Shown here piece after piece: positions 1-64,000 of a stretch of DNA of 64,000 bases; position 1 is the first letter of the stretch, and every line of letters starts with the position of its first letter. The position numbers and the translations under genes were made by a program. The DNA is from Zoogloea oleivorans. GTDB lineage: Bacteria; Pseudomonadota; Gammaproteobacteria; Burkholderiales; Rhodocyclaceae. The stretch spans positions 1 to 64,000 of the forward strand of contig JAOAUC010000027.1 of the NCBI GenBank assembly GCA_030157785.1. The letters are read 5' to 3'. The notes under the pieces were generated by a model that was not told the DNA's origin, did no database searches, and saw nothing but the letters and a program-made list of their open reading frames with translations.

Positions 1-37
1 ATCATTACTAAAATAAATCCCGCGGCGCAGCAAAACA

Positions 38-1462
38 TCAACTCGCACGGGGATCGAAGGCATCACGAACCACGTCGGCAAACAGGTTTGCCGCCAACAC
101 CAGCACAAACATGAAGATGAAGGCGGCGATCAGGCTCCACCACACCATCGGCTCCCGGGCCAGTTCCATGCGCGCAGCGTTGATCATGGTACCGAAGCTC
201 ACCGTACCCGGATCGACCCCGATCCCGACGTAAGACAGCACCGCCTCCGCCAGCACCAGGCCGGAAAAATCCATCACCAGCGCTATCAGCACCAGGTGCA
301 TCAGGTTCGGCAGCACATGACGCGCCAGGATACGGGCCGTAGATACACCAAAGGCGCGTGCCGCCTGCACGTACTCCAGCTCCCGCAGCTTGAGGGTCTC
401 ACCCCGCAACAGGCGACACAACCCTGTCCAGCTGGTCATTCCGAGGATGAAGCACAGGGCCAGCAAACGTGCATCAGCCCGCTCGGCGGCCGTCTCGAAC
501 CACTGGGGATGCGTATCGATCACCACCTGCATCATCAGCACCGCTGCCGCAATCAGCAGCACGCCCGGGATGGAGTTGAGCACGGTGTATACATACTGGA
601 TCACGTCATCCACCCAACCGCCCATATAGCCCGCCATGATGCCCAGCGCCACCGCCAGCGGCAGCGTGACCAGGGTTGTCAGGGTGCCGATCACCAGCGC
701 TGTACGGATGCTCTTGAGGGTCAGGAAGAGCACATCCTGCCCAACCTTGTCAGTACCAAACACGTGGTATTCGGTCGCGAGGGCCGCAACGGGACCTACC
801 AACAGCCCCACCGCCCCCAGGGTCAGCAGCACCGCCCGCCATTCAAGCCCGCCCTTGCCACGCCAGATTGCCCGCCAGGCAGCACCGAAGGGCACCTTGC
901 GCGACATCGCAACAGCCCTCACCAGCGCCCCCGCAAAGGCCAGCCACAGCCCGCCAGCCACCGCCAGGCCCATGCCGATGCGGCCGACAATATCGCCGAC
1001 ATGATCATCCGCCGGATACTGCAGGCTCGCCCCGCCAAACTTCAGGCGCGGAAACTCGCGGCGCTGGCTGCCATCGGCGCCTTCGATGGTCTGCTTGGCA
1101 AACAGGCTGTAGGCCAGCGGCGCCGAATAGGTCTTTTCAACCCGCGTACGGAGCGGCGCAGCAAGGGCGTCGAGTGCGCTGCGCACCTCGGTGGACAGTT
1201 GGCGCTTGTCATCCACGGCCGTCGGCGAGCCCGCCGCCGGAGCCAGGCGCTCCCGGTAATGCAGGCTGTCCAGCACACCAACCAGCAGGAACAGCATCAG
1301 CAGGCTCAGGGAAACCATCCCCACCCCGCTCTCCCCCACCCGCCGCCAGGCGGCCAGCATGGGTTCGCTGCGACGCGCCGACCAACCCGCCAGCCCGATG
1401 CAAACCAGAAGCCCGAACAGAAGCAGGTCGGTCCACAACAGCACAACTTGAAAACCCATCAT
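38..1462 (-). CDS. Oligopeptide-type ABC transporter permease (DppC/OppC/YejE-like)
   Basis: Inner-membrane permease of a peptide/nickel-class ABC importer, 474 aa. The C-terminal half (about residues 205-470) is a typical BPD-transporter domain, with the conserved EAA-type loop (AARAFGVSTARILARHVLPN) that contacts the ATPase. The N-terminal part is unusual: one membrane segment, then a soluble stretch of roughly 100 residues probably in the periplasm, then further segments, so the protein is longer than the usual 300-340 aa. The start at 1462 (two consecutive ATG codons) overlaps the TGA of the upstream permease gene by 4 bases, so the two are translationally coupled. A binding protein and ATPase are not visible and may lie before position 1. 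The family is clear; the substrate (oligopeptide is only a guess) is not. Confidence 0.88.
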   Translation of the reverse strand: MMGFQVVLLWTDLLLFGLLVCIGLAGWSARRSEPMLAAWRRVGESGVGMVSLSLLMLFLLVGVLDSLHYRERLAPAAGSPTAVDDKRQLSTEVRSALDALAAPLRTRVEKTYSAPLAYSLFAKQTIEGADGSQRREFPRLKFGGASLQYPADDHVGDIVGRIGMGLAVAGGLWLAFAGALVRAVAMSRKVPFGAAWRAIWRGKGGLEWRAVLLTLGAVGLLVGPVAALATEYHVFGTDKVGQDVLFLTLKSIRTALVIGTLTTLVTLPLAVALGIMAGYMGGWVDDVIQYVYTVLNSIPGVLLIAAAVLMMQVVIDTHPQWFETAAERADARLLALCFILGMTSWTGLCRLLRGETLKLRELEYVQAARAFGVSTARILARHVLPNLMHLVLIALVMDFSGLVLAEAVLSYVGIGVDPGTVSFGTMINAARMELAREPMVWWSLIAAFIFMFVLVLAANLFADVVRDAFDPRAS

Positions 1463-2436
1463 TCCAGCCTCACCCGCGGATCAACCAGCGTATACGACAG
1501 ATCGGTGAGGATCAGCCCGACGATATAAAGCAGCGACCCGATGAAGACCATTGCCCGCACCACCGGAAAATCCTGCGCATTGATCGCGTCGATGGTGTAG
1601 CTGCCCAGCCCCGGGATGCCGAAAAAGGATTCGGAGATCAGGCTGCCCATGAACAGGGTCGGAATCACCACAACCACGCCGGTCAGGATCGGGATCATCC
1701 CGTTCTTCAGCACATGGCGGAACAGCGCCTGCAGTTCGGACAGGCCCTTGGCCCGGGCCGTGCGCACGTAATCCTTGCCGGCCTCTTCCAGAAAGATCGT
1801 GCGATACCAGCGGGCGCTGCCGCCAATGCCGGCAATCACCCCGATCACCACCGGCAAGAACAGGAAGCGCGACGCATCCAGCCCTTCGCCGTAACCCGAG
1901 ATCGGCACCAGGTGCCACACCTTCGACACCAGCCACTGCCCGCCGATGATGTAGAACAAGCCGGAAATCGACATCATCGCCACGCACGCCACCACGCCCC
2001 AGAAATCCAGATAGGAACTGCGGAAAAACACCAGCAGCAGCGAAAAGGAAATCGTCACCAGCAGACCAAGGATGAAGGTCGGCACCGCGATGGCCAGCGA
2101 CGGCCCCATGCGGGAATTGATCTCGGTGGCGATGTCCCGCCCGTCGTCGGCGCGGCCAAAGTCGAAGACGAACATGCGCAGGGACTTCTCGAAGAAGATC
2201 GTCCGGGTGAGCTTGTCGGGGCCTTCAGCCGCCGCGTTGAACAGCAGCGGCTTGTCGTAACCCCGCTCCACCTTCCAGCGCTCGATGGCCTCGGGGGTGA
2301 CCCGTTTGGCGCCAAGCTGCATGCGCGCCATGTCTTCGGGGGTATTCACCACGAAGAACAGCGCAAAGGTGAGCAGATTCACGCCGATCAGGATGAGCGG
2401 CGCGTAAAGAAGGCGGCGAATGATGTAGGCAAACAT
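1459..2436 (-). CDS. Oligopeptide-type ABC transporter permease (DppB/OppB/YejB-like)
   Basis: First permease of the pair, 325 aa. It opens with the family's characteristic N-terminus (MFAYIIRRLLYAPLILIGVN), in which a short basic stretch precedes the first membrane helix. A periplasmic segment follows, then a five-helix BPD-transporter core with an EAA loop near residue 225 (YVRTARAKGLSELQALFRHV). It forms the heterodimeric membrane channel with the permease encoded immediately downstream. No strong Shine-Dalgarno is visible; AGGA lies about 13 bases upstream. Upstream on the same strand, 62 bases away, is the SPFH gene, so co-transcription with the nfeD/SPFH pair is possible but unproven. 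Confidence 0.9.
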   Translation of the reverse strand: MFAYIIRRLLYAPLILIGVNLLTFALFFVVNTPEDMARMQLGAKRVTPEAIERWKVERGYDKPLLFNAAAEGPDKLTRTIFFEKSLRMFVFDFGRADDGRDIATEINSRMGPSLAIAVPTFILGLLVTISFSLLLVFFRSSYLDFWGVVACVAMMSISGLFYIIGGQWLVSKVWHLVPISGYGEGLDASRFLFLPVVIGVIAGIGGSARWYRTIFLEEAGKDYVRTARAKGLSELQALFRHVLKNGMIPILTGVVVVIPTLFMGSLISESFFGIPGLGSYTIDAINAQDFPVVRAMVFIGSLLYIVGLILTDLSYTLVDPRVRLE

Positions 2437-2498
2437 GGGGAGCTATCCTACATGGGCCGACGCCGATGACGAAGTCCCCCCGCCTGCCTGAACCGGGT

Positions 2499-3359
2499 TC
2501 AGCGCCGCCCTGCCCCCCCGATCAGGCCGCGCACCGCCTCCTGCAAATCGGCCGGCAAGACCACGATCCGGGCGCTTTCCGACGAGCCCAGGCGCTCCAG
2601 CGAGGCGATGTACTTCTCGCCCAGCAGGAAGAGCATCGGCGCTGTTTCCGTGCCCACCGCCGCGGTAATTCGCCGGATCGACTCCGCCGACGCCTCGGCC
2701 AGCATCACCTGGGCACTGGCATCGCGCTTCGATGATTCCAGCCGCGCCTCGGCCTCCAGAATCGCCGCCTGCTTGGCGCCTTCGGCGCGGGTCACCACCG
2801 CCTTGCGTTCGCGCTCGGCGGAGGCCTGCTGCTCCATCGCCTTCTGCATCGACTGGGACGGCTTGATGTCCTGGATCTCGACCGACTTCACCGTCAAGCC
2901 CCAATCCACCGCCTCATCGGCAATGCTCTCGCGCAGCCGCGCCTTGATCATGTCGCGGCTCGACAAGGCCTCGTCCAGCTCCATCTCGCCGATGATCGAG
3001 CGCAAGGTGGTCATGATCATGTTGCGGATCGCCTCGGAGAAATCGGTCACCCCGTACACCGCCTTCACCGGGTCGGTCACCTTCAGAAAGGCGATGGCGT
3101 TGGTCAGGATCACCGCGTTGTCGCGGGTGATCACCTCCTGCTCCTGCACGTCGAGGATGATGTCCTTGGTCACCAGCTTGTAGGCCACCTTGTCCAGGTA
3201 GGGCAGGATGATGTTGAGGCCCGGCTTGAGCGTCCCGTAATACTTGCCCAGCCGCTCGACGATCCACTCCTCGCCCTGGGGCACGATGCGCACCCCCTTG
3301 GCGATGGTCACCGCCACAAAAACCAGTATCGCCAGTACAACCATGAATCCGGCACTCAT
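2499..3359 (-). CDS. SPFH/Band-7 (stomatin/QmcA-like) membrane protein
   Basis: Stomatin-family protein, 286 aa. An N-terminal membrane anchor (about residues 4-22) is followed by the SPFH core, beginning near VRIVPQGEEWIVERLGKYY and running to about residue 170. An alanine- and glutamate-rich helical region (about 170-235, SMQKAMEQQASAERERKAV) follows, of the kind that forms coiled coils in these oligomers. Family members assemble into ring-like membrane microdomains and act with NfeD partners in membrane quality control. The nfeD gene sits 21 bases upstream on the same strand, the standard arrangement. Family assignment is firm; the physiological role here is inferred from the pairing. Confidence 0.93.
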   Translation of the reverse strand: MSAGFMVVLAILVFVAVTIAKGVRIVPQGEEWIVERLGKYYGTLKPGLNIILPYLDKVAYKLVTKDIILDVQEQEVITRDNAVILTNAIAFLKVTDPVKAVYGVTDFSEAIRNMIMTTLRSIIGEMELDEALSSRDMIKARLRESIADEAVDWGLTVKSVEIQDIKPSQSMQKAMEQQASAERERKAVVTRAEGAKQAAILEAEARLESSKRDASAQVMLAEASAESIRRITAAVGTETAPMLFLLGEKYIASLERLGSSESARIVVLPADLQEAVRGLIGGAGRR

Positions 3360-3380
3360 CGCACGCTCCTCAAATCCGCA

Positions 3381-3824
3381 TCAAACCTTCTGAACCTTCA
3401 GGAAACTGCCTTCCACCGACACCACCCGCACCCGCTCGCCGGCGGCGATGGCTTCATCCACCACGCACTCCCACTCCTCCGAACCCAGTAGAGGCTTCTG
3501 GAAGCGCACCCGGCCGCGCTCAAAAGGCGCCGCCGCCTTCGCCATCAGCCCGATCTCACCTATCGTGTCGCCGTCCGACTGGCCGATCCGCGTCTTGTGC
3601 TCGCCCCGCTTGAAGACCCGGAACCACCCAACCACCATGCCCAGCGAGGCCACCACCCACATGGCCAGCTGCGCCGTCAGACTGATGTCCGGCAGCACCA
3701 GCAGCGCCAGACCGACCAGCAAGGCGCCCAGGCCAAACCAGATGATGAAGAAGGCCGGCACCGCCAGCTCGGCAATTACCAGTGCAAAGCCCAGAACGAT
3801 CCAGTGCCACCATTCAAAATCCAT
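3381..3824 (-). CDS. NfeD-family membrane protein (short form)
   Basis: NfeD-family protein of 147 aa. Two or three N-terminal hydrophobic helices (WHWIVLGFALVIAELAVPAF and following, to about residue 75) are followed by a C-terminal beta-rich OB-fold domain (about 80-147: a phenylalanine-glutamate-arginine strand, then WECVVDEAIAAGERVRVVSV). It lacks the ClpP-like protease domain of long NfeD proteins. It starts the operon with the SPFH gene, whose start is 21 bases downstream. In known pairs NfeD binds the stomatin ring; that is the likely role here. Confidence 0.9.
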   Translation of the reverse strand: MDFEWWHWIVLGFALVIAELAVPAFFIIWFGLGALLVGLALLVLPDISLTAQLAMWVVASLGMVVGWFRVFKRGEHKTRIGQSDGDTIGEIGLMAKAAAPFERGRVRFQKPLLGSEEWECVVDEAIAAGERVRVVSVEGSFLKVQKV

Positions 3825-4193
3825 TCACCGCCTCCGTGCACAAAGCCCGCCAGCCGACAGGCAAGCCCGCCAACTCCACAAAGCGCATTCTGCGCTGCTC
3901 GCGCCAATCCGTCAGTTCGCGTTCTGTCTGATACCACCTTGCGGCCAAGCCGGTGCGGCGTGCCCTCAAGAAAAATCCACTTGCCCGCAAGCGCGGCAGA
4001 TCCGATCGCAAGCAAAACCGGCTCGACAGATCGCCGCGGACGGCTTGCACGCAAGGCGCCGGGCTGTGAGCGCAAGCCGATCTTGCTTGCCCCCAAGCCG
4101 CGCGAGCTCGCGGGCACGCCCGATTTGTTCGGTGGGCGAGGCCGCATCGCTTGCGAGCGCTCCCAATTCGCTTGCGCGCAAGCCTCCTGACGT
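3825..4193. repeat. Non-coding gap rich in GCTTGCG / CGCAAGC heptamers
   Basis: This stretch of about 370 bases lies between nfeD and the ppsA terminator. I find no convincing gene: open frames of 70-150 codons exist on the minus strand but match no family I know and overlap one another. Between about 3970 and 4190 there is a marked excess of CTTGC and its complement GCAAG in several contexts, including cttgcccgcaagcg, ggcttgcacgcaagg, gcttgcgagc and gcttgcgcgcaagc. Several of these are small inverted repeats around a short centre. Function unknown. Confidence 0.5.
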
Positions 4194-4195
4194 AA

Positions 4196-4229
4196 AAAGG
4201 CCGGCTCACCTTTCAGTGAGCCGGCCTTT
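4196..4229 (-). terminator. Rho-independent terminator downstream of ppsA
   Basis: A perfect 14-bp stem (4196-4209 pairs with 4216-4229) closes a 6-base loop. It is followed on the minus strand by a run of five T (complement of 4194-4198). It lies 23 bases beyond the ppsA stop codon in the direction of ppsA transcription. Confidence 0.9.
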
Positions 4230-4251
4230 TCAGTCATGCCGCAAGCGCGAA

Positions 4252-6618
<2,367 letters not shown>

Positions 6619-6898
6619 AAGGGAATCGTCCTGGGAGAATGGGAAAAGGGTTAAAAATGGTGTCGAATATTCTTGTTGGGGCCTATTGTAAGTCGTTTTG
6701 TTGCCCCGCCGCATGCAGGGTTTATCCTAACCCGGACACCGCCCCTCCCCCTGAGGACTCGGTCACAGGCCTTGTGCCGCACGGCTTTGCGTGCCCTGTT
6801 GCGGCCTGTCTCAGCCCGACGGCCAGAATGGGATAAGATGTTTCGCCGGTCTGGCGCAAGCCGCCTGGCGCATCCGTCCCTACCCTGTTGGCACTCCC
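6619..6898. promoter_or_regulatory. Divergent ppsA/ppsR intergenic region
   Basis: These 280 bases separate two divergently transcribed, functionally linked genes, so promoters for both must lie here or nearby. I see an AT-rich patch around 6650-6700 on the ppsA side, but no pair of hexamers good enough to call a promoter. No regulator site is recognised. Confidence 0.4.
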
Positions 6899-7723
6899 AT
6901 GACCCAGATCCGCCCCGTTTTCTTCATCTCCGACGGCACAGGCATCACTGCCGAGACCCTTGGTCACAGTCTGCTTGCCCAGTTTCCCGAGACCCGCTTC
7001 CGCAATCACCGTCTTCCGTTCGTGGATTCGCCCGACAAGGCGCAGGACTGTGCGCTGAAGATCCTCGACGCGGCCATCGAGAGCGGCTGCCGCCCGATCG
7101 TCTTCAACACCCTCGTCGATCCGGAAGCTGTCGCTGCCCTGCGCAAGGCCGACGCCCTGTTCCTCGACCTCTTCGACAAGTTCATCGAACCCCTCGAGAG
7201 CGAACTTGGCCAGCGCTCCACCCATACGGTGGGCCGCTTCCACGGCATTGCCGAAAGCCAGGACTACAAGCGGCGCATCGAGGCGATCAACTTCACCCTC
7301 GCCCACGATGACGGTGTGTCCCACGCCGATCTGAAGGAAGCCGATGTGATCCTCGTCGGCGTGTCGCGCTCCGGCAAGACACCAACCAGCCTCTACCTGG
7401 CCATGCAGTTCGGCATCAAGGCGGCCAACTACCCGCTGATCCCGGAAGACTTCGAGCGCAACAAGCTGCCTGCCGAACTGGTTCATCACCGGGGCAAGCT
7501 CTTCGGCCTGACCATCGGCCCGGACCGTCTGTCGCAAATCCGCCAGGAGCGTCGCCCCAACAGCCGCTACGCCTCCATGGAAAACTGCCTCGGCGAGATC
7601 GAGGCCGCCCAGCGCATGATGAAGCGCGAGGGCATCAAGTGGCTCGACTCCACGGCCAAATCCATCGAAGAGATCTCCACGATCATCCTGCAGGAAGTGC
7701 GCCTCGACCCCTCTTCTTACTGA
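6899..7723 (+). CDS. ppsR: PEP synthase regulatory kinase/pyrophosphorylase (PpsR, DUF299)
   Basis: Bifunctional serine/threonine kinase (ADP-dependent) and phosphate-dependent pyrophosphorylase. It inactivates and reactivates PEP synthase by modifying the threonine next to its catalytic histidine. The ATG at 6899 gives 274 aa, close to the 277 of E. coli, and starts with the family signature [20 protein letters not shown]. The P-loop GVSRSGKT is at residues 154-161, followed by the conserved [20 protein letters not shown]. The longer open frame upstream adds no family sequence. Its placement back to back with ppsA supports the assignment. Confidence 0.97.
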
Positions 7724-7781
7724 AGCCCGGGATCGTCCAGCCCCACCCCCTGTCCAACAAACACTAACAAGGAGAGCCCCG

Positions 7782-8951
7782 ATGAAACGTAACCGACTCG
7801 GGCGCCGCGGCGGCTTGCCGCGCGACGCCGAACAGCTCCTGTGGCTCGCCAATGGCCTCGCCGACTCCAGCAGTCGGGCCGAAGACCACTTCTGGGACCA
7901 GCGCCTTGCCGCAGCCATCGACGGCCTGCTGAGCGCGGAGGACGAAGACAGCCTCACCACCACGCTGGACCACCTCAGCACGGCCAGCGTGCATGCCTAC
8001 GACGAACTCGCCGACATGATCGAGTCGCGCGCCGAGGGCGCCCTCAAGTCCGACGAGCGCTACGACGTGCTGCTGATTACCGCACCGGTGATGGCTTGGT
8101 CGCGCTACCGCATCCCGGCCACGCCCATCTCGGCCGCGGTGATGGCCAACCTGCGCGTGCACCTCAAGGCCCACGTGCTGGCCAAGGACGTCAAGCTGGC
8201 CCTCGCCGATTTCCTGTTCAGCCCGGATCAGTTGCCCCAGGGCTACTGCGCCACGGCGGATTTCGCCACGCACCTGGGCAAGGCCGCCGCGACCGACACC
8301 GACCTGCACATCAAGACCGACAACCTGCCTGAAACGGCCCAGTTCCTGTCCGACAACCGCTACCTGCTCGGCGCCGTGATGGTGCCCAAGGGCGCCCCGA
8401 TCTTCCGCTGGCAGGAAGAGGAATGCACCCGCGAACAGGCCCTCGAACAATGGCGCGCCCAGGGCGGAGCCTGCGTGGCGCCGCTGCTCACCGGCTGCGC
8501 CTTTGAAGTGGTGCTGCCGAATGCCTATTTTGCCGCGAGCCGCGAAGCCGACAAGACCTCCCGCCCCTACTCCATCCAGGCCTCGGTGGCTTTCCTGAGC
8601 ACCACGCTCGACGCTCCGGCGGCCGGGCTGCGGGCGGTGGTGGCACCCTTCTTCGAGCGCCAGGTGGAAGAGTTCCGCATCGGTTTTACCCTTTCCGGGC
8701 AGAACGAGGTGGTGCATGGCGTGGTGTGGCCACTCCTCGGCGCCGAGGACGACAGCAGCGAAACCCTCGCCGAGATCGAGACAACCCTGCGGGCCTGCGG
8801 CATCACCGACATCATGACCCTCGACAACGAGTTTCCGATGGAATACTGCGACGACTGCGGTGCGCCCATGTACCCGTCGCCGGAAGGCGAAGCCGTACAT
8901 GCCGAACTGCCGGAAGAGCAGGCCGACCAGATGCCCAAGCACCTGCATTGA
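7782..8951 (+). CDS. DUF2863 family protein
   Basis: A 389-aa protein that I recognise as the DUF2863 family, found mainly in Betaproteobacteria; no function is established. It has no signal peptide or membrane segment and appears cytoplasmic. The N-terminus is short and basic (MKRNRLGRRGG), followed by an acidic helical region. A CDDCG-containing motif near residue 357 (YCDDCGAPMYPSPEGE), with three closely spaced cysteines counting a nearby one, could hold a metal. A GGAGAG Shine-Dalgarno lies 8 bases before the ATG. It sits 58 bases after ppsR and 66 before msrB, on the same strand. Confidence 0.85.
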   Translation: MKRNRLGRRGGLPRDAEQLLWLANGLADSSSRAEDHFWDQRLAAAIDGLLSAEDEDSLTTTLDHLSTASVHAYDELADMIESRAEGALKSDERYDVLLITAPVMAWSRYRIPATPISAAVMANLRVHLKAHVLAKDVKLALADFLFSPDQLPQGYCATADFATHLGKAAATDTDLHIKTDNLPETAQFLSDNRYLLGAVMVPKGAPIFRWQEEECTREQALEQWRAQGGACVAPLLTGCAFEVVLPNAYFAASREADKTSRPYSIQASVAFLSTTLDAPAAGLRAVVAPFFERQVEEFRIGFTLSGQNEVVHGVVWPLLGAEDDSSETLAEIETTLRACGITDIMTLDNEFPMEYCDDCGAPMYPSPEGEAVHAELPEEQADQMPKHLH

Positions 8952-9017
8952 TGAGTACGGGCGGGAACCTTCCCGCCCGGCTCCGTCTCCATCCGGAGCC
9001 CCCAACCGGAGATCACG

Positions 9018-9416
9018 ATGACCCGCAAGATCGAAAAGACCGACGCCGAATGGCGCGCTGAACTGTCCCCCGAGGAATACGTGGTAACCCGCCAGAAAGG
9101 CACCGAGCGGGCCTTTACCGGCCGCTACTGGGATTGCCACGAAGCCGGCCAGTACAAATGCACCTGTTGCGGCACCGAGCTGTTTTCGTCGGAACACAAG
9201 TTCGACTCGGGTTGCGGCTGGCCGAGTTTCCACAGCGCGGCCGCCCCCGAGAACGTCGAAGAAGTGGTGGACCGCAGCCACTTCATGGTGCGCACCGAAG
9301 TCGTCTGCAAGAACTGCGGCGCCCACCTGGGCCACGTGTTTGAAGACGGCCCGGCACCCACCGGGCTGCGCTACTGCATCAACTCCGTGTCGGTAAAGCT
9401 CGAGCCGGAGAGCTGA
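9018..9416 (+). CDS. msrB: Peptide-methionine (R)-S-oxide reductase
   Basis: Repairs the R-isomer of methionine sulfoxide in oxidised proteins. The protein is a complete 132-aa single-domain enzyme. Zinc-binding cysteines are at 48/51 (CTCC) and 97/100 (CKNC). The substrate-binding signature SGCGWPSF is near residues 64-71, GHVFEDGP is at 105-112, and the nucleophilic Cys is at 120 in RYCINS. There is no signal peptide, so it is cytosolic. It is convergent with, and immediately abuts, the DUF599 gene (stop codons adjacent at 9416/9417), and no terminator separates the two. Confidence 0.97.
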
Positions 9417-10103
9417 TCAGCGCTTCATCGCCCCGTAGGTGTGGGACAGGAAGTCGCGGCGATACAGCACCAGCACGATCAGCGTCGTCACAGCCACAAA
9501 GAGCCAGGGCTGCACAAACCAGAAGACCGCGGCAAGGCCGAAGTAATAGGCCCGGATGCCGCGGTTGAACTCGTCGCCAGCCAGGGAGTTCACCTTGGCG
9601 AAGCGCTGGGCATCCTCCTCGGTGCCCTCCCCCGGCGGCGGCGCGGCGCCAATCAGGATCGACAGCATGTTGAACTGGCGCAGTGACCAGGTGAACTTGA
9701 AGTAGGCCACCACGAACACCATCAGCAAGAGCAACAGCTTGACCTCCCACACCTCCCGGGAGACGGCCCGGGCGAAGGGCAGGTCCGATGCCGCGTCGAT
9801 CAGCTTGTCCATCGTGCCGAGCAGGGCCAGCAGACCGGCGATCACGTAGATGGTGGTGTTGGCGTAGAAGGACACGTTCTGCATCAGGTTGCCCACCAGG
9901 CCCGAATCCGCCACCCGCACCTCCCGGCGCAACATCTGCCGCCCCCACTCCAGGCGATACCAGTGACTCACGCCGAGCAGACCGCGCATGCGCCCGTCGG
10001 GGCCATGTTCGACGACCCAGCCGTAGCCTGCCCAGCAAGCAATGAACCACGCAAAGGCAAACCAGTCGACCGCACTGAAGGCCGTGAGCCACACCCCCTG
10101 CAT
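9417..10103 (-). CDS. DUF599 family membrane protein
   Basis: A 228-aa membrane protein of the DUF599 family. An N-terminal helix (FSAVDWFAFAWFIACWAGYG) comes first. Hydrophobic segments follow around residues 75-95, 120-145 and 185-210, with charged loops between (EGTEEDAQRFAKVNSLAGDE). Function is unknown. The start ATG overlaps the TGA of the upstream alpha/beta hydrolase by one base (TGATG), so translation is probably coupled. The 3' end meets msrB head-on. Confidence 0.85.
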   Translation of the reverse strand: MQGVWLTAFSAVDWFAFAWFIACWAGYGWVVEHGPDGRMRGLLGVSHWYRLEWGRQMLRREVRVADSGLVGNLMQNVSFYANTTIYVIAGLLALLGTMDKLIDAASDLPFARAVSREVWEVKLLLLLMVFVVAYFKFTWSLRQFNMLSILIGAAPPPGEGTEEDAQRFAKVNSLAGDEFNRGIRAYYFGLAAVFWFVQPWLFVAVTTLIVLVLYRRDFLSHTYGAMKR

Positions 10104-11047
10104 CAGCGCCCCTCCAGCAGGAAGTCACGGATCGGCGAGATCTGGGCCGGATCCATCAGCGTCGGCGCATGGCCCACATCGGGTATTTCGACGAGCCTCG
10201 CCTTTGGCCCGCTGGTGGTCATTCTTTCAGCCGTTTCCCGTAGTAACAGGTCGGATTCCGCCCCGCGCAGCACCATGGCCGGACAGCTGATGGCGTTGTA
10301 GATCGGCCACAAATCCACATCCATCAGGATCGGCGTCTTGCGGAAGGGCTCGCCAATGCCCGGGTCGTACTTCATGGCCCAGCCGCCATCCACCTGCTTG
10401 ACGGACGTTTCCGAGAGATGTCGCCACTGGGCGGCCGTCAGGTGGCCAAAGGGCGCGCTCACCTCCCGGATATAGGCCTCGGCCGCGTCATAGCTCGGAA
10501 ATACCGGTGCGGTCCCCACGTACTGGCCGATGCGCCGGATCGAACTGGCGGTGACCACCGGCCCCACATCGTTGAGCACCAAACGACGGATGGGGTTCTC
10601 GGGCAGGCTGGCGATCAGCATGCCGATCAGCCCGCCCATCGATGTGCCGACCCAATGCACCGTATCGACATCCAGCCGGGCGATGAGGGTAATCATGTCG
10701 GCCACGTAGGTGGGCAACTGGTAGTCATCCTTCACGGCCAGCCAGCCGCTGCGCCCGCGCCCGACCACATCCGGGCAAACAACCCGGTAGTGGGGTGCCA
10801 TGGCCCGGGCCAGATCGTCAAAATCGCGCCCGTTGCGGGTCAGGCCATGCACGCAGACCAGCACGCGCTCGTTATCCGGGTCGCCCCATTCCGTATAGGC
10901 CATGCGGTGCAGACCATGAGGGCCAATGCACTGGACACTGCGCAAACGGGGCTCCAGGAAGTGGGGGCCTTCGGCGGCCGGGGACGGTGCCGGCGGCACC
11001 TCCGGCGCTCCGGAGAAAAACTGGCGAAGGGCGGCAAGAAGGCTCAT
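10103..11047 (-). CDS. Alpha/beta-hydrolase fold protein
   Basis: A 314-aa hydrolase. The ATG at 11047 is chosen because the open frame before it shows only low-complexity, non-conserved sequence. The nucleophile elbow is GTSMGG (within HWVGTSMGGLIGML), the oxyanion region is VCVHGLTRNGRDF, and the acid/base residues are plausibly in the C-terminal VEIPDVGHAPTLMDP, whose His completes the triad. It is cytoplasmic, with no signal peptide. Similar proteins are annotated as esterases or C-C bond hydrolases. The substrate cannot be told from sequence, nor from its partner, the DUF599 gene. Confidence 0.9.
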   Translation of the reverse strand: MSLLAALRQFFSGAPEVPPAPSPAAEGPHFLEPRLRSVQCIGPHGLHRMAYTEWGDPDNERVLVCVHGLTRNGRDFDDLARAMAPHYRVVCPDVVGRGRSGWLAVKDDYQLPTYVADMITLIARLDVDTVHWVGTSMGGLIGMLIASLPENPIRRLVLNDVGPVVTASSIRRIGQYVGTAPVFPSYDAAEAYIREVSAPFGHLTAAQWRHLSETSVKQVDGGWAMKYDPGIGEPFRKTPILMDVDLWPIYNAISCPAMVLRGAESDLLLRETAERMTTSGPKARLVEIPDVGHAPTLMDPAQISPIRDFLLEGR

Positions 11048-11105
11048 GGACGGAGAAGCGGGTTGGGATGGGCCAAGGATAGCATCTGCCGGTACAGCCG
11101 CCGTT

Positions 11106-13466
11106 TCAGCGCCCGTACCAGTAGCGCGGCGCCAGCGCCCTGGCAGTTTCCAGACGCGGCTCGCCGGCCCCCAGATGAACAATGACCGCGCCACCCGCAT
11201 CGGTACGCAACATTTCTGCACCAGTCGCCGACCAGCGCGCCCACACCTCCGGATTGGGGTGGCGGAAGCGGTTGCGATAGCCCACCGGAAAGATCACCCA
11301 GCGGGGTGCGGTTGCCGTGATGAAGGCAGCAGTGGACGACGTCCGGCTGCCATGGTGCGGCACGACCAGCACGTCACTGGCCAGTTGCGCGCCTTCCCGT
11401 GCGAGCAAGGCGGCCTCCGAAACGGCCTCAATGTCCGAAGTGAGCAACAAGCGCTGCCCGCCCGCCTCGATCCGCAGCACGCAGGCGATGTCGTTGGTCT
11501 TGTGTGGCACCACGCCCCCGGCCGGCGACTCCGGATGCAGCATGGCAAAGCGCACGCCCTCCCACTCCCAGCGCTGCCCGGCGGCACACGGCTGGTCGCG
11601 CGCCCCTGCAATCAGGCGCACCGGATGATTCGGCGGCAGGGAACTGCGCACCTGAGCCACCGGAATGCCTGTCAGCACCGCTTCGGCACCACCGGCGTGA
11701 TCATTGTCCTGGTGAGTCACCACCAGCGCATCAAGGCGGCGCACACCAGACGCCTTCAAGTAGGGCAGCAGAATGCGCTCGCCGCTATTGGCATCGGCCG
11801 AAAACGCCGGCCCGGTGTCGTAGATCAGATCGTGCCCCGCCGTCTGCACATGCACGGCCAGCCCCTGCCCCACGTCGAGCACGGTGACCGTAGCAGCCCC
11901 CGCGCCAGGCCGGGCCGGCGTCCACAACACGAGGGGCACCAGCATCGTCAGCCCGACCCAGCGAGCCGGCGTTCCCCGCGGCAGCAGGGCCCAGATGCAC
12001 CCGCTCGTGCCCAGCACGGCCAGTGCGACTGGCGGCGCAGCCTGCTGCCAGTTGGCCCACGGCAGATCGGCCAGCCACTGCACCGGCAGCATGGTCAGCG
12101 CGAAGGCGCCGTGGGCCAGATCGGCGAGCATCTGCAAGGGCAGCACGGCGAAACCAATGGCCAGGGGAGTTACCACGAAACTGACGAGGGGAATCGCTAT
12201 CGCGTTGGCCAGCGGCGAAACCAGCGAGAACTGCTGAAACAGCACCAGCAGCGCCGGGATCAGCCCCAGCGTCACCGCCCACTGGGTACGCAGGGCCTCC
12301 CGCACACGCCCCTCAGGGGCCAGCCGCCCGCAGCTGACCAGAAAGAGGATGGCCACTGCACCGAACGACAACCAGAACCCGGCCGCCATCACGGCCCAGG
12401 GATCGATCAACAGCACGACGGCCAGCGCAAGCGCCAATACCCGGCTCGGCGCCGTCTCCCGCCGCAACACGAGAGCCAGGGCCACGCAGCCGAGCATGTA
12501 CAGCGTTCGCTGGGCCGGCACGCCCCAGCCCGCCAGCAGGCAGTAGCCGAAGGCCGCCATGAAACCGGCCACAACGCCCGCCTGCTGGGCCGGCCAGCGC
12601 AAGGCCAGCGCCGGACTGCGTCGCCAGACCCAGCCAACGCCAGCGGCAAACAGGGCAGCAAACATCGTGACGTGCATTCCGCTGATGGCAACCAGGTGCG
12701 AAATGCCGGTGCGGGCAAAAACCCGCCACAATTCGGGCGAGATGGCCCGCTGATCGCCCACCGCCAGCGCAACCAGCACGCCCGCATACGGCGCCTCAGG
12801 CAAGGCACGGCGGAAGCGCTCGCGAATGGTCTCTCGAGTGCGCTCGACCACCGTCATCACCCCCGGCACAAAGGCGTCGAGGCGAGCGTTGTCCTTGGCC
12901 GGACGCACGTAACCAGTGGCGCGAATCCCCTGTTCCAGAAGCCAGCCTTCATAGTCAAAAGCATGAGGATTAACGTTGCCGTGGGGGCGCTTGAGACGCA
13001 CGCTAAGGCGCCAGCGCTCGCCGGCATGAATTTCCGGCAGGGCGTGCAGTTCCTCATCGCGAAAGCCCTGGTACCAGGCCACGGAAATCGTCCGCGGCAA
13101 CGGTGCCGCGCTCTGCTCCACCTCGAACACGAAACGCAGGCCGCGCTCGAAATCCTGCGGCAACGACGCCACCACACCGGTGACGAGCACATCGCGCCCT
13201 TCCCACTCGGCCGGCAGCGCATCCGCCAACCGGATCTCCGCCCGCCAGCCGGCAAAACTCCAGCCAGCCGCCACTGCCGCAAAGGTCACCAGAAGCACGC
13301 CCTGGGCGCGCCACCAGCATCCCGTGCGGCGGGATAGCAGGTAGGCCACCACGCCACCAACGAGCGCCACCCAGGCTGCCCATCCGCGCATCTCCGGTGA
13401 AGGCAAGTCGGCACCAAGCTGACACCACAAAATGCCAAACGCAAAACCCGAACAGATAATTCTCAT
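11106..13466 (-). CDS. comEC: DNA internalization protein ComEC/Rec2
   Basis: Inner-membrane channel and nuclease that carries single-stranded DNA into the cell during natural transformation. It has an N-terminal membrane and DUF4131 OB-like region (about 1-220), a polytopic competence domain (about 220-490, including GISHLVAISGMHVTMFAALF), and a C-terminal metallo-beta-lactamase-like domain with VTHQDNDHAGG and VVPHHGSRTSS. At 786 aa it is full length and intact. The ATG at 13466 is preferred; the frame extends to a TTG at 13502, and neither has a strong Shine-Dalgarno. No other competence gene is in the window. Confidence 0.95.
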   Translation of the reverse strand: MRIICSGFAFGILWCQLGADLPSPEMRGWAAWVALVGGVVAYLLSRRTGCWWRAQGVLLVTFAAVAAGWSFAGWRAEIRLADALPAEWEGRDVLVTGVVASLPQDFERGLRFVFEVEQSAAPLPRTISVAWYQGFRDEELHALPEIHAGERWRLSVRLKRPHGNVNPHAFDYEGWLLEQGIRATGYVRPAKDNARLDAFVPGVMTVVERTRETIRERFRRALPEAPYAGVLVALAVGDQRAISPELWRVFARTGISHLVAISGMHVTMFAALFAAGVGWVWRRSPALALRWPAQQAGVVAGFMAAFGYCLLAGWGVPAQRTLYMLGCVALALVLRRETAPSRVLALALAVVLLIDPWAVMAAGFWLSFGAVAILFLVSCGRLAPEGRVREALRTQWAVTLGLIPALLVLFQQFSLVSPLANAIAIPLVSFVVTPLAIGFAVLPLQMLADLAHGAFALTMLPVQWLADLPWANWQQAAPPVALAVLGTSGCIWALLPRGTPARWVGLTMLVPLVLWTPARPGAGAATVTVLDVGQGLAVHVQTAGHDLIYDTGPAFSADANSGERILLPYLKASGVRRLDALVVTHQDNDHAGGAEAVLTGIPVAQVRSSLPPNHPVRLIAGARDQPCAAGQRWEWEGVRFAMLHPESPAGGVVPHKTNDIACVLRIEAGGQRLLLTSDIEAVSEAALLAREGAQLASDVLVVPHHGSRTSSTAAFITATAPRWVIFPVGYRNRFRHPNPEVWARWSATGAEMLRTDAGGAVIVHLGAGEPRLETARALAPRYWYGR

Positions 13467-13518
13467 GACCGGGAATCTAGCCCGAAGCGCCGAAAACACC
13501 AAGATGCAAAGGCTCGGT

Positions 13519-13524
13519 TAGAAT
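13519..13524 (+). promoter_or_regulatory. Possible -10 element upstream of the DUF2062/K+ channel operon
   Basis: TAGAAT, one mismatch from the -10 consensus, lies 47 bases before the DUF2062 start in the short comEC/DUF2062 divergent region. No good -35 hexamer accompanies it. Confidence 0.3.
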
Positions 13525-13570
13525 CCCCCTCAGGAGACACGGGTCTTTACCCGGCAAGTCCAATAACAAA

Positions 13571-14110
13571 ATGCGACGATTGCTCAAGCGCCATCTGCCG
13601 GACCACGAGTCGCTCGCCGCCAACCGCTGGCTGGCCCCTTTTGGTTCGACCCTGTTTCACCCCCGCCTGTGGCACCTCAACCGCCACTCGGCTGCTGGCG
13701 CGGTGGCTGTCGGCTTGTTCTGCGGACTGATTCCCGGGCCCTTCCAGATGCTGGGTGCGGCCGTCTGCTGCCTGCTTTTTCGGGTCAACCTGCCCCTTGC
13801 CCTGCTCACCACCCTGTACACCAATCCCTTCACCATCGTGCCGCTTTACATCCTGGCTTTCACCATCGGGGAATGGATTCTCGGTAACGGGAGCGGGCTG
13901 TTCACCGAGCCACCCGAATGGGGACAAGCCGGCCTGTGGGCCTGGCTCGAAGCCCTGGCCCAATGGATGGCCGGGCTTGGCCGCCCTCTCATCCTCGGAC
14001 TCATCGTGCTCGCCTTCAGCCTGTCCTTGACCGGCTACCTGCTGACCCGCATCGCCTGGCGGGCATACCTGATCCACCACTGGAACAAACGCCGGTCCCG
14101 TCCTACGTGA
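13571..14110 (+). CDS. DUF2062 domain membrane protein
   Basis: A 179-aa inner-membrane protein of the DUF2062 family. After a charged N-terminus, the family core ([20 protein letters not shown], then [20 protein letters not shown]) forms two or three membrane helices. A last helix lies near residues 140-165. Function unknown. Its TGA is embedded in the GTGA start of the downstream K+ channel gene, so the two are translationally coupled. Confidence 0.9.
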
Positions 14111-15204
14111 AACTCGCGCCCCTACTCCCCTGGCTGCGCAAACTCCTGCACCGGCGCAAGCGCCCGTCGACAGTCGTTCCCCGCGGACGAGCCAGCCAGC
14201 TGCCGCGCATTCTGCTGCGCATTTACTTCGCGGCCGGATTCCTGGTTGCCCTGATGGCTGTGGGCACGCTGGGCTTCTACCTGGCCGGCGGCGACAAGGC
14301 AGACCTGTCCGATGCCTTCTACATGACTATCATCACCGTGACTACGGTCGGCTACGGTGAAATCGTGCAGATCGACGGATTTGGCGAACGCCTGTTTGCC
14401 GGCCTGATCGCCCTGGCCGGCTTTGGCGCGGTGACATTCCTGTTCACCAGCCTCACGGTTTTCTTTCTCGAGAGCGATCTCGATTACTCGCTGCGGAGAC
14501 GACGCATGGAAAAACAGATTCGCAAGCTCCACGGCCATTACATCATCTGCGGTTTTGGCCGGGTCGGACGCAACGTGGCCAACGAGCTGACAACCATGCA
14601 CCGGCACTTCGTCGCCATCGACTCGGAAGAAGCGGCCATGGAAGCCCACCGGGAGCGCCTGCCGGGTTTTGTCTACCTGAGCGGCGATGCCAGTGACGAC
14701 GACCTGCTGCTTTCGGCCGGCATCCACGACGCCCATGGCGTCTTTGCAGTCACCGGTGACGACAGCCGCAACCTGATGATCGTCTTCACCGCCAAGCAGC
14801 TCAATCCGAACATCCGCATCGTGGCCCGCTGCCACGAGGTGCGCAACACCGAGAAGCTCCGCAAGGCCGGCGCCGACAGCGTCATCTCACCCGACTTCAC
14901 CGGCGGCATGCGCATCGCCTCCAGCATGATCCGGCCCCACGTGGTGTCCTTCCTCGACGAAATGCTGCGCTCGGAACACAAACTGCGCCTCGAAGAAGTG
15001 CTGGTGCCCGAACGTTTCGAGCCCAGGGCGCTGGACACCCTGTGCCTGCGCAGCCCCAACTACGTTCTGCTGGCGGTACGCCGGGGCGGCGACTTCATCT
15101 TCAACCCGGCGAAAGACTTCATGCTCGAGCCCGGCCAGCACGTGATTGCGATGGCCTCACCGCTCGGCAGGCAGGAACTGGAAGGCGCGCTCCTGCCAGA
15201 GTGA
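14107..15204 (+). CDS. Two-TM potassium channel with RCK (TrkA-N/TrkA-C) domain
   Basis: A 365-aa ligand-gated K+ channel of the Kch/MthK type. A basic cytoplasmic N-terminus comes first, then TM1 (about 40-62). A pore helix and selectivity filter TVGYGE ([14 protein letters not shown] in the similar region near residue 80) and TM2 (about 95-115) follow. The RCK module starts with the Rossmann motif [17 protein letters not shown] (TrkA-N), and the TrkA-C domain fills roughly the last 90 residues. I take the GTG at 14107, which overlaps the preceding TGA by 4 bases; the upstream in-frame sequence is antisense-like and overlaps DUF2062. It is convergent with the chemoreceptor gene, 7 bases away. 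Confidence 0.93.
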
Positions 15205-15211
15205 GCGGCGT

Positions 15212-17233
15212 TCAGATGCGGAAGCGCTCCACTTCGCCCTGCAACTGATGGGCCAGGGTTTGCAGTTCCCGGGCAGTTCCGGCGGTATCCCGCACAGCGG
15301 CAGAATTACGCTCTGCCATCTGCGCGATGCGCTCCACGCTGCGGGCAATCTCGGTGCTCGCCGCCCCTTGTTCGCGCAGGGCTGAGGAAATATCTGCCAC
15401 GGCCAGGGCCACATCGCCGGCGCCCCTGCTCAGCAGCTCCATCGACGATCCGGCCTTGGTGGCCAACTGAACCCCGCTCTCAACCCGCTTCACCCCGGCC
15501 TCCATGGTGCCGACGGCCCGCGTCGTTCCTCCCTGGATCGACGCCACCATGGCGGTGATCTCGTCGGTCGCCTTGCCGGTACGCTCGGCCAGCTTGCGCA
15601 CCTCGTCGGCCACCACCGCAAAACCACGCCCGGTCTCGCCGGCCCGCGCCGCCTCAATGGCGGCATTGAGGGCCAGCAAATTGGTCTGATCAGCAATTTC
15701 CTTGATCGAATTGACCATCATCGAGATATGCGCCGACTGCTCGCCCAGCTCCCGAATCACCTTGGCAGTATCATTGACCGTCCCGGCGATGAGCTTCATC
15801 TCGGAAACCGTCTGGGCCACCACGACGCCACCATCGGCCGACAGACGACCGGACTCGGACGACGCCCCTTCCGCAGCGGCCGCGCTGTTCGCAATTTCAT
15901 CCACCCCGACGGTCATCTCCTCGACAGCGGCTGCCATGCTCGATGCCGCTTCGCTCTGGGCCTCCGAGCCCCGCGAAACCTCCGCCGCCGACTCGGCCAG
16001 GGAGATGGCCGAGCGGGACACCTCATGGGCACTACTCTGAACCCGACGGATTACATCGGAGAAAGACTGGCCCATCTCGTTGAACTGGGTAGCCACCTCC
16101 TTCAGTTCGTCCGACGCGCTGAAGCGGATGCGCGAGCCCAGATTGCCTGCAGCCAGGCCGGCTGCGCCTTCCCGCAGCTCCCTGACCGATCCGAGAACCG
16201 ACAGGTACATGCCGATGCCGATATAGACCAGTACCAGCATGACGCTGACCGCCACGACGATGTTTGTCAGAAAACGCTGTTTGAGCACCTTGGCCCGTTC
16301 AGCCAACAAGCGCTCCGTTTCGGGAAGAAGCTCGGTGAAGGTCCGGGCGTAAACCATGTTGATGACGCTGGTCGTCATCTCCAGGTAGGTCGCCGAGGGC
16401 ATCTCGAAGTCATCCTTCAAGACGTGGTTACGGAGTTGATCGACGATCTTGCCGGTCTCCGTCTCCAGTTCACCCGCAAACCTGTCGAGAGACGGCTTCA
16501 GGCGCGGATCAAGTGCCGCCACACGGGCAAAGTTCTCTTTCATGTCCGCCAGCGCTGTATGCAGGTCGCCCATCTGGGCGCTGATATCGAAGCGGCGCTG
16601 CTCATCCATAGCCTTGGCCGCCAACGCCCCCGTACCGAGCGCACGAAGCCGCCCGACACGTTCCGCCACGGTAGGAATGCGACGAATGATGTTATCGAGC
16701 AAGTAGTACGAGTCGGCGGACGAATCAAGGGCCAGTTCGCCAGCATCGCCCAGGTCGTGCAACACGACGATCTGCTGGGCAATCAAACGCGTGTGCGCCG
16801 CGATGTTGTCTGCGGCCTTCATCGCGGAACCACCGGAGCGGAGGGACTCCCAGGCCCCCTTGGCCTCCTGCCAACGCTGGCGATGCTCGGCCTCGACCAG
16901 CACGGACAAGGCGTCGTCGGCCTGTTTCATCGCGCCGACCAGCTCTTCGGTCTTCTTGGCCAGCGCCGGCCCCATCGCCTCATTGCCACTCAGCACCGCG
17001 GATGACAGCCCCCGGTGTTGCTGGGTCAGCTGGATCAGCAGCATCACCTTGGGCACACGCCCGATCGCATCAAGCTCGTTTTCCGTCGAGGTGAGACTGG
17101 TCTTGAGCGACCCAGCCAACTGCACGAGCAAGGCCAGCATGATCAGGAAGGAGATCGCACCCACCAGGCCAAACTTCACCGGGTAGCGCATCTTGTTAAG
17201 CAGCGCGACAGCCGGCGCGAAAACGGTGTTCAT
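15212..17233 (-). CDS. Methyl-accepting chemotaxis protein (second of tandem pair)
   Basis: Transmembrane chemoreceptor of 673 aa. TM1 is at about 21-40, a long helical periplasmic domain at about 41-318, TM2 at about 319-346, and HAMP at about 347-400. The cytoplasmic signalling coiled coil carries the highly conserved tip [20 protein letters not shown] and [18 protein letters not shown]. The periplasmic domain has [19 protein letters not shown] near residue 70, a pattern resembling nitrate/nitrite-sensing (NIT-like) helical domains, but the ligand is unknown. No CheB/CheR-binding pentapeptide ends the protein. It lies 24 bases after the other receptor and is probably cotranscribed with it. 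Confidence 0.95.
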
Positions 17234-17257
17234 GAAAACTCCAGTGGGCCTCGAGAG

Positions 17258-19279
17258 CTAGATGCGGAAATGGGCAACTTCTGCCCTGAGCTGCTGGGCC
17301 AGGTTTTCAAGCCGGCGAGCGGTGTCTGCCGTGCCCCTGACAGCGGCGGAGTTCTGCTCGGCCATCTGGGCGATGTGCTCGACATTGCGTGCAATGTCGG
17401 TACTTGCTGCACCCTGCTCGCGCAGCGCGGACGAGATATCGGTTACGGCGTTAACAACCTGGGCGGCCCCTGCGCGGATCTGGTCCATCGAGGCACCGGC
17501 CTTCCCTGCCAGCACAACCCCTTCCTGAACCCGTGTCACCCCGTCGTTCATGGTGTCCACCGCGCGACTCGTCCCTTTCTGGATGGACGCGACCATACCG
17601 GTGATCTCGTCGGTAGCCTTGGCCGTTCTCTCAGCCAGCTTGCGCACCTCGTCGGCAACCACTGCAAAACCACGGCCGGTTTCGCCGGCGCGGGCAGCCT
17701 CGATGGCTGCGTTAAGGGCCAGCAGGTTGGTCTGATCTGCAATTTCCTTAATCGAATTGACGATGGTCGAGATACGTGAAGACTGGTCACCCAGATCCTG
17801 GATCACCGCCGCCGATTCCCGCACCGATCCGGCGATACGCTCCATCTCAACAACCGTCTGCCCGACGACCGCCGCGCCCTCGGCCGAGAGCTTGCCTGAC
17901 TCGGATGAAATCCCCTCGGCAGACGATGCGCTGCTCGCGATCTCCTCGATGCCCACCGTCATTTCCTCTACCGCCGCGGCCATGTTGGAAGCCGCCGCAC
18001 TTTGCTGGTCGGAGCCCGCCGAAACCTGGGATGCGGAAGCGGCGAGAGACACGGCCGAACCCGCGACGTCATTGGCACCCTGCTGCACCTTGCCGATCAC
18101 ATCGGCAAAGGACTGAGCCATTTCATTGAACTGCTCAGCCACCGTCCGGAGTTCATCGTGAGCAGAAAAATCAATGCGCGAACGCAGATTGCCGGCAGCC
18201 AGCTCACGTGCGCCGGCGCGCAGCTCATTGACGGACTGCATCACCGCAACGCAAAAGGCACAGGACAAGTAGAGCAGCAGCAGCAGTGAAACGACGGTGA
18301 GTACTGCCGCCAGCGCGAACGACTGCTTCAGTTCGCCAAGCCTCAAGGAGAGCAGACGAGTGGTTTCCGGAATCAGCTCCTGATAAGTCTTGGCGAAAAC
18401 CAGACTGATCGCCTGGGTCGCCATGTCGAAATAGGTCGGCGGCGCCATCTCGAAATCCCCCTTCAGGACATGTTCCTGAAGCTGGTCGACGACCTTGGAC
18501 GTAGCAGAGTTGAACTCTTTGCCAAGCTGTTCGAGGGATGTCCTGACCGACGGATTGGCAATGGCCGCCCGGTCGAAGTTCTCGTTGAGATCGGTCACCG
18601 CCATGTTCAACTCACCGAGCTGGGAGCTGATCTCGAAGCGACGTTGATCATCGACAGCCTTGGCGGCCAGGGCCCCGGTTCCCATGGCCCGCAGACGCCC
18701 GAGGCGCTCGGATACGTCAGGCACCCGGCGCAAGGTATTGTCGATCAGGTAGTAACTGTCGGCGGAGGGATCGAGGGTGAGGTTACCGTCGTCGCCCAGA
18801 TCATGCAGGGCCAGGGTTGCCTTGCGGATGAGCGCAGTGTGGGCGACAAGGTTGTCGCGTGGCTTCATCTGCAGACCGCCACCCCGTAGAGCTTCCCAGC
18901 CGGAATCCACTTCGCTCCAGCGCTTCCTCGCCGATGGTGCATTGGCGGCGGACAGGGCCTCGTCTGCCGCCTTCATCGCGGCCACCAGTTCCTCGGTCTT
19001 CTTCTGCAGCCGGGGACGCAATTCCTCGTTGCCATTCAGCACACCGGAGGACAGGCCCCGGTGCTGCTGCGTGAGCTCAATCACCTTCAGGAGCGTTGGC
19101 ACCTTCTGGATGGAATCGAGCTCCTTCTCCGCAAAAACGATGTTCTCGCGTAATGAAAAGGTCAGCTGGACAAGGAGAAAACCAATCACCAACAGGGCGA
19201 TCAGCCCGAGGAGCGAAAACTTGGCCGGATAACGCATGCGGTTAAGCATGGCAACGGCGGGGGCGAACAGGACTTTCAT
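17258..19279 (-). CDS. Methyl-accepting chemotaxis protein (first of tandem pair)
   Basis: Chemoreceptor of exactly the same length (673 aa) and layout as its neighbour, evidently a tandem duplicate. TM1 is at about 21-40, a helical periplasmic sensor with [21 protein letters not shown]2 near 320-345, HAMP, then the signalling domain. The conserved hairpin tip is identical to the paralogue, while the periplasmic and HAMP regions have diverged, which suggests different ligands. The gene is preceded by a sigma-28-type promoter (19328-19355), consistent with flagellar-regulon control. It would be transcribed first in the two-gene unit. Confidence 0.95.
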
Positions 19280-19327
19280 GGTCTCTCCGACAAGGGCTGG
19301 GTCGTTATTGACGCCATGTGACAGCCT

Positions 19328-19355
19328 TTATCGGCCTGCCTGCCGGTGAACTTGA
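19328..19355 (-). promoter_or_regulatory. Sigma-28 (FliA)-type promoter for the chemoreceptor pair
   Basis: On the minus strand, TCAAGTTC is followed after 12 bases by GCCGATAA. The second element matches the sigma-28 -10 consensus exactly; the first resembles TAAAGTTT. The spacer is one base longer than the usual 11. It lies about 50 bases before the receptor ATG. Confidence 0.7.
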
Positions 19356-19418
19356 GAGGACCTTGTCAGTCGATTTTGTGTGTAAGCACCTTGAAAAGAA
19401 GCCCTTTCTTATTCAGGA

Positions 19419-20117
19419 TCAATTCTCCCGATCCAGAACCCCGTCCCTCAAGTGAAGCACCCTGCTGGCCCGCGCGGCCAGTTGCAGATCGTGGGTGACG
19501 ATGATGAAACTCGTCCCCTGCTCCTCCGCCAACTCCAGCATGAGGGCGAACACTTTCTCGGCGGTATGACGGTCCAGATTGCCGGTTGGCTCATCGGCCA
19601 GCACACAGGCCGGCCGGGTCACCAGCGCCCGGGCAATGGCCGCCCGCTGGCGCTCGCCACCGGAAAGCTCACCCGGCGTATGGTCCAGCCGGTGCCCCAG
19701 GCCCACTGCCGTCAGCGTTTCCGCGGCCCGGGCGAGGGCTTCATCCTTCTTCATGCGGCGCACAAAGAGCGGCATGGCGACGTTTTCGAGTGCCGAAAAC
19801 TCCGCCAGCAGGTGATGGAACTGATAGACGAAACCGAGAGAGGTGTTGCGCAGCGCACCCCGCTCGGCATCCGAGATCGTGGAGAAATCCTTCCCGAGCA
19901 GCTTCACCTCGCCAGCCGACGGCACATCCAGACCGCCCAGAAGATGCAGCAAGGTACTCTTGCCCGAGCCCGACGAGCCCACCACGGCAACCCGTTCGCC
20001 CCGGGCGACGGACAAGGACACACCGGACAGCACCTCAAGTGCCTCGGCGCCTTCGCGGAAAGACTTGGACAGGCCGCGGCACTCGATCACCGTTCCATTC
20101 ATGGCAGCATCACTCAT
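19419..20117 (-). CDS. lolD: Lipoprotein-releasing system ATP-binding protein
   Basis: ATPase of the Lol exporter that extracts outer-membrane lipoproteins from the inner membrane and hands them to LolA; 232 aa. Walker A is GSSGSGKST near residues 51-59, the ABC signature is [15 protein letters not shown], and Walker B with the catalytic Glu is [11 protein letters not shown], followed by the H-loop in [10 protein letters not shown]. The ATG lies inside the end of the permease gene (8-base overlap), giving coupled translation. The Lol-type motif [19 protein letters not shown] supports LolD rather than a generic MacB-type ATPase. Confidence 0.95.
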
Positions 20118-21363
20118 AACGCAGGGCCTCCGCAGGATTGAGACGGGACGCTCGCCAGCTCGGATAGAGCGTCGCCACCAGGGTCAGCACGAAGGACACC
20201 GCAGTGATCGTGATCACGTCCGACCACAGCAACTCGGACGGCAGATCGGAGATGTAATACACATCCTTGGCCAGGAACTGGATGCCGAAGGCCCGCTCGA
20301 TGGCTGGCACCACCACGTCGATGTTCAGCGCCAGCGTGACGCCGCAGAGCACCCCGATGGCCAGCCCGATGAAGCCGATCAAAGCTCCCTGAATCACGAA
20401 AATCCCCATGATCGACCCGGGGCTCGCCCCGAGGGTACGCAGGATGGCGATATCCGCCTGCTTGTCCTGCACCGCCATCACCAGCGTCGACACGATGTTA
20501 AAGGCCGCCACCGCCACGATCAGCAGCAGGATGATGAACATCACGTTCTTCTCGATCTGCACGGCCCGGAAGAAGTTCGCGTGGCTGCGCGTCCAGTCGG
20601 AAATCAGCGTATCCGCATCCACGTACTTCATCAGCTCACGGGCTACCCGCGGCGCCTCGAAGAGATCGTCCAGCTTGAGACGCACCCCCGAAACCCGGTC
20701 TTCCATGCGGTACAGGGTCTGGGCGTCCTGCAGATGAATGAGGGCCAGGCTGGAGTCGTACTCGAACATCCCCACCTCGAAGATGCCCACCACCCGGAAC
20801 TGCTTGAGCCGCGGCAAAATCGCCGCCGGCGTCACCAGGCCCTGGGGGGCGATCAAGGTCACCTTTTCGCCCATCGACACCCGCAGGGCCCGCGCCAGAT
20901 CGGCTCCCAGCACAATGCCAAAGGTGCCGGCCTGCAGATCGTCGAGCTTGCCGGCACGCATGTGTTGCGAAAAATCCGCCACCTTGTCCTCGGCATCCGG
21001 CAGCACTCCCCGAATCAGCGTGCCGCGCACGGTCTGATCGAAGGACAGCATGCCCTGGGCCTGCACGAAGGGAGCCGCCGCCTTGACCCGCGGATGCTTG
21101 GCAGCGTCGTCGGCAACCCGTTGCCAGTTGCCCAGCTCGCCATCGAAGCCGCTCACCTGCACGTGCGAAGCCACCCCGAGGATGCGCGTGCGCAGCTCAC
21201 GCTGGAAGCCGTTCATCACGGACAACACCACGATCAGCGCCGCCACCCCCAGCGCAATGCCCAGCATGGACACCAGCGAGATGAAGGAAATAAAACGATT
21301 GCGGCCCTGCGCGCGCCGCTTGGAGCGGGTATAACGCAGGCCGACGAGAAATTCATAGGACAT
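20110..21363 (-). CDS. lolC: Lipoprotein-releasing ABC permease (LolC/LolE family)
   Basis: Permease of the Lol exporter, 417 aa from the ATG at 21363, where the family N-terminus [20 protein letters not shown] begins; the open frame upstream is not conserved. It has one N-terminal membrane helix, a periplasmic MacB-like domain (about 50-260), then three helices in an FtsX-type domain. LolD follows with an 8-base overlap. Only one permease gene is present beside lolD, so the exporter may use one LolC/E-type (LolF-like) subunit as a homodimer, or a second one may be encoded elsewhere. Confidence 0.93.
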
Positions 21364-21541
21364 CAGCAGAAAAACCGGAAACGCCGGGACCCGGCGCAGC
21401 CGCGCATTGTGCCGGAGAAGGCCGGAGCTGGGTATCCCGCCGGCGATCCGAATATGTAAGCCCACTTTGCACACCATGCGACGCATGAAAAACCGCAAAA
21501 TGACGGTCGCGACTCCTGCGACAACAAGCCCCCACTCGCCC

Positions 21542-23134
21542 ATGCTCACGCCCTCCCTGAAAACCTGGCTTTTCCCCGCACTCTGCATGCTGACAAGCGC
21601 GTTTGCGGCGGCCGGCACGGCAACCGTCATCCAGCCTGACAAGCTGCGCGAACAACCCAGTCGCAGCGCCTGGTCCGTCATGGACCTTCACCGGCGTGCC
21701 ACGGTGCGCGTACTGGAAACCCGCCGGGACTGGGTCAAGGTCGAAGCCGACGGCAACCGGAGCGGCTGGGTGCACGAACACAGCCTGAGCATGGACGCCC
21801 CGGGGCAAGACCCATCCGCCAACCCGGCCCGAACCCGCAGCAGCAGCGACGCCATACCGGTTGCCCGAACCGCCCCCCGTGCCAGCAACCATGCCCTGAT
21901 CCTGACCCTCGGCAATCCCTCCTCCGCCACCCGCCAGGACGGCAGCAACGCCGCCGCCATCGCGCGCCTGATGGGCGTACCCGATGCCAACATCCGCCAG
22001 CCCGGCCCGGATGCACTCAGCCTAGACGGGCTGCGCCAGGCATTGGTGGATCTGGATGCCCGGATGGGTGACAAGGACCGGGCCTTCATCTACCTGTCCG
22101 GTGAAGGCACGCGCCTGACGGAAGACGGTCGCTGCAGCACAGCCCTCGTGCTCCCTGCCAACCAGGGCGCAATCGGCTCCACCGAGCTTGCCGCTCATGT
22201 GCGCACGCTGGCACGCCGGGCCGACAAACTGGTGCTTCTGGTCGATGTGAAGGCAGGCAGTGCGGGCTGCCCGGCCCCCGAAGACGGCATCATGCGCAGC
22301 CTGAACGACAGCAAGAGCCGCGGCAGTAGCAACGTGCTCTACCTCACCGCCACCCAAAAAACGCCCCCCCCGCTGGCTGACGGCCAAGGCGGACTCGTCA
22401 CCCAGGCCCTGCTCGCCTGCCTCGACGGTCGGGCCACGATCAGCGCCGCCGCCGGCATGCCCAATGGCCGGGAGCTCCGCGACTGCACCCAGGCAACGCT
22501 GGCCACCCATGCCGGAAAGGCCAATACCGCGCCATTCATTGCCATCGCCGGCAACGGCGCATTGATCCCGGCTCCGGTCATGCCCGCAAGCGGCGCGATC
22601 AGCCCCCACGCACTGCTGAACGGCCTGCACGCCCAGCGCGACGAATCGCGCCAGTTCAGCGTAAGCGGCCTGCGCGCGAGCTATCGCGCCGGCGAACCGA
22701 TCCGCTTCACCCTGACCAGCAGCCGGGCCGGCTACCTCCATGTTCTGGCAGCCAGCGACGAAGGCTTCACACTGCTGTTTCCCAACCAGACCGACCCGAT
22801 CGGGCGCATCGACCGCAACGCCACCGTCAACCTGCCCCCGCGGGACAAGGACGCCAGCGCCGCCTCCCGAGCCGGCAAGAGCAAGACCAGCCTCCTCTTC
22901 ATTGTCACCGACGGTCCGCGCAACTTCTTCCGGGCCGGCCTCAGCCGTTCAGGTGCCTTTGCCGCCGCCCCGGCCGACGCCCGCACCCTGCGCGACCTGC
23001 CCCTGGAAATCCTCGGCGGCGACAACAGCCCCACCTGCACACGCAGCGAAACCCGCAACCTCGGTCCGGGCCACCTCCTTCTGTGTTCCACCAGTTTTGG
23101 ATCGGCGCTGCAGGAGATTACCGAAACGCCCTGA
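21542..23134 (+). CDS. Exported caspase-like protein with SH3 and DUF4384 domains, catalytic dyad lost
   Basis: A 530-aa protein. The ATG at 21542 places a signal peptide (SLKTWLFPALCMLTSAFAAA) at the N-terminus. An SH3b-like domain follows (about 35-80, RVLETRRDWVKVEADG). The central region (about 118-350) looks like a peptidase C14 caspase fold. In the first catalytic motif the usual SGHG is SGEG (Glu188 for His). In the second, where D-x-C-x-S-G is expected, I read VDVKAGS (Lys237 for Cys). The C-terminal part (about 365-490) resembles DUF4384 (GEPIRFTLTSSRAGYLHVLA). It is therefore probably a non-catalytic, exported caspase homologue. No Shine-Dalgarno is evident; earlier in-frame ATGs at 21476, 21485 and 21500 are possible. 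Confidence 0.75.
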   Translation: MLTPSLKTWLFPALCMLTSAFAAAGTATVIQPDKLREQPSRSAWSVMDLHRRATVRVLETRRDWVKVEADGNRSGWVHEHSLSMDAPGQDPSANPARTRSSSDAIPVARTAPRASNHALILTLGNPSSATRQDGSNAAAIARLMGVPDANIRQPGPDALSLDGLRQALVDLDARMGDKDRAFIYLSGEGTRLTEDGRCSTALVLPANQGAIGSTELAAHVRTLARRADKLVLLVDVKAGSAGCPAPEDGIMRSLNDSKSRGSSNVLYLTATQKTPPPLADGQGGLVTQALLACLDGRATISAAAGMPNGRELRDCTQATLATHAGKANTAPFIAIAGNGALIPAPVMPASGAISPHALLNGLHAQRDESRQFSVSGLRASYRAGEPIRFTLTSSRAGYLHVLAASDEGFTLLFPNQTDPIGRIDRNATVNLPPRDKDASAASRAGKSKTSLLFIVTDGPRNFFRAGLSRSGAFAAAPADARTLRDLPLEILGGDNSPTCTRSETRNLGPGHLLLCSTSFGSALQEITETP

Positions 23135-23220
23135 GCCAAACGGCCCGCCGCCGGGTGCATGCTAGACTCGGCGCTGGTATTCCGCTCCTGGCATTCCGCA
23201 CCTGATCACCCGGCACATTC

Positions 23221-24255
23221 ATGCAGTTTCACCTCGTTGTCCCCGGCCTTGCCTGGCCCACTGCGGCCTTCGGCAAACTCCCGGCCCAGCCCCGCCTGAC
23301 TGCGCTTCCCAGCCTGCTCGGTCATGCCAGCCATGCCTGGCGCGCTCCGATAGCCCTCGAAACCTGGCTTGCCGCCGAGTTTGGCTTGAGCGGGGCTCGC
23401 CTGCCCTACGCCCAGCTGCGCCGCCTGGGCGAAAGCACCGACGCGAACAGCGACGCCCACTGGCTCTGCTGTGACCCGGCCCACCTGCATTTCTCCCGCG
23501 ACCGGCTGCTCCTCGCCGACGCCAGCGGCCTCGCCATCACCCGCGAGGAGGCCGACACGCTGATGGCCGGCATCAACGAGACTTTTCCCGATATCGGCCG
23601 CTTCGAAGCGCCAGCGCCAGATCGCTGGTACGTCGCCCTGACAGAAGAGCCCAAACCGCTCTTCTATCCGCTAGCCGACGCCAACGGCCGCCCGGTGCAA
23701 CTCTTCATGCCCGAAGGAGACGAAGTGGCCCGCTGGGCACGCCTCTCCAACGAACTCGAAGTGTGGCTCTACAACCACCCGGTCAACGCTGCCCGCGAAG
23801 AAACCGGCCAGCGCACCATCAACGGCGTATGGCTGTGGGGTGCCGGCCCCCGGGATGCACTTGCTCGCGCACCGGTCAGCCACATCCAGGCAGACCAGCC
23901 CTTCGCCCGCGGCCTGGCCCGCCACGCCGGCATCGCAGCGCAAGCCGCCGACCGCTATCGGGCGCAGCCCGGTACCACGCTGGCTGTCGTCGACAGCCTC
24001 CAGCGCCCGGCCCTGCACATGGATAGCGCCGCCTGGCTGGCCGCCATCGAAGAACTGGACACCAATTGGTTTGCCCCCCTGCTGGCGGCCGTTAAAGCCA
24101 AACAAATCAGCAAGCTGCGCATCAGCGCCCCCGGCGACAAGCATTTCCTGCACATCGAGGTCTCCGCCTCGGGACTGTGGAAGTTCTGGCGCAAGCCCCA
24201 GCCTCTCGACGCCCTGCTCGCCAGCGCGCCAGCACCCAATCCGCAAAATCCATGA
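23221..24255 (+). CDS. RpfE-like / phosphoglycerate-mutase-like protein upstream of recJ
   Basis: A 344-aa cytoplasmic protein of the family annotated as RpfE-type regulatory protein or, loosely, as cofactor-independent phosphoglycerate mutase. It begins MQFHLVVPGLAWP and has the conserved motifs LFMPEGDEVARWARLSNELE and INGVWLWGAG. The name comes from Xanthomonas, where rpfE also adjoins recJ, so the linkage supports the assignment. True mutase activity is doubtful, since I do not see the metal-binding pattern of the iPGM/alkaline phosphatase superfamily. Its stop codon overlaps the recJ start (ATGA). A weak extended -10 (TGCTAGACT, about 23160) lies some 60 bases upstream. Confidence 0.75.
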   Translation: MQFHLVVPGLAWPTAAFGKLPAQPRLTALPSLLGHASHAWRAPIALETWLAAEFGLSGARLPYAQLRRLGESTDANSDAHWLCCDPAHLHFSRDRLLLADASGLAITREEADTLMAGINETFPDIGRFEAPAPDRWYVALTEEPKPLFYPLADANGRPVQLFMPEGDEVARWARLSNELEVWLYNHPVNAAREETGQRTINGVWLWGAGPRDALARAPVSHIQADQPFARGLARHAGIAAQAADRYRAQPGTTLAVVDSLQRPALHMDSAAWLAAIEELDTNWFAPLLAAVKAKQISKLRISAPGDKHFLHIEVSASGLWKFWRKPQPLDALLASAPAPNPQNP

Positions 24256-25943
24256 CCCGCATCCTGCCCCGTCCGGTACCCATCCGCGCCGTCACGCGCC
24301 TGCTCGAAGCCGGCACACACCCGCTCCTCGCCCGCATCTACGCTGCCCGCGGCATCGAAAGTCGGGAGGAGCTCGACTACAGCCTGAAGTCCCTGCTTCC
24401 GCCGACCCAGCTCAAAGGCGTACGCGAAGCCGCCGAAATCCTCGCCGACGCCATCGAAGCCGGCGCGCGGATGATCATCGTGGCCGACTACGACTGTGAC
24501 GGTGCCACCGCCTGCGCGGTCGGCATCCGCGCCCTGCGCGCCTTTGGCGCCGACGTGGGCTACCTGGTGCCGAACCGCTTCGAATACGGCTACGGCCTGA
24601 CCCCGGCCATCGTCGAACTGGCCGCCAAAATGGAGCCCGACCTGCTGATCACCGTGGACAACGGCATCGCCAGCGTCGAAGGCGTCGCCGCGGCGCGGGA
24701 GCACGGCATCGCCACCGTCATCACCGACCACCACCTGCCGGGCGACGAACTGCCCGCAGCCGACGTGATCGTGAACCCCAACCAGCCCGGCTGCACCTTT
24801 CCGAGCAAGGCCCTGGCCGGCGTCGGCGTGATGTTCTACACCATGCTCGCCCTGCGTGCCGAGCTGCGCGAACGGGGCGCCTTCGAGGGCAAGACCGAGC
24901 CGAATCTGGCCGAACTCCTCGATCTCGTGGCGCTGGGCACCGTGGCCGACGTGGTCAAGCTCGACCAGAACAACCGCATCCTGGTGTCGCAAGGCCTCCA
25001 GCGCATGCGCGCCGACCGCATGCAGCCGGGCATTCGCGCCCTGTTTGCCGCCGCCGGGCGGGACGCTTCCCGCGCCACCACCTTCGACATGGGTTTTGCC
25101 CTCGGCCCGCGCCTCAACGCCGCCGGCCGCCTGGCCGACATGTCCCTCGGTATCGAATGCCTGATCACCGACGACATCAGCCGGGCGCTCAACATCGCCC
25201 AGGAACTCGACAAGCTCAACCGCGAACGCCGCGCCATCGAAGCCGACATGCAGGAAGGCGCCATGGCCGAGCTCGACGGCATCGATCCGGGAACCCGCTC
25301 CACACTCACGCTGTTCGAAGCCGAATGGCACCAGGGCGTCATCGGTATTCTGGCCGGGCGCATCAAGGAGAAATTCCACCGCCCGACCATCGCCTTCGCC
25401 CGTGGCAACGAGGGTGAGCTGAAGGGCTCGGGCCGCTCGATCCCCGGCCTGCATCTGCGCGATGCCCTCGATCTGGTCACCAAGCAGGCGCCGGATCTGA
25501 TCCTCAAGTTTGGCGGCCACGCCATGGCTGCCGGACTGACCATCCGCGAAAACGACCTGGCACGTTTTCAGGCACTTTTCGAGAGTGCGGTGCACAGCCT
25601 CATCGACCCCGCCGATCTGACCCGCAATCTCGAAACCGACGGTGCGCTCGAAGACAGCCTCTACAGCCTGGAAACCGCCCGCCTGCTGGAGAGGGAAATC
25701 TGGGGTCAGGGTTTCGCTGCGCCGGTCTTCGACGATACCTTCCGGGTCGAAAACCAGCGCATCCTGAAAGACAAGCACCTCAAGCTGCAACTGCGCAAGG
25801 GCAGCACCCGCATCGACGCCATCCAGTTCAACCGCGCAGATCCAGCAGGTCCGTCCATCCACGCGGCCTTCCGGCTGGCCGTCAATGAATACAACGGAGT
25901 GTCGAGCATCCAGCTGATGCTGGAGCACTTCGAGACGGCATAA
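24252..25943 (+). CDS. recJ: Single-stranded-DNA-specific 5'-3' exonuclease RecJ
   Basis: Degrades single-stranded DNA 5' to 3' in recombination (RecFOR path), base-excision and mismatch repair. The protein has 563 aa; the ATG at 24252 overlaps the upstream TGA. The DHH phosphoesterase core has the metal-binding motifs DYDCDG (from residue 79) and DHH (159-161). The DHHA1 domain ends with GGHAMAAGL near residue 420, and the OB domain occupies roughly the last 110 residues. All catalytic motifs are present. A strong terminator follows directly. Confidence 0.97.
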   Translation: MTRILPRPVPIRAVTRLLEAGTHPLLARIYAARGIESREELDYSLKSLLPPTQLKGVREAAEILADAIEAGARMIIVADYDCDGATACAVGIRALRAFGADVGYLVPNRFEYGYGLTPAIVELAAKMEPDLLITVDNGIASVEGVAAAREHGIATVITDHHLPGDELPAADVIVNPNQPGCTFPSKALAGVGVMFYTMLALRAELRERGAFEGKTEPNLAELLDLVALGTVADVVKLDQNNRILVSQGLQRMRADRMQPGIRALFAAAGRDASRATTFDMGFALGPRLNAAGRLADMSLGIECLITDDISRALNIAQELDKLNRERRAIEADMQEGAMAELDGIDPGTRSTLTLFEAEWHQGVIGILAGRIKEKFHRPTIAFARGNEGELKGSGRSIPGLHLRDALDLVTKQAPDLILKFGGHAMAAGLTIRENDLARFQALFESAVHSLIDPADLTRNLETDGALEDSLYSLETARLLEREIWGQGFAAPVFDDTFRVENQRILKDKHLKLQLRKGSTRIDAIQFNRADPAGPSIHAAFRLAVNEYNGVSSIQLMLEHFETA

Positions 25944-25976
25944 AAAAACCCCGCAGCTTACGCTTGCGGGGTTTTT
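25944..25976 (+). terminator. Rho-independent terminator after recJ
   Basis: AAAAACCCCGCA pairs with TGCGGGGTTTTT around a 9-base loop, starting one base after the recJ stop. It is symmetrical enough to act in both directions, so it may also end the small gene read from the other strand. Confidence 0.92.
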
Positions 25977-26009
25977 GCAATTCGGGTGAGCGGCTCCCTG
26001 GGAGCTGCC

Positions 26010-26201
26010 TCAGTCAGCGCTGGTTGCCGGGCTGTCCGCCCCGGACGGCGCAGGCGCCTCATCATCACCGGCCGGCTGGCCGTCAGCGGCCTCATCGGGC
26101 GCGCCTTTGTCGTCGTGCTTGCGCATGCGTTTTTCTTCCGCTTTGCGCTTCTTTTCAAGCTCTCGCTGACGCTTTTCGAATGAATAATTGGTCTTGGCCA
26201 A
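26010..26201 (-). CDS. Small charged protein with TTG start
   Basis: A 63-aa hydrophilic protein. The N-terminal half is strongly basic and helical (AKTNYSFEKRQRELEKKRKA, then more Lys/Arg), and the C-terminal half is acidic and Pro/Ala-rich. I choose the TTG at 26201 because a GGAAGG Shine-Dalgarno lies exactly 5 bases upstream. The resulting N-terminus, MAKTNYSFEKRQRE, is the one I recall in related betaproteobacterial small proteins. A GTG two codons earlier would overlap that site. Function unknown; the basic coiled segment suggests nucleic-acid or ribosome contact (inference). It lies downstream of the RRM-protein gene on the same strand. Confidence 0.75.
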   Translation of the reverse strand: MAKTNYSFEKRQRELEKKRKAEEKRMRKHDDKGAPDEAADGQPAGDDEAPAPSGADSPATSAD

Positions 26202-26287
26202 GAGCACCTTCCAGTCAAATCTGAAAACAAAAACAAACCACTCACGGGCAGAATTGCCGCAGGGTTTGTCTGAAAAACCGGAAATTT

Positions 26288-26312
26288 ACCGGCCCGCCCA
26301 TGGCAGGCCGGT
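26288..26312 (-). terminator. Hairpin downstream of the RRM-protein gene
   Basis: ACCGGCC (26288-26294) pairs with GGCCGGT (26306-26312) just after the RRM gene stop. On the minus strand it is followed by only a weak T-rich stretch (TAAATTT), so termination may be partial and allow read-through into the small gene. Confidence 0.5.
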
Positions 26313-26319
26313 TCGATGA

Positions 26320-26733
26320 TCAGTAGCGGTTGCCGCCACCACCACCGTAGCCACCGCCACCACCGGTGCCGCTGCCGGGGCCACGACGACCACCACCACC
26401 GCCGCCGAAGCCACCACCACCGCCGCCACCGCCGGGGCCACGACGGGCACCGCCGCCGCCACCGCCAAAGCCGCCAGTGCGGGGCTCTTGCGGACGGGCC
26501 TCATTGACGGTCAGGTTGCGACCATCGACGTTCTTGCCGTTCAGAGCGGAGATAGCTGACTGCGCTTCCTGGTCGGAACCCATTTCAACGAAGCCAAATC
26601 CCTTGGAGCGGCCGGTTTCCCGATCCATGATCACCTGGGCAGATGTCACGGTTCCGAAATCGCCGAACAGCTCTTCAAGACTGCTCTTGTCGACGCTGTA
26701 GGCCAGATTGCCTACGTAAAGCTTAGTACCCAA
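26320..26733 (-). CDS. Glycine-rich RRM RNA-binding protein
   Basis: A 137-aa RNA-binding protein of the small bacterial RRM type, often cold-induced and thought to act as an RNA chaperone. There is one RRM (about residues 3-80) with RNP2 KLYVGNL and RNP1 KGFGFVEM. A tail of about 50 residues follows, almost entirely Gly with Arg, Phe and Tyr (RGG-like), which is long for a bacterial member. The start is the TTG at 26733, since TTG-GGT-ACT leads straight into KLYVGNL and a GGAG lies 8 bases upstream. The nearby ATG is out of frame. The Gly-rich coding repeat (GGC/GGT runs, 26336-26490) is low-complexity DNA. Confidence 0.9.
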   Translation of the reverse strand: MGTKLYVGNLAYSVDKSSLEELFGDFGTVTSAQVIMDRETGRSKGFGFVEMGSDQEAQSAISALNGKNVDGRNLTVNEARPQEPRTGGFGGGGGGARRGPGGGGGGGGFGGGGGGRRGPGSGTGGGGGYGGGGGNRY

Positions 26734-26875
26734 TTGACGCGCTCCATTTAAGAAATGGCGGCCTTGAGGTGGTCCGCGCATTCACACAATAGCAAGGCAT
26801 TCCGTGCGCGTCGAATGTTTTTGTAATGTCGCGCCACCGCGTATTACCCATACCGGACAGGTACGCCGGAATCTT

Positions 26876-26891
26876 TGTGGAAGCCCTGACA
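26876..26891 (+). promoter_or_regulatory. NifA upstream activator site 1
   Basis: TGT-N10-ACA (TGTggaagccctgACA), an exact match to the NifA-binding consensus. It is centred about 103 bases upstream of the -24 element of the nifE promoter. Confidence 0.8.
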
Positions 26892-26905
26892 AGCGCGCTG
26901 TTCTT

Positions 26906-26921
26906 TGTCGGATTCACCACA
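26906..26921 (+). promoter_or_regulatory. NifA upstream activator site 2
   Basis: A second exact TGT-N10-ACA (TGTcggattcaccACA). It lies exactly 30 bases after the first, about three helical turns, so both sites face the same side of the DNA. Confidence 0.8.
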
Positions 26922-26985
26922 ACGAAAAGCGCCCGATTCACCAAAGCAGTGCAGGTAATTCAAGGCCTTAGCCGCTCCCGTTGCG

Positions 26986-27000
26986 TGGCACGGAGCTTGC
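26986..27000 (+). promoter_or_regulatory. Sigma-54 (-24/-12) promoter of the nif operon
   Basis: TGGCACGGAGCTTGC matches the RpoN consensus, with GG (26987-26988) and GC (26999-27000) at the required spacing. The expected transcript start is near 27011, giving a leader of about 24 bases before the nifE GTG. Confidence 0.92.
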
Positions 27001-27034
27001 GCTTTGAATCCCGAGAACAACCGGGAGACCCGCG

Positions 27035-28528
27035 GTGAAACAATCCGAAGTAGCAGTCCTCCTCGACGAGCCCGCCTGCACCCACAACAAGAAGGCGAAA
27101 TCCGGCTGTTCCAAGCCGACCCCCGGCGCCTCGGCCGGCGGATGCGCCTTTGACGGAGCCCAGATCGCCCTGCTCCCGATCTCCGACGTGGCCCACATTG
27201 TCCATGGCCCGATCGCCTGTGCGGGCAGTTCGTGGGACAACCGGGGAACCCGCTCCACCGGCCCGACCCTCTACCGCATCGGCATGACCACCGACCTCAC
27301 CGAGCAGGACGTGATCATGGGGCGCAGCGAGAAGCGCCTGTTCCATTCGATCAAGCAAGCCGTCGAAGCCCACAACCCGAAGGCCGTCTTCGTTTACAAC
27401 ACCTGCGTGCCAGCCCTCGTCGGCGACGACATCGACGCCGTCTGCAAGGCCGCCACCGAACGCTGGGGCGTACCGGTGGTACCGGTGGACTCCGCCGGCT
27501 TCTACGGCACCAAGAACCTCGGCAACCGGATCGCCGGCGAGGCGATGGTCAAGTACGTGGCCGGCACCGCCGAGCCCCTGCCGCCCCCGCAGGCAGCCAT
27601 TGACGACGCCGCCCGCCGCGGCATCCAGATCCACAACGTGAACCTGGTCGGCGAATACAACATCGCCGGCGAGTTCTGGCTGGTCGCCCCGCTCCTCGAC
27701 GAACTGGGCATCCGCGTCCTGTGCACCCTGTCCGGCGATGGCCGCTTCCACGAAGTGCAGTCCATGCACCGGGCCGAGGTGAACATGATGGTCTGTTCGA
27801 AGGCCATGCTGAACGTCGCCCGCAAGCTCGAAGACCGCTTCGGCATTCCCTGGTTCGAAGGCAGCTTCTACGGCATCACCGACACCTCCCAGGCCCTGCG
27901 CGACTTCGCCCGCCTGATTGGCGACCCGAGCCTGACCGAACGCACCGAGGCCCTCATTGCCCGCGAAGAAGCCAAGATCTTCGAGGCCCTCAAGCCCTGG
28001 CGCGCACGCCTCGAAGGCAAGCGGGTGCTGCTGAATACCGGCGGCGTAAAGAGCTGGTCGATTGTCTCGGCACTGCAGGATCTCGGCCTCGTCGTAGTCG
28101 CCACCGCCACCAAGAAATCCACCGAAGAAGACAAGGCGCGCATCCGCGAGCTGATGGGCCCGGAAGCCAAGATGGTCGAAGACGGCTCGCCCCGCGCGCT
28201 GCTCGCCATGGTCAAGGAGCTCCGTGCCGACATCCTGATTGCCGGCGGTCGCAACCTCTACACCGCCCTCAAGGCCCGCTTGCCCTTCCTCGACATCAAC
28301 CAGGAGCGGGAATTCGGCTACGCCGGCTACACCGGCATGCTGGAGCTGGTGAAACAGCTCGCCGTGACCCTCGAATCGCCGGTCTGGACCCAGGCCCGCA
28401 GCCCGGCCCCGTGGGCCGCCCAGCGCCCGGCGCCGGTCGAACTGCCGCTGGACATCGACGACATCCCCATGCCCCTCGACGACGAGTTCGACATGGAAGA
28501 CGTCCACGCTCACCACCACGCTGCCTGA
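27035..28528 (+). CDS. nifE: Nitrogenase FeMo-cofactor scaffold protein NifE
   Basis: With NifN it forms the scaffold on which the NifB-derived cluster is matured to FeMo-cofactor. It has 497 aa and starts with GTG at 27035, 7-8 bases after GGGAG. Cys37, Cys62 and Cys124 occupy the same numbered positions as the cluster ligands of Azotobacter vinelandii NifE ([34 protein letters not shown]). The N-terminus has two further Cys (15 and 25), and the C-terminus is acidic and histidine-bearing (VHAHHHAA). It is first in an eight-gene unit driven by the sigma-54/NifA promoter; nifN follows after 11 bases. Confidence 0.97.
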
Positions 28529-28539
28529 GGAGCCCGACC

Positions 28540-29958
28540 ATGAGCGAGATCATCAAGCGCAGCAAAGCCATGTCGGTCAGCCCCCTCAAGGCCAGCTCGC
28601 CCACCGGCGCGGCACTGGCTTTTCTGGGCATCCTCAACGCCATCCCGATGCTTCACGGCTCGCAGGGCTGCACGGCCTTCGCCAAGGTGTACTTCGTGCG
28701 CCACTTCCGCGAACCGATCCCGCTGCAGACCACCGCCATGGACCAGGCCAGCAGCGTGATGGGTGCCGACGACAACGTGATCGAAGGCCTGGCCACCCTG
28801 TGCGCCAAGCAGAAGCCGGCCATGATCGGCCTGCCCACCACCGGCCTGTCGGAAACCCAGGGCACCGACATCACCCGGCTGGTGAAGGAGTTCTACCGCA
28901 AGCACCCGGAATTTGCCCACGTGGCGGTCATTCCGGTGACCACCCCGGACTTCACCGGCTGCCTCGAAACCGGCTACGCACTGGCCGTGAAAGCCATGTT
29001 CGAAGCTCTGGTACCGGAAGACCGGAGCCGCGTCGGCAAGCGGCCGAAGCAGCTCAACGTGATTCCGCATGCCTCCCTGACGCCCGGCGACACGGAAGCC
29101 CTGAAGGAAGTCATCGAAGCTTTCGGCCTGCGCCCGGTGGTGGTACCCGACGTGGGCGACTCCCTCGACGGCCACCTGATGCCCGAGGACTTCACCCCAC
29201 TGACCCTCGGCGGCACCCCGGTGGCGGAGTTCGCCACTCTCGGCGAAGCGGCCGCGACCCTGGTCATCGGCCGCTCGCTGGATGCCGCCGCCGACGTGCT
29301 GGCCGAGCGCACCGGCGTGCCCGACTACCGCTTCGACCACCTGATGGGGCTGGACGCCAACGACCGCCTGATCGGCCTGCTGGCCGAGATCTCCGGCCGC
29401 CCGGTGCCCGAGCGCATCGAGCGCCAGCGTGCCCAGTATCAGGACGCCCTGGTGGACTGCCACTTCATGCTTGGCATGGCCCGCATTGCCATTGCCGCCG
29501 ATCCGGATCTGCTCCTCGGCATGACCCAGTTCCTGCAGTCCCTCGGTGCCGAGATTGTCGCCGCCATCGCCCCGGTGCGTGCGCCGAGCCTCGACGACGT
29601 GCCCGCCGACAAGGTGTACATCGGTGACCTGGAAGACCTCGAAATCGCCGGCCGCGAAGGCGCTTGCCAGTTGGTCATCGGCAACTCCCACGCGGTCAGC
29701 AGCGCCGAACGCCTCGGCGTGCCGATCCAGCGCATCGGCTTCCCGCAGTATGACCTCGTGGGTGGCTACACCCGCACCTGGATCGGCTACCGCGGTAGCC
29801 GGCAAGCGCTGTTCGACCTCGCCAACCTGCTGCTCGAACATCATGAAAAACACCACCTCATCGCCCCCTACCGATCCGTCCTCCGACCTGCAGAAGCCTT
29901 CGCCGAGCTCGGCCCGGCCGCCGCGGCGCCTGCGGCTGGTGGCCTCCCAATCCACTGA
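28540..29958 (+). CDS. nifN: Nitrogenase FeMo-cofactor scaffold protein NifN
   Basis: Partner of NifE in the alpha2beta2 scaffold, 472 aa. The ATG at 28540 has a GAGG 12 bases upstream and starts [20 protein letters not shown], the usual NifN opening. Cys44 in [13 protein letters not shown] matches the cluster ligand Cys44 of A. vinelandii NifN. The rest follows the nitrogenase component-1 fold (for example [19 protein letters not shown] near residues 401-420). The last 20 residues are Ala/Pro-rich and not conserved. The in-frame open stretch before 28540 is inside nifE and is not used. Confidence 0.97.
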
Positions 29959-29968
29959 GGAATCCGTC

Positions 29969-30394
29969 ATGCAACTACTCGTCGCCTTCGCCAGCAGTGA
30001 CCGGGTGGTCGTCGACCAGCACTTCGGTGCGGCCAGCGCCTTCGCCATCCACGAGATCGGGCCCGACAGTGCGCGCCTGGTCGAAGTGGCCCAGTTCATC
30101 GAAACCGCCATGGACGGCCACGAAGGCAAGCTCGACGCCAAGATCGCCCTCCTCGACGGCTGCTCCGCGGTGTTCAGCGAAGCCGTTGGCGCCTCGGCGA
30201 TCCAGCGCCTGCTCGGCAAGGGCGTGCAGCCGGTGAAGGTCGAAAACGGCACCACCATCGACTCGGTGATCGCGATGCTCCAGGGCGAGCTCAAGGAAGG
30301 CCCCACCGGCTGGCTGGCCAAGGCCGTCAGCCGTGGCGTCCCGAAGACCACCGAACGCTTTGCCAGCATGGAAGAAGAAGGGTGGAGCGAATGA
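29969..30394 (+). CDS. nifX: Nitrogenase cofactor carrier NifX
   Basis: Small carrier that binds NifB-co or the VK-cluster during FeMo-cofactor assembly; 141 aa, the usual NifX size. The family fold begins MQLLVAFASSDRVVVDQHFG, and the conserved DQHFG...AFAIHEI and DAKIALLDGCSAVFSEAVG motifs are present. A GAGGAA Shine-Dalgarno lies upstream. Its stop overlaps the start of the RseC-like gene (ATGA), which ties that gene into the nif operon. Confidence 0.95.
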   Translation: MQLLVAFASSDRVVVDQHFGAASAFAIHEIGPDSARLVEVAQFIETAMDGHEGKLDAKIALLDGCSAVFSEAVGASAIQRLLGKGVQPVKVENGTTIDSVIAMLQGELKEGPTGWLAKAVSRGVPKTTERFASMEEEGWSE

Positions 30395-30864
30395 TCATCG
30401 AACAGGGCCGTGTCATCACGGCAAGCGAAGGCTGGGTCGAGGTGGAGGCCGGCGGCGCGGGCTGCACCCATTGCGGCACAGCCAGCGCCTGCGGTGTCAC
30501 CCGCGAAGGCACCCCCGGCCTGCACGGCCGCATGGTCCTGCGGCTGGCCAACAACGTGGGCGCCCGGGTCGGCGACATCGTCGATCTGTCGATCAACTCC
30601 GAAGCCATGAGCACCGCCGTCGCAGTGGCCTACGGCCTGCCCTTCGTCGGTCTCATCCTCGGCATGGCCATGGGCCACGGCACCAGTGGCACCGCCGGGG
30701 AATCCCTCGGCGCCCTGCTCGGCACCCTCGCCGGCTTTCTGGCCGCGCGCCTGGCCGCCGAACGTGTTCCCGGCGGCGTGCGCATGCTCGCCATTGCCAA
30801 CTCCGGCTCGCCCCACGGCGCCAGCCAGCCCCTTTACTTTCAGACCGCTTTATTCAAGGAGTAA
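30391..30864 (+). CDS. RseC/MucC-family membrane protein inside the nif operon
   Basis: A 157-aa protein of the RseC family (SoxR-reducing-system type). A short N-terminal domain carries the cysteine motif C-x2-C-x5-C (GCTHCGTASACG). Two closely spaced membrane helices follow (about 75-95 and 100-122: AVAVAYGLPFVGLILGMAM, then SLGALLGTLAGFLAARLAA). RseC homologues are genetically linked to Rsx/Rnf electron-transport complexes. Because Rnf supplies electrons to nitrogenase in several diazotrophs, a role in Rnf maturation or redox coupling is a reasonable inference. It is coupled to nifX by an ATGA overlap and followed by the DUF269 gene after 5 bases. Confidence 0.85.
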   Translation: MIIEQGRVITASEGWVEVEAGGAGCTHCGTASACGVTREGTPGLHGRMVLRLANNVGARVGDIVDLSINSEAMSTAVAVAYGLPFVGLILGMAMGHGTSGTAGESLGALLGTLAGFLAARLAAERVPGGVRMLAIANSGSPHGASQPLYFQTALFKE

Positions 30865-30869
30865 CAAAG

Positions 30870-31331
30870 ATGACTACCGCCACTGTTGACGAAGGCCTGT
30901 GGAGTTCCGATTACGTCAAGGAGATGGTCAAGCAGATGCGCTCGCTTGACTCCTATGGCACCTACGACGGCTGGCCGAACGAGCGCGTGCTGGCTCCCTT
31001 CGTCCTCACCAAGGAAGAGCGCCGCGCGATTCCGGTGATCGGCGACCCGGACGAAGTCATCCTGGCCCGCGTCAAAACTTTCTACAACGCCCTGGCGGTG
31101 CTGATCGAAAAGGAAAGCGGCCTGATGGCCACCTGCCTGATCAACATCACCCACGAAGGTTTCGGCCGCGCCCTGATCACCGTCGGCAAGCTGGTGGTCG
31201 TCAACCGCACCCTGCGCGACGTGCATCGCTTCGGCTTCGAGAGCATCTCCAAGATGAAGGACGAAGCCGACAAGTTGCTGTCCGTCGCCCTCTCCATTGT
31301 TGGCAGCTACCCGGAAGTCGCCGGTCTGTGA
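30870..31331 (+). CDS. NifX-associated nitrogen-fixation protein (DUF269)
   Basis: A 153-aa protein of the NifX-associated DUF269 family, found almost only in nif clusters directly after nifX. The family core runs from LRSLDSYGTYDGWPNERVLA to the C-terminal EADKLLSVALSIVGSYPEVA. It is soluble, with no metal motif evident. AAGGAG lies 8 bases before the ATG, the best Shine-Dalgarno in the operon. The exact function is not established; an accessory role in cofactor assembly or donation is assumed from linkage. Confidence 0.93.
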   Translation: MTTATVDEGLWSSDYVKEMVKQMRSLDSYGTYDGWPNERVLAPFVLTKEERRAIPVIGDPDEVILARVKTFYNALAVLIEKESGLMATCLINITHEGFGRALITVGKLVVVNRTLRDVHRFGFESISKMKDEADKLLSVALSIVGSYPEVAGL

Positions 31332-31339
31332 GGTGAGCC

Positions 31340-31549
31340 ATGACTGAAGAGGAACTGAAGGCTCTCGACAAGGAGGTGCGCAAATTGAAGCGCATCGCCT
31401 CCGAGTGGGCATCCCAGATGCACGACCTGGTGGAGGACCGCCTGCCGGCGGGTTACGAGGAAATCCCCGGCATCGCCAAATCCACCTACGAAGCCTGCGA
31501 AGCGTGGGCCGAAGCCACCCGCAAGCTGGCCGCCGCCAGCGGCCAGTAG
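31340..31549 (+). CDS. CCE_0567-type small nif-associated metalloprotein (DUF683)
   Basis: A 69-aa helical protein that fits the CCE_0567/DUF683 family of small nif-cluster proteins. Features are an N-terminal charged helix (EEELKALDKEVRKLKRIASE), a Met-His pair (SQMHDLVEDRLP), and a second helix near the C-terminus. A cyanobacterial relative forms a two-helix bundle that binds metal. It lies 8 bases after the DUF269 gene, the usual order in proteobacterial nif clusters. Confidence 0.9.
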   Translation: MTEEELKALDKEVRKLKRIASEWASQMHDLVEDRLPAGYEEIPGIAKSTYEACEAWAEATRKLAAASGQ

Positions 31550-31572
31550 GCAGCAACCCAAAAGGCACGATC

Positions 31573-31857
31573 ATGGAAACGATTAGCGGTTTGACCCGGG
31601 GCGGCAAGTCCTACACCCCCACCTTCGTCACCGACCTCAACCAGGAGACCTGCATCGGCTGCGGCCGCTGCTACAAGGTCTGTCCCCGCGACGTCTTCTC
31701 GCTCATCGAGCGCGAATTCGACGACGAGGATGAAGGCGACGACGACAACACGATGGTGATGGCCATCTCCGATGCGATGGACTGCATCGGCTGTGGCGCG
31801 TGCAGCCGCGTCTGCCCGAAGGACTGCCACACCCACTCGCCGGCGCCGCTGCCGTGA
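31573..31857 (+). CDS. fdxB: Nif-specific 2[4Fe-4S] ferredoxin (ferredoxin III)
   Basis: A 94-aa ferredoxin of the FdxB type. The first cluster motif is CIGCGRCYKVCPRD (about 28-41) and the second CIGCGACSRVCPKD (about 71-84). They are separated by a strongly acidic insert (FDDEDEGDDD), a mark of nif-linked ferredoxin III. It probably donates electrons in cofactor biosynthesis or to nitrogenase reductase. The start at 31573 follows the DUF683 stop by 23 bases. The last residues overlap the next gene's GTG start (GTGA). Confidence 0.95.
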   Translation: METISGLTRGGKSYTPTFVTDLNQETCIGCGRCYKVCPRDVFSLIEREFDDEDEGDDDNTMVMAISDAMDCIGCGACSRVCPKDCHTHSPAPLP

Positions 31858-32237
31858 GTGCCGGCACGGTCGTGACGACAGACGTCGATGAGCGTCTGGC
31901 GCTGGAGCGTCCGCTGATCGCACGCATCTGCGCCCGCCTCGCCCACGAAGTGAGCCGCCACGGCCTGACCGCGCCGGAGATCGATCCGGCGCGGGCCACC
32001 TACAGCCTCAAACCGGACAGCTTCAGCGGCGACGCGGCCCTGATGGGCCAGTGGCCGGCCGACGGTGCCGGACGCAAGGGCAACCTGGTCATCCATGGCG
32101 ACGGCAGCTTCTTTGCCGAATTCGATGTGCTCGCCAACGACCCTGCCAAGCCCCGCCAGTTTGTCGAGGCGACCACCGCCTGGGGGCGTGGCGAGCGCAT
32201 CGGCGCCGAACTGCGCATGCTGGAGTGGCCCGAATAA
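31854..32237 (+). CDS. Unknown protein, last gene of the nif operon
   Basis: A 127-aa soluble protein that I do not recognise. The GTG start at 31854 overlaps the fdxB stop by 4 bases. An N-terminal helical part (LALERPLIARICARLAHEVS) precedes a beta-rich half (GNLVIHGDGSFFAEFDVLAN, then AELRMLEWPE). No cysteine or other metal motif and no signal peptide. Codon use and GC at third positions are like its neighbours, so it is likely a real gene. Coupling to fdxB suggests a nitrogen-fixation role, but nothing in the sequence names one. Confidence 0.75.
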   Translation: MSAGTVVTTDVDERLALERPLIARICARLAHEVSRHGLTAPEIDPARATYSLKPDSFSGDAALMGQWPADGAGRKGNLVIHGDGSFFAEFDVLANDPAKPRQFVEATTAWGRGERIGAELRMLEWPE

Positions 32238-32339
32238 GGCCTCCAGATAACGGATAACCCCTATTAAGCCCCGGGTCCGATTGCCGTAATTTGTCGGCCT
32301 GCGCACGCACCGTTGCGCACCCGACCTCTCCGCGGCCCG

Positions 32340-33206
32340 ATGAACATCCCACGCACTTACCGGGCAGTCCTCGCGACGGCCCTGTGCCTTTTCGCAAACC
32401 TGTCCTGGCAGGCCTCGCGGGATGCATCTCTCGACGCGCACCGGCGCACCGGTGCCATCCGGGTCGGCTACGCGGTCGAGGCACCCTATGCCTTTCTGGC
32501 CCCCGACGGGCAGGTCACCGGCGAATCCCCCGAAATCGCCCGCCAGATCATCTCCCGCCTGGGCATTCCGCGCATCGAATGGCGGGTCGCCGAGTTCTCC
32601 GAGCTCATCGCCGAACTGGAAGACGGCCATATCGACGTGATCGCCGCCGGCATGTTCATCACCGCCGAACGCGCCCGCCGGGTGAGTTTCTCGGAACCCA
32701 CCTTTCACGTCCGGCAAGGTCTGCTAGTCGCCACCGGCAACCCTTACCACCTGCATGCCTACAGCGACGCGCCGGGGCTGGACAAGGTGCGCATCGCGGT
32801 GCTTTCCGGCAGCATCGAAGAAGACCTGCTGACTCGCGCGGGTGTCAGCGAACGCCAGTTGCTGCGGGTTCCCGACGCCCGGACCGGCCGCATGGCACTT
32901 GAATCGGGCGAGGCCCAGGGCCTCGCCCTGTCGCGCCCCACCCTCCGCTGGCTGGCTGCCGGAGACAGGCGCGGCAGAACGGTCCTGGCCGAGCCCTTCA
33001 CCCAGCCAGCAGGCAATCTGCCCCTGCAGCCCGGCTACGGCGCCTTCGCCTTCCGACGCGGCGACACCCAGCTTCTCTCCGCCTGGAACGCCGCCCAAGC
33101 CGATTTCATCAATACACCTGCCCACCTCGCCCTGATTGCGCGCTTTGGTTTCACCGCGGACGAAATGCCGGGCACGATCAGCACGGCCACGGTGCTCACA
33201 CAATGA
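32340..33206 (+). CDS. Periplasmic solute-binding protein, amino-acid type (SBP_bac_3)
   Basis: A 288-aa exported binding protein. An N-terminal signal sequence (YRAVLATALCLFANLSWQAS) is followed by the family fold: IRVGYAVEAPYAFLAPDGQV, GESPEIARQII, then DVIAAGMFITAERARRVSFS. No ABC permease or ATPase is nearby. Instead its stop overlaps the start of a sensor kinase (ATGA), so it more likely serves as the periplasmic sensing partner of that kinase than as a transporter subunit (inference). The gene has no evident terminator between it and the nif operon 102 bases upstream, but also no coupling to it. Confidence 0.88.
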   Translation: MNIPRTYRAVLATALCLFANLSWQASRDASLDAHRRTGAIRVGYAVEAPYAFLAPDGQVTGESPEIARQIISRLGIPRIEWRVAEFSELIAELEDGHIDVIAAGMFITAERARRVSFSEPTFHVRQGLLVATGNPYHLHAYSDAPGLDKVRIAVLSGSIEEDLLTRAGVSERQLLRVPDARTGRMALESGEAQGLALSRPTLRWLAAGDRRGRTVLAEPFTQPAGNLPLQPGYGAFAFRRGDTQLLSAWNAAQADFINTPAHLALIARFGFTADEMPGTISTATVLTQ

Positions 33207-35436
33207 AGACCCGCCCGTCCCCTCCCCTCATCAACAGACCCTACCTGTTGCTCGGACTGGCAATGGGCCTTGCTGCTCTGATAAGCGCCGCCCTGGCCTG
33301 GCTCTACTTCGAGCAGCAACAAACCCTTGAGCAGGCCACCCGGCGCCTCGAATCCGTCCGCCAGGTCCGCATCGAACTGGCCAAGGGCTTTCTTTACGCC
33401 AGCCTCGGCAGGGAAGCCGGGGATTCGCCCTTTCACCGCGACCAGGGCTTTGCCCTGCTGCGCCAGGCAAGCACCTCCCTCGACACCACCCTGAGCGAAA
33501 TCGGTGATACCGGCGCAGCGCAGGCCGGCGAATTCCACCGTAGCGCCGAACGCTTCGAAACGCTTCTCGCCACGTGGAAACAACAGGAATCAAGGCAGGA
33601 AGTAGACCTGATGGTCGCCTACCACAACCTGGAACAACAGGCAGTCCGCGCCGACACCCTGATCCGGCAACAGGCCCACAGCCTCTCCGAAAGCCTCCGC
33701 AGCCGTTTCCAGCTGGCCTCGGCGGCCGCCATCGCGCTCCTCGCCGCCATCATCACGGTGGTGTTCTTCTCGCTGCGCGCACGCCGGCGAGCGGAACTCA
33801 AGGAGGAAACCCTGCGGGCCCGCCACGCCCGGGTCATCGAAGGCTCCGACCAGGGTTTCTGGGACTGGAACCTCGAAACGCGCCGCTTCGACGTCACGCC
33901 CCGCTTCGAATCCATGCTGGGTTTTGCGCCGGGTGAACGGGACCTGAGCGAAGAAAACTGGTCCCGTTACGTCCATCCCGACGACCTGCCGCCCAACATG
34001 CAGTCCATCGAAGCCCACTTGAATGGGCTCAACCCCCACCACGAAGCCGAAATCCGCTGCATCACCAAGTCCGGCGAATGGCGCTGGATCCACTCCCGCG
34101 GCAAGGTCGTCGAACGCGACGCAAAAGGCCGGCCGCTGATCATGTCCGGCACCCACACCGACATCACCGACTACAAGAACCTCGTCGAAGAACTGGACCG
34201 GCATCGCAACCATCTTGAAGAACGGGTCGCGCAGCGCACCAGCCAGATAGAGGAACTCAACCGCCAGCTTGAACGACGCAGTGCCCAGGCCGAAGCCGCC
34301 ACCCGGGCCAAGAGCATCTTCCTGGCCAACATGAGCCACGAGATCCGCACTCCGATGAACGCCATCATCGGCCTGACCCGCATCATGCAGCGGGAGGCAA
34401 GCAGCCCGCGGCAGGGCGAGCTCCTCGACAAGACCGGCAAGGCTGCCACTCACCTGCTGGCCATCATCAACGACATCCTGGACCTCTCGAAAGTCGAGGC
34501 CGGCAAGCTGGACATCGAGCAGATCGATTTTCGCCTCGACGAGCTGCTCGAATCGGTGGGTAGCCAGATCGGCGAAAAGCTCCGCGCCAAGGGTCTGGAT
34601 TACCGGGTCACGACGGACGCCGTGCCCCAGAGGCTCGTCGGCGACATGACCCGCCTGACCCAGATGCTGCTCAACTACCTCAGCAACGCGATCAAGTTCA
34701 CCGAGCACGGCGTCATCACCCTCAGCCTGCACGCTACGCAGAAGAAGGAAAGCGGACTGCTCCTGCGTGTCGAAGTCAGCGATACCGGCATCGGCCTGTC
34801 CGCCGAGCAGCAGGCAAGACTGTTCACCGCCTTCGAGCAGGCCGACGGCTCCACCACGCGCAAATACGGGGCACCGGGCTCGGCCTCGCCATCAACCAGC
34901 ACCTGGCCCGCCTGATGGGCGGCGAGACAGGCGTGATCAGCAAACCAGGGGCGGGCAGCACGTTCTGGTTCACCGCCCGCCTGGGTCTGAGCCAGCGCGA
35001 CAACAACGCAGCTGGGGTGAGCCCATTGGCCGCGCTGGACCACATCCGCCAGCGCTACCCCGGCGCCCGCACCCTCCTTGCCGAGGACGAACAGGTAAAC
35101 CAGCTTGTCGCCACCGAAATGCTCAGAGACGCCGGCTTGACGGTGGATCTGGCCGACAACGGCCAGCAGGCGCTCGAACTCGCCGGCCGCCAGCCCTATG
35201 CGCTGATCCTCATGGACATGCAGATGCCGCTGATGGACGGTCTGGCCGCGGCGCGGGCAATCCGTCAGTTACCCGGGCATGCCGGCACCCCGATCGTGGC
35301 CCTGACGGCCAACGCCTTCAGTGAAGATCGCCAGCGCTGCCTTGATGCCGGCATGGACGACTTTCTCTCCAAGCCCGTCGATCCGGATCTGCTCTACGCC
35401 ATGCTGCTGAAATGGCTGGACCGAGCCGCGGACTGA
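33203..35436 (+). pseudogene. Hybrid sensor histidine kinase interrupted by a 1-base frameshift
   Basis: Two frames together encode one hybrid kinase. Frame 1 (33203 to about 34870): TM1 (about 11-33), a helical periplasmic domain, TM2 (about 170-195), PAS (about 205-320), a coiled coil, HisKA with phospho-His 379 in [12 protein letters not shown], and most of the HATPase domain to [12 protein letters not shown]. There the G-box should read GGTGLGLAI, but a G is missing in the run 34868-34871 (GGGG). The frame shifts and ends with unrelated residues at 34915. The correct frame resumes as [17 protein letters not shown] and runs through a receiver domain ([21 protein letters not shown]) to 35436. 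Restored length is about 744 aa. A true mutation or a sequencing error in the G run are both possible. If real, the product lacks the G2 ATP-lid and the receiver. Confidence 0.85.
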
Positions 35437-35712
35437 CTACGCCCCCATCACAAGGCCCGCACTGCCGGCCAGCAGGATCAGCACCGGCACCACCACGAAG
35501 TACAGACGCATCAACAGCCGCAGGCGGGAACCCTTTTCGGTGAGCCCCATGAAATGGCGGATCACCAGCAGGCCTTTGACACCAACGATCAGCGCCACCA
35601 TCACGGCCGTCAGACCAATCGAAAACTGCCCCTCCCCGAGCCAGGCACTACCTAGCGTCAAGCCCACCAGCCCCAGCCACACCCAGGTGGCCCTACGCTC
35701 CTGCGTATCCAT
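35437..35712 (-). CDS. norF: NorF-like / cytochrome oxidase subunit IV family protein
   Basis: A 91-aa membrane protein with three helices (about 11-27, 31-55, 67-90). It carries the subunit-IV-type motif MVALIVGVKGLLVIRHFMGL. Together with the upstream subunit III-like gene, 12 bases away, it forms a norE-norF pair. In denitrifiers NorEF supports nitric oxide reductase activity rather than being part of a cytochrome oxidase. No oxidase catalytic subunit is present here, which favours the NorF reading. It is convergent with the kinase gene, with the two stop codons adjacent. Confidence 0.8.
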   Translation of the reverse strand: MDTQERRATWVWLGLVGLTLGSAWLGEGQFSIGLTAVMVALIVGVKGLLVIRHFMGLTEKGSRLRLLMRLYFVVVPVLILLAGSAGLVMGA

Positions 35713-35724
35713 GATCGCCTCTCC

Positions 35725-36315
35725 TCAGCGCAGCACGTAGGCCAGCGGAAAAATCACGATCCACGCTAGGTCGGTGGCGTGCCAGTACAGCGTGGCCGAC
35801 TCCAGCCCTTCGTGATCCTCCGGGCTGTACGCCCCGAAGCTCGTGCGCAGGATTGCCCAGATCAGGCCCAGACAGCCCCACACCACATGCACCAGGTGAT
35901 TGAAGGTCAGGTAGTAATACATGGCGACAAAGCTGTTGCCGGTGCCAACCACCCCGTGATCAATGTTCCAGCGAAACTCGAAGGCCTTGATCACCAGGAA
36001 GGCAATGCCGCCAGCGAGGGTCGCAATCAGCCAGTTGCGCGCACCAGTCACCTCGTTGCGGCGAATCGCCGCCAGCGCACGCACGGCAAAGTAGCCGCTG
36101 GTCAGCATCACCACCGTGTTCGCCACCCCGGCCGCCGTATTGAGCATGGCCGGCCCATTGTGGAAGTCGGCCGGATGGGTCAGCTTGAACCAGGCATAGG
36201 CAACAAACATCAGCGCAAACTCCGTCAGCTCGCACAGGATGCCGACCCAGATACCCCGGTTGCCCGGAACCGTCCCTGCCACCCCGTCTGCCGGGGCCCT
36301 TATTGCGAGTTCCAT
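35725..36315 (-). CDS. norE: NorE-like / heme-copper oxidase subunit III family protein
   Basis: A 196-aa protein with five predicted membrane helices. The subunit III signatures are NRGIWVGILCELTEFALMFV near the N-terminus and FNHLVHVVWGCLGLIWAIL near residue 150. I choose the ATG at 36315, which has AGGAG 8 bases upstream. The open frame extends 11 codons further without conservation. norF follows. An FNR/Dnr-type box 107 bases upstream fits induction under oxygen limitation or by NO. Confidence 0.87.
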   Translation of the reverse strand: MELAIRAPADGVAGTVPGNRGIWVGILCELTEFALMFVAYAWFKLTHPADFHNGPAMLNTAAGVANTVVMLTSGYFAVRALAAIRRNEVTGARNWLIATLAGGIAFLVIKAFEFRWNIDHGVVGTGNSFVAMYYYLTFNHLVHVVWGCLGLIWAILRTSFGAYSPEDHEGLESATLYWHATDLAWIVIFPLAYVLR

Positions 36316-36421
36316 ACAGCACGCTCCTGAATTTCGACCAGCCGCCATTTACCCACTGACGAGCCTCCGGGGAGCAGTACAGTCTTGCCGCATTGCGGTG
36401 GGCACAGAGTTTATTTACCCC

Positions 36422-36435
36422 TTGATCAAGCTCAA
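36422..36435 (-). promoter_or_regulatory. FNR/Dnr/Anr-type box upstream of norEF
   Basis: TTGATCAAGCTCAA on the plus strand matches TTGAT-N4-ATCAA with one mismatch in the second half-site. It lies 107 bases before the norE start. If activation occurs at -41.5, the norEF mRNA would start near 36387 with a leader of about 70 bases. Confidence 0.65.
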
Positions 36436-36459
36436 GGACGCGCAGCCGGGCACGAACAA

Positions 36460-36984
36460 TCAGCCCGGCAAGCCCTCGCCGAGCAGCGCCTCGCAGGCCG
36501 CGATGTTGTCCACGTGCGAGCGCCGCATCTGCTCAAGCATGTCCCGCGCCACCGGGTCGGAAACATCCGGCAGGGCCTCGTCGATCTTGCGTACGACCCA
36601 GCTCTGGCCCTTGTTCAGGAAGCCCAGGCGCGCGGTGAGTCCATCGATGGCGAGGGTCTTGTGCACGAAGGCGCCAGTGTCGTGGGAGGCCACGCCGCCC
36701 AGGCGCTGAATGGTCTTGTAGAGCAACACCGCGTTGGCGCCTTCATCCTTCTGCAGGCGCTCCAGCACGTGGCGCACCGTCGAACGCTGATCGAGGCCGT
36801 CCCGCAGGATGGCCAGCACCTTGGCACCGGCACGCTCCGCCTCCAGCAAGGCATTGAGGCGTTCGATGAGCATGGCATCGACAGGCGTCTCACTGCCCTC
36901 GCCAAAGTAGCCGGGGAAGTCGGCAGCAAAACAGGGCGGCGAGGACAAAGCGTTTTCCGGCTCGTCAGAGGGTTTCCGGGTCAT
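36460..36984 (-). CDS. DUF6306-like helical protein
   Basis: A 174-aa soluble protein that I associate with the DUF6306 family. It has SPPCF near the N-terminus, then a mostly helical domain with LNALLEAERAGAKVLA, RLQKDEGANAVLLYKTIQRL and a C-terminal EQMRRSHVDNIAACEALLGE. Spaced Glu and His residues in the helices recall ferritin-like four-helix bundles, but I cannot confirm a metal site. The ATG at 36984 follows GGAGG by 4 bases; an upstream in-frame ATG at 37008 would overlap the previous gene. It lies 13 bases after the FmdE-domain gene and is cotranscribed with it. Its position next to norEF suggests a nitrogen-oxide role. Confidence 0.7.
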   Translation of the reverse strand: MTRKPSDEPENALSSPPCFAADFPGYFGEGSETPVDAMLIERLNALLEAERAGAKVLAILRDGLDQRSTVRHVLERLQKDEGANAVLLYKTIQRLGGVASHDTGAFVHKTLAIDGLTARLGFLNKGQSWVVRKIDEALPDVSDPVARDMLEQMRRSHVDNIAACEALLGEGLPG

Positions 36985-36997
36985 GGGGCCTCCGCGC

Positions 36998-37609
36998 TCA
37001 ATCGACATGACGAATGACGAAGACCTCCGGGTCATCACCATGCTCGAGCAGCACGCGGCGCACCCGGTCCTGCCAAAGATCGCGAAAACGCTGCGCCTCG
37101 TCGGCATCCGCCTCCCCCGCCAGGCAACGCTGCATGAGCGGCGCCATCCGCGGATCGGCCGGCACGTCGCGCAACCGGACCATCGCATCCACGCTGGCGC
37201 CGCTATCCTTGCGGGTAAAGCGGATGTCCAGGGCTTGCTCTGCGTCGAAGGCCATCAGATTCCGGCGATCGAAGCGCCCGGCCAAGCCCTTGAAGCCGGT
37301 GTCGGTGGTGGCGCCGGTCAGCAGCGACACCACGTTGGCGATGACGCCGGTAACGCCCGCCACCCGGCTGTCCCGGAAGCTGACCTGTACGCCGCCCCGC
37401 TCCGGCAGGCTGGCGCCATACAGCGCACCCAGGGCCAGACGGGTCAGCCAGTAGGCACTGGCCACCGTCGGGCAGGAATGCCCGGCAAGCTTCACGGCGT
37501 CGATATAACGGTACTCGATCACTCCGCCCTCGGCAGCACCGAGGAAATCCGCCAGCGGATCGCGCAGGCGAAAGCGGGGAATGGCGTCGAAAAAATCCGG
37601 ATAGTGCAT
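36998..37609 (-). CDS. FmdE-domain protein (formylmethanofuran dehydrogenase subunit E-like)
   Basis: A 203-aa soluble protein with an FmdE domain. The conserved opening is KLAGHSCPTVASAYWLTRLA (one Cys and one His, around residues 45-64). GVTGVIANVVSLLTGATTDT follows. It has no C-terminal zinc ribbon, unlike some archaeal members, and no methanogenesis genes are around. The name therefore describes homology only. I use the ATG at 37609, with AGGGG 6 bases upstream; another ATG lies two codons earlier. The start region is preceded by a 10-bp perfect hairpin. Confidence 0.8.
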   Translation of the reverse strand: MHYPDFFDAIPRFRLRDPLADFLGAAEGGVIEYRYIDAVKLAGHSCPTVASAYWLTRLALGALYGASLPERGGVQVSFRDSRVAGVTGVIANVVSLLTGATTDTGFKGLAGRFDRRNLMAFDAEQALDIRFTRKDSGASVDAMVRLRDVPADPRMAPLMQRCLAGEADADEAQRFRDLWQDRVRRVLLEHGDDPEVFVIRHVD

Positions 37610-37625
37610 GGGCATCCCCTGTCTG

Positions 37626-37649
37626 GCGGGGCCGATTTGTCGGCCCCGC
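37626..37649 (-). promoter_or_regulatory. Perfect 10-bp hairpin in front of the FmdE-domain gene
   Basis: GCGGGGCCGA (37626-37635) and TCGGCCCCGC (37640-37649) form a perfect stem with a 4-base loop (TTTG). It lies between the patatin stop and the FmdE-gene Shine-Dalgarno, ending about 16 bases before the ATG. There is no T tract, so it is either a poor terminator for the patatin gene or an mRNA-stabilising/translation-affecting structure. Confidence 0.6.
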
Positions 37650-37712
37650 ACGCTCAGGTTCTTACCCTAGTTCATCCAGAACGCCTGATCCTTGACCGGC
37701 GATAGGTGGGCA

Positions 37713-40214
37713 TCACCGCGCAGCCTGCAGCCCGAGCGTCTCGCAGGCACCGGACGCCAGCGGATTCGACTCCGAGATCCGGGCCTTGTCCCGTTCGGCC
37801 AGATACCAGTGCTCAAGGCTCAGGTCGAGGCTCTTGTCGACGAGCGTCGGGGCGAGGCGGAAGCTCTTGTCGGAGAGACTGCCAATGATCGGGTAGGCCG
37901 CCTGGCGGCACAGCAGCGCCCTGAAACGCTCGTCACCGCCAGGTGCCCGCACCTGGTCCAGCTCGGCAATGGCGAGCTTTGTGTAGTGCTTGCCCAATTC
38001 CCGATAGGCGCCAACCAGGTTGGCGTTCGAGTTGATAGTCATCGCCACCGTGGAGTCCTGCGGAAAAATCGGCGTATCCCATTCGTTGTTGTAGTACTCC
38101 TTGTCTTTCAGCAGATACGCCAGAAAAGCCGAGGACTCGCAAGGCAACTCGGTCATACCACCACAGCGGGTGATGGCCCGGCGCTCGCCCTGGCCCTGAT
38201 CGGACGTCTGGCTGCGCAGCCAGTGGGGATAGTCGAAGGCCGGCTTGACGATCCACAGACGCGTGCGCGGCGTGCTCAGGCAGCTGTCCGGATTGGCGCT
38301 GTCACTCACGCAGCCGGCCAGGAAAGGATAGGGCCAGCCCCAGATGGGATAGGAAACCGTCAGCGACTCGCCGCGCACTTCACGGGCGGCCGAATCAGCC
38401 TCCAGCGCTGCAAAAGCCGTCTTCGCCGCCGGCGTGGTGTCCTCCGTGCGCATGCGCGAGCGGCGCAGCACGTTGCTGTCGAGGCAGCCCCGGGGCCATT
38501 CGGCCAGGCCGGGAATGTGCAGGTGCAGGCCACGGCGAATCAGCAGTTCATTGCGCAGCAGGCACAAGTCGCCCATCGAGCCGCCCTTGTCCTCCGCGTG
38601 GTCGGACACGATCAGGTCTTTCGCCGACTCGACAATCGGCCCATAGGCGCCGAGGTTATCGGACGAACCGCCATCCACCAGGCGCACGTAAACCGGATCG
38701 CGCCGGCTGACGTAGCCGGCGTAGGACTCGCCCAGGTACAGCGGCACCGGCAACGCCAGGTGGATGCTGCGGCGGATATCACTGGTCTTGGCCTTGCCGC
38801 GCTCATCCACATTGCGCACGTCGATGCCCCAGTTCAGGTTGGCCACATGCTGCAGCACGCCGCCGATGAAGCGGAAGGGCTGGCCGAGCACCCGCTGGTT
38901 CGAATCGAAGAAGGCCGCCGAGGCGTTGACGGCGGTCAGCAGCGACGCATGCCGGCTGCCGCGGGGCAGGCTGTTATCGGCGCTCTCCACGTCGGTCATG
39001 GCCTTGTCGATGAGGATCGGGCCTACCGAACCGGCGCACTGCTGGGCCCCGGTCATGTGGAAGATGTCCCGGTCGAAGTTGGTATCGTTCTGCCCCGCCC
39101 AGCCGAGAATCGAGCGGCTTGGTGCCGCCGTGGCATTGATGATCCACTGGGGCGGTGACAGCGGCCCGTCCTGGTAAAGCGCGTTGAGCCCCTCGAAGGT
39201 GAGTCGATCAGGGTCAGGCCGGATGCGCAGGCTCGACTCCCGGTCGGCAAAGCCGCCATCGTCCGGCGATTGGGGCACGAAATCGGCCAGACTGGTTCCC
39301 CCTTCGGCGGTCACGAAGTGCCGCACAGCTCCCACCTGCGCCGCCCACACCGCATCGCCCTCCAGCGCGCGGGCATCCAGCGGCTCCAGCCCGTAGGCCA
39401 TGCCGATGCCTTCCCGGTAAACCACGCGGGACGGCGACAGATTGACCGGCCAGTCGAAGATCGTGTTGGCCGTCCACGCCATCGGCAGCGACAGCAGGGA
39501 CACCAGCCCGAGGGCCCCGTAGGTGGAGTAGCTGCGTACCTTGGCCCCCGACGAGTTGGTGAACTCGCAGCGTTGCCAGGTGAGGATGTCCGCGTGGCAG
39601 CGCACGAACTGCTGGTGTCGGGTATCGGGCTGAACCGTGTTCCAGTAGTGCCGCACTGCGGCCTGCCGCGGCAAGTCATCCTCCTTGCCGTTGCTGACGG
39701 GCCGCGGGCAGAACAGCACGTCGGCCGTGACCCCGCGGCGGGCGGCTTCCTCGGCAGCAAAGCCCTTCAGCGACGAAGCCAGCGTGTCCGGGATGCAATC
39801 GCGAAAATAGCGGCCGATGTCCTTGCCCGCAGCCTCCCGGCCGGGCTCCCGGTTGCGGATCAGACGTGAATACACGTAGAACGCCGCATAGCTCCCGCCG
39901 GACACCGACGACACCGCGTCCGACTGCCAGAACAGGGATGTGTCGAACCGCGACGGATCGGCACTGTGGCGCAGCGGCGTATCCACCGCGGCACTCAGCA
40001 CACCCATGGCAAAGGACGAAGCCTTGGTGCCCCCGCCCGCCAATGACAGGGCGATGCCCGGCGGCGCGTTGCGCTGTGCCGACACCGGGATCGACGGCGC
40101 ACAGGCGGCCGCCTCTTCTCCGGGATTGGTAATGGCGGCGTGGGCCGCAGAAGGCAGCGCCAGCAGCGCGCAGGCAAGCAGACTGGCATCGGAAAGGCGT
40201 CGCCGGGCATCCAT
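37713..40214 (-). CDS. Large exported patatin-like phospholipase
   Basis: An 833-aa protein with a signal peptide (LLACALLALPSAAHAA, about residues 12-27), so it acts in the periplasm or at the envelope. The patatin/cPLA2-type fold has the oxyanion loop SLAGGGTKASSFAMGVL near residues 57-73, the nucleophile Ser in SSVSGGSYAAF near 104-114, and the catalytic Asp in LVDGGSSDNLGAYG in the C-terminal half. All residues needed for the Ser-Asp dyad are visible. GGGTKA and VSGGS are closer to cPLA2-like members than to the classic GGG-x-RG/GTSAG. The length, over twice a minimal patatin, reflects large insertions between the motifs. Substrate unknown. Confidence 0.88.
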   Translation of the reverse strand: MDARRRLSDASLLACALLALPSAAHAAITNPGEEAAACAPSIPVSAQRNAPPGIALSLAGGGTKASSFAMGVLSAAVDTPLRHSADPSRFDTSLFWQSDAVSSVSGGSYAAFYVYSRLIRNREPGREAAGKDIGRYFRDCIPDTLASSLKGFAAEEAARRGVTADVLFCPRPVSNGKEDDLPRQAAVRHYWNTVQPDTRHQQFVRCHADILTWQRCEFTNSSGAKVRSYSTYGALGLVSLLSLPMAWTANTIFDWPVNLSPSRVVYREGIGMAYGLEPLDARALEGDAVWAAQVGAVRHFVTAEGGTSLADFVPQSPDDGGFADRESSLRIRPDPDRLTFEGLNALYQDGPLSPPQWIINATAAPSRSILGWAGQNDTNFDRDIFHMTGAQQCAGSVGPILIDKAMTDVESADNSLPRGSRHASLLTAVNASAAFFDSNQRVLGQPFRFIGGVLQHVANLNWGIDVRNVDERGKAKTSDIRRSIHLALPVPLYLGESYAGYVSRRDPVYVRLVDGGSSDNLGAYGPIVESAKDLIVSDHAEDKGGSMGDLCLLRNELLIRRGLHLHIPGLAEWPRGCLDSNVLRRSRMRTEDTTPAAKTAFAALEADSAAREVRGESLTVSYPIWGWPYPFLAGCVSDSANPDSCLSTPRTRLWIVKPAFDYPHWLRSQTSDQGQGERRAITRCGGMTELPCESSAFLAYLLKDKEYYNNEWDTPIFPQDSTVAMTINSNANLVGAYRELGKHYTKLAIAELDQVRAPGGDERFRALLCRQAAYPIIGSLSDKSFRLAPTLVDKSLDLSLEHWYLAERDKARISESNPLASGACETLGLQAAR

Positions 40215-40336
40215 GATCTTTTTCTCCCTGCGGCCCTGCCCCCGCCAGGCGCTATTGCCTGGACGACTTCACAAGACCGTCATACAGAAAAGATAGATCA
40301 TGGGCATCGAATTGTCCCGGACAGCCGCGCCCTGCT

Positions 40337-41497
40337 TCAATGTTCCTTGCCATCCACCCGCGGGCCAAGCAGCCGCGGCAGCATGCGCAGGCCGAGAATG
40401 GTGAAGCAGGCAAACCAGCACCCGGCGGCCAGATGAATCCAGCGCGGATAGGCCGCCGGCGCCAGCTGGGGCAGCACGATGCGAATGACGAAGGCCGCCA
40501 GCATGATCCAGATCAGCAGCTTGTCGCCCGCATCAAAGACGACCTTGCGCCCCGTGTGCCCCTTGGAAATTCGCACCAGCATCGCCGGAATGATCAGGCC
40601 CATGACCCCGAAGCTGAAGACGTGCACCGACACGCTGCCCACCCAGGCCGGCGCAGCGATCAGCCTGGCAAACTCGATCAACAGCTGGGCCACGATGGCC
40701 AGATAGCCCAGGTACATCACCGCCAGTTCGATCCGGGTCATGCCGAGGCGGGGCTGCCAGAAGGCAAAACGGACGAGCAGCAACAGGGCCAGCACCAGCA
40801 GCAGGGTCGCCGCCAGCGCAGCCGGCATCCAGCCCTCGAAGACCAGTGCCACCGCCAGCAGCTTGATCCCCGCATCAAGGCGCGGCTCGCGCAGCACGTC
40901 CACCTGGAAGACCCCCTTCACGAACTGGGTCAGGGTGCGCTCCAGCATGACCAGGAAGGCGGTGCGGAACAGCCCCACGGCCATTGTCACGCCCACCGCG
41001 AAGTACCCGGCGTCGAGCATCAGCAGCTTCGCCGCCAAAAAAGCTGGCAGGACCAGGAAGAAAAAGTAGTTGTCGCGAAAGCTGTCCTGCTGCCGGTGGC
41101 GCAGCAGGGTCCACAGCAGCATGGTAACGATGCAGCCAAGGAAGATCAGGTTGGAGAACCAGAACAGCCCCGCCGGCCAGCTACCACCAAAGGCCATGCC
41201 GACCCGCTCGAAAAACCACGCCGCCGCCAGCCCGGCCAGGGCCGGGCCATGATAGCCACGCACCTGCACCCAGTTCTTGGTGGCGGTCAGCAGAAAGCCG
41301 CCCAGCACCGCCCAGCCAAAGCCGAAGAACATCTCGTGAGCATGCCACTGGACGGGAGTGAAACGCCCCGCCGGTGCCGGCAGCACGCCCGTAAACATCA
41401 GCGCCCACAGAATGGGCAGGCTCGCCCCGGACAGGCAGGCCAGGAGGAAAAATGGTCGAAATCCGACGAGCCAGAGGGGATGGGTGGCAAGCTTCAT
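40337..41497 (-). CDS. nnrS: NnrS family protein
   Basis: A 386-aa polytopic heme- and copper-containing membrane protein family member linked to nitric-oxide metabolism and protection from nitrosative stress. It has about 12 hydrophobic segments and the conserved PLWLVGFRPFFLLACLSGA at the N-terminus. It also has QWHAHEMFFGFGWAVLGGFL (His residues near 50-53), and GSVSVHVFSFGVMGLIIPAM followed by KGHTGR near 295-325. The ATG at 41497 has AGGAA 5 bases upstream; the frame extends nine codons further without conservation. It belongs to the nitrogen-oxide set with norEF, 4 kb downstream. Confidence 0.93.
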   Translation of the reverse strand: MKLATHPLWLVGFRPFFLLACLSGASLPILWALMFTGVLPAPAGRFTPVQWHAHEMFFGFGWAVLGGFLLTATKNWVQVRGYHGPALAGLAAAWFFERVGMAFGGSWPAGLFWFSNLIFLGCIVTMLLWTLLRHRQQDSFRDNYFFFLVLPAFLAAKLLMLDAGYFAVGVTMAVGLFRTAFLVMLERTLTQFVKGVFQVDVLREPRLDAGIKLLAVALVFEGWMPAALAATLLLVLALLLLVRFAFWQPRLGMTRIELAVMYLGYLAIVAQLLIEFARLIAAPAWVGSVSVHVFSFGVMGLIIPAMLVRISKGHTGRKVVFDAGDKLLIWIMLAAFVIRIVLPQLAPAAYPRWIHLAAGCWFACFTILGLRMLPRLLGPRVDGKEH

Positions 41498-41587
41498 GGC
41501 GGTTCCTGCTGGAATGGGGGGCACACTGTCGATCGGGGGGCGTCGACTCGGAGCCCATGCTAGGCCGGCACTGTTGCAGGAACCTTG

Positions 41588-41606
41588 ACCGGGGACAGGC
41601 CCCGGT
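41588..41606 (-). terminator. Short hairpin after the second patatin gene
   Basis: ACCGGGG pairs with CCCCGGT around a 5-base loop, 4 bases beyond the stop codon on the minus strand. It has no T tract, so it is a weak terminator candidate. Confidence 0.35.
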
Positions 41607-41609
41607 GCT

Positions 41610-42521
41610 TCAACCCCGCCGCCGCAACCTCTCGGCCCCCATGCGCTCGATGATCACCGGCGCAAGGCGGTTGGCCGCCATGAACCCGGCCGCTATGAAG
41701 ACTTTGCGCGAGGCAAAATCGGTGCTCGAAATACGCGCCACGTCCGGACGGATGGTGATGTCTGCTGTGGCCATCTCGTTGCTGCGCAAGGACTGGCCCA
41801 TGATCTCGAAAGAGCGCTGCAGCAGTTCGTACAGTCCGCCATTATGCTCACCGGCGGGATCGGATCCGCCCACATCGACAGCGATAACCAGATCGGCACC
41901 CAGTTGGCGGGCGGTGCGCACCGGCATCGGACTGACCAGGCCGCCGTCCAGATACTCCTGCCCGTTTTGCGTGGCCGGCACGAAAACACCGGGAATGCTG
42001 CAGGAGGCGCGTACTGCAAAACCTGCGTCGCCGTTGCGCAACACCGCCAGCTCGCCGCTCGGATAGCGGGTCGCGACAGCAGCGAAGGGCGTCGCAAAGC
42101 TCTCCAGCGTACGTCCGCGCAAGGCCTGATTGACGAAGTTCTGCAGGCTCTGGCCGGTCACCATGCCGCGCGGCGCGTTGCCCTGCACCAGATCGATGAT
42201 TTCACTGTCGCGAACCCGCAGGGCCATCTCTTCCATCCGGTCGCCACTGTAGCCGGCCGCCCAGAAGGCCCCCACCAGACTGCCGGCGCTGCAACCGACG
42301 ATCAGGTCGGGCTGAATGCCGTGGGCCTCCAGGCCCTTGACGACCCCGATATGGGCAAAGCCCCGGGCCGAGCCGCCGCCCAGCACCACGGCCAGCTTCG
42401 GCCTGCGGCTGCTCCGCTCGGGAGCCTTTTGCGCCACGGCCGGCCCGGCCGATGCCGCCAAGGCGGCAAGACCACCCAGCACCAGTTGCCGCCGCAGGGG
42501 TGAGTTATGGGGCTTGCTCAT
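41610..42521 (-). CDS. RssA-type patatin-like phospholipase, exported
   Basis: A 303-aa patatin. The N-terminus (SPLRRQLVLGGLAALAASAG) looks like a Tat-type signal sequence with twin Arg. The fold is classic RssA: oxyanion loop VVLGGGSARGFAHIGVVKGL, nucleophile elbow GCSAGS, and the Asp in DGGLVSPMPV. It differs clearly in subfamily from the 833-aa patatin upstream in the window. The ATG overlaps the OmpA-lipoprotein stop (ATGA), implying coupled translation and a shared envelope role. Confidence 0.92.
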   Translation of the reverse strand: MSKPHNSPLRRQLVLGGLAALAASAGPAVAQKAPERSSRRPKLAVVLGGGSARGFAHIGVVKGLEAHGIQPDLIVGCSAGSLVGAFWAAGYSGDRMEEMALRVRDSEIIDLVQGNAPRGMVTGQSLQNFVNQALRGRTLESFATPFAAVATRYPSGELAVLRNGDAGFAVRASCSIPGVFVPATQNGQEYLDGGLVSPMPVRTARQLGADLVIAVDVGGSDPAGEHNGGLYELLQRSFEIMGQSLRSNEMATADITIRPDVARISSTDFASRKVFIAAGFMAANRLAPVIIERMGAERLRRRG

Positions 42522-43120
42522 TTTGCCGAACGCTCCGGCTGGGGCTTGAGCTGGTCCTCGAGCTGGCTCTTGAGCTTGCTCATGGCCTCCTCGAAAGCGC
42601 CATCGGGTTCGCCGCGGGTGAGATGCTCGACCCGTTCGTCGAGAATGATGATTTCGACGCGCCGATTGAGGCGCCGGCCCAGTTCGGAATCATTCGGTGC
42701 GATGGGCTTGGCCAGGCCGTAGCCAACGGCACTGAGCCGCGACTCGGGGACCTGCCGGTCGAGCAGGGCCTGACGTACCGCCGTGGCCCGATTCACCGAC
42801 AGCACCAGGTTCGTGTTCTCGGAGCCAACCGAATCCGTGTGCCCTTCGAGCGACACGGACTTGATGGTCTTCTCCTTCAGCAAATGGGCCACCCGATCCA
42901 TGTAGGGATCGGACACGGCCGGATTCAGCGTGGCCTTGCCGAACTCGAAAAGGACATTGTCCGGCAGCCACACCATCACACCGCGTTCGGTCTGGGAGAT
43001 CGCCAGTTTCACCGGCGGCGTCCTGGCTGGAGAGGTGGCGCAGGCATTCAGTACGAGGGCGCTGCACGCGACAGCGAGAAGGCCCGGAAGGGTACGGACG
43101 ACAGAAAACATGGTCTGCAT
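42518..43120 (-). CDS. OmpA-family peptidoglycan-associated lipoprotein
   Basis: A 200-aa protein. A signal peptide ends in a lipobox (LNAC, Cys about residue 26), so it is lipid-anchored. The C-terminal OmpA domain (about 50-165) has VLFEFGKATLNPAV, SLEGHTDSVGSENTN and NRRVEIIIL, the peptidoglycan-binding motif residues. The last 30 residues are charged and helical (EEAMSKLKSQLEDQLKPQPE). It is the first gene of a two-gene unit with the RssA-type patatin. Confidence 0.92.
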   Translation of the reverse strand: MQTMFSVVRTLPGLLAVACSALVLNACATSPARTPPVKLAISQTERGVMVWLPDNVLFEFGKATLNPAVSDPYMDRVAHLLKEKTIKSVSLEGHTDSVGSENTNLVLSVNRATAVRQALLDRQVPESRLSAVGYGLAKPIAPNDSELGRRLNRRVEIIILDERVEHLTRGEPDGAFEEAMSKLKSQLEDQLKPQPERSAK

Positions 43121-43183
43121 TCCAAATGGATTCCAACGAGAACGCAGGCTACAGCAATGGGCGAAGAGAATTGATAAACAATG

Positions 43184-45227
43184 TCAAACCTGGCCTACAT
43201 GAAAAAGAACCACCCGGTCACACCCGCTTCGCTTGGCTTCGTACATGGCCCGGTCGGCGTACACAAGCAGACTGGCATCGTCCGTGCAATGGTCCGGGTA
43301 GAGCGCAATGCCAATGCTCGACGACACGTCCAGGCGCAGGCTACCGACCTCGAAAGGCTGGCGAAGGGCATGGAGAATCTTCTCGGCCACGCGCAGCGCA
43401 TCGTCGGCGGAATCAACCGCCGGCAGCAGTACGACGAACTCGTCGCCCCCGAAGCGCCCCACGGTATCCGACTCCCGCACGCAGGCACGCATGCGCTGCG
43501 CTGCCTCCTTGAGCAGCAGGTCGCCGACCGCATGACCATGGGTGTCATTGACCGGCTTGAAGCGATCGAGATCGATGTACAGCAAAGCCACCCGGTTCTG
43601 GTTACGACGGGACGCCATCAAGGCCTGGCGCAGGCGATCGCTGACCAGGGACCGGTTGGGCAGATCGGTCAGGATGTCGTGCTCGGCCATGTAGGCGATA
43701 CGTTCCTGACTGGCCCGGCGTTCGCTGATGTCACGGGTCACCCCATGCAGCTCGACGTGCCCGCTGCGCGGGTTGCGGCTATAGGTGGTGACCACTTCGG
43801 TCCACACACTGCTTCCGTCCTTGCAGGGCTGCTCGAATACCTCGGTGTAAAAGCGCGGCGCAGCCCCCGGATCGTCCAGGCAGGCCCTGGCCCGCAGGCG
43901 GATCAGGCTCCTCACGCTCTCCACATCCTGCGGCTTGATGGCGGCATCCAGGGGGGCGGCCATCACCTCCTCGGGGGTGTAGCCACGCAGGCGTGCAATC
44001 GACGGGCTCACGTAAAGGTAGCGCAGGGTCTCCGTGTCGAGGGTCCACACCACGTCTTTCATGGTCTCGGTAAGCACCCGGTACTTTTCTTCGCTGGCCT
44101 GCAACTCCTCGGCAGCCGCGCGGGTTTCGGCGGCACTCCGGTGCAGCCGGCGGTTGATGCGGTGGATATAGGCCGCCACCCCCACCACGATGCCAATGAC
44201 CGCCAGTGCCCACCCCAGATAGATGCGCAATCCATCGAGGTCTGCACGCGCGTCGGGGGCATACAGGAACCCCTTGAACTCGAAATCCCGCGGCAACATG
44301 CCCAGGTCGGCGTAGGTATCGGCAATATGCCGCCAGCGCCCGGGGCTCATGTAGCCGATCTCGACCAGGTCCGGGCGGATCAGGGGCCGCATCTCACGGG
44401 CTTCAAAGAGATAAAAATCGAGGGGATGGGCCGCCGAGTAGCGGTCGTGAATCAGGGCCGCAATCTCCTCCGGGTGATCCATGGCGTACTGCCAGCCCCG
44501 CAGGCTCGCCTCGCGAAAGGCACGCACCCGTTCGGGCTGGGCCTTCAGCAAGGACTGGGAGGTGAACAGGTTGTCGCCATAAAAATCGATCCCCGCCGAG
44601 CGGGGCGTGAACATCAGGTAATCCTGCCCAACCCTGTCCAGATAAAAAGGCTCGTTGGACGAATAGGCCGAAATGGCATCGACCGCTCCGTCGATCAGGT
44701 CCTGCAGCTTGAAGCTGTGCTCCAGCCGGGTGAATTGCTCAGGAGAAATCCGCTCCCGCCGGAGGTAGGCCACCAGCTCGTCACCCCCGGTCTCGATCAT
44801 CACGCGCTTGCCGACCAGATCGTGAATCGACTGGGTCGCCGAATCGCGACGGGCGACGGGCGACCAGCACCAGGGGCGAATGCTGGAAGATCGCGGCCAC
44901 CACCACCACCGGCTGCCCGGCCTTCCTGGCCATCAGCAGACCGCTGGTCCCGACACCGAAATCCGCCTTTCCCGACAGCACCTGCCCCACCACATCCAGG
45001 CCCGGACTGGCTTCCTTGAGATGCACGTCAAGGCCGGCATCCCGGTAGAACCCCTTCTCGACGGCAGCGTAATAGCCGGCGAACTGAAAGCCGTGACTCC
45101 ACTTGAGCTGCAGCGTAATCGGCGTCTGGGCCTGCAGGGACAACGAAAAAAAGATGAGCAGACACCCGGTCAGGCATTTTGCCAGCGGGCCAAAAACAGC
45201 AATCGTGATCCGGCGGATCAAAGGCAT
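43184..45227 (-). pseudogene. NMT1-like sensor / PAS / GGDEF protein broken by a 7-bp tandem duplication
   Basis: Two frames encode one membrane diguanylate cyclase. The N-terminal frame starts at 45227 (signal sequence, then LQLKWSHGFQFAGYYAAVEK of an NMT1/THI5-type periplasmic binding domain) and runs to VLVARR. There the heptamer CGGGCGA (plus strand) occurs twice in a row (44850-44856 and 44857-44863). Removing one copy restores the frame: VARR-DSATQSIHDLVGKRV-MIETGG. The second frame holds the rest of the binding domain, a TM helix (about 44245-44165), PAS and GGDEF (RFGGDEFVVLL, with DLDRFKPVNDTHG). As it stands the first product ends soon after the repeat. The C-terminal part could only be made from an internal start and would lack the signal sequence. 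Confidence 0.88.
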
Positions 45228-45384
45228 GGCCAGGCACAGGATGTGCAACGGGCTTTTAGTATAGCGAGCCGACGATCGGCGCCACCAAATCACGATTATC
45301 TTGAGGCAAAAACACGGCACAACAGGTATCGTCAGCTCCGCTCCGGCCACCTCCCGGACCAGAAAAACAACGGAGACAGGAAAC

Positions 45385-47535
45385 ATGCAGCCCCGCTTCA
45401 CCCCGACCCCTCTGTACGCAGCGCTGGCTGCGGCCCTCACCGCCACCTACGCCCCCGCCTACGCCGCCGACCAGGCCTCGTCGCTGACCCTCAATCCGGT
45501 GGTCGTCACCGGCAGCCGCGCCGAAGCCGCCAGCTTCGACATGCCGGCCGCCATTGACGTCCTCGACCGGGAACAGATCACCGCCGGCCAGCCCCGCGTG
45601 AATGCCTCCGAGGCGCTGATCGCCGTACCCGGCGTAGTGGCCAACAACCGCCAGAACTACGCCCAGGATCTGCAGATATCCACCCGCGGCTTCGGTGCCC
45701 GCTCGGCTTTCGGCGTGCGCGGCGTCAAACTCATCGCCGACGGTATCCCGGCCAGCATGGCCGATGGCCAGGGTCAGGCCGCCACCTTCAACCTCGATGT
45801 GGCCGAGCGCATGGAAGTGCTGCGCGGCCCCTACTCGGCCATCTACGGCAACCACGCCGGTGGCGTGATCCAGCTTTTCACCCGCGAACCCGAAGCCCGC
45901 CCCAGCGTTGAAGGCGGCTTTGCTGCCGGCAGCTACGGCACGACCAAGGCCGACGTGACAGCCCAGGGCAAGATGGAAGGCCTCGGCTACGTGCTCAACG
46001 CCTCGCGCTTCAGCACAGACGGCTACCGCGACCACAGTGCCGCCACCCGCGAGCAGGCCTTCGCCAAGATCACCGGCAAGCCCGACGAGGACAGTAAACT
46101 GACCTTCACGGTCAACGGCCTGTGGCAGCACAACACGCAGGACCCGCTGGGCCTGACGCTGGCCAGCTACCAGAAAAACCCGCGCGGCGTCGATCCGGGG
46201 CCGATCTCGAATTACCCGGCACTGGCCTACAACACCCGCAAGAGCATCGACCACCTGCAAGGCGGCGTGGCCTACGAGCGGAAGTTCGGCAGTGACCTGC
46301 TGCAGGTCTCGGCCTACGCCGGCCAGCGCAGCGTGATTCAGTACCAGGCGATTCCCAGAAATACCCAGTTGCTGCCCGCCAACCCGCAAAACTCCGGCGG
46401 CATCATTGATTTCGACCGCAACTTCTATGGTCTTGGCGCCCGCTACATCGCCGTACGCGAGGCCGCTGGCGGCAAGCTCACTACCACCGTCGGTATCGAT
46501 TACGACAGCAGCACCGACCGGCGCAATGGCTACGAGAACTACATCGGCACCAAGCTTGGCGTGAAGGGCGCGCTGCGCCGCAAGGAGACCGACACGGTAG
46601 AAAGCCTCGACCCCTACGTGCAGGGGGAATGGGCACGGGGCGACTGGGCACTGACTGCCGGCCTGCGCCACAGCCAGGTCAAGTTCAAGGTAGACGACCA
46701 GTACGCTGTCGGCGCCAACGGCGACGACAGCGGCAGCCGCAATTACAACAAGACCACCCCCATTCTCGGCGTGGTCTACAAGCTCAATCCGGCCGTCAAT
46801 CTGTACGCCAGCGCCGCCAAGGGCTTCGAGACGCCGACCCTCAACGAGATGTTCTATTCAGGCGCCGGCGGCAGCTTCAACTTCGGCCTCGCCCCGGCCA
46901 AGAGCCGCCACTACGAAGTCGGCGCCAAGGCCTTCATCGGCAACAGCAGCCGCCTCAACCTGGCGTTCTTCCAGATCACCACCGACGATGAACTGGTCGT
47001 CGATTCAGCCACCGGCGGCCGCACCAGCTACAAGAACGCCGGCAAGACCCTCCGCCAGGGCGTCGAACTCTCCTTCGACACCGCCTGGCGTCGCGATCTC
47101 ACCAGCCGTCTGGCGGTGTCGCACCTTCGCGCCATCTACGACGAGAGCTTCACCACCGGCAGCGGCGCCAGCCTCAAGACGGTCGATGGCGGCAATGCGA
47201 TCCCCGGGGTGCCCCGCACCACCGTCTTCGGCGATCTGGCCTGGAAGCTCATGCCCGGTCTGACCACTGCCGTCGAAGGCATCTATCGCAGCAAGGTCTA
47301 CGTGGAAGACGGCAATACCGCCACCCCCGCCCAGTCCTACGCCCTCGCCAACCTGCGCGTAACCGCCGAGCAGCGCGTCGGCCCGTGGCGCTTCAGCGAG
47401 TTTGCCCGCATCGACAATCTTTTCGACCGCCAGTACGTCGGCTCAGTAGTCGTTGGCGATACGAGCAGCCGCTACTACGAACCTGCCCCCGGCCGTAACG
47501 GCATGGTCGGGGTGAACGCCCGCTACACCTGGTAA
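45385..47535 (+). CDS. TonB-dependent outer-membrane receptor
   Basis: A 716-aa outer-membrane receptor. The signal peptide ends near AYAADQ (about residue 28) and the TonB box region is LNPVVVTGSRAEA. The plug domain includes VLDREQITAG, IAVPGVVANNRQNYAQDLQI and RMEVLRGPYSAIYGNHAGGV. A 22-strand barrel follows, ending in the typical C-terminal aromatic residue (NARYTW). Similarity is to siderophore or metal-chelate receptors, but the substrate cannot be told. No Fur box is convincing upstream. GGAGACAGG lies before the ATG. Confidence 0.94.
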   Translation: MQPRFTPTPLYAALAAALTATYAPAYAADQASSLTLNPVVVTGSRAEAASFDMPAAIDVLDREQITAGQPRVNASEALIAVPGVVANNRQNYAQDLQISTRGFGARSAFGVRGVKLIADGIPASMADGQGQAATFNLDVAERMEVLRGPYSAIYGNHAGGVIQLFTREPEARPSVEGGFAAGSYGTTKADVTAQGKMEGLGYVLNASRFSTDGYRDHSAATREQAFAKITGKPDEDSKLTFTVNGLWQHNTQDPLGLTLASYQKNPRGVDPGPISNYPALAYNTRKSIDHLQGGVAYERKFGSDLLQVSAYAGQRSVIQYQAIPRNTQLLPANPQNSGGIIDFDRNFYGLGARYIAVREAAGGKLTTTVGIDYDSSTDRRNGYENYIGTKLGVKGALRRKETDTVESLDPYVQGEWARGDWALTAGLRHSQVKFKVDDQYAVGANGDDSGSRNYNKTTPILGVVYKLNPAVNLYASAAKGFETPTLNEMFYSGAGGSFNFGLAPAKSRHYEVGAKAFIGNSSRLNLAFFQITTDDELVVDSATGGRTSYKNAGKTLRQGVELSFDTAWRRDLTSRLAVSHLRAIYDESFTTGSGASLKTVDGGNAIPGVPRTTVFGDLAWKLMPGLTTAVEGIYRSKVYVEDGNTATPAQSYALANLRVTAEQRVGPWRFSEFARIDNLFDRQYVGSVVVGDTSSRYYEPAPGRNGMVGVNARYTW

Positions 47536-47582
47536 CCCATGCGGGCGAATGAATTCGCCCCTACAGGATTCGCTTTCCAGGC

Positions 47583-47617
47583 AAAAAAATGGCCCCGAAA
47601 TCCGGGGCCATTTTTTT
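47583..47617. terminator. Bidirectional terminator between the TonB receptor and thrC
   Basis: AAAAAAATGGCCCCG pairs with CGGGGCCATTTTTTT around a short loop. A and T runs on both sides make it a terminator for the receptor gene (plus) and for thrC (minus), which converge here. Confidence 0.93.
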
Positions 47618-47634
47618 GTGGAGCGTGGCGTTCG

Positions 47635-49074
47635 TTACGCCGCCTCAACCGTCCGCGCGATCAGCGCCTTGATCGCTTCTGCATCCACGTCCATCACCTC
47701 GACACGCTGGGGCAGCGCCTCGATGTTGTCGAGACCGGCCGGGCGGGCCGGCTTGCGGCCGAGGGCTTCAACGATGGTTTCCTCGAACTTGGCCGGCTGG
47801 GCGGTTTCCAGCACCAACGTCGGCACAGCCGGATCGGCCAGCTCGAAGGCCACCTTGAGGCCGTCGGCGGTGTGCGTGTCGATCACCGTGGCGTAATCCT
47901 TGTCGGCACGGCGGATGGTCGCCAGGCGCTCGGCGTGATTGCTGCTGCCGGAGATGAAGCCGTACTGGCCGATCTGCGCAAACTCGGGCGAAGCGGACAG
48001 ATCGAAAGCGCCGCCCGCATCGACCTTGCTCCACAGTTCGCGCACCTTGTTGCCATCGCGGCCAACCAGGTCGAACACGAAGCGTTCGAAGTTGGACGCC
48101 TTGGAAATATCCATCGACGGGCTGGAAGTGGCGTGGGTTTCGGCGGTGCTGCGCGGGCGATAGACGCCGGTGCGGAAGAACTCGTCGAGCACGTCGTTCT
48201 CATTCGTTGCAAGGACCAGCCGCTTCACCGGCAAGCCCATCTGGCGAGCGATGTGGCCGGCGCAGATGTTGCCGAAGTTGCCCGACGGCACCACGAAGTC
48301 GACCTGCTGGTCGTTGCTGTCGGTGGCGGCGAAGTAGCCCTTGAAGTAGTACACGACCTGGGCCGCCACGCGGCCCCAGTTGATCGAATTGACGGCGCCG
48401 ATCTTGTACTTTGCCTTGTAGGCGTGGTCGTTGGAAACCGCCTTCACCACGTCCTGGGCATCGTCGAACATGCCGCGCACGGCGATGTTGTAGATGTTGT
48501 CGTCCTGCAGCGAGTACATCTGGGCGCGCTGGAAGGCGCTCATGCGGCCGTGGGGCGAGAGCATGAAGACGCGCACCCCGTGCTTGCCGCGCATGGCGTA
48601 TTCGGCGGCCGAACCGGTGTCGCCGGAGGTGGCGCCGAGAATGTTGATCTGTTCGCCACGCTTGTCGAGCACGTATTCAAAGAGATTGCCCAGGAGCTGC
48701 ATGGCCATGTCCTTGAAGGCCAGCGTCGGGCCGTTGGACAGCTCCAGCAGGCCCAGCTTGCCCGGCTCGAGCCAGTGCACCGGGGTGATGTCCGACGCCT
48801 TCGCACCATCGCGCACGTAGCCGTACACTTCGGCGGTGTAGGTCTTGTCGCAGATGGCCTTCAGGTCGGCGGCCGGAATGTCGTCGATGAAGCGCGACAG
48901 AACGGCGAAGGCCAGCTCGGCGTACGACAGCTTGCGCCAGGCGTCCAGTTCGGCACGGGTGATCTGCGGGTAGCTTTCCGGCAGGTAGAGGCCGCCGTCC
49001 GGCGCCAGGCCACCAAGCAGGATGTCACAGAAGGATTGGGGTGCAGACTGGCCGCGGGTAGAGATGTAGCGCAT
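47635..49074 (-). CDS. thrC: Threonine synthase
   Basis: PLP enzyme converting O-phosphohomoserine to threonine, the last step of the pathway; 479 aa, as in the long (E. coli-like) class. The N-terminal part begins MRYISTRGQSAPQSFCDILL. The PLP-binding Lys lies in GPTLAFKDMAMQLLG (near residue 115), and the phosphate-binding region follows in GATSGDTGSAAEYAM. It is usually next to hom in this group of bacteria, but here 2.8 kb separate them. A candidate extended -10 (TGCTATCTT) lies about 40 bases upstream. Confidence 0.97.
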   Translation of the reverse strand: MRYISTRGQSAPQSFCDILLGGLAPDGGLYLPESYPQITRAELDAWRKLSYAELAFAVLSRFIDDIPAADLKAICDKTYTAEVYGYVRDGAKASDITPVHWLEPGKLGLLELSNGPTLAFKDMAMQLLGNLFEYVLDKRGEQINILGATSGDTGSAAEYAMRGKHGVRVFMLSPHGRMSAFQRAQMYSLQDDNIYNIAVRGMFDDAQDVVKAVSNDHAYKAKYKIGAVNSINWGRVAAQVVYYFKGYFAATDSNDQQVDFVVPSGNFGNICAGHIARQMGLPVKRLVLATNENDVLDEFFRTGVYRPRSTAETHATSSPSMDISKASNFERFVFDLVGRDGNKVRELWSKVDAGGAFDLSASPEFAQIGQYGFISGSSNHAERLATIRRADKDYATVIDTHTADGLKVAFELADPAVPTLVLETAQPAKFEETIVEALGRKPARPAGLDNIEALPQRVEVMDVDAEAIKALIARTVEAA

Positions 49075-49132
49075 GGGTCTCGCCGAGTTGAAAACGAAGG
49101 CTTGGAAGATAGCACAACCCGGCGCCCCCTTT

Positions 49133-50245
49133 TCAGGGTCGCGCCACCAGGCTGTGGATCAGTACCCCGGCAAACAGCAGCACACCGGCCGCCAGCAGGG
49201 CTGCACCCGCTGTCAGGCCCGCAAGGAGCAACGCACCGCCAGCCAGGAACAAGCCCGTGCGCAGCGCCCCGAAGCGCACCAGCCGGCCCCGCATCGCTGC
49301 CCGCGCCGGCGTTGCCGGGCCCGGGAAGCGCCACACCGGCAACAACTGCGACAAGGCCCCGGTCACCAGCGGCAGCAGGAACAGCGCAAAGAAGCCAGCC
49401 ACCGCCGGCCGCCCGGCCAGCCAGCCCAAGCCATGGGCACCCCCTGCAGCAATAGCCACCAGCAGGCCGATACCCGCTCCCAGCAGCGCCACCGCCGCCC
49501 CGTCGCCGCTCAAACGTGCCCAGCCATAAGTCCGCAGCCAGCCGGCGACGGTCTGCGCCACCACACCGCCAATCAGCACCACGCCCAGCGGCGTCAGCCA
49601 CGGCAGGCCGCCTGCCAGCGCACTCAGCCCGACGCCGGCCAGCGCCCACGGCAACTGGCGACGCAGGCGATTCGCGACCTGTGGGTCGGGCTGGCCGAGC
49701 ACGGTCGGCATCAGCACATGCAGGGTACCGATGGCGGTCAGCCCGATGAAGCCAAGGGTGTTCAGATGCAGGTGCGCCAGCCGCAATACGCCGTAACCAG
49801 CCGGCCACAGCAGCCCGACGAGAATCGCCAGCAAGGCGAGGATCAGGCAAGCCAGCGCGGCGCCGTACCAGGCGAGCCCCGGATGCGGTTTGCCGAGGGT
49901 CGCCCGCCCGCGCTTGATCAACCAGGCGAGGAAGACCCCGGCTGCCACCAGCCCGACCGTCACCGCCCCGTGCAGCGCAGTGCCCGGCAGCACGCCGGCA
50001 AGCCCCCCCACCACCGCGGCACCGGCCACTTGCATGGCCAGCGGCAGACGATGGATCCGCGGCTCGGCCCCGCCGCTGCGGGTCAGCACCGGCACAAAGT
50101 GCCCCATGGCGGCAAAAATCAGCGGCATTGCACCCAGCGCAAACGCCGCGTGGGCAACCGCCGCTGGCGCCGCGCCCACCATAGCCAGGCCGATGGCCAT
50201 GGCAAACGCAAAAACCGCACTGCACCCAAGGTAAATCAGCACCAC
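49133..50245 (-). CDS. Polytopic membrane protein resembling NnrS/heme-copper oxidase subunit I-like proteins
   Basis: A 370-aa, very hydrophobic protein with about 10-12 membrane helices. Histidines sit in or beside helices (AAMGHFVPVLTRSG, LHGAVTVGLVAAG, RLAHLHLNTLGFIGLTAIGT, GTLHVLMPTVLGQ). The His-containing helix LRLAHLHLNTLGFIG recalls helices of heme-copper oxidase subunit I and of NnrS proteins, so heme or copper binding is possible but unproven. I do not recognise an exact family. It is divergent from the HPP-CBS gene and sits between hom and thrC. Confidence 0.65.
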   Translation of the reverse strand: MVLIYLGCSAVFAFAMAIGLAMVGAAPAAVAHAAFALGAMPLIFAAMGHFVPVLTRSGGAEPRIHRLPLAMQVAGAAVVGGLAGVLPGTALHGAVTVGLVAAGVFLAWLIKRGRATLGKPHPGLAWYGAALACLILALLAILVGLLWPAGYGVLRLAHLHLNTLGFIGLTAIGTLHVLMPTVLGQPDPQVANRLRRQLPWALAGVGLSALAGGLPWLTPLGVVLIGGVVAQTVAGWLRTYGWARLSGDGAAVALLGAGIGLLVAIAAGGAHGLGWLAGRPAVAGFFALFLLPLVTGALSQLLPVWRFPGPATPARAAMRGRLVRFGALRTGLFLAGGALLLAGLTAGAALLAAGVLLFAGVLIHSLVARP

Positions 50246-50333
50246 TTCCCCTTCCGTTCCACCAAACGCATATCAAGGCGAGCCGCACGCCGAATCATCA
50301 GACTGGCGGCTTCACGCCCCGCCCCGACTCCCG

Positions 50334-51518
50334 ATGAACGCCCTTCACCTGGCCCTCACCCGTTTCGCCCGCCGCTACCTGTTCGCCGACGCCGCCCCCC
50401 TGTCCGCCACAGAACGCTGGCGCAGCACCGTGGCGGCGCTGCTTGGCGTACTGATCTACGAGGGCGTGCTCTTCGTGGTGCCGGTGCCCGCCGAGGCCAA
50501 GCGCCTGCTGGCACCCCTCGGGGCCACGTCAGTCATTTTGTTCACCTTACCCCACAGCCCCCTCGCCCAGCCCTGGTCGGTGATCGGCGGGCTGATGCTG
50601 CCGGCGCTGGTCGGCTTTGCCTGCGGGCAATGGGCAGCGCCGGGCTATCTGGCCCTCGGCCTGGCGGTGGCCATTTCGGTATGGCTGATGGGCTGGTTGC
50701 GCTGCATCCATCCCCCCGGCGGCGCCATGGCGCTGGTGATGGCGAGTGCCGCCACGCAAGGTCTGGATGCGGCGACCAGCTTCACCGCTGCCGGCTGGAA
50801 CATCACCGCCATCCTGATCGCCGCGACAGCGGTCAACAATCTGATTCCCGGCCGCCGCTATCCCCTGTGCTCACCGGCCGTCGCCACGCCCCGGCAGCAA
50901 CGACGCAGCCCGGCCGGCATCCAGCATCCGGATCTGGCCGCAGCGCTCACCGAAATCGATGCCTACCTGGATGTGAGTGAAGACGATCTGGCCCAGGTTT
51001 TCCAGCGGGCCGCCCGCCATGCCTTCCACCGCCACGTGCTGCTGAACTGCGGGGATGTGATGGAGCCGATGCCGCTCAGCGTGGCATTCGCCACCGACCT
51101 GAACGAAGCCTGGCGCCTGCTGAACCGTCACAACCGCAGCAGCCTGCCTGTGGTAGACCGGGCACAACGGGTGATCGGCCTCGTCAGCCTGGAAGACTTC
51201 CTGCGCCACGTGGAGCCTGACAGCGGCCAGCGCATCGGCGACAACGTCCGCCGCCTGCTCCGCCCCACCCCTAGCAGCCACTCGGACAAGCCGGAAGTGG
51301 TCGGACAGATCATGCTGACGCCCCGCGAGGGGCTGCGCATTGCGACGACGGACGACGGGATTGCCCTGGCGGCCGATGTACTCGGGCAGCACGGCCAGCC
51401 CGCCCTGCCGGTGGCAGATGAAACCGGCAAACTGGCCGGTCTCATCACCCCGGCCATGATGACCGCCGTGCTGCTCCAGCACGAAGCCCTGGACTACGTC
51501 CGGGGCGACGCGGATTGA
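50334..51518 (+). CDS. HPP-family membrane protein with two CBS domains
   Basis: A 394-aa protein. The N-terminal HPP domain (about 30-180) has four membrane helices with the family signature RCIHPPGGAMALVMASA. A linker follows, then a C-terminal CBS pair (about 235-390) with DVMEPMPLSVAFATDLNEAW, RSSLPVVDRAQRVIGLVSLE and QPALPVADETGKLAGLITPA. Some HPP proteins take part in nitrite transport; here the nitrogen-oxide genes in the window make that attractive but it remains inference. CBS domains suggest control by an adenine nucleotide. The start at 50334 lies 88 bases from the divergent membrane-protein gene. Confidence 0.9.
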   Translation: MNALHLALTRFARRYLFADAAPLSATERWRSTVAALLGVLIYEGVLFVVPVPAEAKRLLAPLGATSVILFTLPHSPLAQPWSVIGGLMLPALVGFACGQWAAPGYLALGLAVAISVWLMGWLRCIHPPGGAMALVMASAATQGLDAATSFTAAGWNITAILIAATAVNNLIPGRRYPLCSPAVATPRQQRRSPAGIQHPDLAAALTEIDAYLDVSEDDLAQVFQRAARHAFHRHVLLNCGDVMEPMPLSVAFATDLNEAWRLLNRHNRSSLPVVDRAQRVIGLVSLEDFLRHVEPDSGQRIGDNVRRLLRPTPSSHSDKPEVVGQIMLTPREGLRIATTDDGIALAADVLGQHGQPALPVADETGKLAGLITPAMMTAVLLQHEALDYVRGDAD

Positions 51519-51521
51519 TGC

Positions 51522-51788
51522 TCAGGCAACTTTGGCGAAGTCGATGATGATCTCGCCCGGCTCGCGCTGCTGGTAGGTGATCGTCACCTTCTCGCCATAG
51601 CGCTGCTGCAACTGACCAAGCAGCGGAATCGGATCATGGTCGTTGCAGAAGCGCATCGTCTCACCCGGAATCAGCGAATCCAGCGCACCGAAGATGGCCG
51701 CGTGGCGAAAACGCTTGGCAACGCCGCGGGCGTCGAACGGGTACAGGGCTTCGGGGGTGCTGTGGTTGCACACGTGGATGGTTTGCAT
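51522..51788 (-). CDS. DUF2249 domain protein
   Basis: An 88-aa protein of the DUF2249 family. It has the opening MQTIHVCNHSTPEALYPFDA, the conserved RHAAIFGALDSLIPGETMRF, and NDHDPIPLLGQLQQRYG. DUF2249 proteins often occur beside denitrification and hemerythrin-like genes. The His and Cys at the front and the NDHDP motif may bind metal or an anion. It is convergent with the HPP-CBS gene, 3 bases apart. No FNR box is seen upstream. Confidence 0.87.
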   Translation of the reverse strand: MQTIHVCNHSTPEALYPFDARGVAKRFRHAAIFGALDSLIPGETMRFCNDHDPIPLLGQLQQRYGEKVTITYQQREPGEIIIDFAKVA

Positions 51789-51881
51789 GCTGGCTCCTGG
51801 GGTTTCGATAAAGTCCGACTGAATCTGTCGGGTATCGCAGTGTGCCGTCGGCGAGTCCTCGTTTCCTTGAGCACGGGCAAG

Positions 51882-51907
51882 AAAAAAGCCGCAACGTGTG
51901 CGGCTTT
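51882..51907 (-). terminator. Rho-independent terminator after hom
   Basis: AAAGCCGCA pairs with TGCGGCTTT around a 5-base loop. On the minus strand the stem is followed by six T. It lies 23 bases beyond the hom stop codon. Confidence 0.9.
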
Positions 51908-51930
51908 CTTCCGACGCAACAAAAACCCGC

Positions 51931-53238
51931 TTACAGGTTTTCGAGGCGCAGACGAATGACCTTGCCGGTCACCGAATCGAGGTTTTCGATTTTGGCGATG
52001 GCGGTATCCATGTTCTTCTCGATGGTGAGATGGGTAAGGATGATGATGTCGGTTTGCGATTCGCCCTCTTCCGGCTCGCGCTGCAGCATGGCGTCGATGG
52101 AGATGGTCTGGTCGGCCAGGATGCGCGTGATGTCGGCCAGCACGCCCGGACGATCCAGCACGCGCAGGCGCAGGTAGTAGCTGGTCTCGACTTCTTCGAT
52201 CGGCAGCACCGGCAACTCGGTGATCTGATCCGGCTGGAAGGCCAGGTGCGGCACGCGATGTTCCGGATCCGCGGTGTGCAGGCGGGTCACGTCGACGAGG
52301 TCGGCAATTACGGCACTGGCAGTCGGCTCGGCGCCGGCGCCCTTGCCGTAGTACAGCGTGGCGCCAACGGCGTCTCCCTGCACCAGCACGGCGTTCATGG
52401 CGCCTTCCACGTTGGCGATCAGGCGCTTCTCGGGGATCAGCGTGGGATGCACGCGCAGCTCGATGCCCTGCTCGCGGCGGCGGGCGATGCCCAGCAGCTT
52501 GATTCGGTAGCCCAGTTGCTCGGCGTACTTGATGTCGGCCGCTTCGAGCTTGGTGATGCCTTCCACGTAGGCCTTGTCGAACTGGACCGGCACGCCGAAT
52601 GCGATGGAGGCCATCAGCGTGGCCTTGTGCGCAGCGTCCACGCCTTCGATGTCGAAGGTGGGGTCGGCTTCGGCGTAGCCGAGGCGCTGGGCTTCCTTGA
52701 GCACTTCGGCAAAGGGCAGGCCCTTGTCGCGCATCTCGGACAGGATGAAGTTGGTGGTGCCGTTGATGATGCCGGCCAGCCACTGGATGCGGTTGGCAGA
52801 GAGGCCTTCGCGCAGCGCCTTGATGATGGGGATGCCACCGGCCACGGCAGCTTCGAAGGCGACCATCACGCCCTTCTTCTGGGCGGCGGCGAAGATTTCA
52901 TTGCCATGCACAGCGAGCAGCGCCTTGTTGGCGGTGACCACGTGCTTGCCGTTTTCGATGGCCTTGAGCACGAGCTCCTTGGCCACGCCGTAGCCGCCGA
53001 TGAGTTCGACGACGATGTCGATCTCGGGGTCGGTGACGATCGAGAAGGCGTCGTCGGTCAGACGCACGCCTTCGCCGGCAACGCTCTTTGCCAGTTCGAG
53101 GTTCTTGTCGGCCACCGCGGTAATGCGGATCGGCCTGCCGGCACGGCGGGTGATTTCTTCTTCGTTACGCTTGAGAACGGTAAAGGTGCCACCGCCGACG
53201 GTGCCGATGCCCAGGAGGCCAACATTGATGGGTTTCAT
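51931..53238 (-). CDS. hom: Homoserine dehydrogenase
   Basis: Reduces aspartate semialdehyde to homoserine, the branch point to threonine and methionine; 435 aa. The N-terminal NAD(P)-binding motif is VGLLGIGTVGGGTF. The catalytic domain has LAGIINGTTNFILSEM and the conserved Lys/Asp region of AEADPTFDIEGVDAAHKATL. A C-terminal ACT domain (about 350-435, YLRLRVLDRPGVLADITRIL) predicts feedback control by threonine. It follows the aminotransferase gene on the same strand, with a 106-base gap containing repeats. Confidence 0.97.
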   Translation of the reverse strand: MKPINVGLLGIGTVGGGTFTVLKRNEEEITRRAGRPIRITAVADKNLELAKSVAGEGVRLTDDAFSIVTDPEIDIVVELIGGYGVAKELVLKAIENGKHVVTANKALLAVHGNEIFAAAQKKGVMVAFEAAVAGGIPIIKALREGLSANRIQWLAGIINGTTNFILSEMRDKGLPFAEVLKEAQRLGYAEADPTFDIEGVDAAHKATLMASIAFGVPVQFDKAYVEGITKLEAADIKYAEQLGYRIKLLGIARRREQGIELRVHPTLIPEKRLIANVEGAMNAVLVQGDAVGATLYYGKGAGAEPTASAVIADLVDVTRLHTADPEHRVPHLAFQPDQITELPVLPIEEVETSYYLRLRVLDRPGVLADITRILADQTISIDAMLQREPEEGESQTDIIILTHLTIEKNMDTAIAKIENLDSVTGKVIRLRLENL

Positions 53239-53344
53239 ATTCGTTGAAGGGTCAAGAGTGAAGAGTTAAGGGTAAAGGCAAAGGGGCCAGCGTGCGGAGC
53301 GGGTTGAACCCCTCGCGCCTCACGCTTCACCCTTCACCCGCAAA
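53239..53344. repeat. Intergenic hom/alaA segment with short GTGAAGG-type repeats
   Basis: Variants of GTGAAGG/CCTTCAC occur in opposite orientation on the two sides (agggtcaagagtgaagag near 53247 and cacgcttcacccttcaccc near 53322). They could fold into an imperfect hairpin with a GC-rich centre. No gene fits here. It may be an intergenic repeat family or a processing site between the two genes. Confidence 0.5.
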
Positions 53345-54643
53345 TCAGGTGCCGTGACGTTTGCGGTAGCCGTCGAGGAAGCGGGCGATGCGGTTGACGG
53401 CATCCCTCAGGTCGTCCTCGTAGGGCAGGAAAACCAGCCGGAAATGATCCGGCGTCGGCCAGTTGAAGCCGGTGCCCTGGACCAGCAGGACTTTTTCCTG
53501 CTCCAGCAGTTCGGCGATGAACTGCTGGTCGTCCTCGATGGGGTACATCTTGGCGTCGAGCTTCGGGAACATGTACAGCGTGGCCTTGGGCTTGACGCAA
53601 CTGACCCCCGGAATGGCGGTAATCAGCTCGTAGGCAAGGTCGCGCTGGCGACGCAGGCGGCCGCCGGGGGCAACCAGATCGTCGATGCTCTGGTAGCCAC
53701 CGAGGGCCGTCTGGATGGCGAACTGGCCGGGCACGTTGGCGCACAGGCGCATCGAGGCCAGCATGTTGAGGCCTTCGATGTAATCGGCAGCCGGACGGCG
53801 GTCGCCGGAAACCACCATCCAGCCGGCGCGGTAGCCACAGGAGCGGTAGTTCTTGGACAGGCCGTTGAAGGTGACGGTCAGCACGTCTTCCGACAGCGAA
53901 CCGATGGAGGTGTGCGTGACGCCCTCGTAGAGCACCTTGTCGTACACTTCGTCGGCGTAGATGATCAGGCCGTGTTCGCGGGCAATGGCCACGATGGCCT
54001 TCAGGGTGTCGTCGGGATAGACGGCACCGGTCGGGTTGTTCGGGTTGATGATCACGATGGCGCGGGTGCGCGGCGTGATCTTGGCGCGGATGTCGTCGAG
54101 ATCCGGCAACCAGCCGTTGGATTCGTCACAGATGTAATGACGCGGGTTGCCGCCCGACAGGCTGACCGCGGCGGTCCACAGCGGGTAGTCGGGGGCCGGC
54201 ACCAGCACTTCGTCGCCGGTGTTGAGCAGCGCGTTCATGGCCATCACGATCAGCTCGGAGACGCCGTTGCCCACGTAGATGTCTTCCAGCGTCACACCCT
54301 TGATGTGCTTCTGCTGGGTGTAATGCATGATCGCCTTGCGGGCCGAGAAGATGCCCTTGGAGTCCGAGTAACCGGCCGCGTTGGGCAGGTTGCGGATCAT
54401 GTCCAGCTGGATTTCTTCAGGCGAATCGAAACCGAACGCGGCCAGATTGCCGATGTTCAGCTTGATGATCTTGTGACCCTCGTCCTCCATCTGCTTCGCC
54501 TTTTGCAGCACGGGGCCGCGGATGTCGTAACAGACGTTGGCGAGCTTGTCGGACTTGCGGATTGGTTGCACGGTACTTTCCGTTTCCTTGCTGGTGAGTG
54601 CGGGCTGCTTTGAAACAACACGCAATTTGGTGTGGCGGCTCAT
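53345..54643 (-). CDS. alaA: Class-I PLP aminotransferase, AlaA-like (glutamate-pyruvate type)
   Basis: Probable alanine-synthesising aminotransferase, 432 aa from ATG 54643. The conserved opening KSDKLANVCYDIRGPVLQKA starts about 30 residues in. The PLP Lys lies in TFNGLSKNYRSCGYRAGWMV, and the Asn/Asp/Tyr contacts in NPNNPTGAVYPDDT and IIYADEVYDKV. The homologous E. coli protein begins nearer the GTG at 54571, which would give about 408 aa. The ATG has AGGA only 2 bases away, so the start is uncertain. Transcribed ahead of hom. Confidence 0.93.
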   Translation of the reverse strand: MSRHTKLRVVSKQPALTSKETESTVQPIRKSDKLANVCYDIRGPVLQKAKQMEDEGHKIIKLNIGNLAAFGFDSPEEIQLDMIRNLPNAAGYSDSKGIFSARKAIMHYTQQKHIKGVTLEDIYVGNGVSELIVMAMNALLNTGDEVLVPAPDYPLWTAAVSLSGGNPRHYICDESNGWLPDLDDIRAKITPRTRAIVIINPNNPTGAVYPDDTLKAIVAIAREHGLIIYADEVYDKVLYEGVTHTSIGSLSEDVLTVTFNGLSKNYRSCGYRAGWMVVSGDRRPAADYIEGLNMLASMRLCANVPGQFAIQTALGGYQSIDDLVAPGGRLRRQRDLAYELITAIPGVSCVKPKATLYMFPKLDAKMYPIEDDQQFIAELLEQEKVLLVQGTGFNWPTPDHFRLVFLPYEDDLRDAVNRIARFLDGYRKRHGT

Positions 54644-54708
54644 GATCCTGGCCCCGCGTCGAGGTACCCGCGGGGGCAAACCCGGGCAGGTGCGTGACGA
54701 CGCAAAGC

Positions 54709-54714
54709 TATAAT
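54709..54714 (+). promoter_or_regulatory. -10 element upstream of the Mth938-like gene
   Basis: A perfect TATAAT lies 65 bases before the start codon in the divergent gap to alaA. The -35 region is not recognisable, so it may need an activator or be a weak promoter. Confidence 0.5.
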
Positions 54715-54778
54715 GTTACCCAAGCCACCCTGACCGGGCAAATCAAGGCCCGAACACTGCACGAGAGCCCAATCCATC

Positions 54779-55156
54779 ATGAAACTCCACCTCGACAAAA
54801 GCGACCAGTACAACACCATCGCCCGCTACGACGCCCGGCACGTAATGATCGGCTCGACCCGCTACGAAAACAGCGTGATCGTGATGCCCGAACGCATCGA
54901 AACGGACTGGCAGAACGGTGGTTTCGATGCCCTCAACGAAGCCGACTTCGCACGCCTGGCCGGGCTCGGCTGCGAGATCCTGATCCTCGGCACCGGCATG
55001 AAGCAGCGCTTTCCGCACCCGAAACTGATGAAATCGCTGATGCAGGCCCGCATCGGACTCGAGGTGATGGATCTGGGCTCGGCCTGCCGCACTTACAACA
55101 TCCTCGTTGCCGAGCATCGCACCGTGGCGGCCGCGCTGCTCTTCGACCCGGCCTGA
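54779..55156 (+). CDS. Mth938-like (DUF498/NDUFAF3-type) domain protein
   Basis: A 125-aa single-domain protein of the Mth938-like family. It has the core YDARHVMIGSTRYENSVIVM, then ARLAGLGCEILILGTGMKQR and IGLEVMDLGSACRTYNILVA. Eukaryotic relatives (NDUFAF3) assist complex I assembly; the role of bacterial members is not established. It is soluble, with two cysteines. It is 82 bases upstream of bcp on the same strand. Confidence 0.92.
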   Translation: MKLHLDKSDQYNTIARYDARHVMIGSTRYENSVIVMPERIETDWQNGGFDALNEADFARLAGLGCEILILGTGMKQRFPHPKLMKSLMQARIGLEVMDLGSACRTYNILVAEHRTVAAALLFDPA

Positions 55157-55238
55157 GCGGCATTCTTCACGCTGGATGGATTGCCAGCCCTGCGGCTTGG
55201 GATTAGGCTGATGCCGGAACGCATCCTCCGGAGAAACC

Positions 55239-55694
55239 ATGCTCGATCAGGCCGCACCCGATTTCACCCTCCCCGCCACCAGCGACCAGACCCTCAGCCT
55301 GTCGGCCCTCCAGGGCAAGAAGGTGGTGCTGTATTTCTACCCGAAGGACAGCACCCCCGGCTGTACCACCGAAAGCCAGCAGTTTCGCGACCTCCACCCC
55401 GAGTTCCTCGCCGCCGACACCATCGTGCTCGGCATCTCCCGGGACAGCATCAAGTCCCACGAAAACTTCCGCACCAAGCAGGCCCTGCCCTTCGACCTGG
55501 TCTCCGATCCGGACGAAACCGCCTGCACCCTGTTCGGCGTCATGAAAATGAAAAACATGTACGGTAAGCAGGTACGGGGCATCGAACGCAGCACCTTCGT
55601 CATCGACGCCAGCGGCGTCCTGCGCCGCGAATGGCGCGGTGTGAAGGTGCCCGGCCATGCCCAGGAAGTACTGGACTACACCAAGACCTTGTAA
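55239..55694 (+). CDS. bcp: Thiol peroxidase / peroxiredoxin, Bcp (PrxQ) type
   Basis: A 151-aa peroxiredoxin that reduces hydroperoxides using thioredoxin. The catalytic motif FYPKDSTPGCTTES carries the peroxidatic Cys near residue 45. No resolving Cys five residues later is present (CTTES), so it is of the 1-Cys-like or other resolving type; a further Cys occurs in ETACTLFG near residue 92. GGAG lies 9 bases before the ATG. It precedes the PIN-PhoH gene by 43 bases. Confidence 0.94.
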   Translation: MLDQAAPDFTLPATSDQTLSLSALQGKKVVLYFYPKDSTPGCTTESQQFRDLHPEFLAADTIVLGISRDSIKSHENFRTKQALPFDLVSDPDETACTLFGVMKMKNMYGKQVRGIERSTFVIDASGVLRREWRGVKVPGHAQEVLDYTKTL

Positions 55695-55737
55695 GCACCA
55701 GCCCCCCCCCCACGACAGCCGAGAAACAACGACGACC

Positions 55738-57156
55738 ATGGCCACCCGACGCCCCGCGAAGTCCAAGAAAACCTCCACCAAGCTGTTCGTCCTCGACACC
55801 AACGTGCTGATGCACGACCCCACCAGTCTGTACCGCTTCGAGGAGCACGACATCTTCGTGCCGATGATGACCCTCGAAGAGCTGGACTCGAACAAGAAGG
55901 GCATGTCGGAAGTTGCCCGCAACGCCCGCCAGGCCAGCCGCAGCCTGGACGAAATCGTCAACGCCTGCCCCGAGGGCATCGAGGAAGGCATCAGCCTCGT
56001 CGATGCCTCCAGCCAGCTGGCCAGCGGCCGCCTGTTCCTGCAGACCGAAGCAATCAACGTCCAGTTGCCGGCGGCCATGCCCACCGCCAAGGGCGACAAC
56101 CAGATTCTCGCGGTGGTGATGCACCTCTTCGAGAAGTACGACAAGAAGCGTGAAGTGATCCTGGTGTCGAAGGACATCAACATGCGTATCAAGGCCCGTG
56201 CCCTCGGACTGGCCGCGCAGGACTACTTCAACGACAAGGTCCTCGAAGACACCGACCTGCTGTACACCGGCACCAAAGAGATCGACGCCGCCTTCTGGGA
56301 AGCCAACGGCAAGGACATGGAGTCCTGGAAACAGGAAACCCGCACCTACTACAGGATCAAGGGCCCCGACACCCCCGACCTGCTGATCAACGAGTTCGTC
56401 TTCCAGGAAGGCGAACAGCCCCTGCAAGCCTGGGTCAAGGAAAAAGCCGGGCGCACCGTCACCCTCGAAACCCTGATCGACTACTCCCACCAGAAGAACA
56501 ACACTTGGGGCATCACGGCCCGCAACCGGGAGCAGAACTTCGCCCTCAACCTGCTGATGAACCCGGAGATCGACTTCGTCACCCTCCTCGGCCAGGCCGG
56601 CACCGGCAAAACGCTGCTGACGCTGGCCGCCAGCCTCACCCAGGTACTCGAAACCAAACGCTACTCGGAAATCATCATGACCCGCGTCACCGTACCGGTG
56701 GGCGAGGACATCGGCTTCCTGCCGGGCACCGAGGAAGAAAAGATGGCCCCGTGGATGGGTGCCCTGGAAGATAACCTGGACGTGCTCAACGGCACCACCG
56801 GCGAGGGGGGCGAATGGGGCCGGGCCGCCACGCGCGACCTGATCAGGAGCCGCATCAAGATCAAGTCCCTCAACTTCATGCGCGGGCGCACCTTCATCAA
56901 CAAGTTCCTGATCATCGATGAAGCCCAGAACCTGACGCCCAAGCAGATGAAGACCCTCATCACCCGCGCCGGCCCCGGCACCAAGGTGGTGTGCCTGGGC
57001 AACATCGCGCAGATCGACACGCCCTACCTCACCGAGGGTTCGTCGGGCCTCACCTACGTGGTAGACCGCTTCAAGGGCTGGCCGCACTCCGGCCACATCA
57101 CCCTGCAGCGGGGCGAGCGTTCGCGTCTGGCCGACCACGCAGCAGAAGTCCTGTAG
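55738..57156 (+). CDS. PIN-PhoH ATPase/RNase (PhoH2-type)
   Basis: A 472-aa fusion of an N-terminal PIN nuclease domain and a C-terminal PhoH ATPase. The PIN domain (about 15-150) has [17 protein letters not shown] and acidic residues in EELDSNKKG and [11 protein letters not shown]. The PhoH domain (about 245-465) has Walker [11 protein letters not shown] and Walker [12 protein letters not shown]. PhoH2 proteins act as sequence-specific RNA helicase/RNases. No separate antitoxin gene precedes it here. A poly-C run (9 bases, about 55702) lies in front, and the ATG lacks a strong Shine-Dalgarno. Confidence 0.93.
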
Positions 57157-57218
57157 GCACTCTGCGCCTCCGCCCCCACAAATGTGTGGAGGAGGCGCAG
57201 AAGAAGGATGCCCTTGCT

Positions 57219-60200
57219 GTGAGCCAGACACCATGGACGGCCCCATCCCACCCGTTACGAACCTATTGGGCGCACCTTCTCGCCCTGTTCACGACGGTAC
57301 TGGTGCTCGCCCATCTTTCGTGGAGCGGTTATCAGGACGCCCTGCGCAAGGCCGAAGCCACGTCCGAAGGTATCGCCCGGGTGAATGCCTTTGCCCTCAA
57401 CACCACCCTCGACACGGCCGACATGCTGCTCTCCGAGACAGCCGACATCATCGCCCCGGCCCTCGGCAACCCGACCCTGCTGCAGAAAACCTGGCGGGGT
57501 GAATCCCTGCGCCTGGCACACTACCTCGCGCGCATCCCCCAGATCGACAGCATCCGCGTCTTCGACGCCAGCGGATTGTTGATCCTGTCCACCGATAGCG
57601 TTGCACGCAAGATCAACATCGCCGACCGCCTGCACTTTCAGCAGGCCAAGGCCGACCCGAACGGCGGACTGGTCATTTCGGAAGTCGTGCTTTCGCGCAC
57701 CACAGACCGTCTGGCGGTCGTCCTGCTGCGCCCCATCCACGATGCACAGGGACGCTTTCTCGGCGTCGTCAGCGCGCCCCTCGACCTGAGCTATTTCAAA
57801 CGCCTGCTGGCGGACGTCAATCTCGGCGAGGGCGGCGCAGCAGTTATCCGGCGCAGCGACACCAGTGCCATCGTGATGCGCCACCCCCTGCCACCCGGAA
57901 GCCTCAACCGGACCGACCCCGACCACCCGATCCACCGGGAAATCCAGGCCGGCAGAACATCCGGCCTGGTCGCCTACATCGGCAAGGTGGACGGGATCTA
58001 CCGGATCAGCAGTTTCCAGAAACTGGAACACTTCCCCCTCTATGTGGTGGTCGGCCTCTCCCATGCCGAAACCTTGCGAGAATGGCGCTGGCGGGCGCTC
58101 GCCTCCACCCTGCTCGTCGCCGCAGCCTTCCTGTCCGTCCTGCTTTTCTACCGGCGCATGGCCCGCAGCAACAGGCTGCTCGAAAGCGTGCTGGAGGCCG
58201 CCTCGGAAGTCGCCATCATCGCCACCGACAGCAAGGGCAAGATCACCCTGTTCAATCGCGGCGCCCGGAATCTGCTCGGCTTCGATGCCGATGAAATCCT
58301 CGGCAAGAGACAGCTCGACAGTTTCCGCGACACGGTCGGGCAGGAATCCCGGCAGACAGCGCTCTCCAGCGCAATCACTCCCCAACACGGGGAACGGGCC
58401 TACCGGCGCAAGGACGGCAGCACTGTGCAGGTCTCCCAGGTCATCACCCCACTGCCGGACACTGGCCAAGGGCGGCAGGGTGGCTACCTGTGCGTCGCCC
58501 ACGACATCAGCCAGCGCAAACGGACCGAGGGCTTGCAGGCCGCCCAGTCGCGCATACTCGAGATGATCGCCGGCAATGCCCCCCTGCCGCGGATCCTCGA
58601 CAGACTGGTGCGCGGCATAGAGGCCCAGGCCGAAGAACTGACCTGCGCCATTCTGCTGTTCGACGAGGCAAGCAGCACCCTGCGACTGGGCGCAGCCCCC
58701 AGCCTGCCTGAGGATTTCAGCCGGGCCCTCGACGGGCTGTCGACCAGGGCGACGAGCGCTACGGAAACAACGGCGGCCTTCCTGCGCCATGCGGTTCTGA
58801 CGGAAGACATCCAGCACGATCCGTGCTGGGCAGTCCTGCACGAAGCCGCCCGCCGGACTGGCATCCACGCCTGCTGGTCCACTCCGATCGAGGACGCGGA
58901 CGGTCGCCTGCTGGGAACATTCAGCATTTACAGCAAGGGCCCCGCACTGGCGATCGCCGCCGAAGAAAAACTGATGGACATGGCCACCCACACGGCCGCC
59001 ATCGGCATCGTCAGCGCCCGCGCCGCCGATGCCCTGCGGGCCGGCGAAGAACGGCTCCGGCTGGCCCTGCACGCGGCCAGCATGGACGCCTTCGAGTACT
59101 CGCCGAAAAGCGGGCGCGTGCGCCGCCACGGCAGCCTGACACGACGCTGGGACCTGCCCGTCGATGGGCTTGCGGAGGACTACTTCCAGCGCATCCACGA
59201 CGACGATCGCGAAGACTTCCTGCGCCTTCTGGCCGGCCTGACCCCCAACGAGCCCGACTATGCAGCCGAATACCGTCTGCGCGGCCCTGACGGCACTTAC
59301 GTGTGGATTGCCGACTGGGCCAGCGCCACCTTCGACCCGGCAGGCTACATCGAGCGCGTCCTGGGCGTGTTTTGCGACATCAGTGGCCGCAAGGCCCTGG
59401 AAGCCGAACTCTTCCAGCATCAGCAACACCTGGAGCAACTGGTCGCCGAGCGCACAAGCCAGCTTTCGAGCTCGGAAGCCCACATCCGCCTGATCCTCGA
59501 GTCCACCGCCGACGGCCTCTACGGCGTCGACACCCTCGGCCGCCTCACCTTCATCAACCGTGCTGCCTGCAACATGCTCGGCATCACGGCGGAAGCTGTC
59601 ATCGGCCAATCGATCCATGAGCGCATTCATCATCACCATGCCGATGGCCGCCCCTACCCGGCCGCCCTGTGCCCCACTGTCCGGACCCTGCGAAGCGGCA
59701 ACGACATGACCATCGAGGACGAGGTGTACTGGCATGCCGACGGTCACCCGATACCGGTGATCTACGCCACCCACCCGATGCTCCGCGACGGACAGATCGT
59801 CGGTGCCGTCATCAGCTTCATGGACGTGACCGACAGGCGCGCCATGGAGCAAGCCCGGGAGCAGGCCCGCGAGGCTGCCGAGCGGCTGGCCCGGGTCAAA
59901 AGCGAGTTCCTCGCCAACATGAGCCACGAGATCCGCACGCCCCTCAATGGCGTCCTGGGCCTGGCCCGTATCGGCTATCGGGACAACGTCGGCCGCAAGG
60001 CCCAGAACCTCTTCGCGCGCATTCTGGATTCGGGCGGACTGCTTCTGGGCATCGTCAATGACATCCTCGACTTCTCCAAGATCGAAGCCGGCAAGCTGCA
60101 CCTCGAAGCCATCCCGGTGGATCTGTCCAGACTCCTGCGCAACACGACTGACGCCCTGCGTGAGCGTAGTGACGACAAGGGGCTCAAGCTCAGCGTGGAG

Positions 60201-61373
60201 CTCGCCCCGGATCTGCCCTCCGTGTGCTGCACCGACCCGCTGCGGCTCAGGCAGATTCTGACCAACCTGCTCTCCAACGCCATCAAGTTCACCGGGCAGG
60301 GCGAAGTCAAGCTCTTCGCCGGGCTCGAAAACGACAGCCTGCTACTGCGCGTCAGCGACACCGGCATCGGGATGGACGAGCAACAAGTGGCGCGGCTTTT
60401 TATCGCCTTCGAACAGGCCGACACCTCCACCACCCGTCGTTTCGGCGGAACCGGCCTCGGCCTTGCCATCACCAAACGGCTGACCGAACTGTTTGGCGGT
60501 ACCATCCATGCCGAAAGCCAGCCCGGCCGCGGCAGCCATTTTGAAGTACGGATTCCCTACGTTTCAGGAGATCTCCCGTTCATGCACGATCAAGCGTCAA
60601 GCCCCCATGCCCTTCCTGATCGTCAGCGGCTGGCCGGCATCTCGGTCCTGGTAGCCGAGGACAATGAAGTCAACCAGATGGTGCTCGAAGACCTGCTGCT
60701 ATCGGAAGGCGCCCGACTCGAAATCGTCCACAACGGGCGGGCCGCCGTCGAACGCGTGGCCGAAGCCGGCAGCGACGCCTTCCAGCTGGTGCTGATGGAT
60801 ATTCAGATGCCCGAAATGGACGGCTACGAAGCCACCCGGCGCATCCGCGCAAAAGCGCCGCACCTGCCGATCATCGGCCAGACGGCCCACGCCATGGCCG
60901 AGGAAAAAGCCAAATGCCTGGACGCCGGCATGGTGGACCATATAGCCAAACCGATCGACCTGGACGTTCTGGTCACCACCATTCTGCGGCATGTCCAGCG
61001 ACAGCCGGTCAGCGCAGCAAGCGGGCCCGCAACACATCCTGCCATGATCCACTGGCAAGACCTCGAAGCCCGCTATGCCGGCAAACCGGAATTCATCCGC
61101 AAATTGCTGGGGGTGTTCATCAACAGCCAGACCCCGGTAATCGAAGAAATTCGCACCACGGCCGCCAGTGGCAACACCGAAAAACTGGTCCGTCTGGCCC
61201 ACTCACTGAAAGGATCGGCAGGCAACATCATGGCCCGCAGCCTGATGGGACTGGCCCTCGAGACCGAGCACGCCGCCCGCGACAATCGCCCGGAGGCCAT
61301 GGCCCTGGCTTGCGATCTGGCCGACCGGCTCGACACCACGCTGGCCGAGATCGCCGACCGGCTCAAGGGGTGA
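57219..61373 (+). CDS. Hybrid sensor histidine kinase with dCache, PAS, GAF, REC and Hpt domains
   Basis: An intact 1384-aa phosphorelay protein. TM1 is at about 15-35, a dCache-like periplasmic sensor at about 40-285 and TM2 at about 290-312. PAS (about 320-435), GAF (450-590), PAS (605-730) and PAS (750-880) follow. HisKA carries phospho-His 903 ([12 protein letters not shown]) and the HATPase has [10 protein letters not shown] receiver has phospho-Asp 1194 ([11 protein letters not shown]), and an Hpt domain has His 1328 ([10 protein letters not shown]). I use the GTG at 57219, 10 bases after AAGGA; another GTG at 57186 is possible. No cognate response regulator adjoins it. The end overlaps the convergent mnmH by 11 bases. 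Confidence 0.93.
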
Positions 61374-62433
61374 GCGGGGTCTGCTCCGCCAGCCTCTCGG
61401 CCGCTCCGGCGAGCGTCGCATCATCCAGCGCCGGCAAGGCCAGCACCTCAGCCGCCCCCGAGCGCCGATAAAGCCCTTCGCCACCCCGCCGGTAGGCCGG
61501 ATCGTAGTGATCGGTAACCAGTTGCTCGGCCAGCGCGCGCCACACACCAGCGCTTACCAGGGCCTGCCACTCACCCACCCGTTGATGGCCGTGCTGGCCA
61601 GCCAGACGTTCCAGTTTGGCGTTGAAGTCAGCGGGATCGGCGATCAGGTCGGCATAGCGCTCCAGCAGATGATCCACCCGTGCCGCCAGAGGTGCCTCGA
61701 TGCGCAGGCACTCGCTGTCGCGCAGGCGCTCGAACAGCACACTCGGCAAATGCAGGCGGCCAACCCGTCGGCTTTCCGACTCGGCCCACACCGGTCGGGC
61801 CGTATCCAGGCCGCGCAGCGCCGACCACAGGGCTGTCTCGAAAGCCTTCTGGCAAGGCTGGACGGTATTGGGCTCGCCCCCCAGCACCGAGCCGCGATGA
61901 ACCGCCAGCCCTTCCAGGTCCAGCACCGGCTCACCCGCCGCAGTCAGCGCATCGAGAAGCGCCGTCTTGCCGCTGCCGGTAGGGCCGCACAGGATCCGGA
62001 AATTGAGCGTCGGCGGCAAAGTGTCGAGATCTGCGAGGACACGCTGGCGGAAAGTCTTGTAGCCGCCCTCCAGGCGCCGGGCCGCCCAACCGATCTGACC
62101 GAGCACTACCGTCATCGATCCGCTACGCTGTCCGCCCCGCCAGCAGTAAATCAAAGGTTTCCAGCCCTTCGGCTTACTGAGAAAATGCGTTTCGATATGG
62201 CGGGCGATGTTGCGCGACACCAGCGCCGCCCCCACCTTCCGCGCCTCGAAGGGCGACACCTGCTTGTAGAGCGTGCCAACCCGGATCCGCTCCTCGTTGT
62301 CCAGTACCGGGCAATTGATCGCCCCCGGAATATGGTCTTCGGCAAACTCAGCCGGCGAACGGACATCGATGATCGTATCGAACTCGTCAAGTTGATCGAT
62401 GCTGGCGGAAAAGGGCGCGGAATGGGAAGACAT
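61363..62433 (-). CDS. mnmH: tRNA 2-selenouridine synthase
   Basis: Replaces the sulfur of 2-thiouridine at tRNA wobble position 34 by selenium, using selenophosphate. It has 356 aa from the ATG at 62433. The rhodanese domain (about 10-125) has catalytic Cys97 in [12 protein letters not shown], the same number as in E. coli SelU. A P-loop domain follows with [14 protein letters not shown]. The longer open frame reaching 62493 runs into selD and is not used. It is divergent from selD, the selenophosphate source, with 34 bases between start codons. Confidence 0.96.
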
Positions 62434-62467
62434 GAAGATAACGATTTGACCGGACAGGAAAAAAGAG

Positions 62468-63517
62468 ATGACTGAAGCACCCCTGCGACTCACCGAATTG
62501 TCTCACGGCGGCGGCTGCGGCTGCAAAATCGCCCCCGCCGTGCTCAGCGAAATGCTGTCCCACATGCCCGCCGCCCAGCCCTTTGCCAACCTGCTGGTCG
62601 GCACCGAAACCGCCGACGATGCCGCCGTGTGGCGCCTCAACGACCAGCAGGCGCTGATCGCCACCACCGACTTCTTCATGCCCATCGTCGATGACCCCTT
62701 CGACTTCGGGCGCATCGCCGCCACCAACGCCCTGTCGGATGTCTACGCCATGGGCGGCACGCCCATCATGGCCCTGGCCATCGTCGGCATGCCGGTAAAC
62801 AAGCTGCCCCTGTCGGCCATCGGCCGCATCCTGGAAGGCGGCGCCAGCATCTGTGCCGAAGCCGGCATTCCGGTGGCTGGCGGGCACAGCATCGACTCGC
62901 CGGAGCCGATTTACGGCCTTGTCGCCCTGGGCATCGCCCACCCGGACGTGATCAAGCGCAACCGCGACGCCCGGGACGGCGACGTACTGATCCTCGGCAA
63001 GCCGCTGGGCGTCGGCATCCTCGGCTCGGCCATGAAAAAGGGTGTCCTCGATGCGGACGGCTACGCCCAGATGATCGCCACCACCACGCAGCTCAACAAG
63101 GTCGGCCCGGCGCTGGCCAATCTGCCCGGTGTGCACGCGCTCACCGACGTGACCGGCTTCGGCCTTCTGGGCCACCTGCTCGAGGTGTGCCGTGGCGCCG
63201 GACTCGGTGCGACAGTCAGCGCCACCGCCCTGCCGATCATGTCGGCGGCGATTCCCTTCGCACAGCAAGGCATCGGCCCGGGCGCCATCGCCCGCAACCT
63301 GGCCAGCTGCGGCGACGCGGTGCGCTTCGGCTCGGGCATCGAAGAATGGCAGCGCAGCGTGCTGGCCGATGCCCAGACCAGCGGCGGCCTGCTCGTCGCC
63401 TGCGACACGGCAAGCGCCCAGACGGTTCTCGACACCTTCCGCGCCGGTGGCTTTGGCGCCGCGGCGATCATCGGCCGCATGCATGCGGGAGCCGCCGAGA
63501 TCCACGTCACCCCGTGA
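62468..63517 (+). CDS. selD: Selenide, water dikinase (selenophosphate synthase)
   Basis: Makes selenophosphate from selenide and ATP; 349 aa. Catalytic Cys17 and Lys20 lie in HGGGCGCKIAP, exactly as in E. coli. The enzyme uses cysteine, not selenocysteine, at this site. The ATP-binding and AIRS-type domains follow (TTDFFMPIVDDPFDFGRIAA, then LTDVTGFGLLGHLLE). Paired with divergent mnmH. No selA, selB or selC is visible in the window, so the only selenium use documented here is tRNA modification. Confidence 0.97.
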   Translation: MTEAPLRLTELSHGGGCGCKIAPAVLSEMLSHMPAAQPFANLLVGTETADDAAVWRLNDQQALIATTDFFMPIVDDPFDFGRIAATNALSDVYAMGGTPIMALAIVGMPVNKLPLSAIGRILEGGASICAEAGIPVAGGHSIDSPEPIYGLVALGIAHPDVIKRNRDARDGDVLILGKPLGVGILGSAMKKGVLDADGYAQMIATTTQLNKVGPALANLPGVHALTDVTGFGLLGHLLEVCRGAGLGATVSATALPIMSAAIPFAQQGIGPGAIARNLASCGDAVRFGSGIEEWQRSVLADAQTSGGLLVACDTASAQTVLDTFRAGGFGAAAIIGRMHAGAAEIHVTP

Positions 63518-63521
63518 TGCC

Positions 63522-63563
63522 GAAGGGGGCTCGGCCCTGCCAAAAAGCAGAGAAGCCCCCTTC
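63522..63563 (+). terminator. Two-tier hairpin after selD
   Basis: GAAGGGGGCT (63522-63531) pairs perfectly with AGCCCCCTTC (63554-63563). Inside the loop CTGC pairs with GCAG. No T tract follows, so factor-independent termination is uncertain. Confidence 0.45.
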
Positions 63564-63657
63564 CCGCCGGGAGAGTTCCTTGTTATAGAGCTGAATGAGA
63601 ACAGCAACATAATTGCCGACAGCATTGCATGACGGCCAGCCGGAACGAGAGGACTCG

Positions 63658-64000
63658 ATGAACCGAGCAGCACGCCGCCAGTTTCTGGCCGCCACCCTGT
63701 GGGCGCCGCTTTCCGCCATCGCCCAGGCTCGGGTTTCCGGGCGCCCGCACCGCATCCTCCACGTCATGAGCTTCGACTCCCCGTGGCGCTGGAGCGATGG
63801 CCAGTTTGTCGGCTTCAAGGAAGGCCTCGGCGACGTGGCGGCGAAATTCAAAGTCGTCCAGATGGACGTCAAGCGCAACGGCAGCCGGGAAGCCCGGGAA
63901 CAAAAGGGGCGCGAGGTCCGCGCCCTCATCGACAGCTGGCAACCCGATCTCGTTTATACCTCCGACGACGACGCCGTCGAGTTCGTCACCCGGCACTATC
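63658..64000 (+). CDS. Exported ABC-type substrate-binding protein (5' part, cut by window end)
   Basis: Only the first 114 codons are present. The N-terminus (MNRAARRQFLAATLWAPLSA) has twin Arg and a hydrophobic stretch, so Tat or Sec export is likely. The mature part starts with a beta strand and helix typical of periplasmic binding proteins (HRILHVMSFDSPWRW, then LIDSWQPDLVYTSDDDAVEF). That last motif resembles the ABC_sub_bind family (COG2984-like). A GAGAGGA lies 5 bases before the ATG at 63658. No permease is visible yet. Confidence 0.75.
   Translation, partial: MNRAARRQFLAATLWAPLSAIAQARVSGRPHRILHVMSFDSPWRWSDGQFVGFKEGLGDVAAKFKVVQMDVKRNGSREAREQKGREVRALIDSWQPDLVYTSDDDAVEFVTRHY

Follow-up and report, generated by a model that had tools for sequence, protein, structure and literature searches.

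A Zoogloea genome has apparently undergone a recent, one-off tandem duplication of 7 bases that inactivates one sensory diguanylate cyclase gene and would be revertible in principle, a reading that sequence comparison favours with a probability of about 0.72. The event is real and recent but ordinary in kind: a frameshift affecting a single member of a large set of GGDEF genes, with a switch conceivable but unsupported. The genome (4.69 Mb, 87 contigs, 87% complete) is probably a metagenome bin, to judge from its contig number and completeness, and the window, meaning the whole stretch of DNA analysed, comprises bases 1-64000 of its contig C27. The genome belongs to Zoogloea, a genus of floc-forming, wastewater-type bacteria; the named relatives possessing the same gene are all Zoogloea, and the nearest is Zoogloea oleivorans.

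The split sensor gene and its heptamer array

The gene, on the minus strand, is predicted to encode an NMT1/THI5-like-PAS-GGDEF membrane sensor that would act as a diguanylate cyclase (c-di-GMP), and open reading frames and Pfam matches divide it into two pieces. The N-terminal piece (44781..45227) begins at ATG 45227 with what resembles by eye a signal peptide, continues through the first half of the NMT1/THI5-like domain (44826..45089, profile positions 2-90, 70.3 bits against a cut-off of 20.5), and ends with about 25 out-of-frame residues and a stop codon at 44781-44783. The C-terminal piece (43184..44803), in a frame that is open from 44932 and has its first start codon at GTG 44803, comprises 539 aa: the second half of NMT1 (44465..44773, profile positions 109-215 of 216, 77.5 bits), a hydrophobic segment (by eye), a PAS domain (43727..44089, residues 239-359 of the piece, PAS_3, 31.5 bits against 25.6) and a GGDEF domain (43220..43687, 163.9 bits against 23.8), the translation of which includes the GGDEF motif and, upstream of it, an RxxD sequence (RESD) that is presumably the inhibitory site. 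The frame split falls within the Pfam NMT1 sensor domain. In the Z. oleivorans ortholog NMT1, PAS and GGDEF are all found within one protein, and with every domain above its Pfam cut-off in the pieces, the NMT1-PAS-GGDEF make-up given in the original prediction holds. With the PAS-GGDEF piece as query, the genome gives 57 matching places at E≤0.001, this gene included; thus, losing one GGDEF gene may cost the cell little.

The break coincides with a perfect tandem array of period 7 (44846..44864, not assigned to a strand; 2.7 copies, 19 bases, 100% match), which reads GCGACGGGCGACGGGCGAC on the plus strand and consists of GCGA (44846-44849), CGGGCGA (44850-44856) and CGGGCGA (44857-44863), followed by one further base. 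The original prediction had placed a directly repeated CGGGCGA after a partial GCGA at 44846-44863, and both units and position are as it described, except that the array extends one base beyond the end assigned to it. The extra 7 bases are the sole net frame-changing difference from the Z. oleivorans gene. Since 7 leaves a remainder of 1 on division by 3 and precisely these 7 bases are missing from the relatives, deletion of one unit restores the frame arithmetically; the claim that the duplication breaks a gene that is otherwise continuous is therefore sound.

The length of the array is rare by chance. Order-2 Markov copies of the sequence (60 replicates) lead one to expect 0.017 period-7 arrays of at least 19 bases per 64-kb window, and 0.2 arrays this long per window for any period from 4 to 12 except multiples of three. 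In the whole genome the 19-mer has a single occurrence. Contig C27 (193,117 bases) contains 13 perfect arrays with periods of 4-12 and at least 17 bases, among which this one is the longest with a unit that is not a multiple of three, and three arrays of 9-base units are equal to it in length. The heptamer array is thus unusual, as expected of a recent duplication, yet it belongs to no heptamer-repeat family, because heptamer arrays with at least two copies are not enriched on C27 (19, this one included, versus 16.9 expected in 40 simulations).

A precursor with a single unit would have contained two GTCGC words 7 bases apart, both still visible in the array, and one slip of the replicating strand between these words would have created the second unit. 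Translation from the normal start would then yield about 123 correct residues and an out-of-frame tail ending inside the periplasmic NMT1/THI5-like ligand-binding domain, so that in a product truncated in this way the sensor would be left without PAS or GGDEF output. If the same slippage removed one unit, it could reverse the mutation at a low rate, which is physically plausible by analogy with icaC and lacI (discussed below), but nothing points to an evolved switch. The rarity of a 19-base, 2.7-copy heptamer (0.017 per 64 kb) is itself a point against a one-off event, as is the fact that such an array favours slippage more than most sequence does.

The array site in other Zoogloea and the age of the break

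A 401-base query spanning the array site was compared with 23 Zoogloea genomes including its own, one genome per species; 19 of the 23 matched and four did not, and 15 genomes besides its own gave a long alignable match, the remaining matches being short or in other genes. The extra 7 bases are absent from all 15 alignable orthologs, each of which has a single open frame through the site. Twelve are exactly 7 bases shorter over the array columns, and three (L009, L012 and L015) lack the 7 bases and have a separate in-frame 9-base extra in the same loop, which comes after strand 84-89 in the structure predicted for the Z. oleivorans domain (mean pLDDT 79.8); the 9-base extras show that the loop tolerates changes of length that keep the frame. 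The precursor word GTCGCCCGTCGC, with the direct repeat of 5 bases that makes slippage likelier, is found in 0/15 alignable orthologs, and around the site the 15 orthologs have period-7 match runs of at most 4 bases, versus a longest run of 12 in the window. The predisposing sequence is thus not conserved, which counts against a maintained switch. Programmed ribosomal frameshifting was rejected on the grounds that the frame is continuous in 15/15 alignable orthologs.

Other changes of architecture are found among these genes. In one Zoogloea genome (G013), the ortholog (L037 2794-4329, 512 aa) has a signal-peptide-like start and intact PAS and GGDEF domains with no detectable NMT1, as if most of the sensor domain had been deleted in frame. 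In L009, L012, L013 and L015 a shorter version proceeds directly from the NMT1 part to GGDEF, the absence of PAS being indicated by domain search in L009 and by a BLAST gap in L012, L013 and L015.

The break is evidently recent, because the gene differs from its nearest relative in no other way that alters the net frame; a pair of one-base gaps near 44741/44746 in the alignment with Z. oleivorans is self-cancelling and was taken as an alignment effect. Calculated with 8 of the 15 orthologs and with the codons from the array to GTG 44803 omitted (their frame being disputed), dN/dS versus Z. oleivorans is 0.156 for the C-terminal piece (539 codons) and 0.318 for the N-terminal piece (121 codons), and the corresponding values for Z. 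oleivorans versus seven other relatives are 0.185-0.283 and 0.261-0.639. Derived synonymous and nonsynonymous codons number 20:22 on the window branch versus 23:14 on the Z. oleivorans branch, which leans toward decay on the window branch without being significant (P=0.26); in a further set they number 4:3 versus 4:7 (P=0.63). A long-dead pseudogene was rejected, since there is no second net frame change and codon constraint remains. The gene thus has the features of a recent pseudogene or indel mutant, namely a singleton frameshift, intact orthologs and little further decay. In excerpts of the GeneTack survey, singleton frameshift genes that both BLASTp and Pfam confirm are attributed to sequencing error or indel mutation (PMC3711429).

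A second frame break is present in the window 10 kb away, in a gene for a hybrid histidine kinase (PAS, HisKA, HATPase_c and receiver domains; 33203-35436, plus strand) that is read in two frames with the junction near 34867 inside HATPase_c. The Z. oleivorans kinase is a single open frame of 748 codons, with a net difference of 1 base over the aligned stretch, which could mean either a mutation or a sequence error. When 29 long open reading frames were matched to Z. oleivorans, 13 came out as split and the other 16 as single, two of the latter being partial; the kinase and GGDEF genes were kept, and most of the 13 were dropped for having the base composition of antisense or upstream open frames or for being tandem paralogs. 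A codon-usage scan of C27 listed 63 same-strand neighbour pairs, three of them with no start codon at the junction, of which the one at 140367 was rejected as a frameshift because an ordinary ferredoxin gene is followed there by another gene. Together the kinase and GGDEF breaks could mean decay of signalling genes or errors of sequence.

Alternative readings of the second unit

Several known systems, compared here from excerpts of their reports, resemble the window gene in part. In icaC of Staphylococcus aureus, a biofilm-related gene, gain of one unit in a low-copy coding repeat likewise shifts the frame and silences the gene, which is restored on unit loss; the 4-bp repeat of few copies toggles reversibly, reversion occurs about once per 45,000 divisions and has been observed to be RecA-independent, and several strains have 4, 5 or 6 units (PMC4117637), whereas the window offers one genome, a unit of 7 and relatives without the array. 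The three CTGG units of lacI, an indel hotspot in Pseudomonas putida, are similarly a run of two or three short units within a gene, one of which is gained or lost through polymerase slippage, and are claimed as a mutation hotspot and not as an evolved switch, but the unit is 4 bases long, in three copies within a reporter, and rates were measured under selection (PMC3485313). The heptamers of Haemophilus influenzae hmw1a/hmw2a share the seven-base unit and slipped-strand variation, but have 13-38 copies, in promoters and across strains, unlike an array in codons (PMC2651432); H. influenzae strain Rd has 126 two-copy and 0 three-copy heptamers, and more than two copies is the candidate threshold (PMC2651432). 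PdcB of Clostridioides difficile is a c-di-GMP enzyme with genetically switched expression, but it is a phosphodiesterase with an invertible promoter (PMC9286219) and not a gene with a repeat in its coding region. The Vibrio cholerae diguanylate cyclase CdgH also joins a periplasmic binding-protein fold to GGDEF output, but through two amino-acid-binding PBPb domains (PMC5431781) instead of one NMT1/THI5-like domain and a PAS domain. Among the papers listed, literature on Zoogloea diguanylate cyclases or flocs, microhomology duplications, NMT1 with GGDEF and short-repeat reversion yielded nothing directly on this gene.

The original prediction had called the array a simple reversible switch, and a phase-variable gene, in which slipped-strand gain or loss of a unit toggles the NMT1-PAS-GGDEF enzyme as a population bet-hedge on c-di-GMP output, would agree with a perfect array of 2.7 copies, a unit whose length is no multiple of three, a reading frame that is otherwise intact and the few-copy precedents of icaC and lacI. 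It has a coding-region tandem repeat whose unit change alters the frame, as slipped-strand genes do, but its repeat is not conserved with a variable copy number among relatives (0/15 alignable Zoogloea orthologs) and a copy number above the heptamer threshold, having two full copies and five bases where the excerpted H. influenzae study requires more than two copies (PMC2651432). With the array private to this genome, missing from 15/15 alignable relatives, and heptamer arrays at background on C27, we find the switch unsupported and regard it as quite improbable. It had been stated beforehand that relatives uniformly with one unit, together with an absence of mixed alleles in deep sequencing, would indicate a one-off mutation; the half concerning relatives is what the genomes exhibit, in that the 15 alignable orthologs have neither a second unit nor such an array. 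A true switch would mean slipped-strand variation within the GGDEF gene of a bacterium that forms flocs, and no such case was found in excerpts of the top-ranked papers, which is a weak negative. A wider proposal, that an active low-copy reversible switch silences a THI5-like sensor (thiamin- or PQQ-type ligand) or uncouples it from c-di-GMP synthesis in Zoogloea flocs and that the genus repeatedly discards the sensor (in frame in G013, by a frame break here), is also quite improbable. The lesson is that a repeated unit seen in a single genome does not amount to a switch before variation appears among relatives or in reads.

An artefact, in which the second unit arose in the reads or the assembly and the true genome has one, is unlikely, even with the draft state of the genome (87 contigs, 87% complete), the net 1-base difference in the kinase 10 kb away, and the fact that these two genes are the only start-less junctions left after inspection of the 63 listed pairs on the 193-kb contig, since two frame breaks are few for 193 kb. 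No sequencer usually errs by adding a clean 7-base duplication, nor is this a typical homopolymer error, which counts further against an artefact. Alternatively, the C-terminal piece might still be made, if ribosomes stopping at 44781 restarted at GTG 44803 or ATG 44800 and so produced a PAS-GGDEF protein with no coupling to the ligand sensor. The overlap of stop and start by 23 bases is compatible with such a restart, and the G013 ortholog, which has the same TonB neighbour, provides a sensor-less version within the genus, but that ortholog retains an in-frame signal-peptide-like start, whereas here no Shine-Dalgarno-like sequence precedes the internal start, and the piece is without a signal peptide although its first ~190 residues are normally periplasmic (by eye), making its correct insertion doubtful; there is thus little probability of a functional restart. 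A single slippage duplication in a formerly intact gene remains the preferred explanation.

Possible ligand and TonB-dependent neighbour

By both profile and fold, the sensor domain is nearest to 4nmy, a C. difficile binding protein with bound thiamin, followed by Thi5 and then a formyl-pyrimidine-binding protein (3ix1), and the PQQ-binding protein PqqT (9b1u) is at rank 27 in the fold list. No riboswitch or other RNA element was found at Rfam gathering scores in the whole window. Divergently oriented from the sensor gene is a gene for a PqqU-like TonB-dependent receptor (45385..47535, plus strand; 625 bits, where the PqqU equivalog cut-off is 1200). We would guess that the ligand is of the thiamin or PQQ type, and that the sensor and its TonB neighbour may form a pair for sensing PQQ or thiamin. 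A TonB receptor is located beside the sensor gene in 9 of the 16 loci examined (L002-L005, L010, L011, L014, L016 and L024), the adjacency not being seen in the other seven (L006-L009, L012, L013 and L015).
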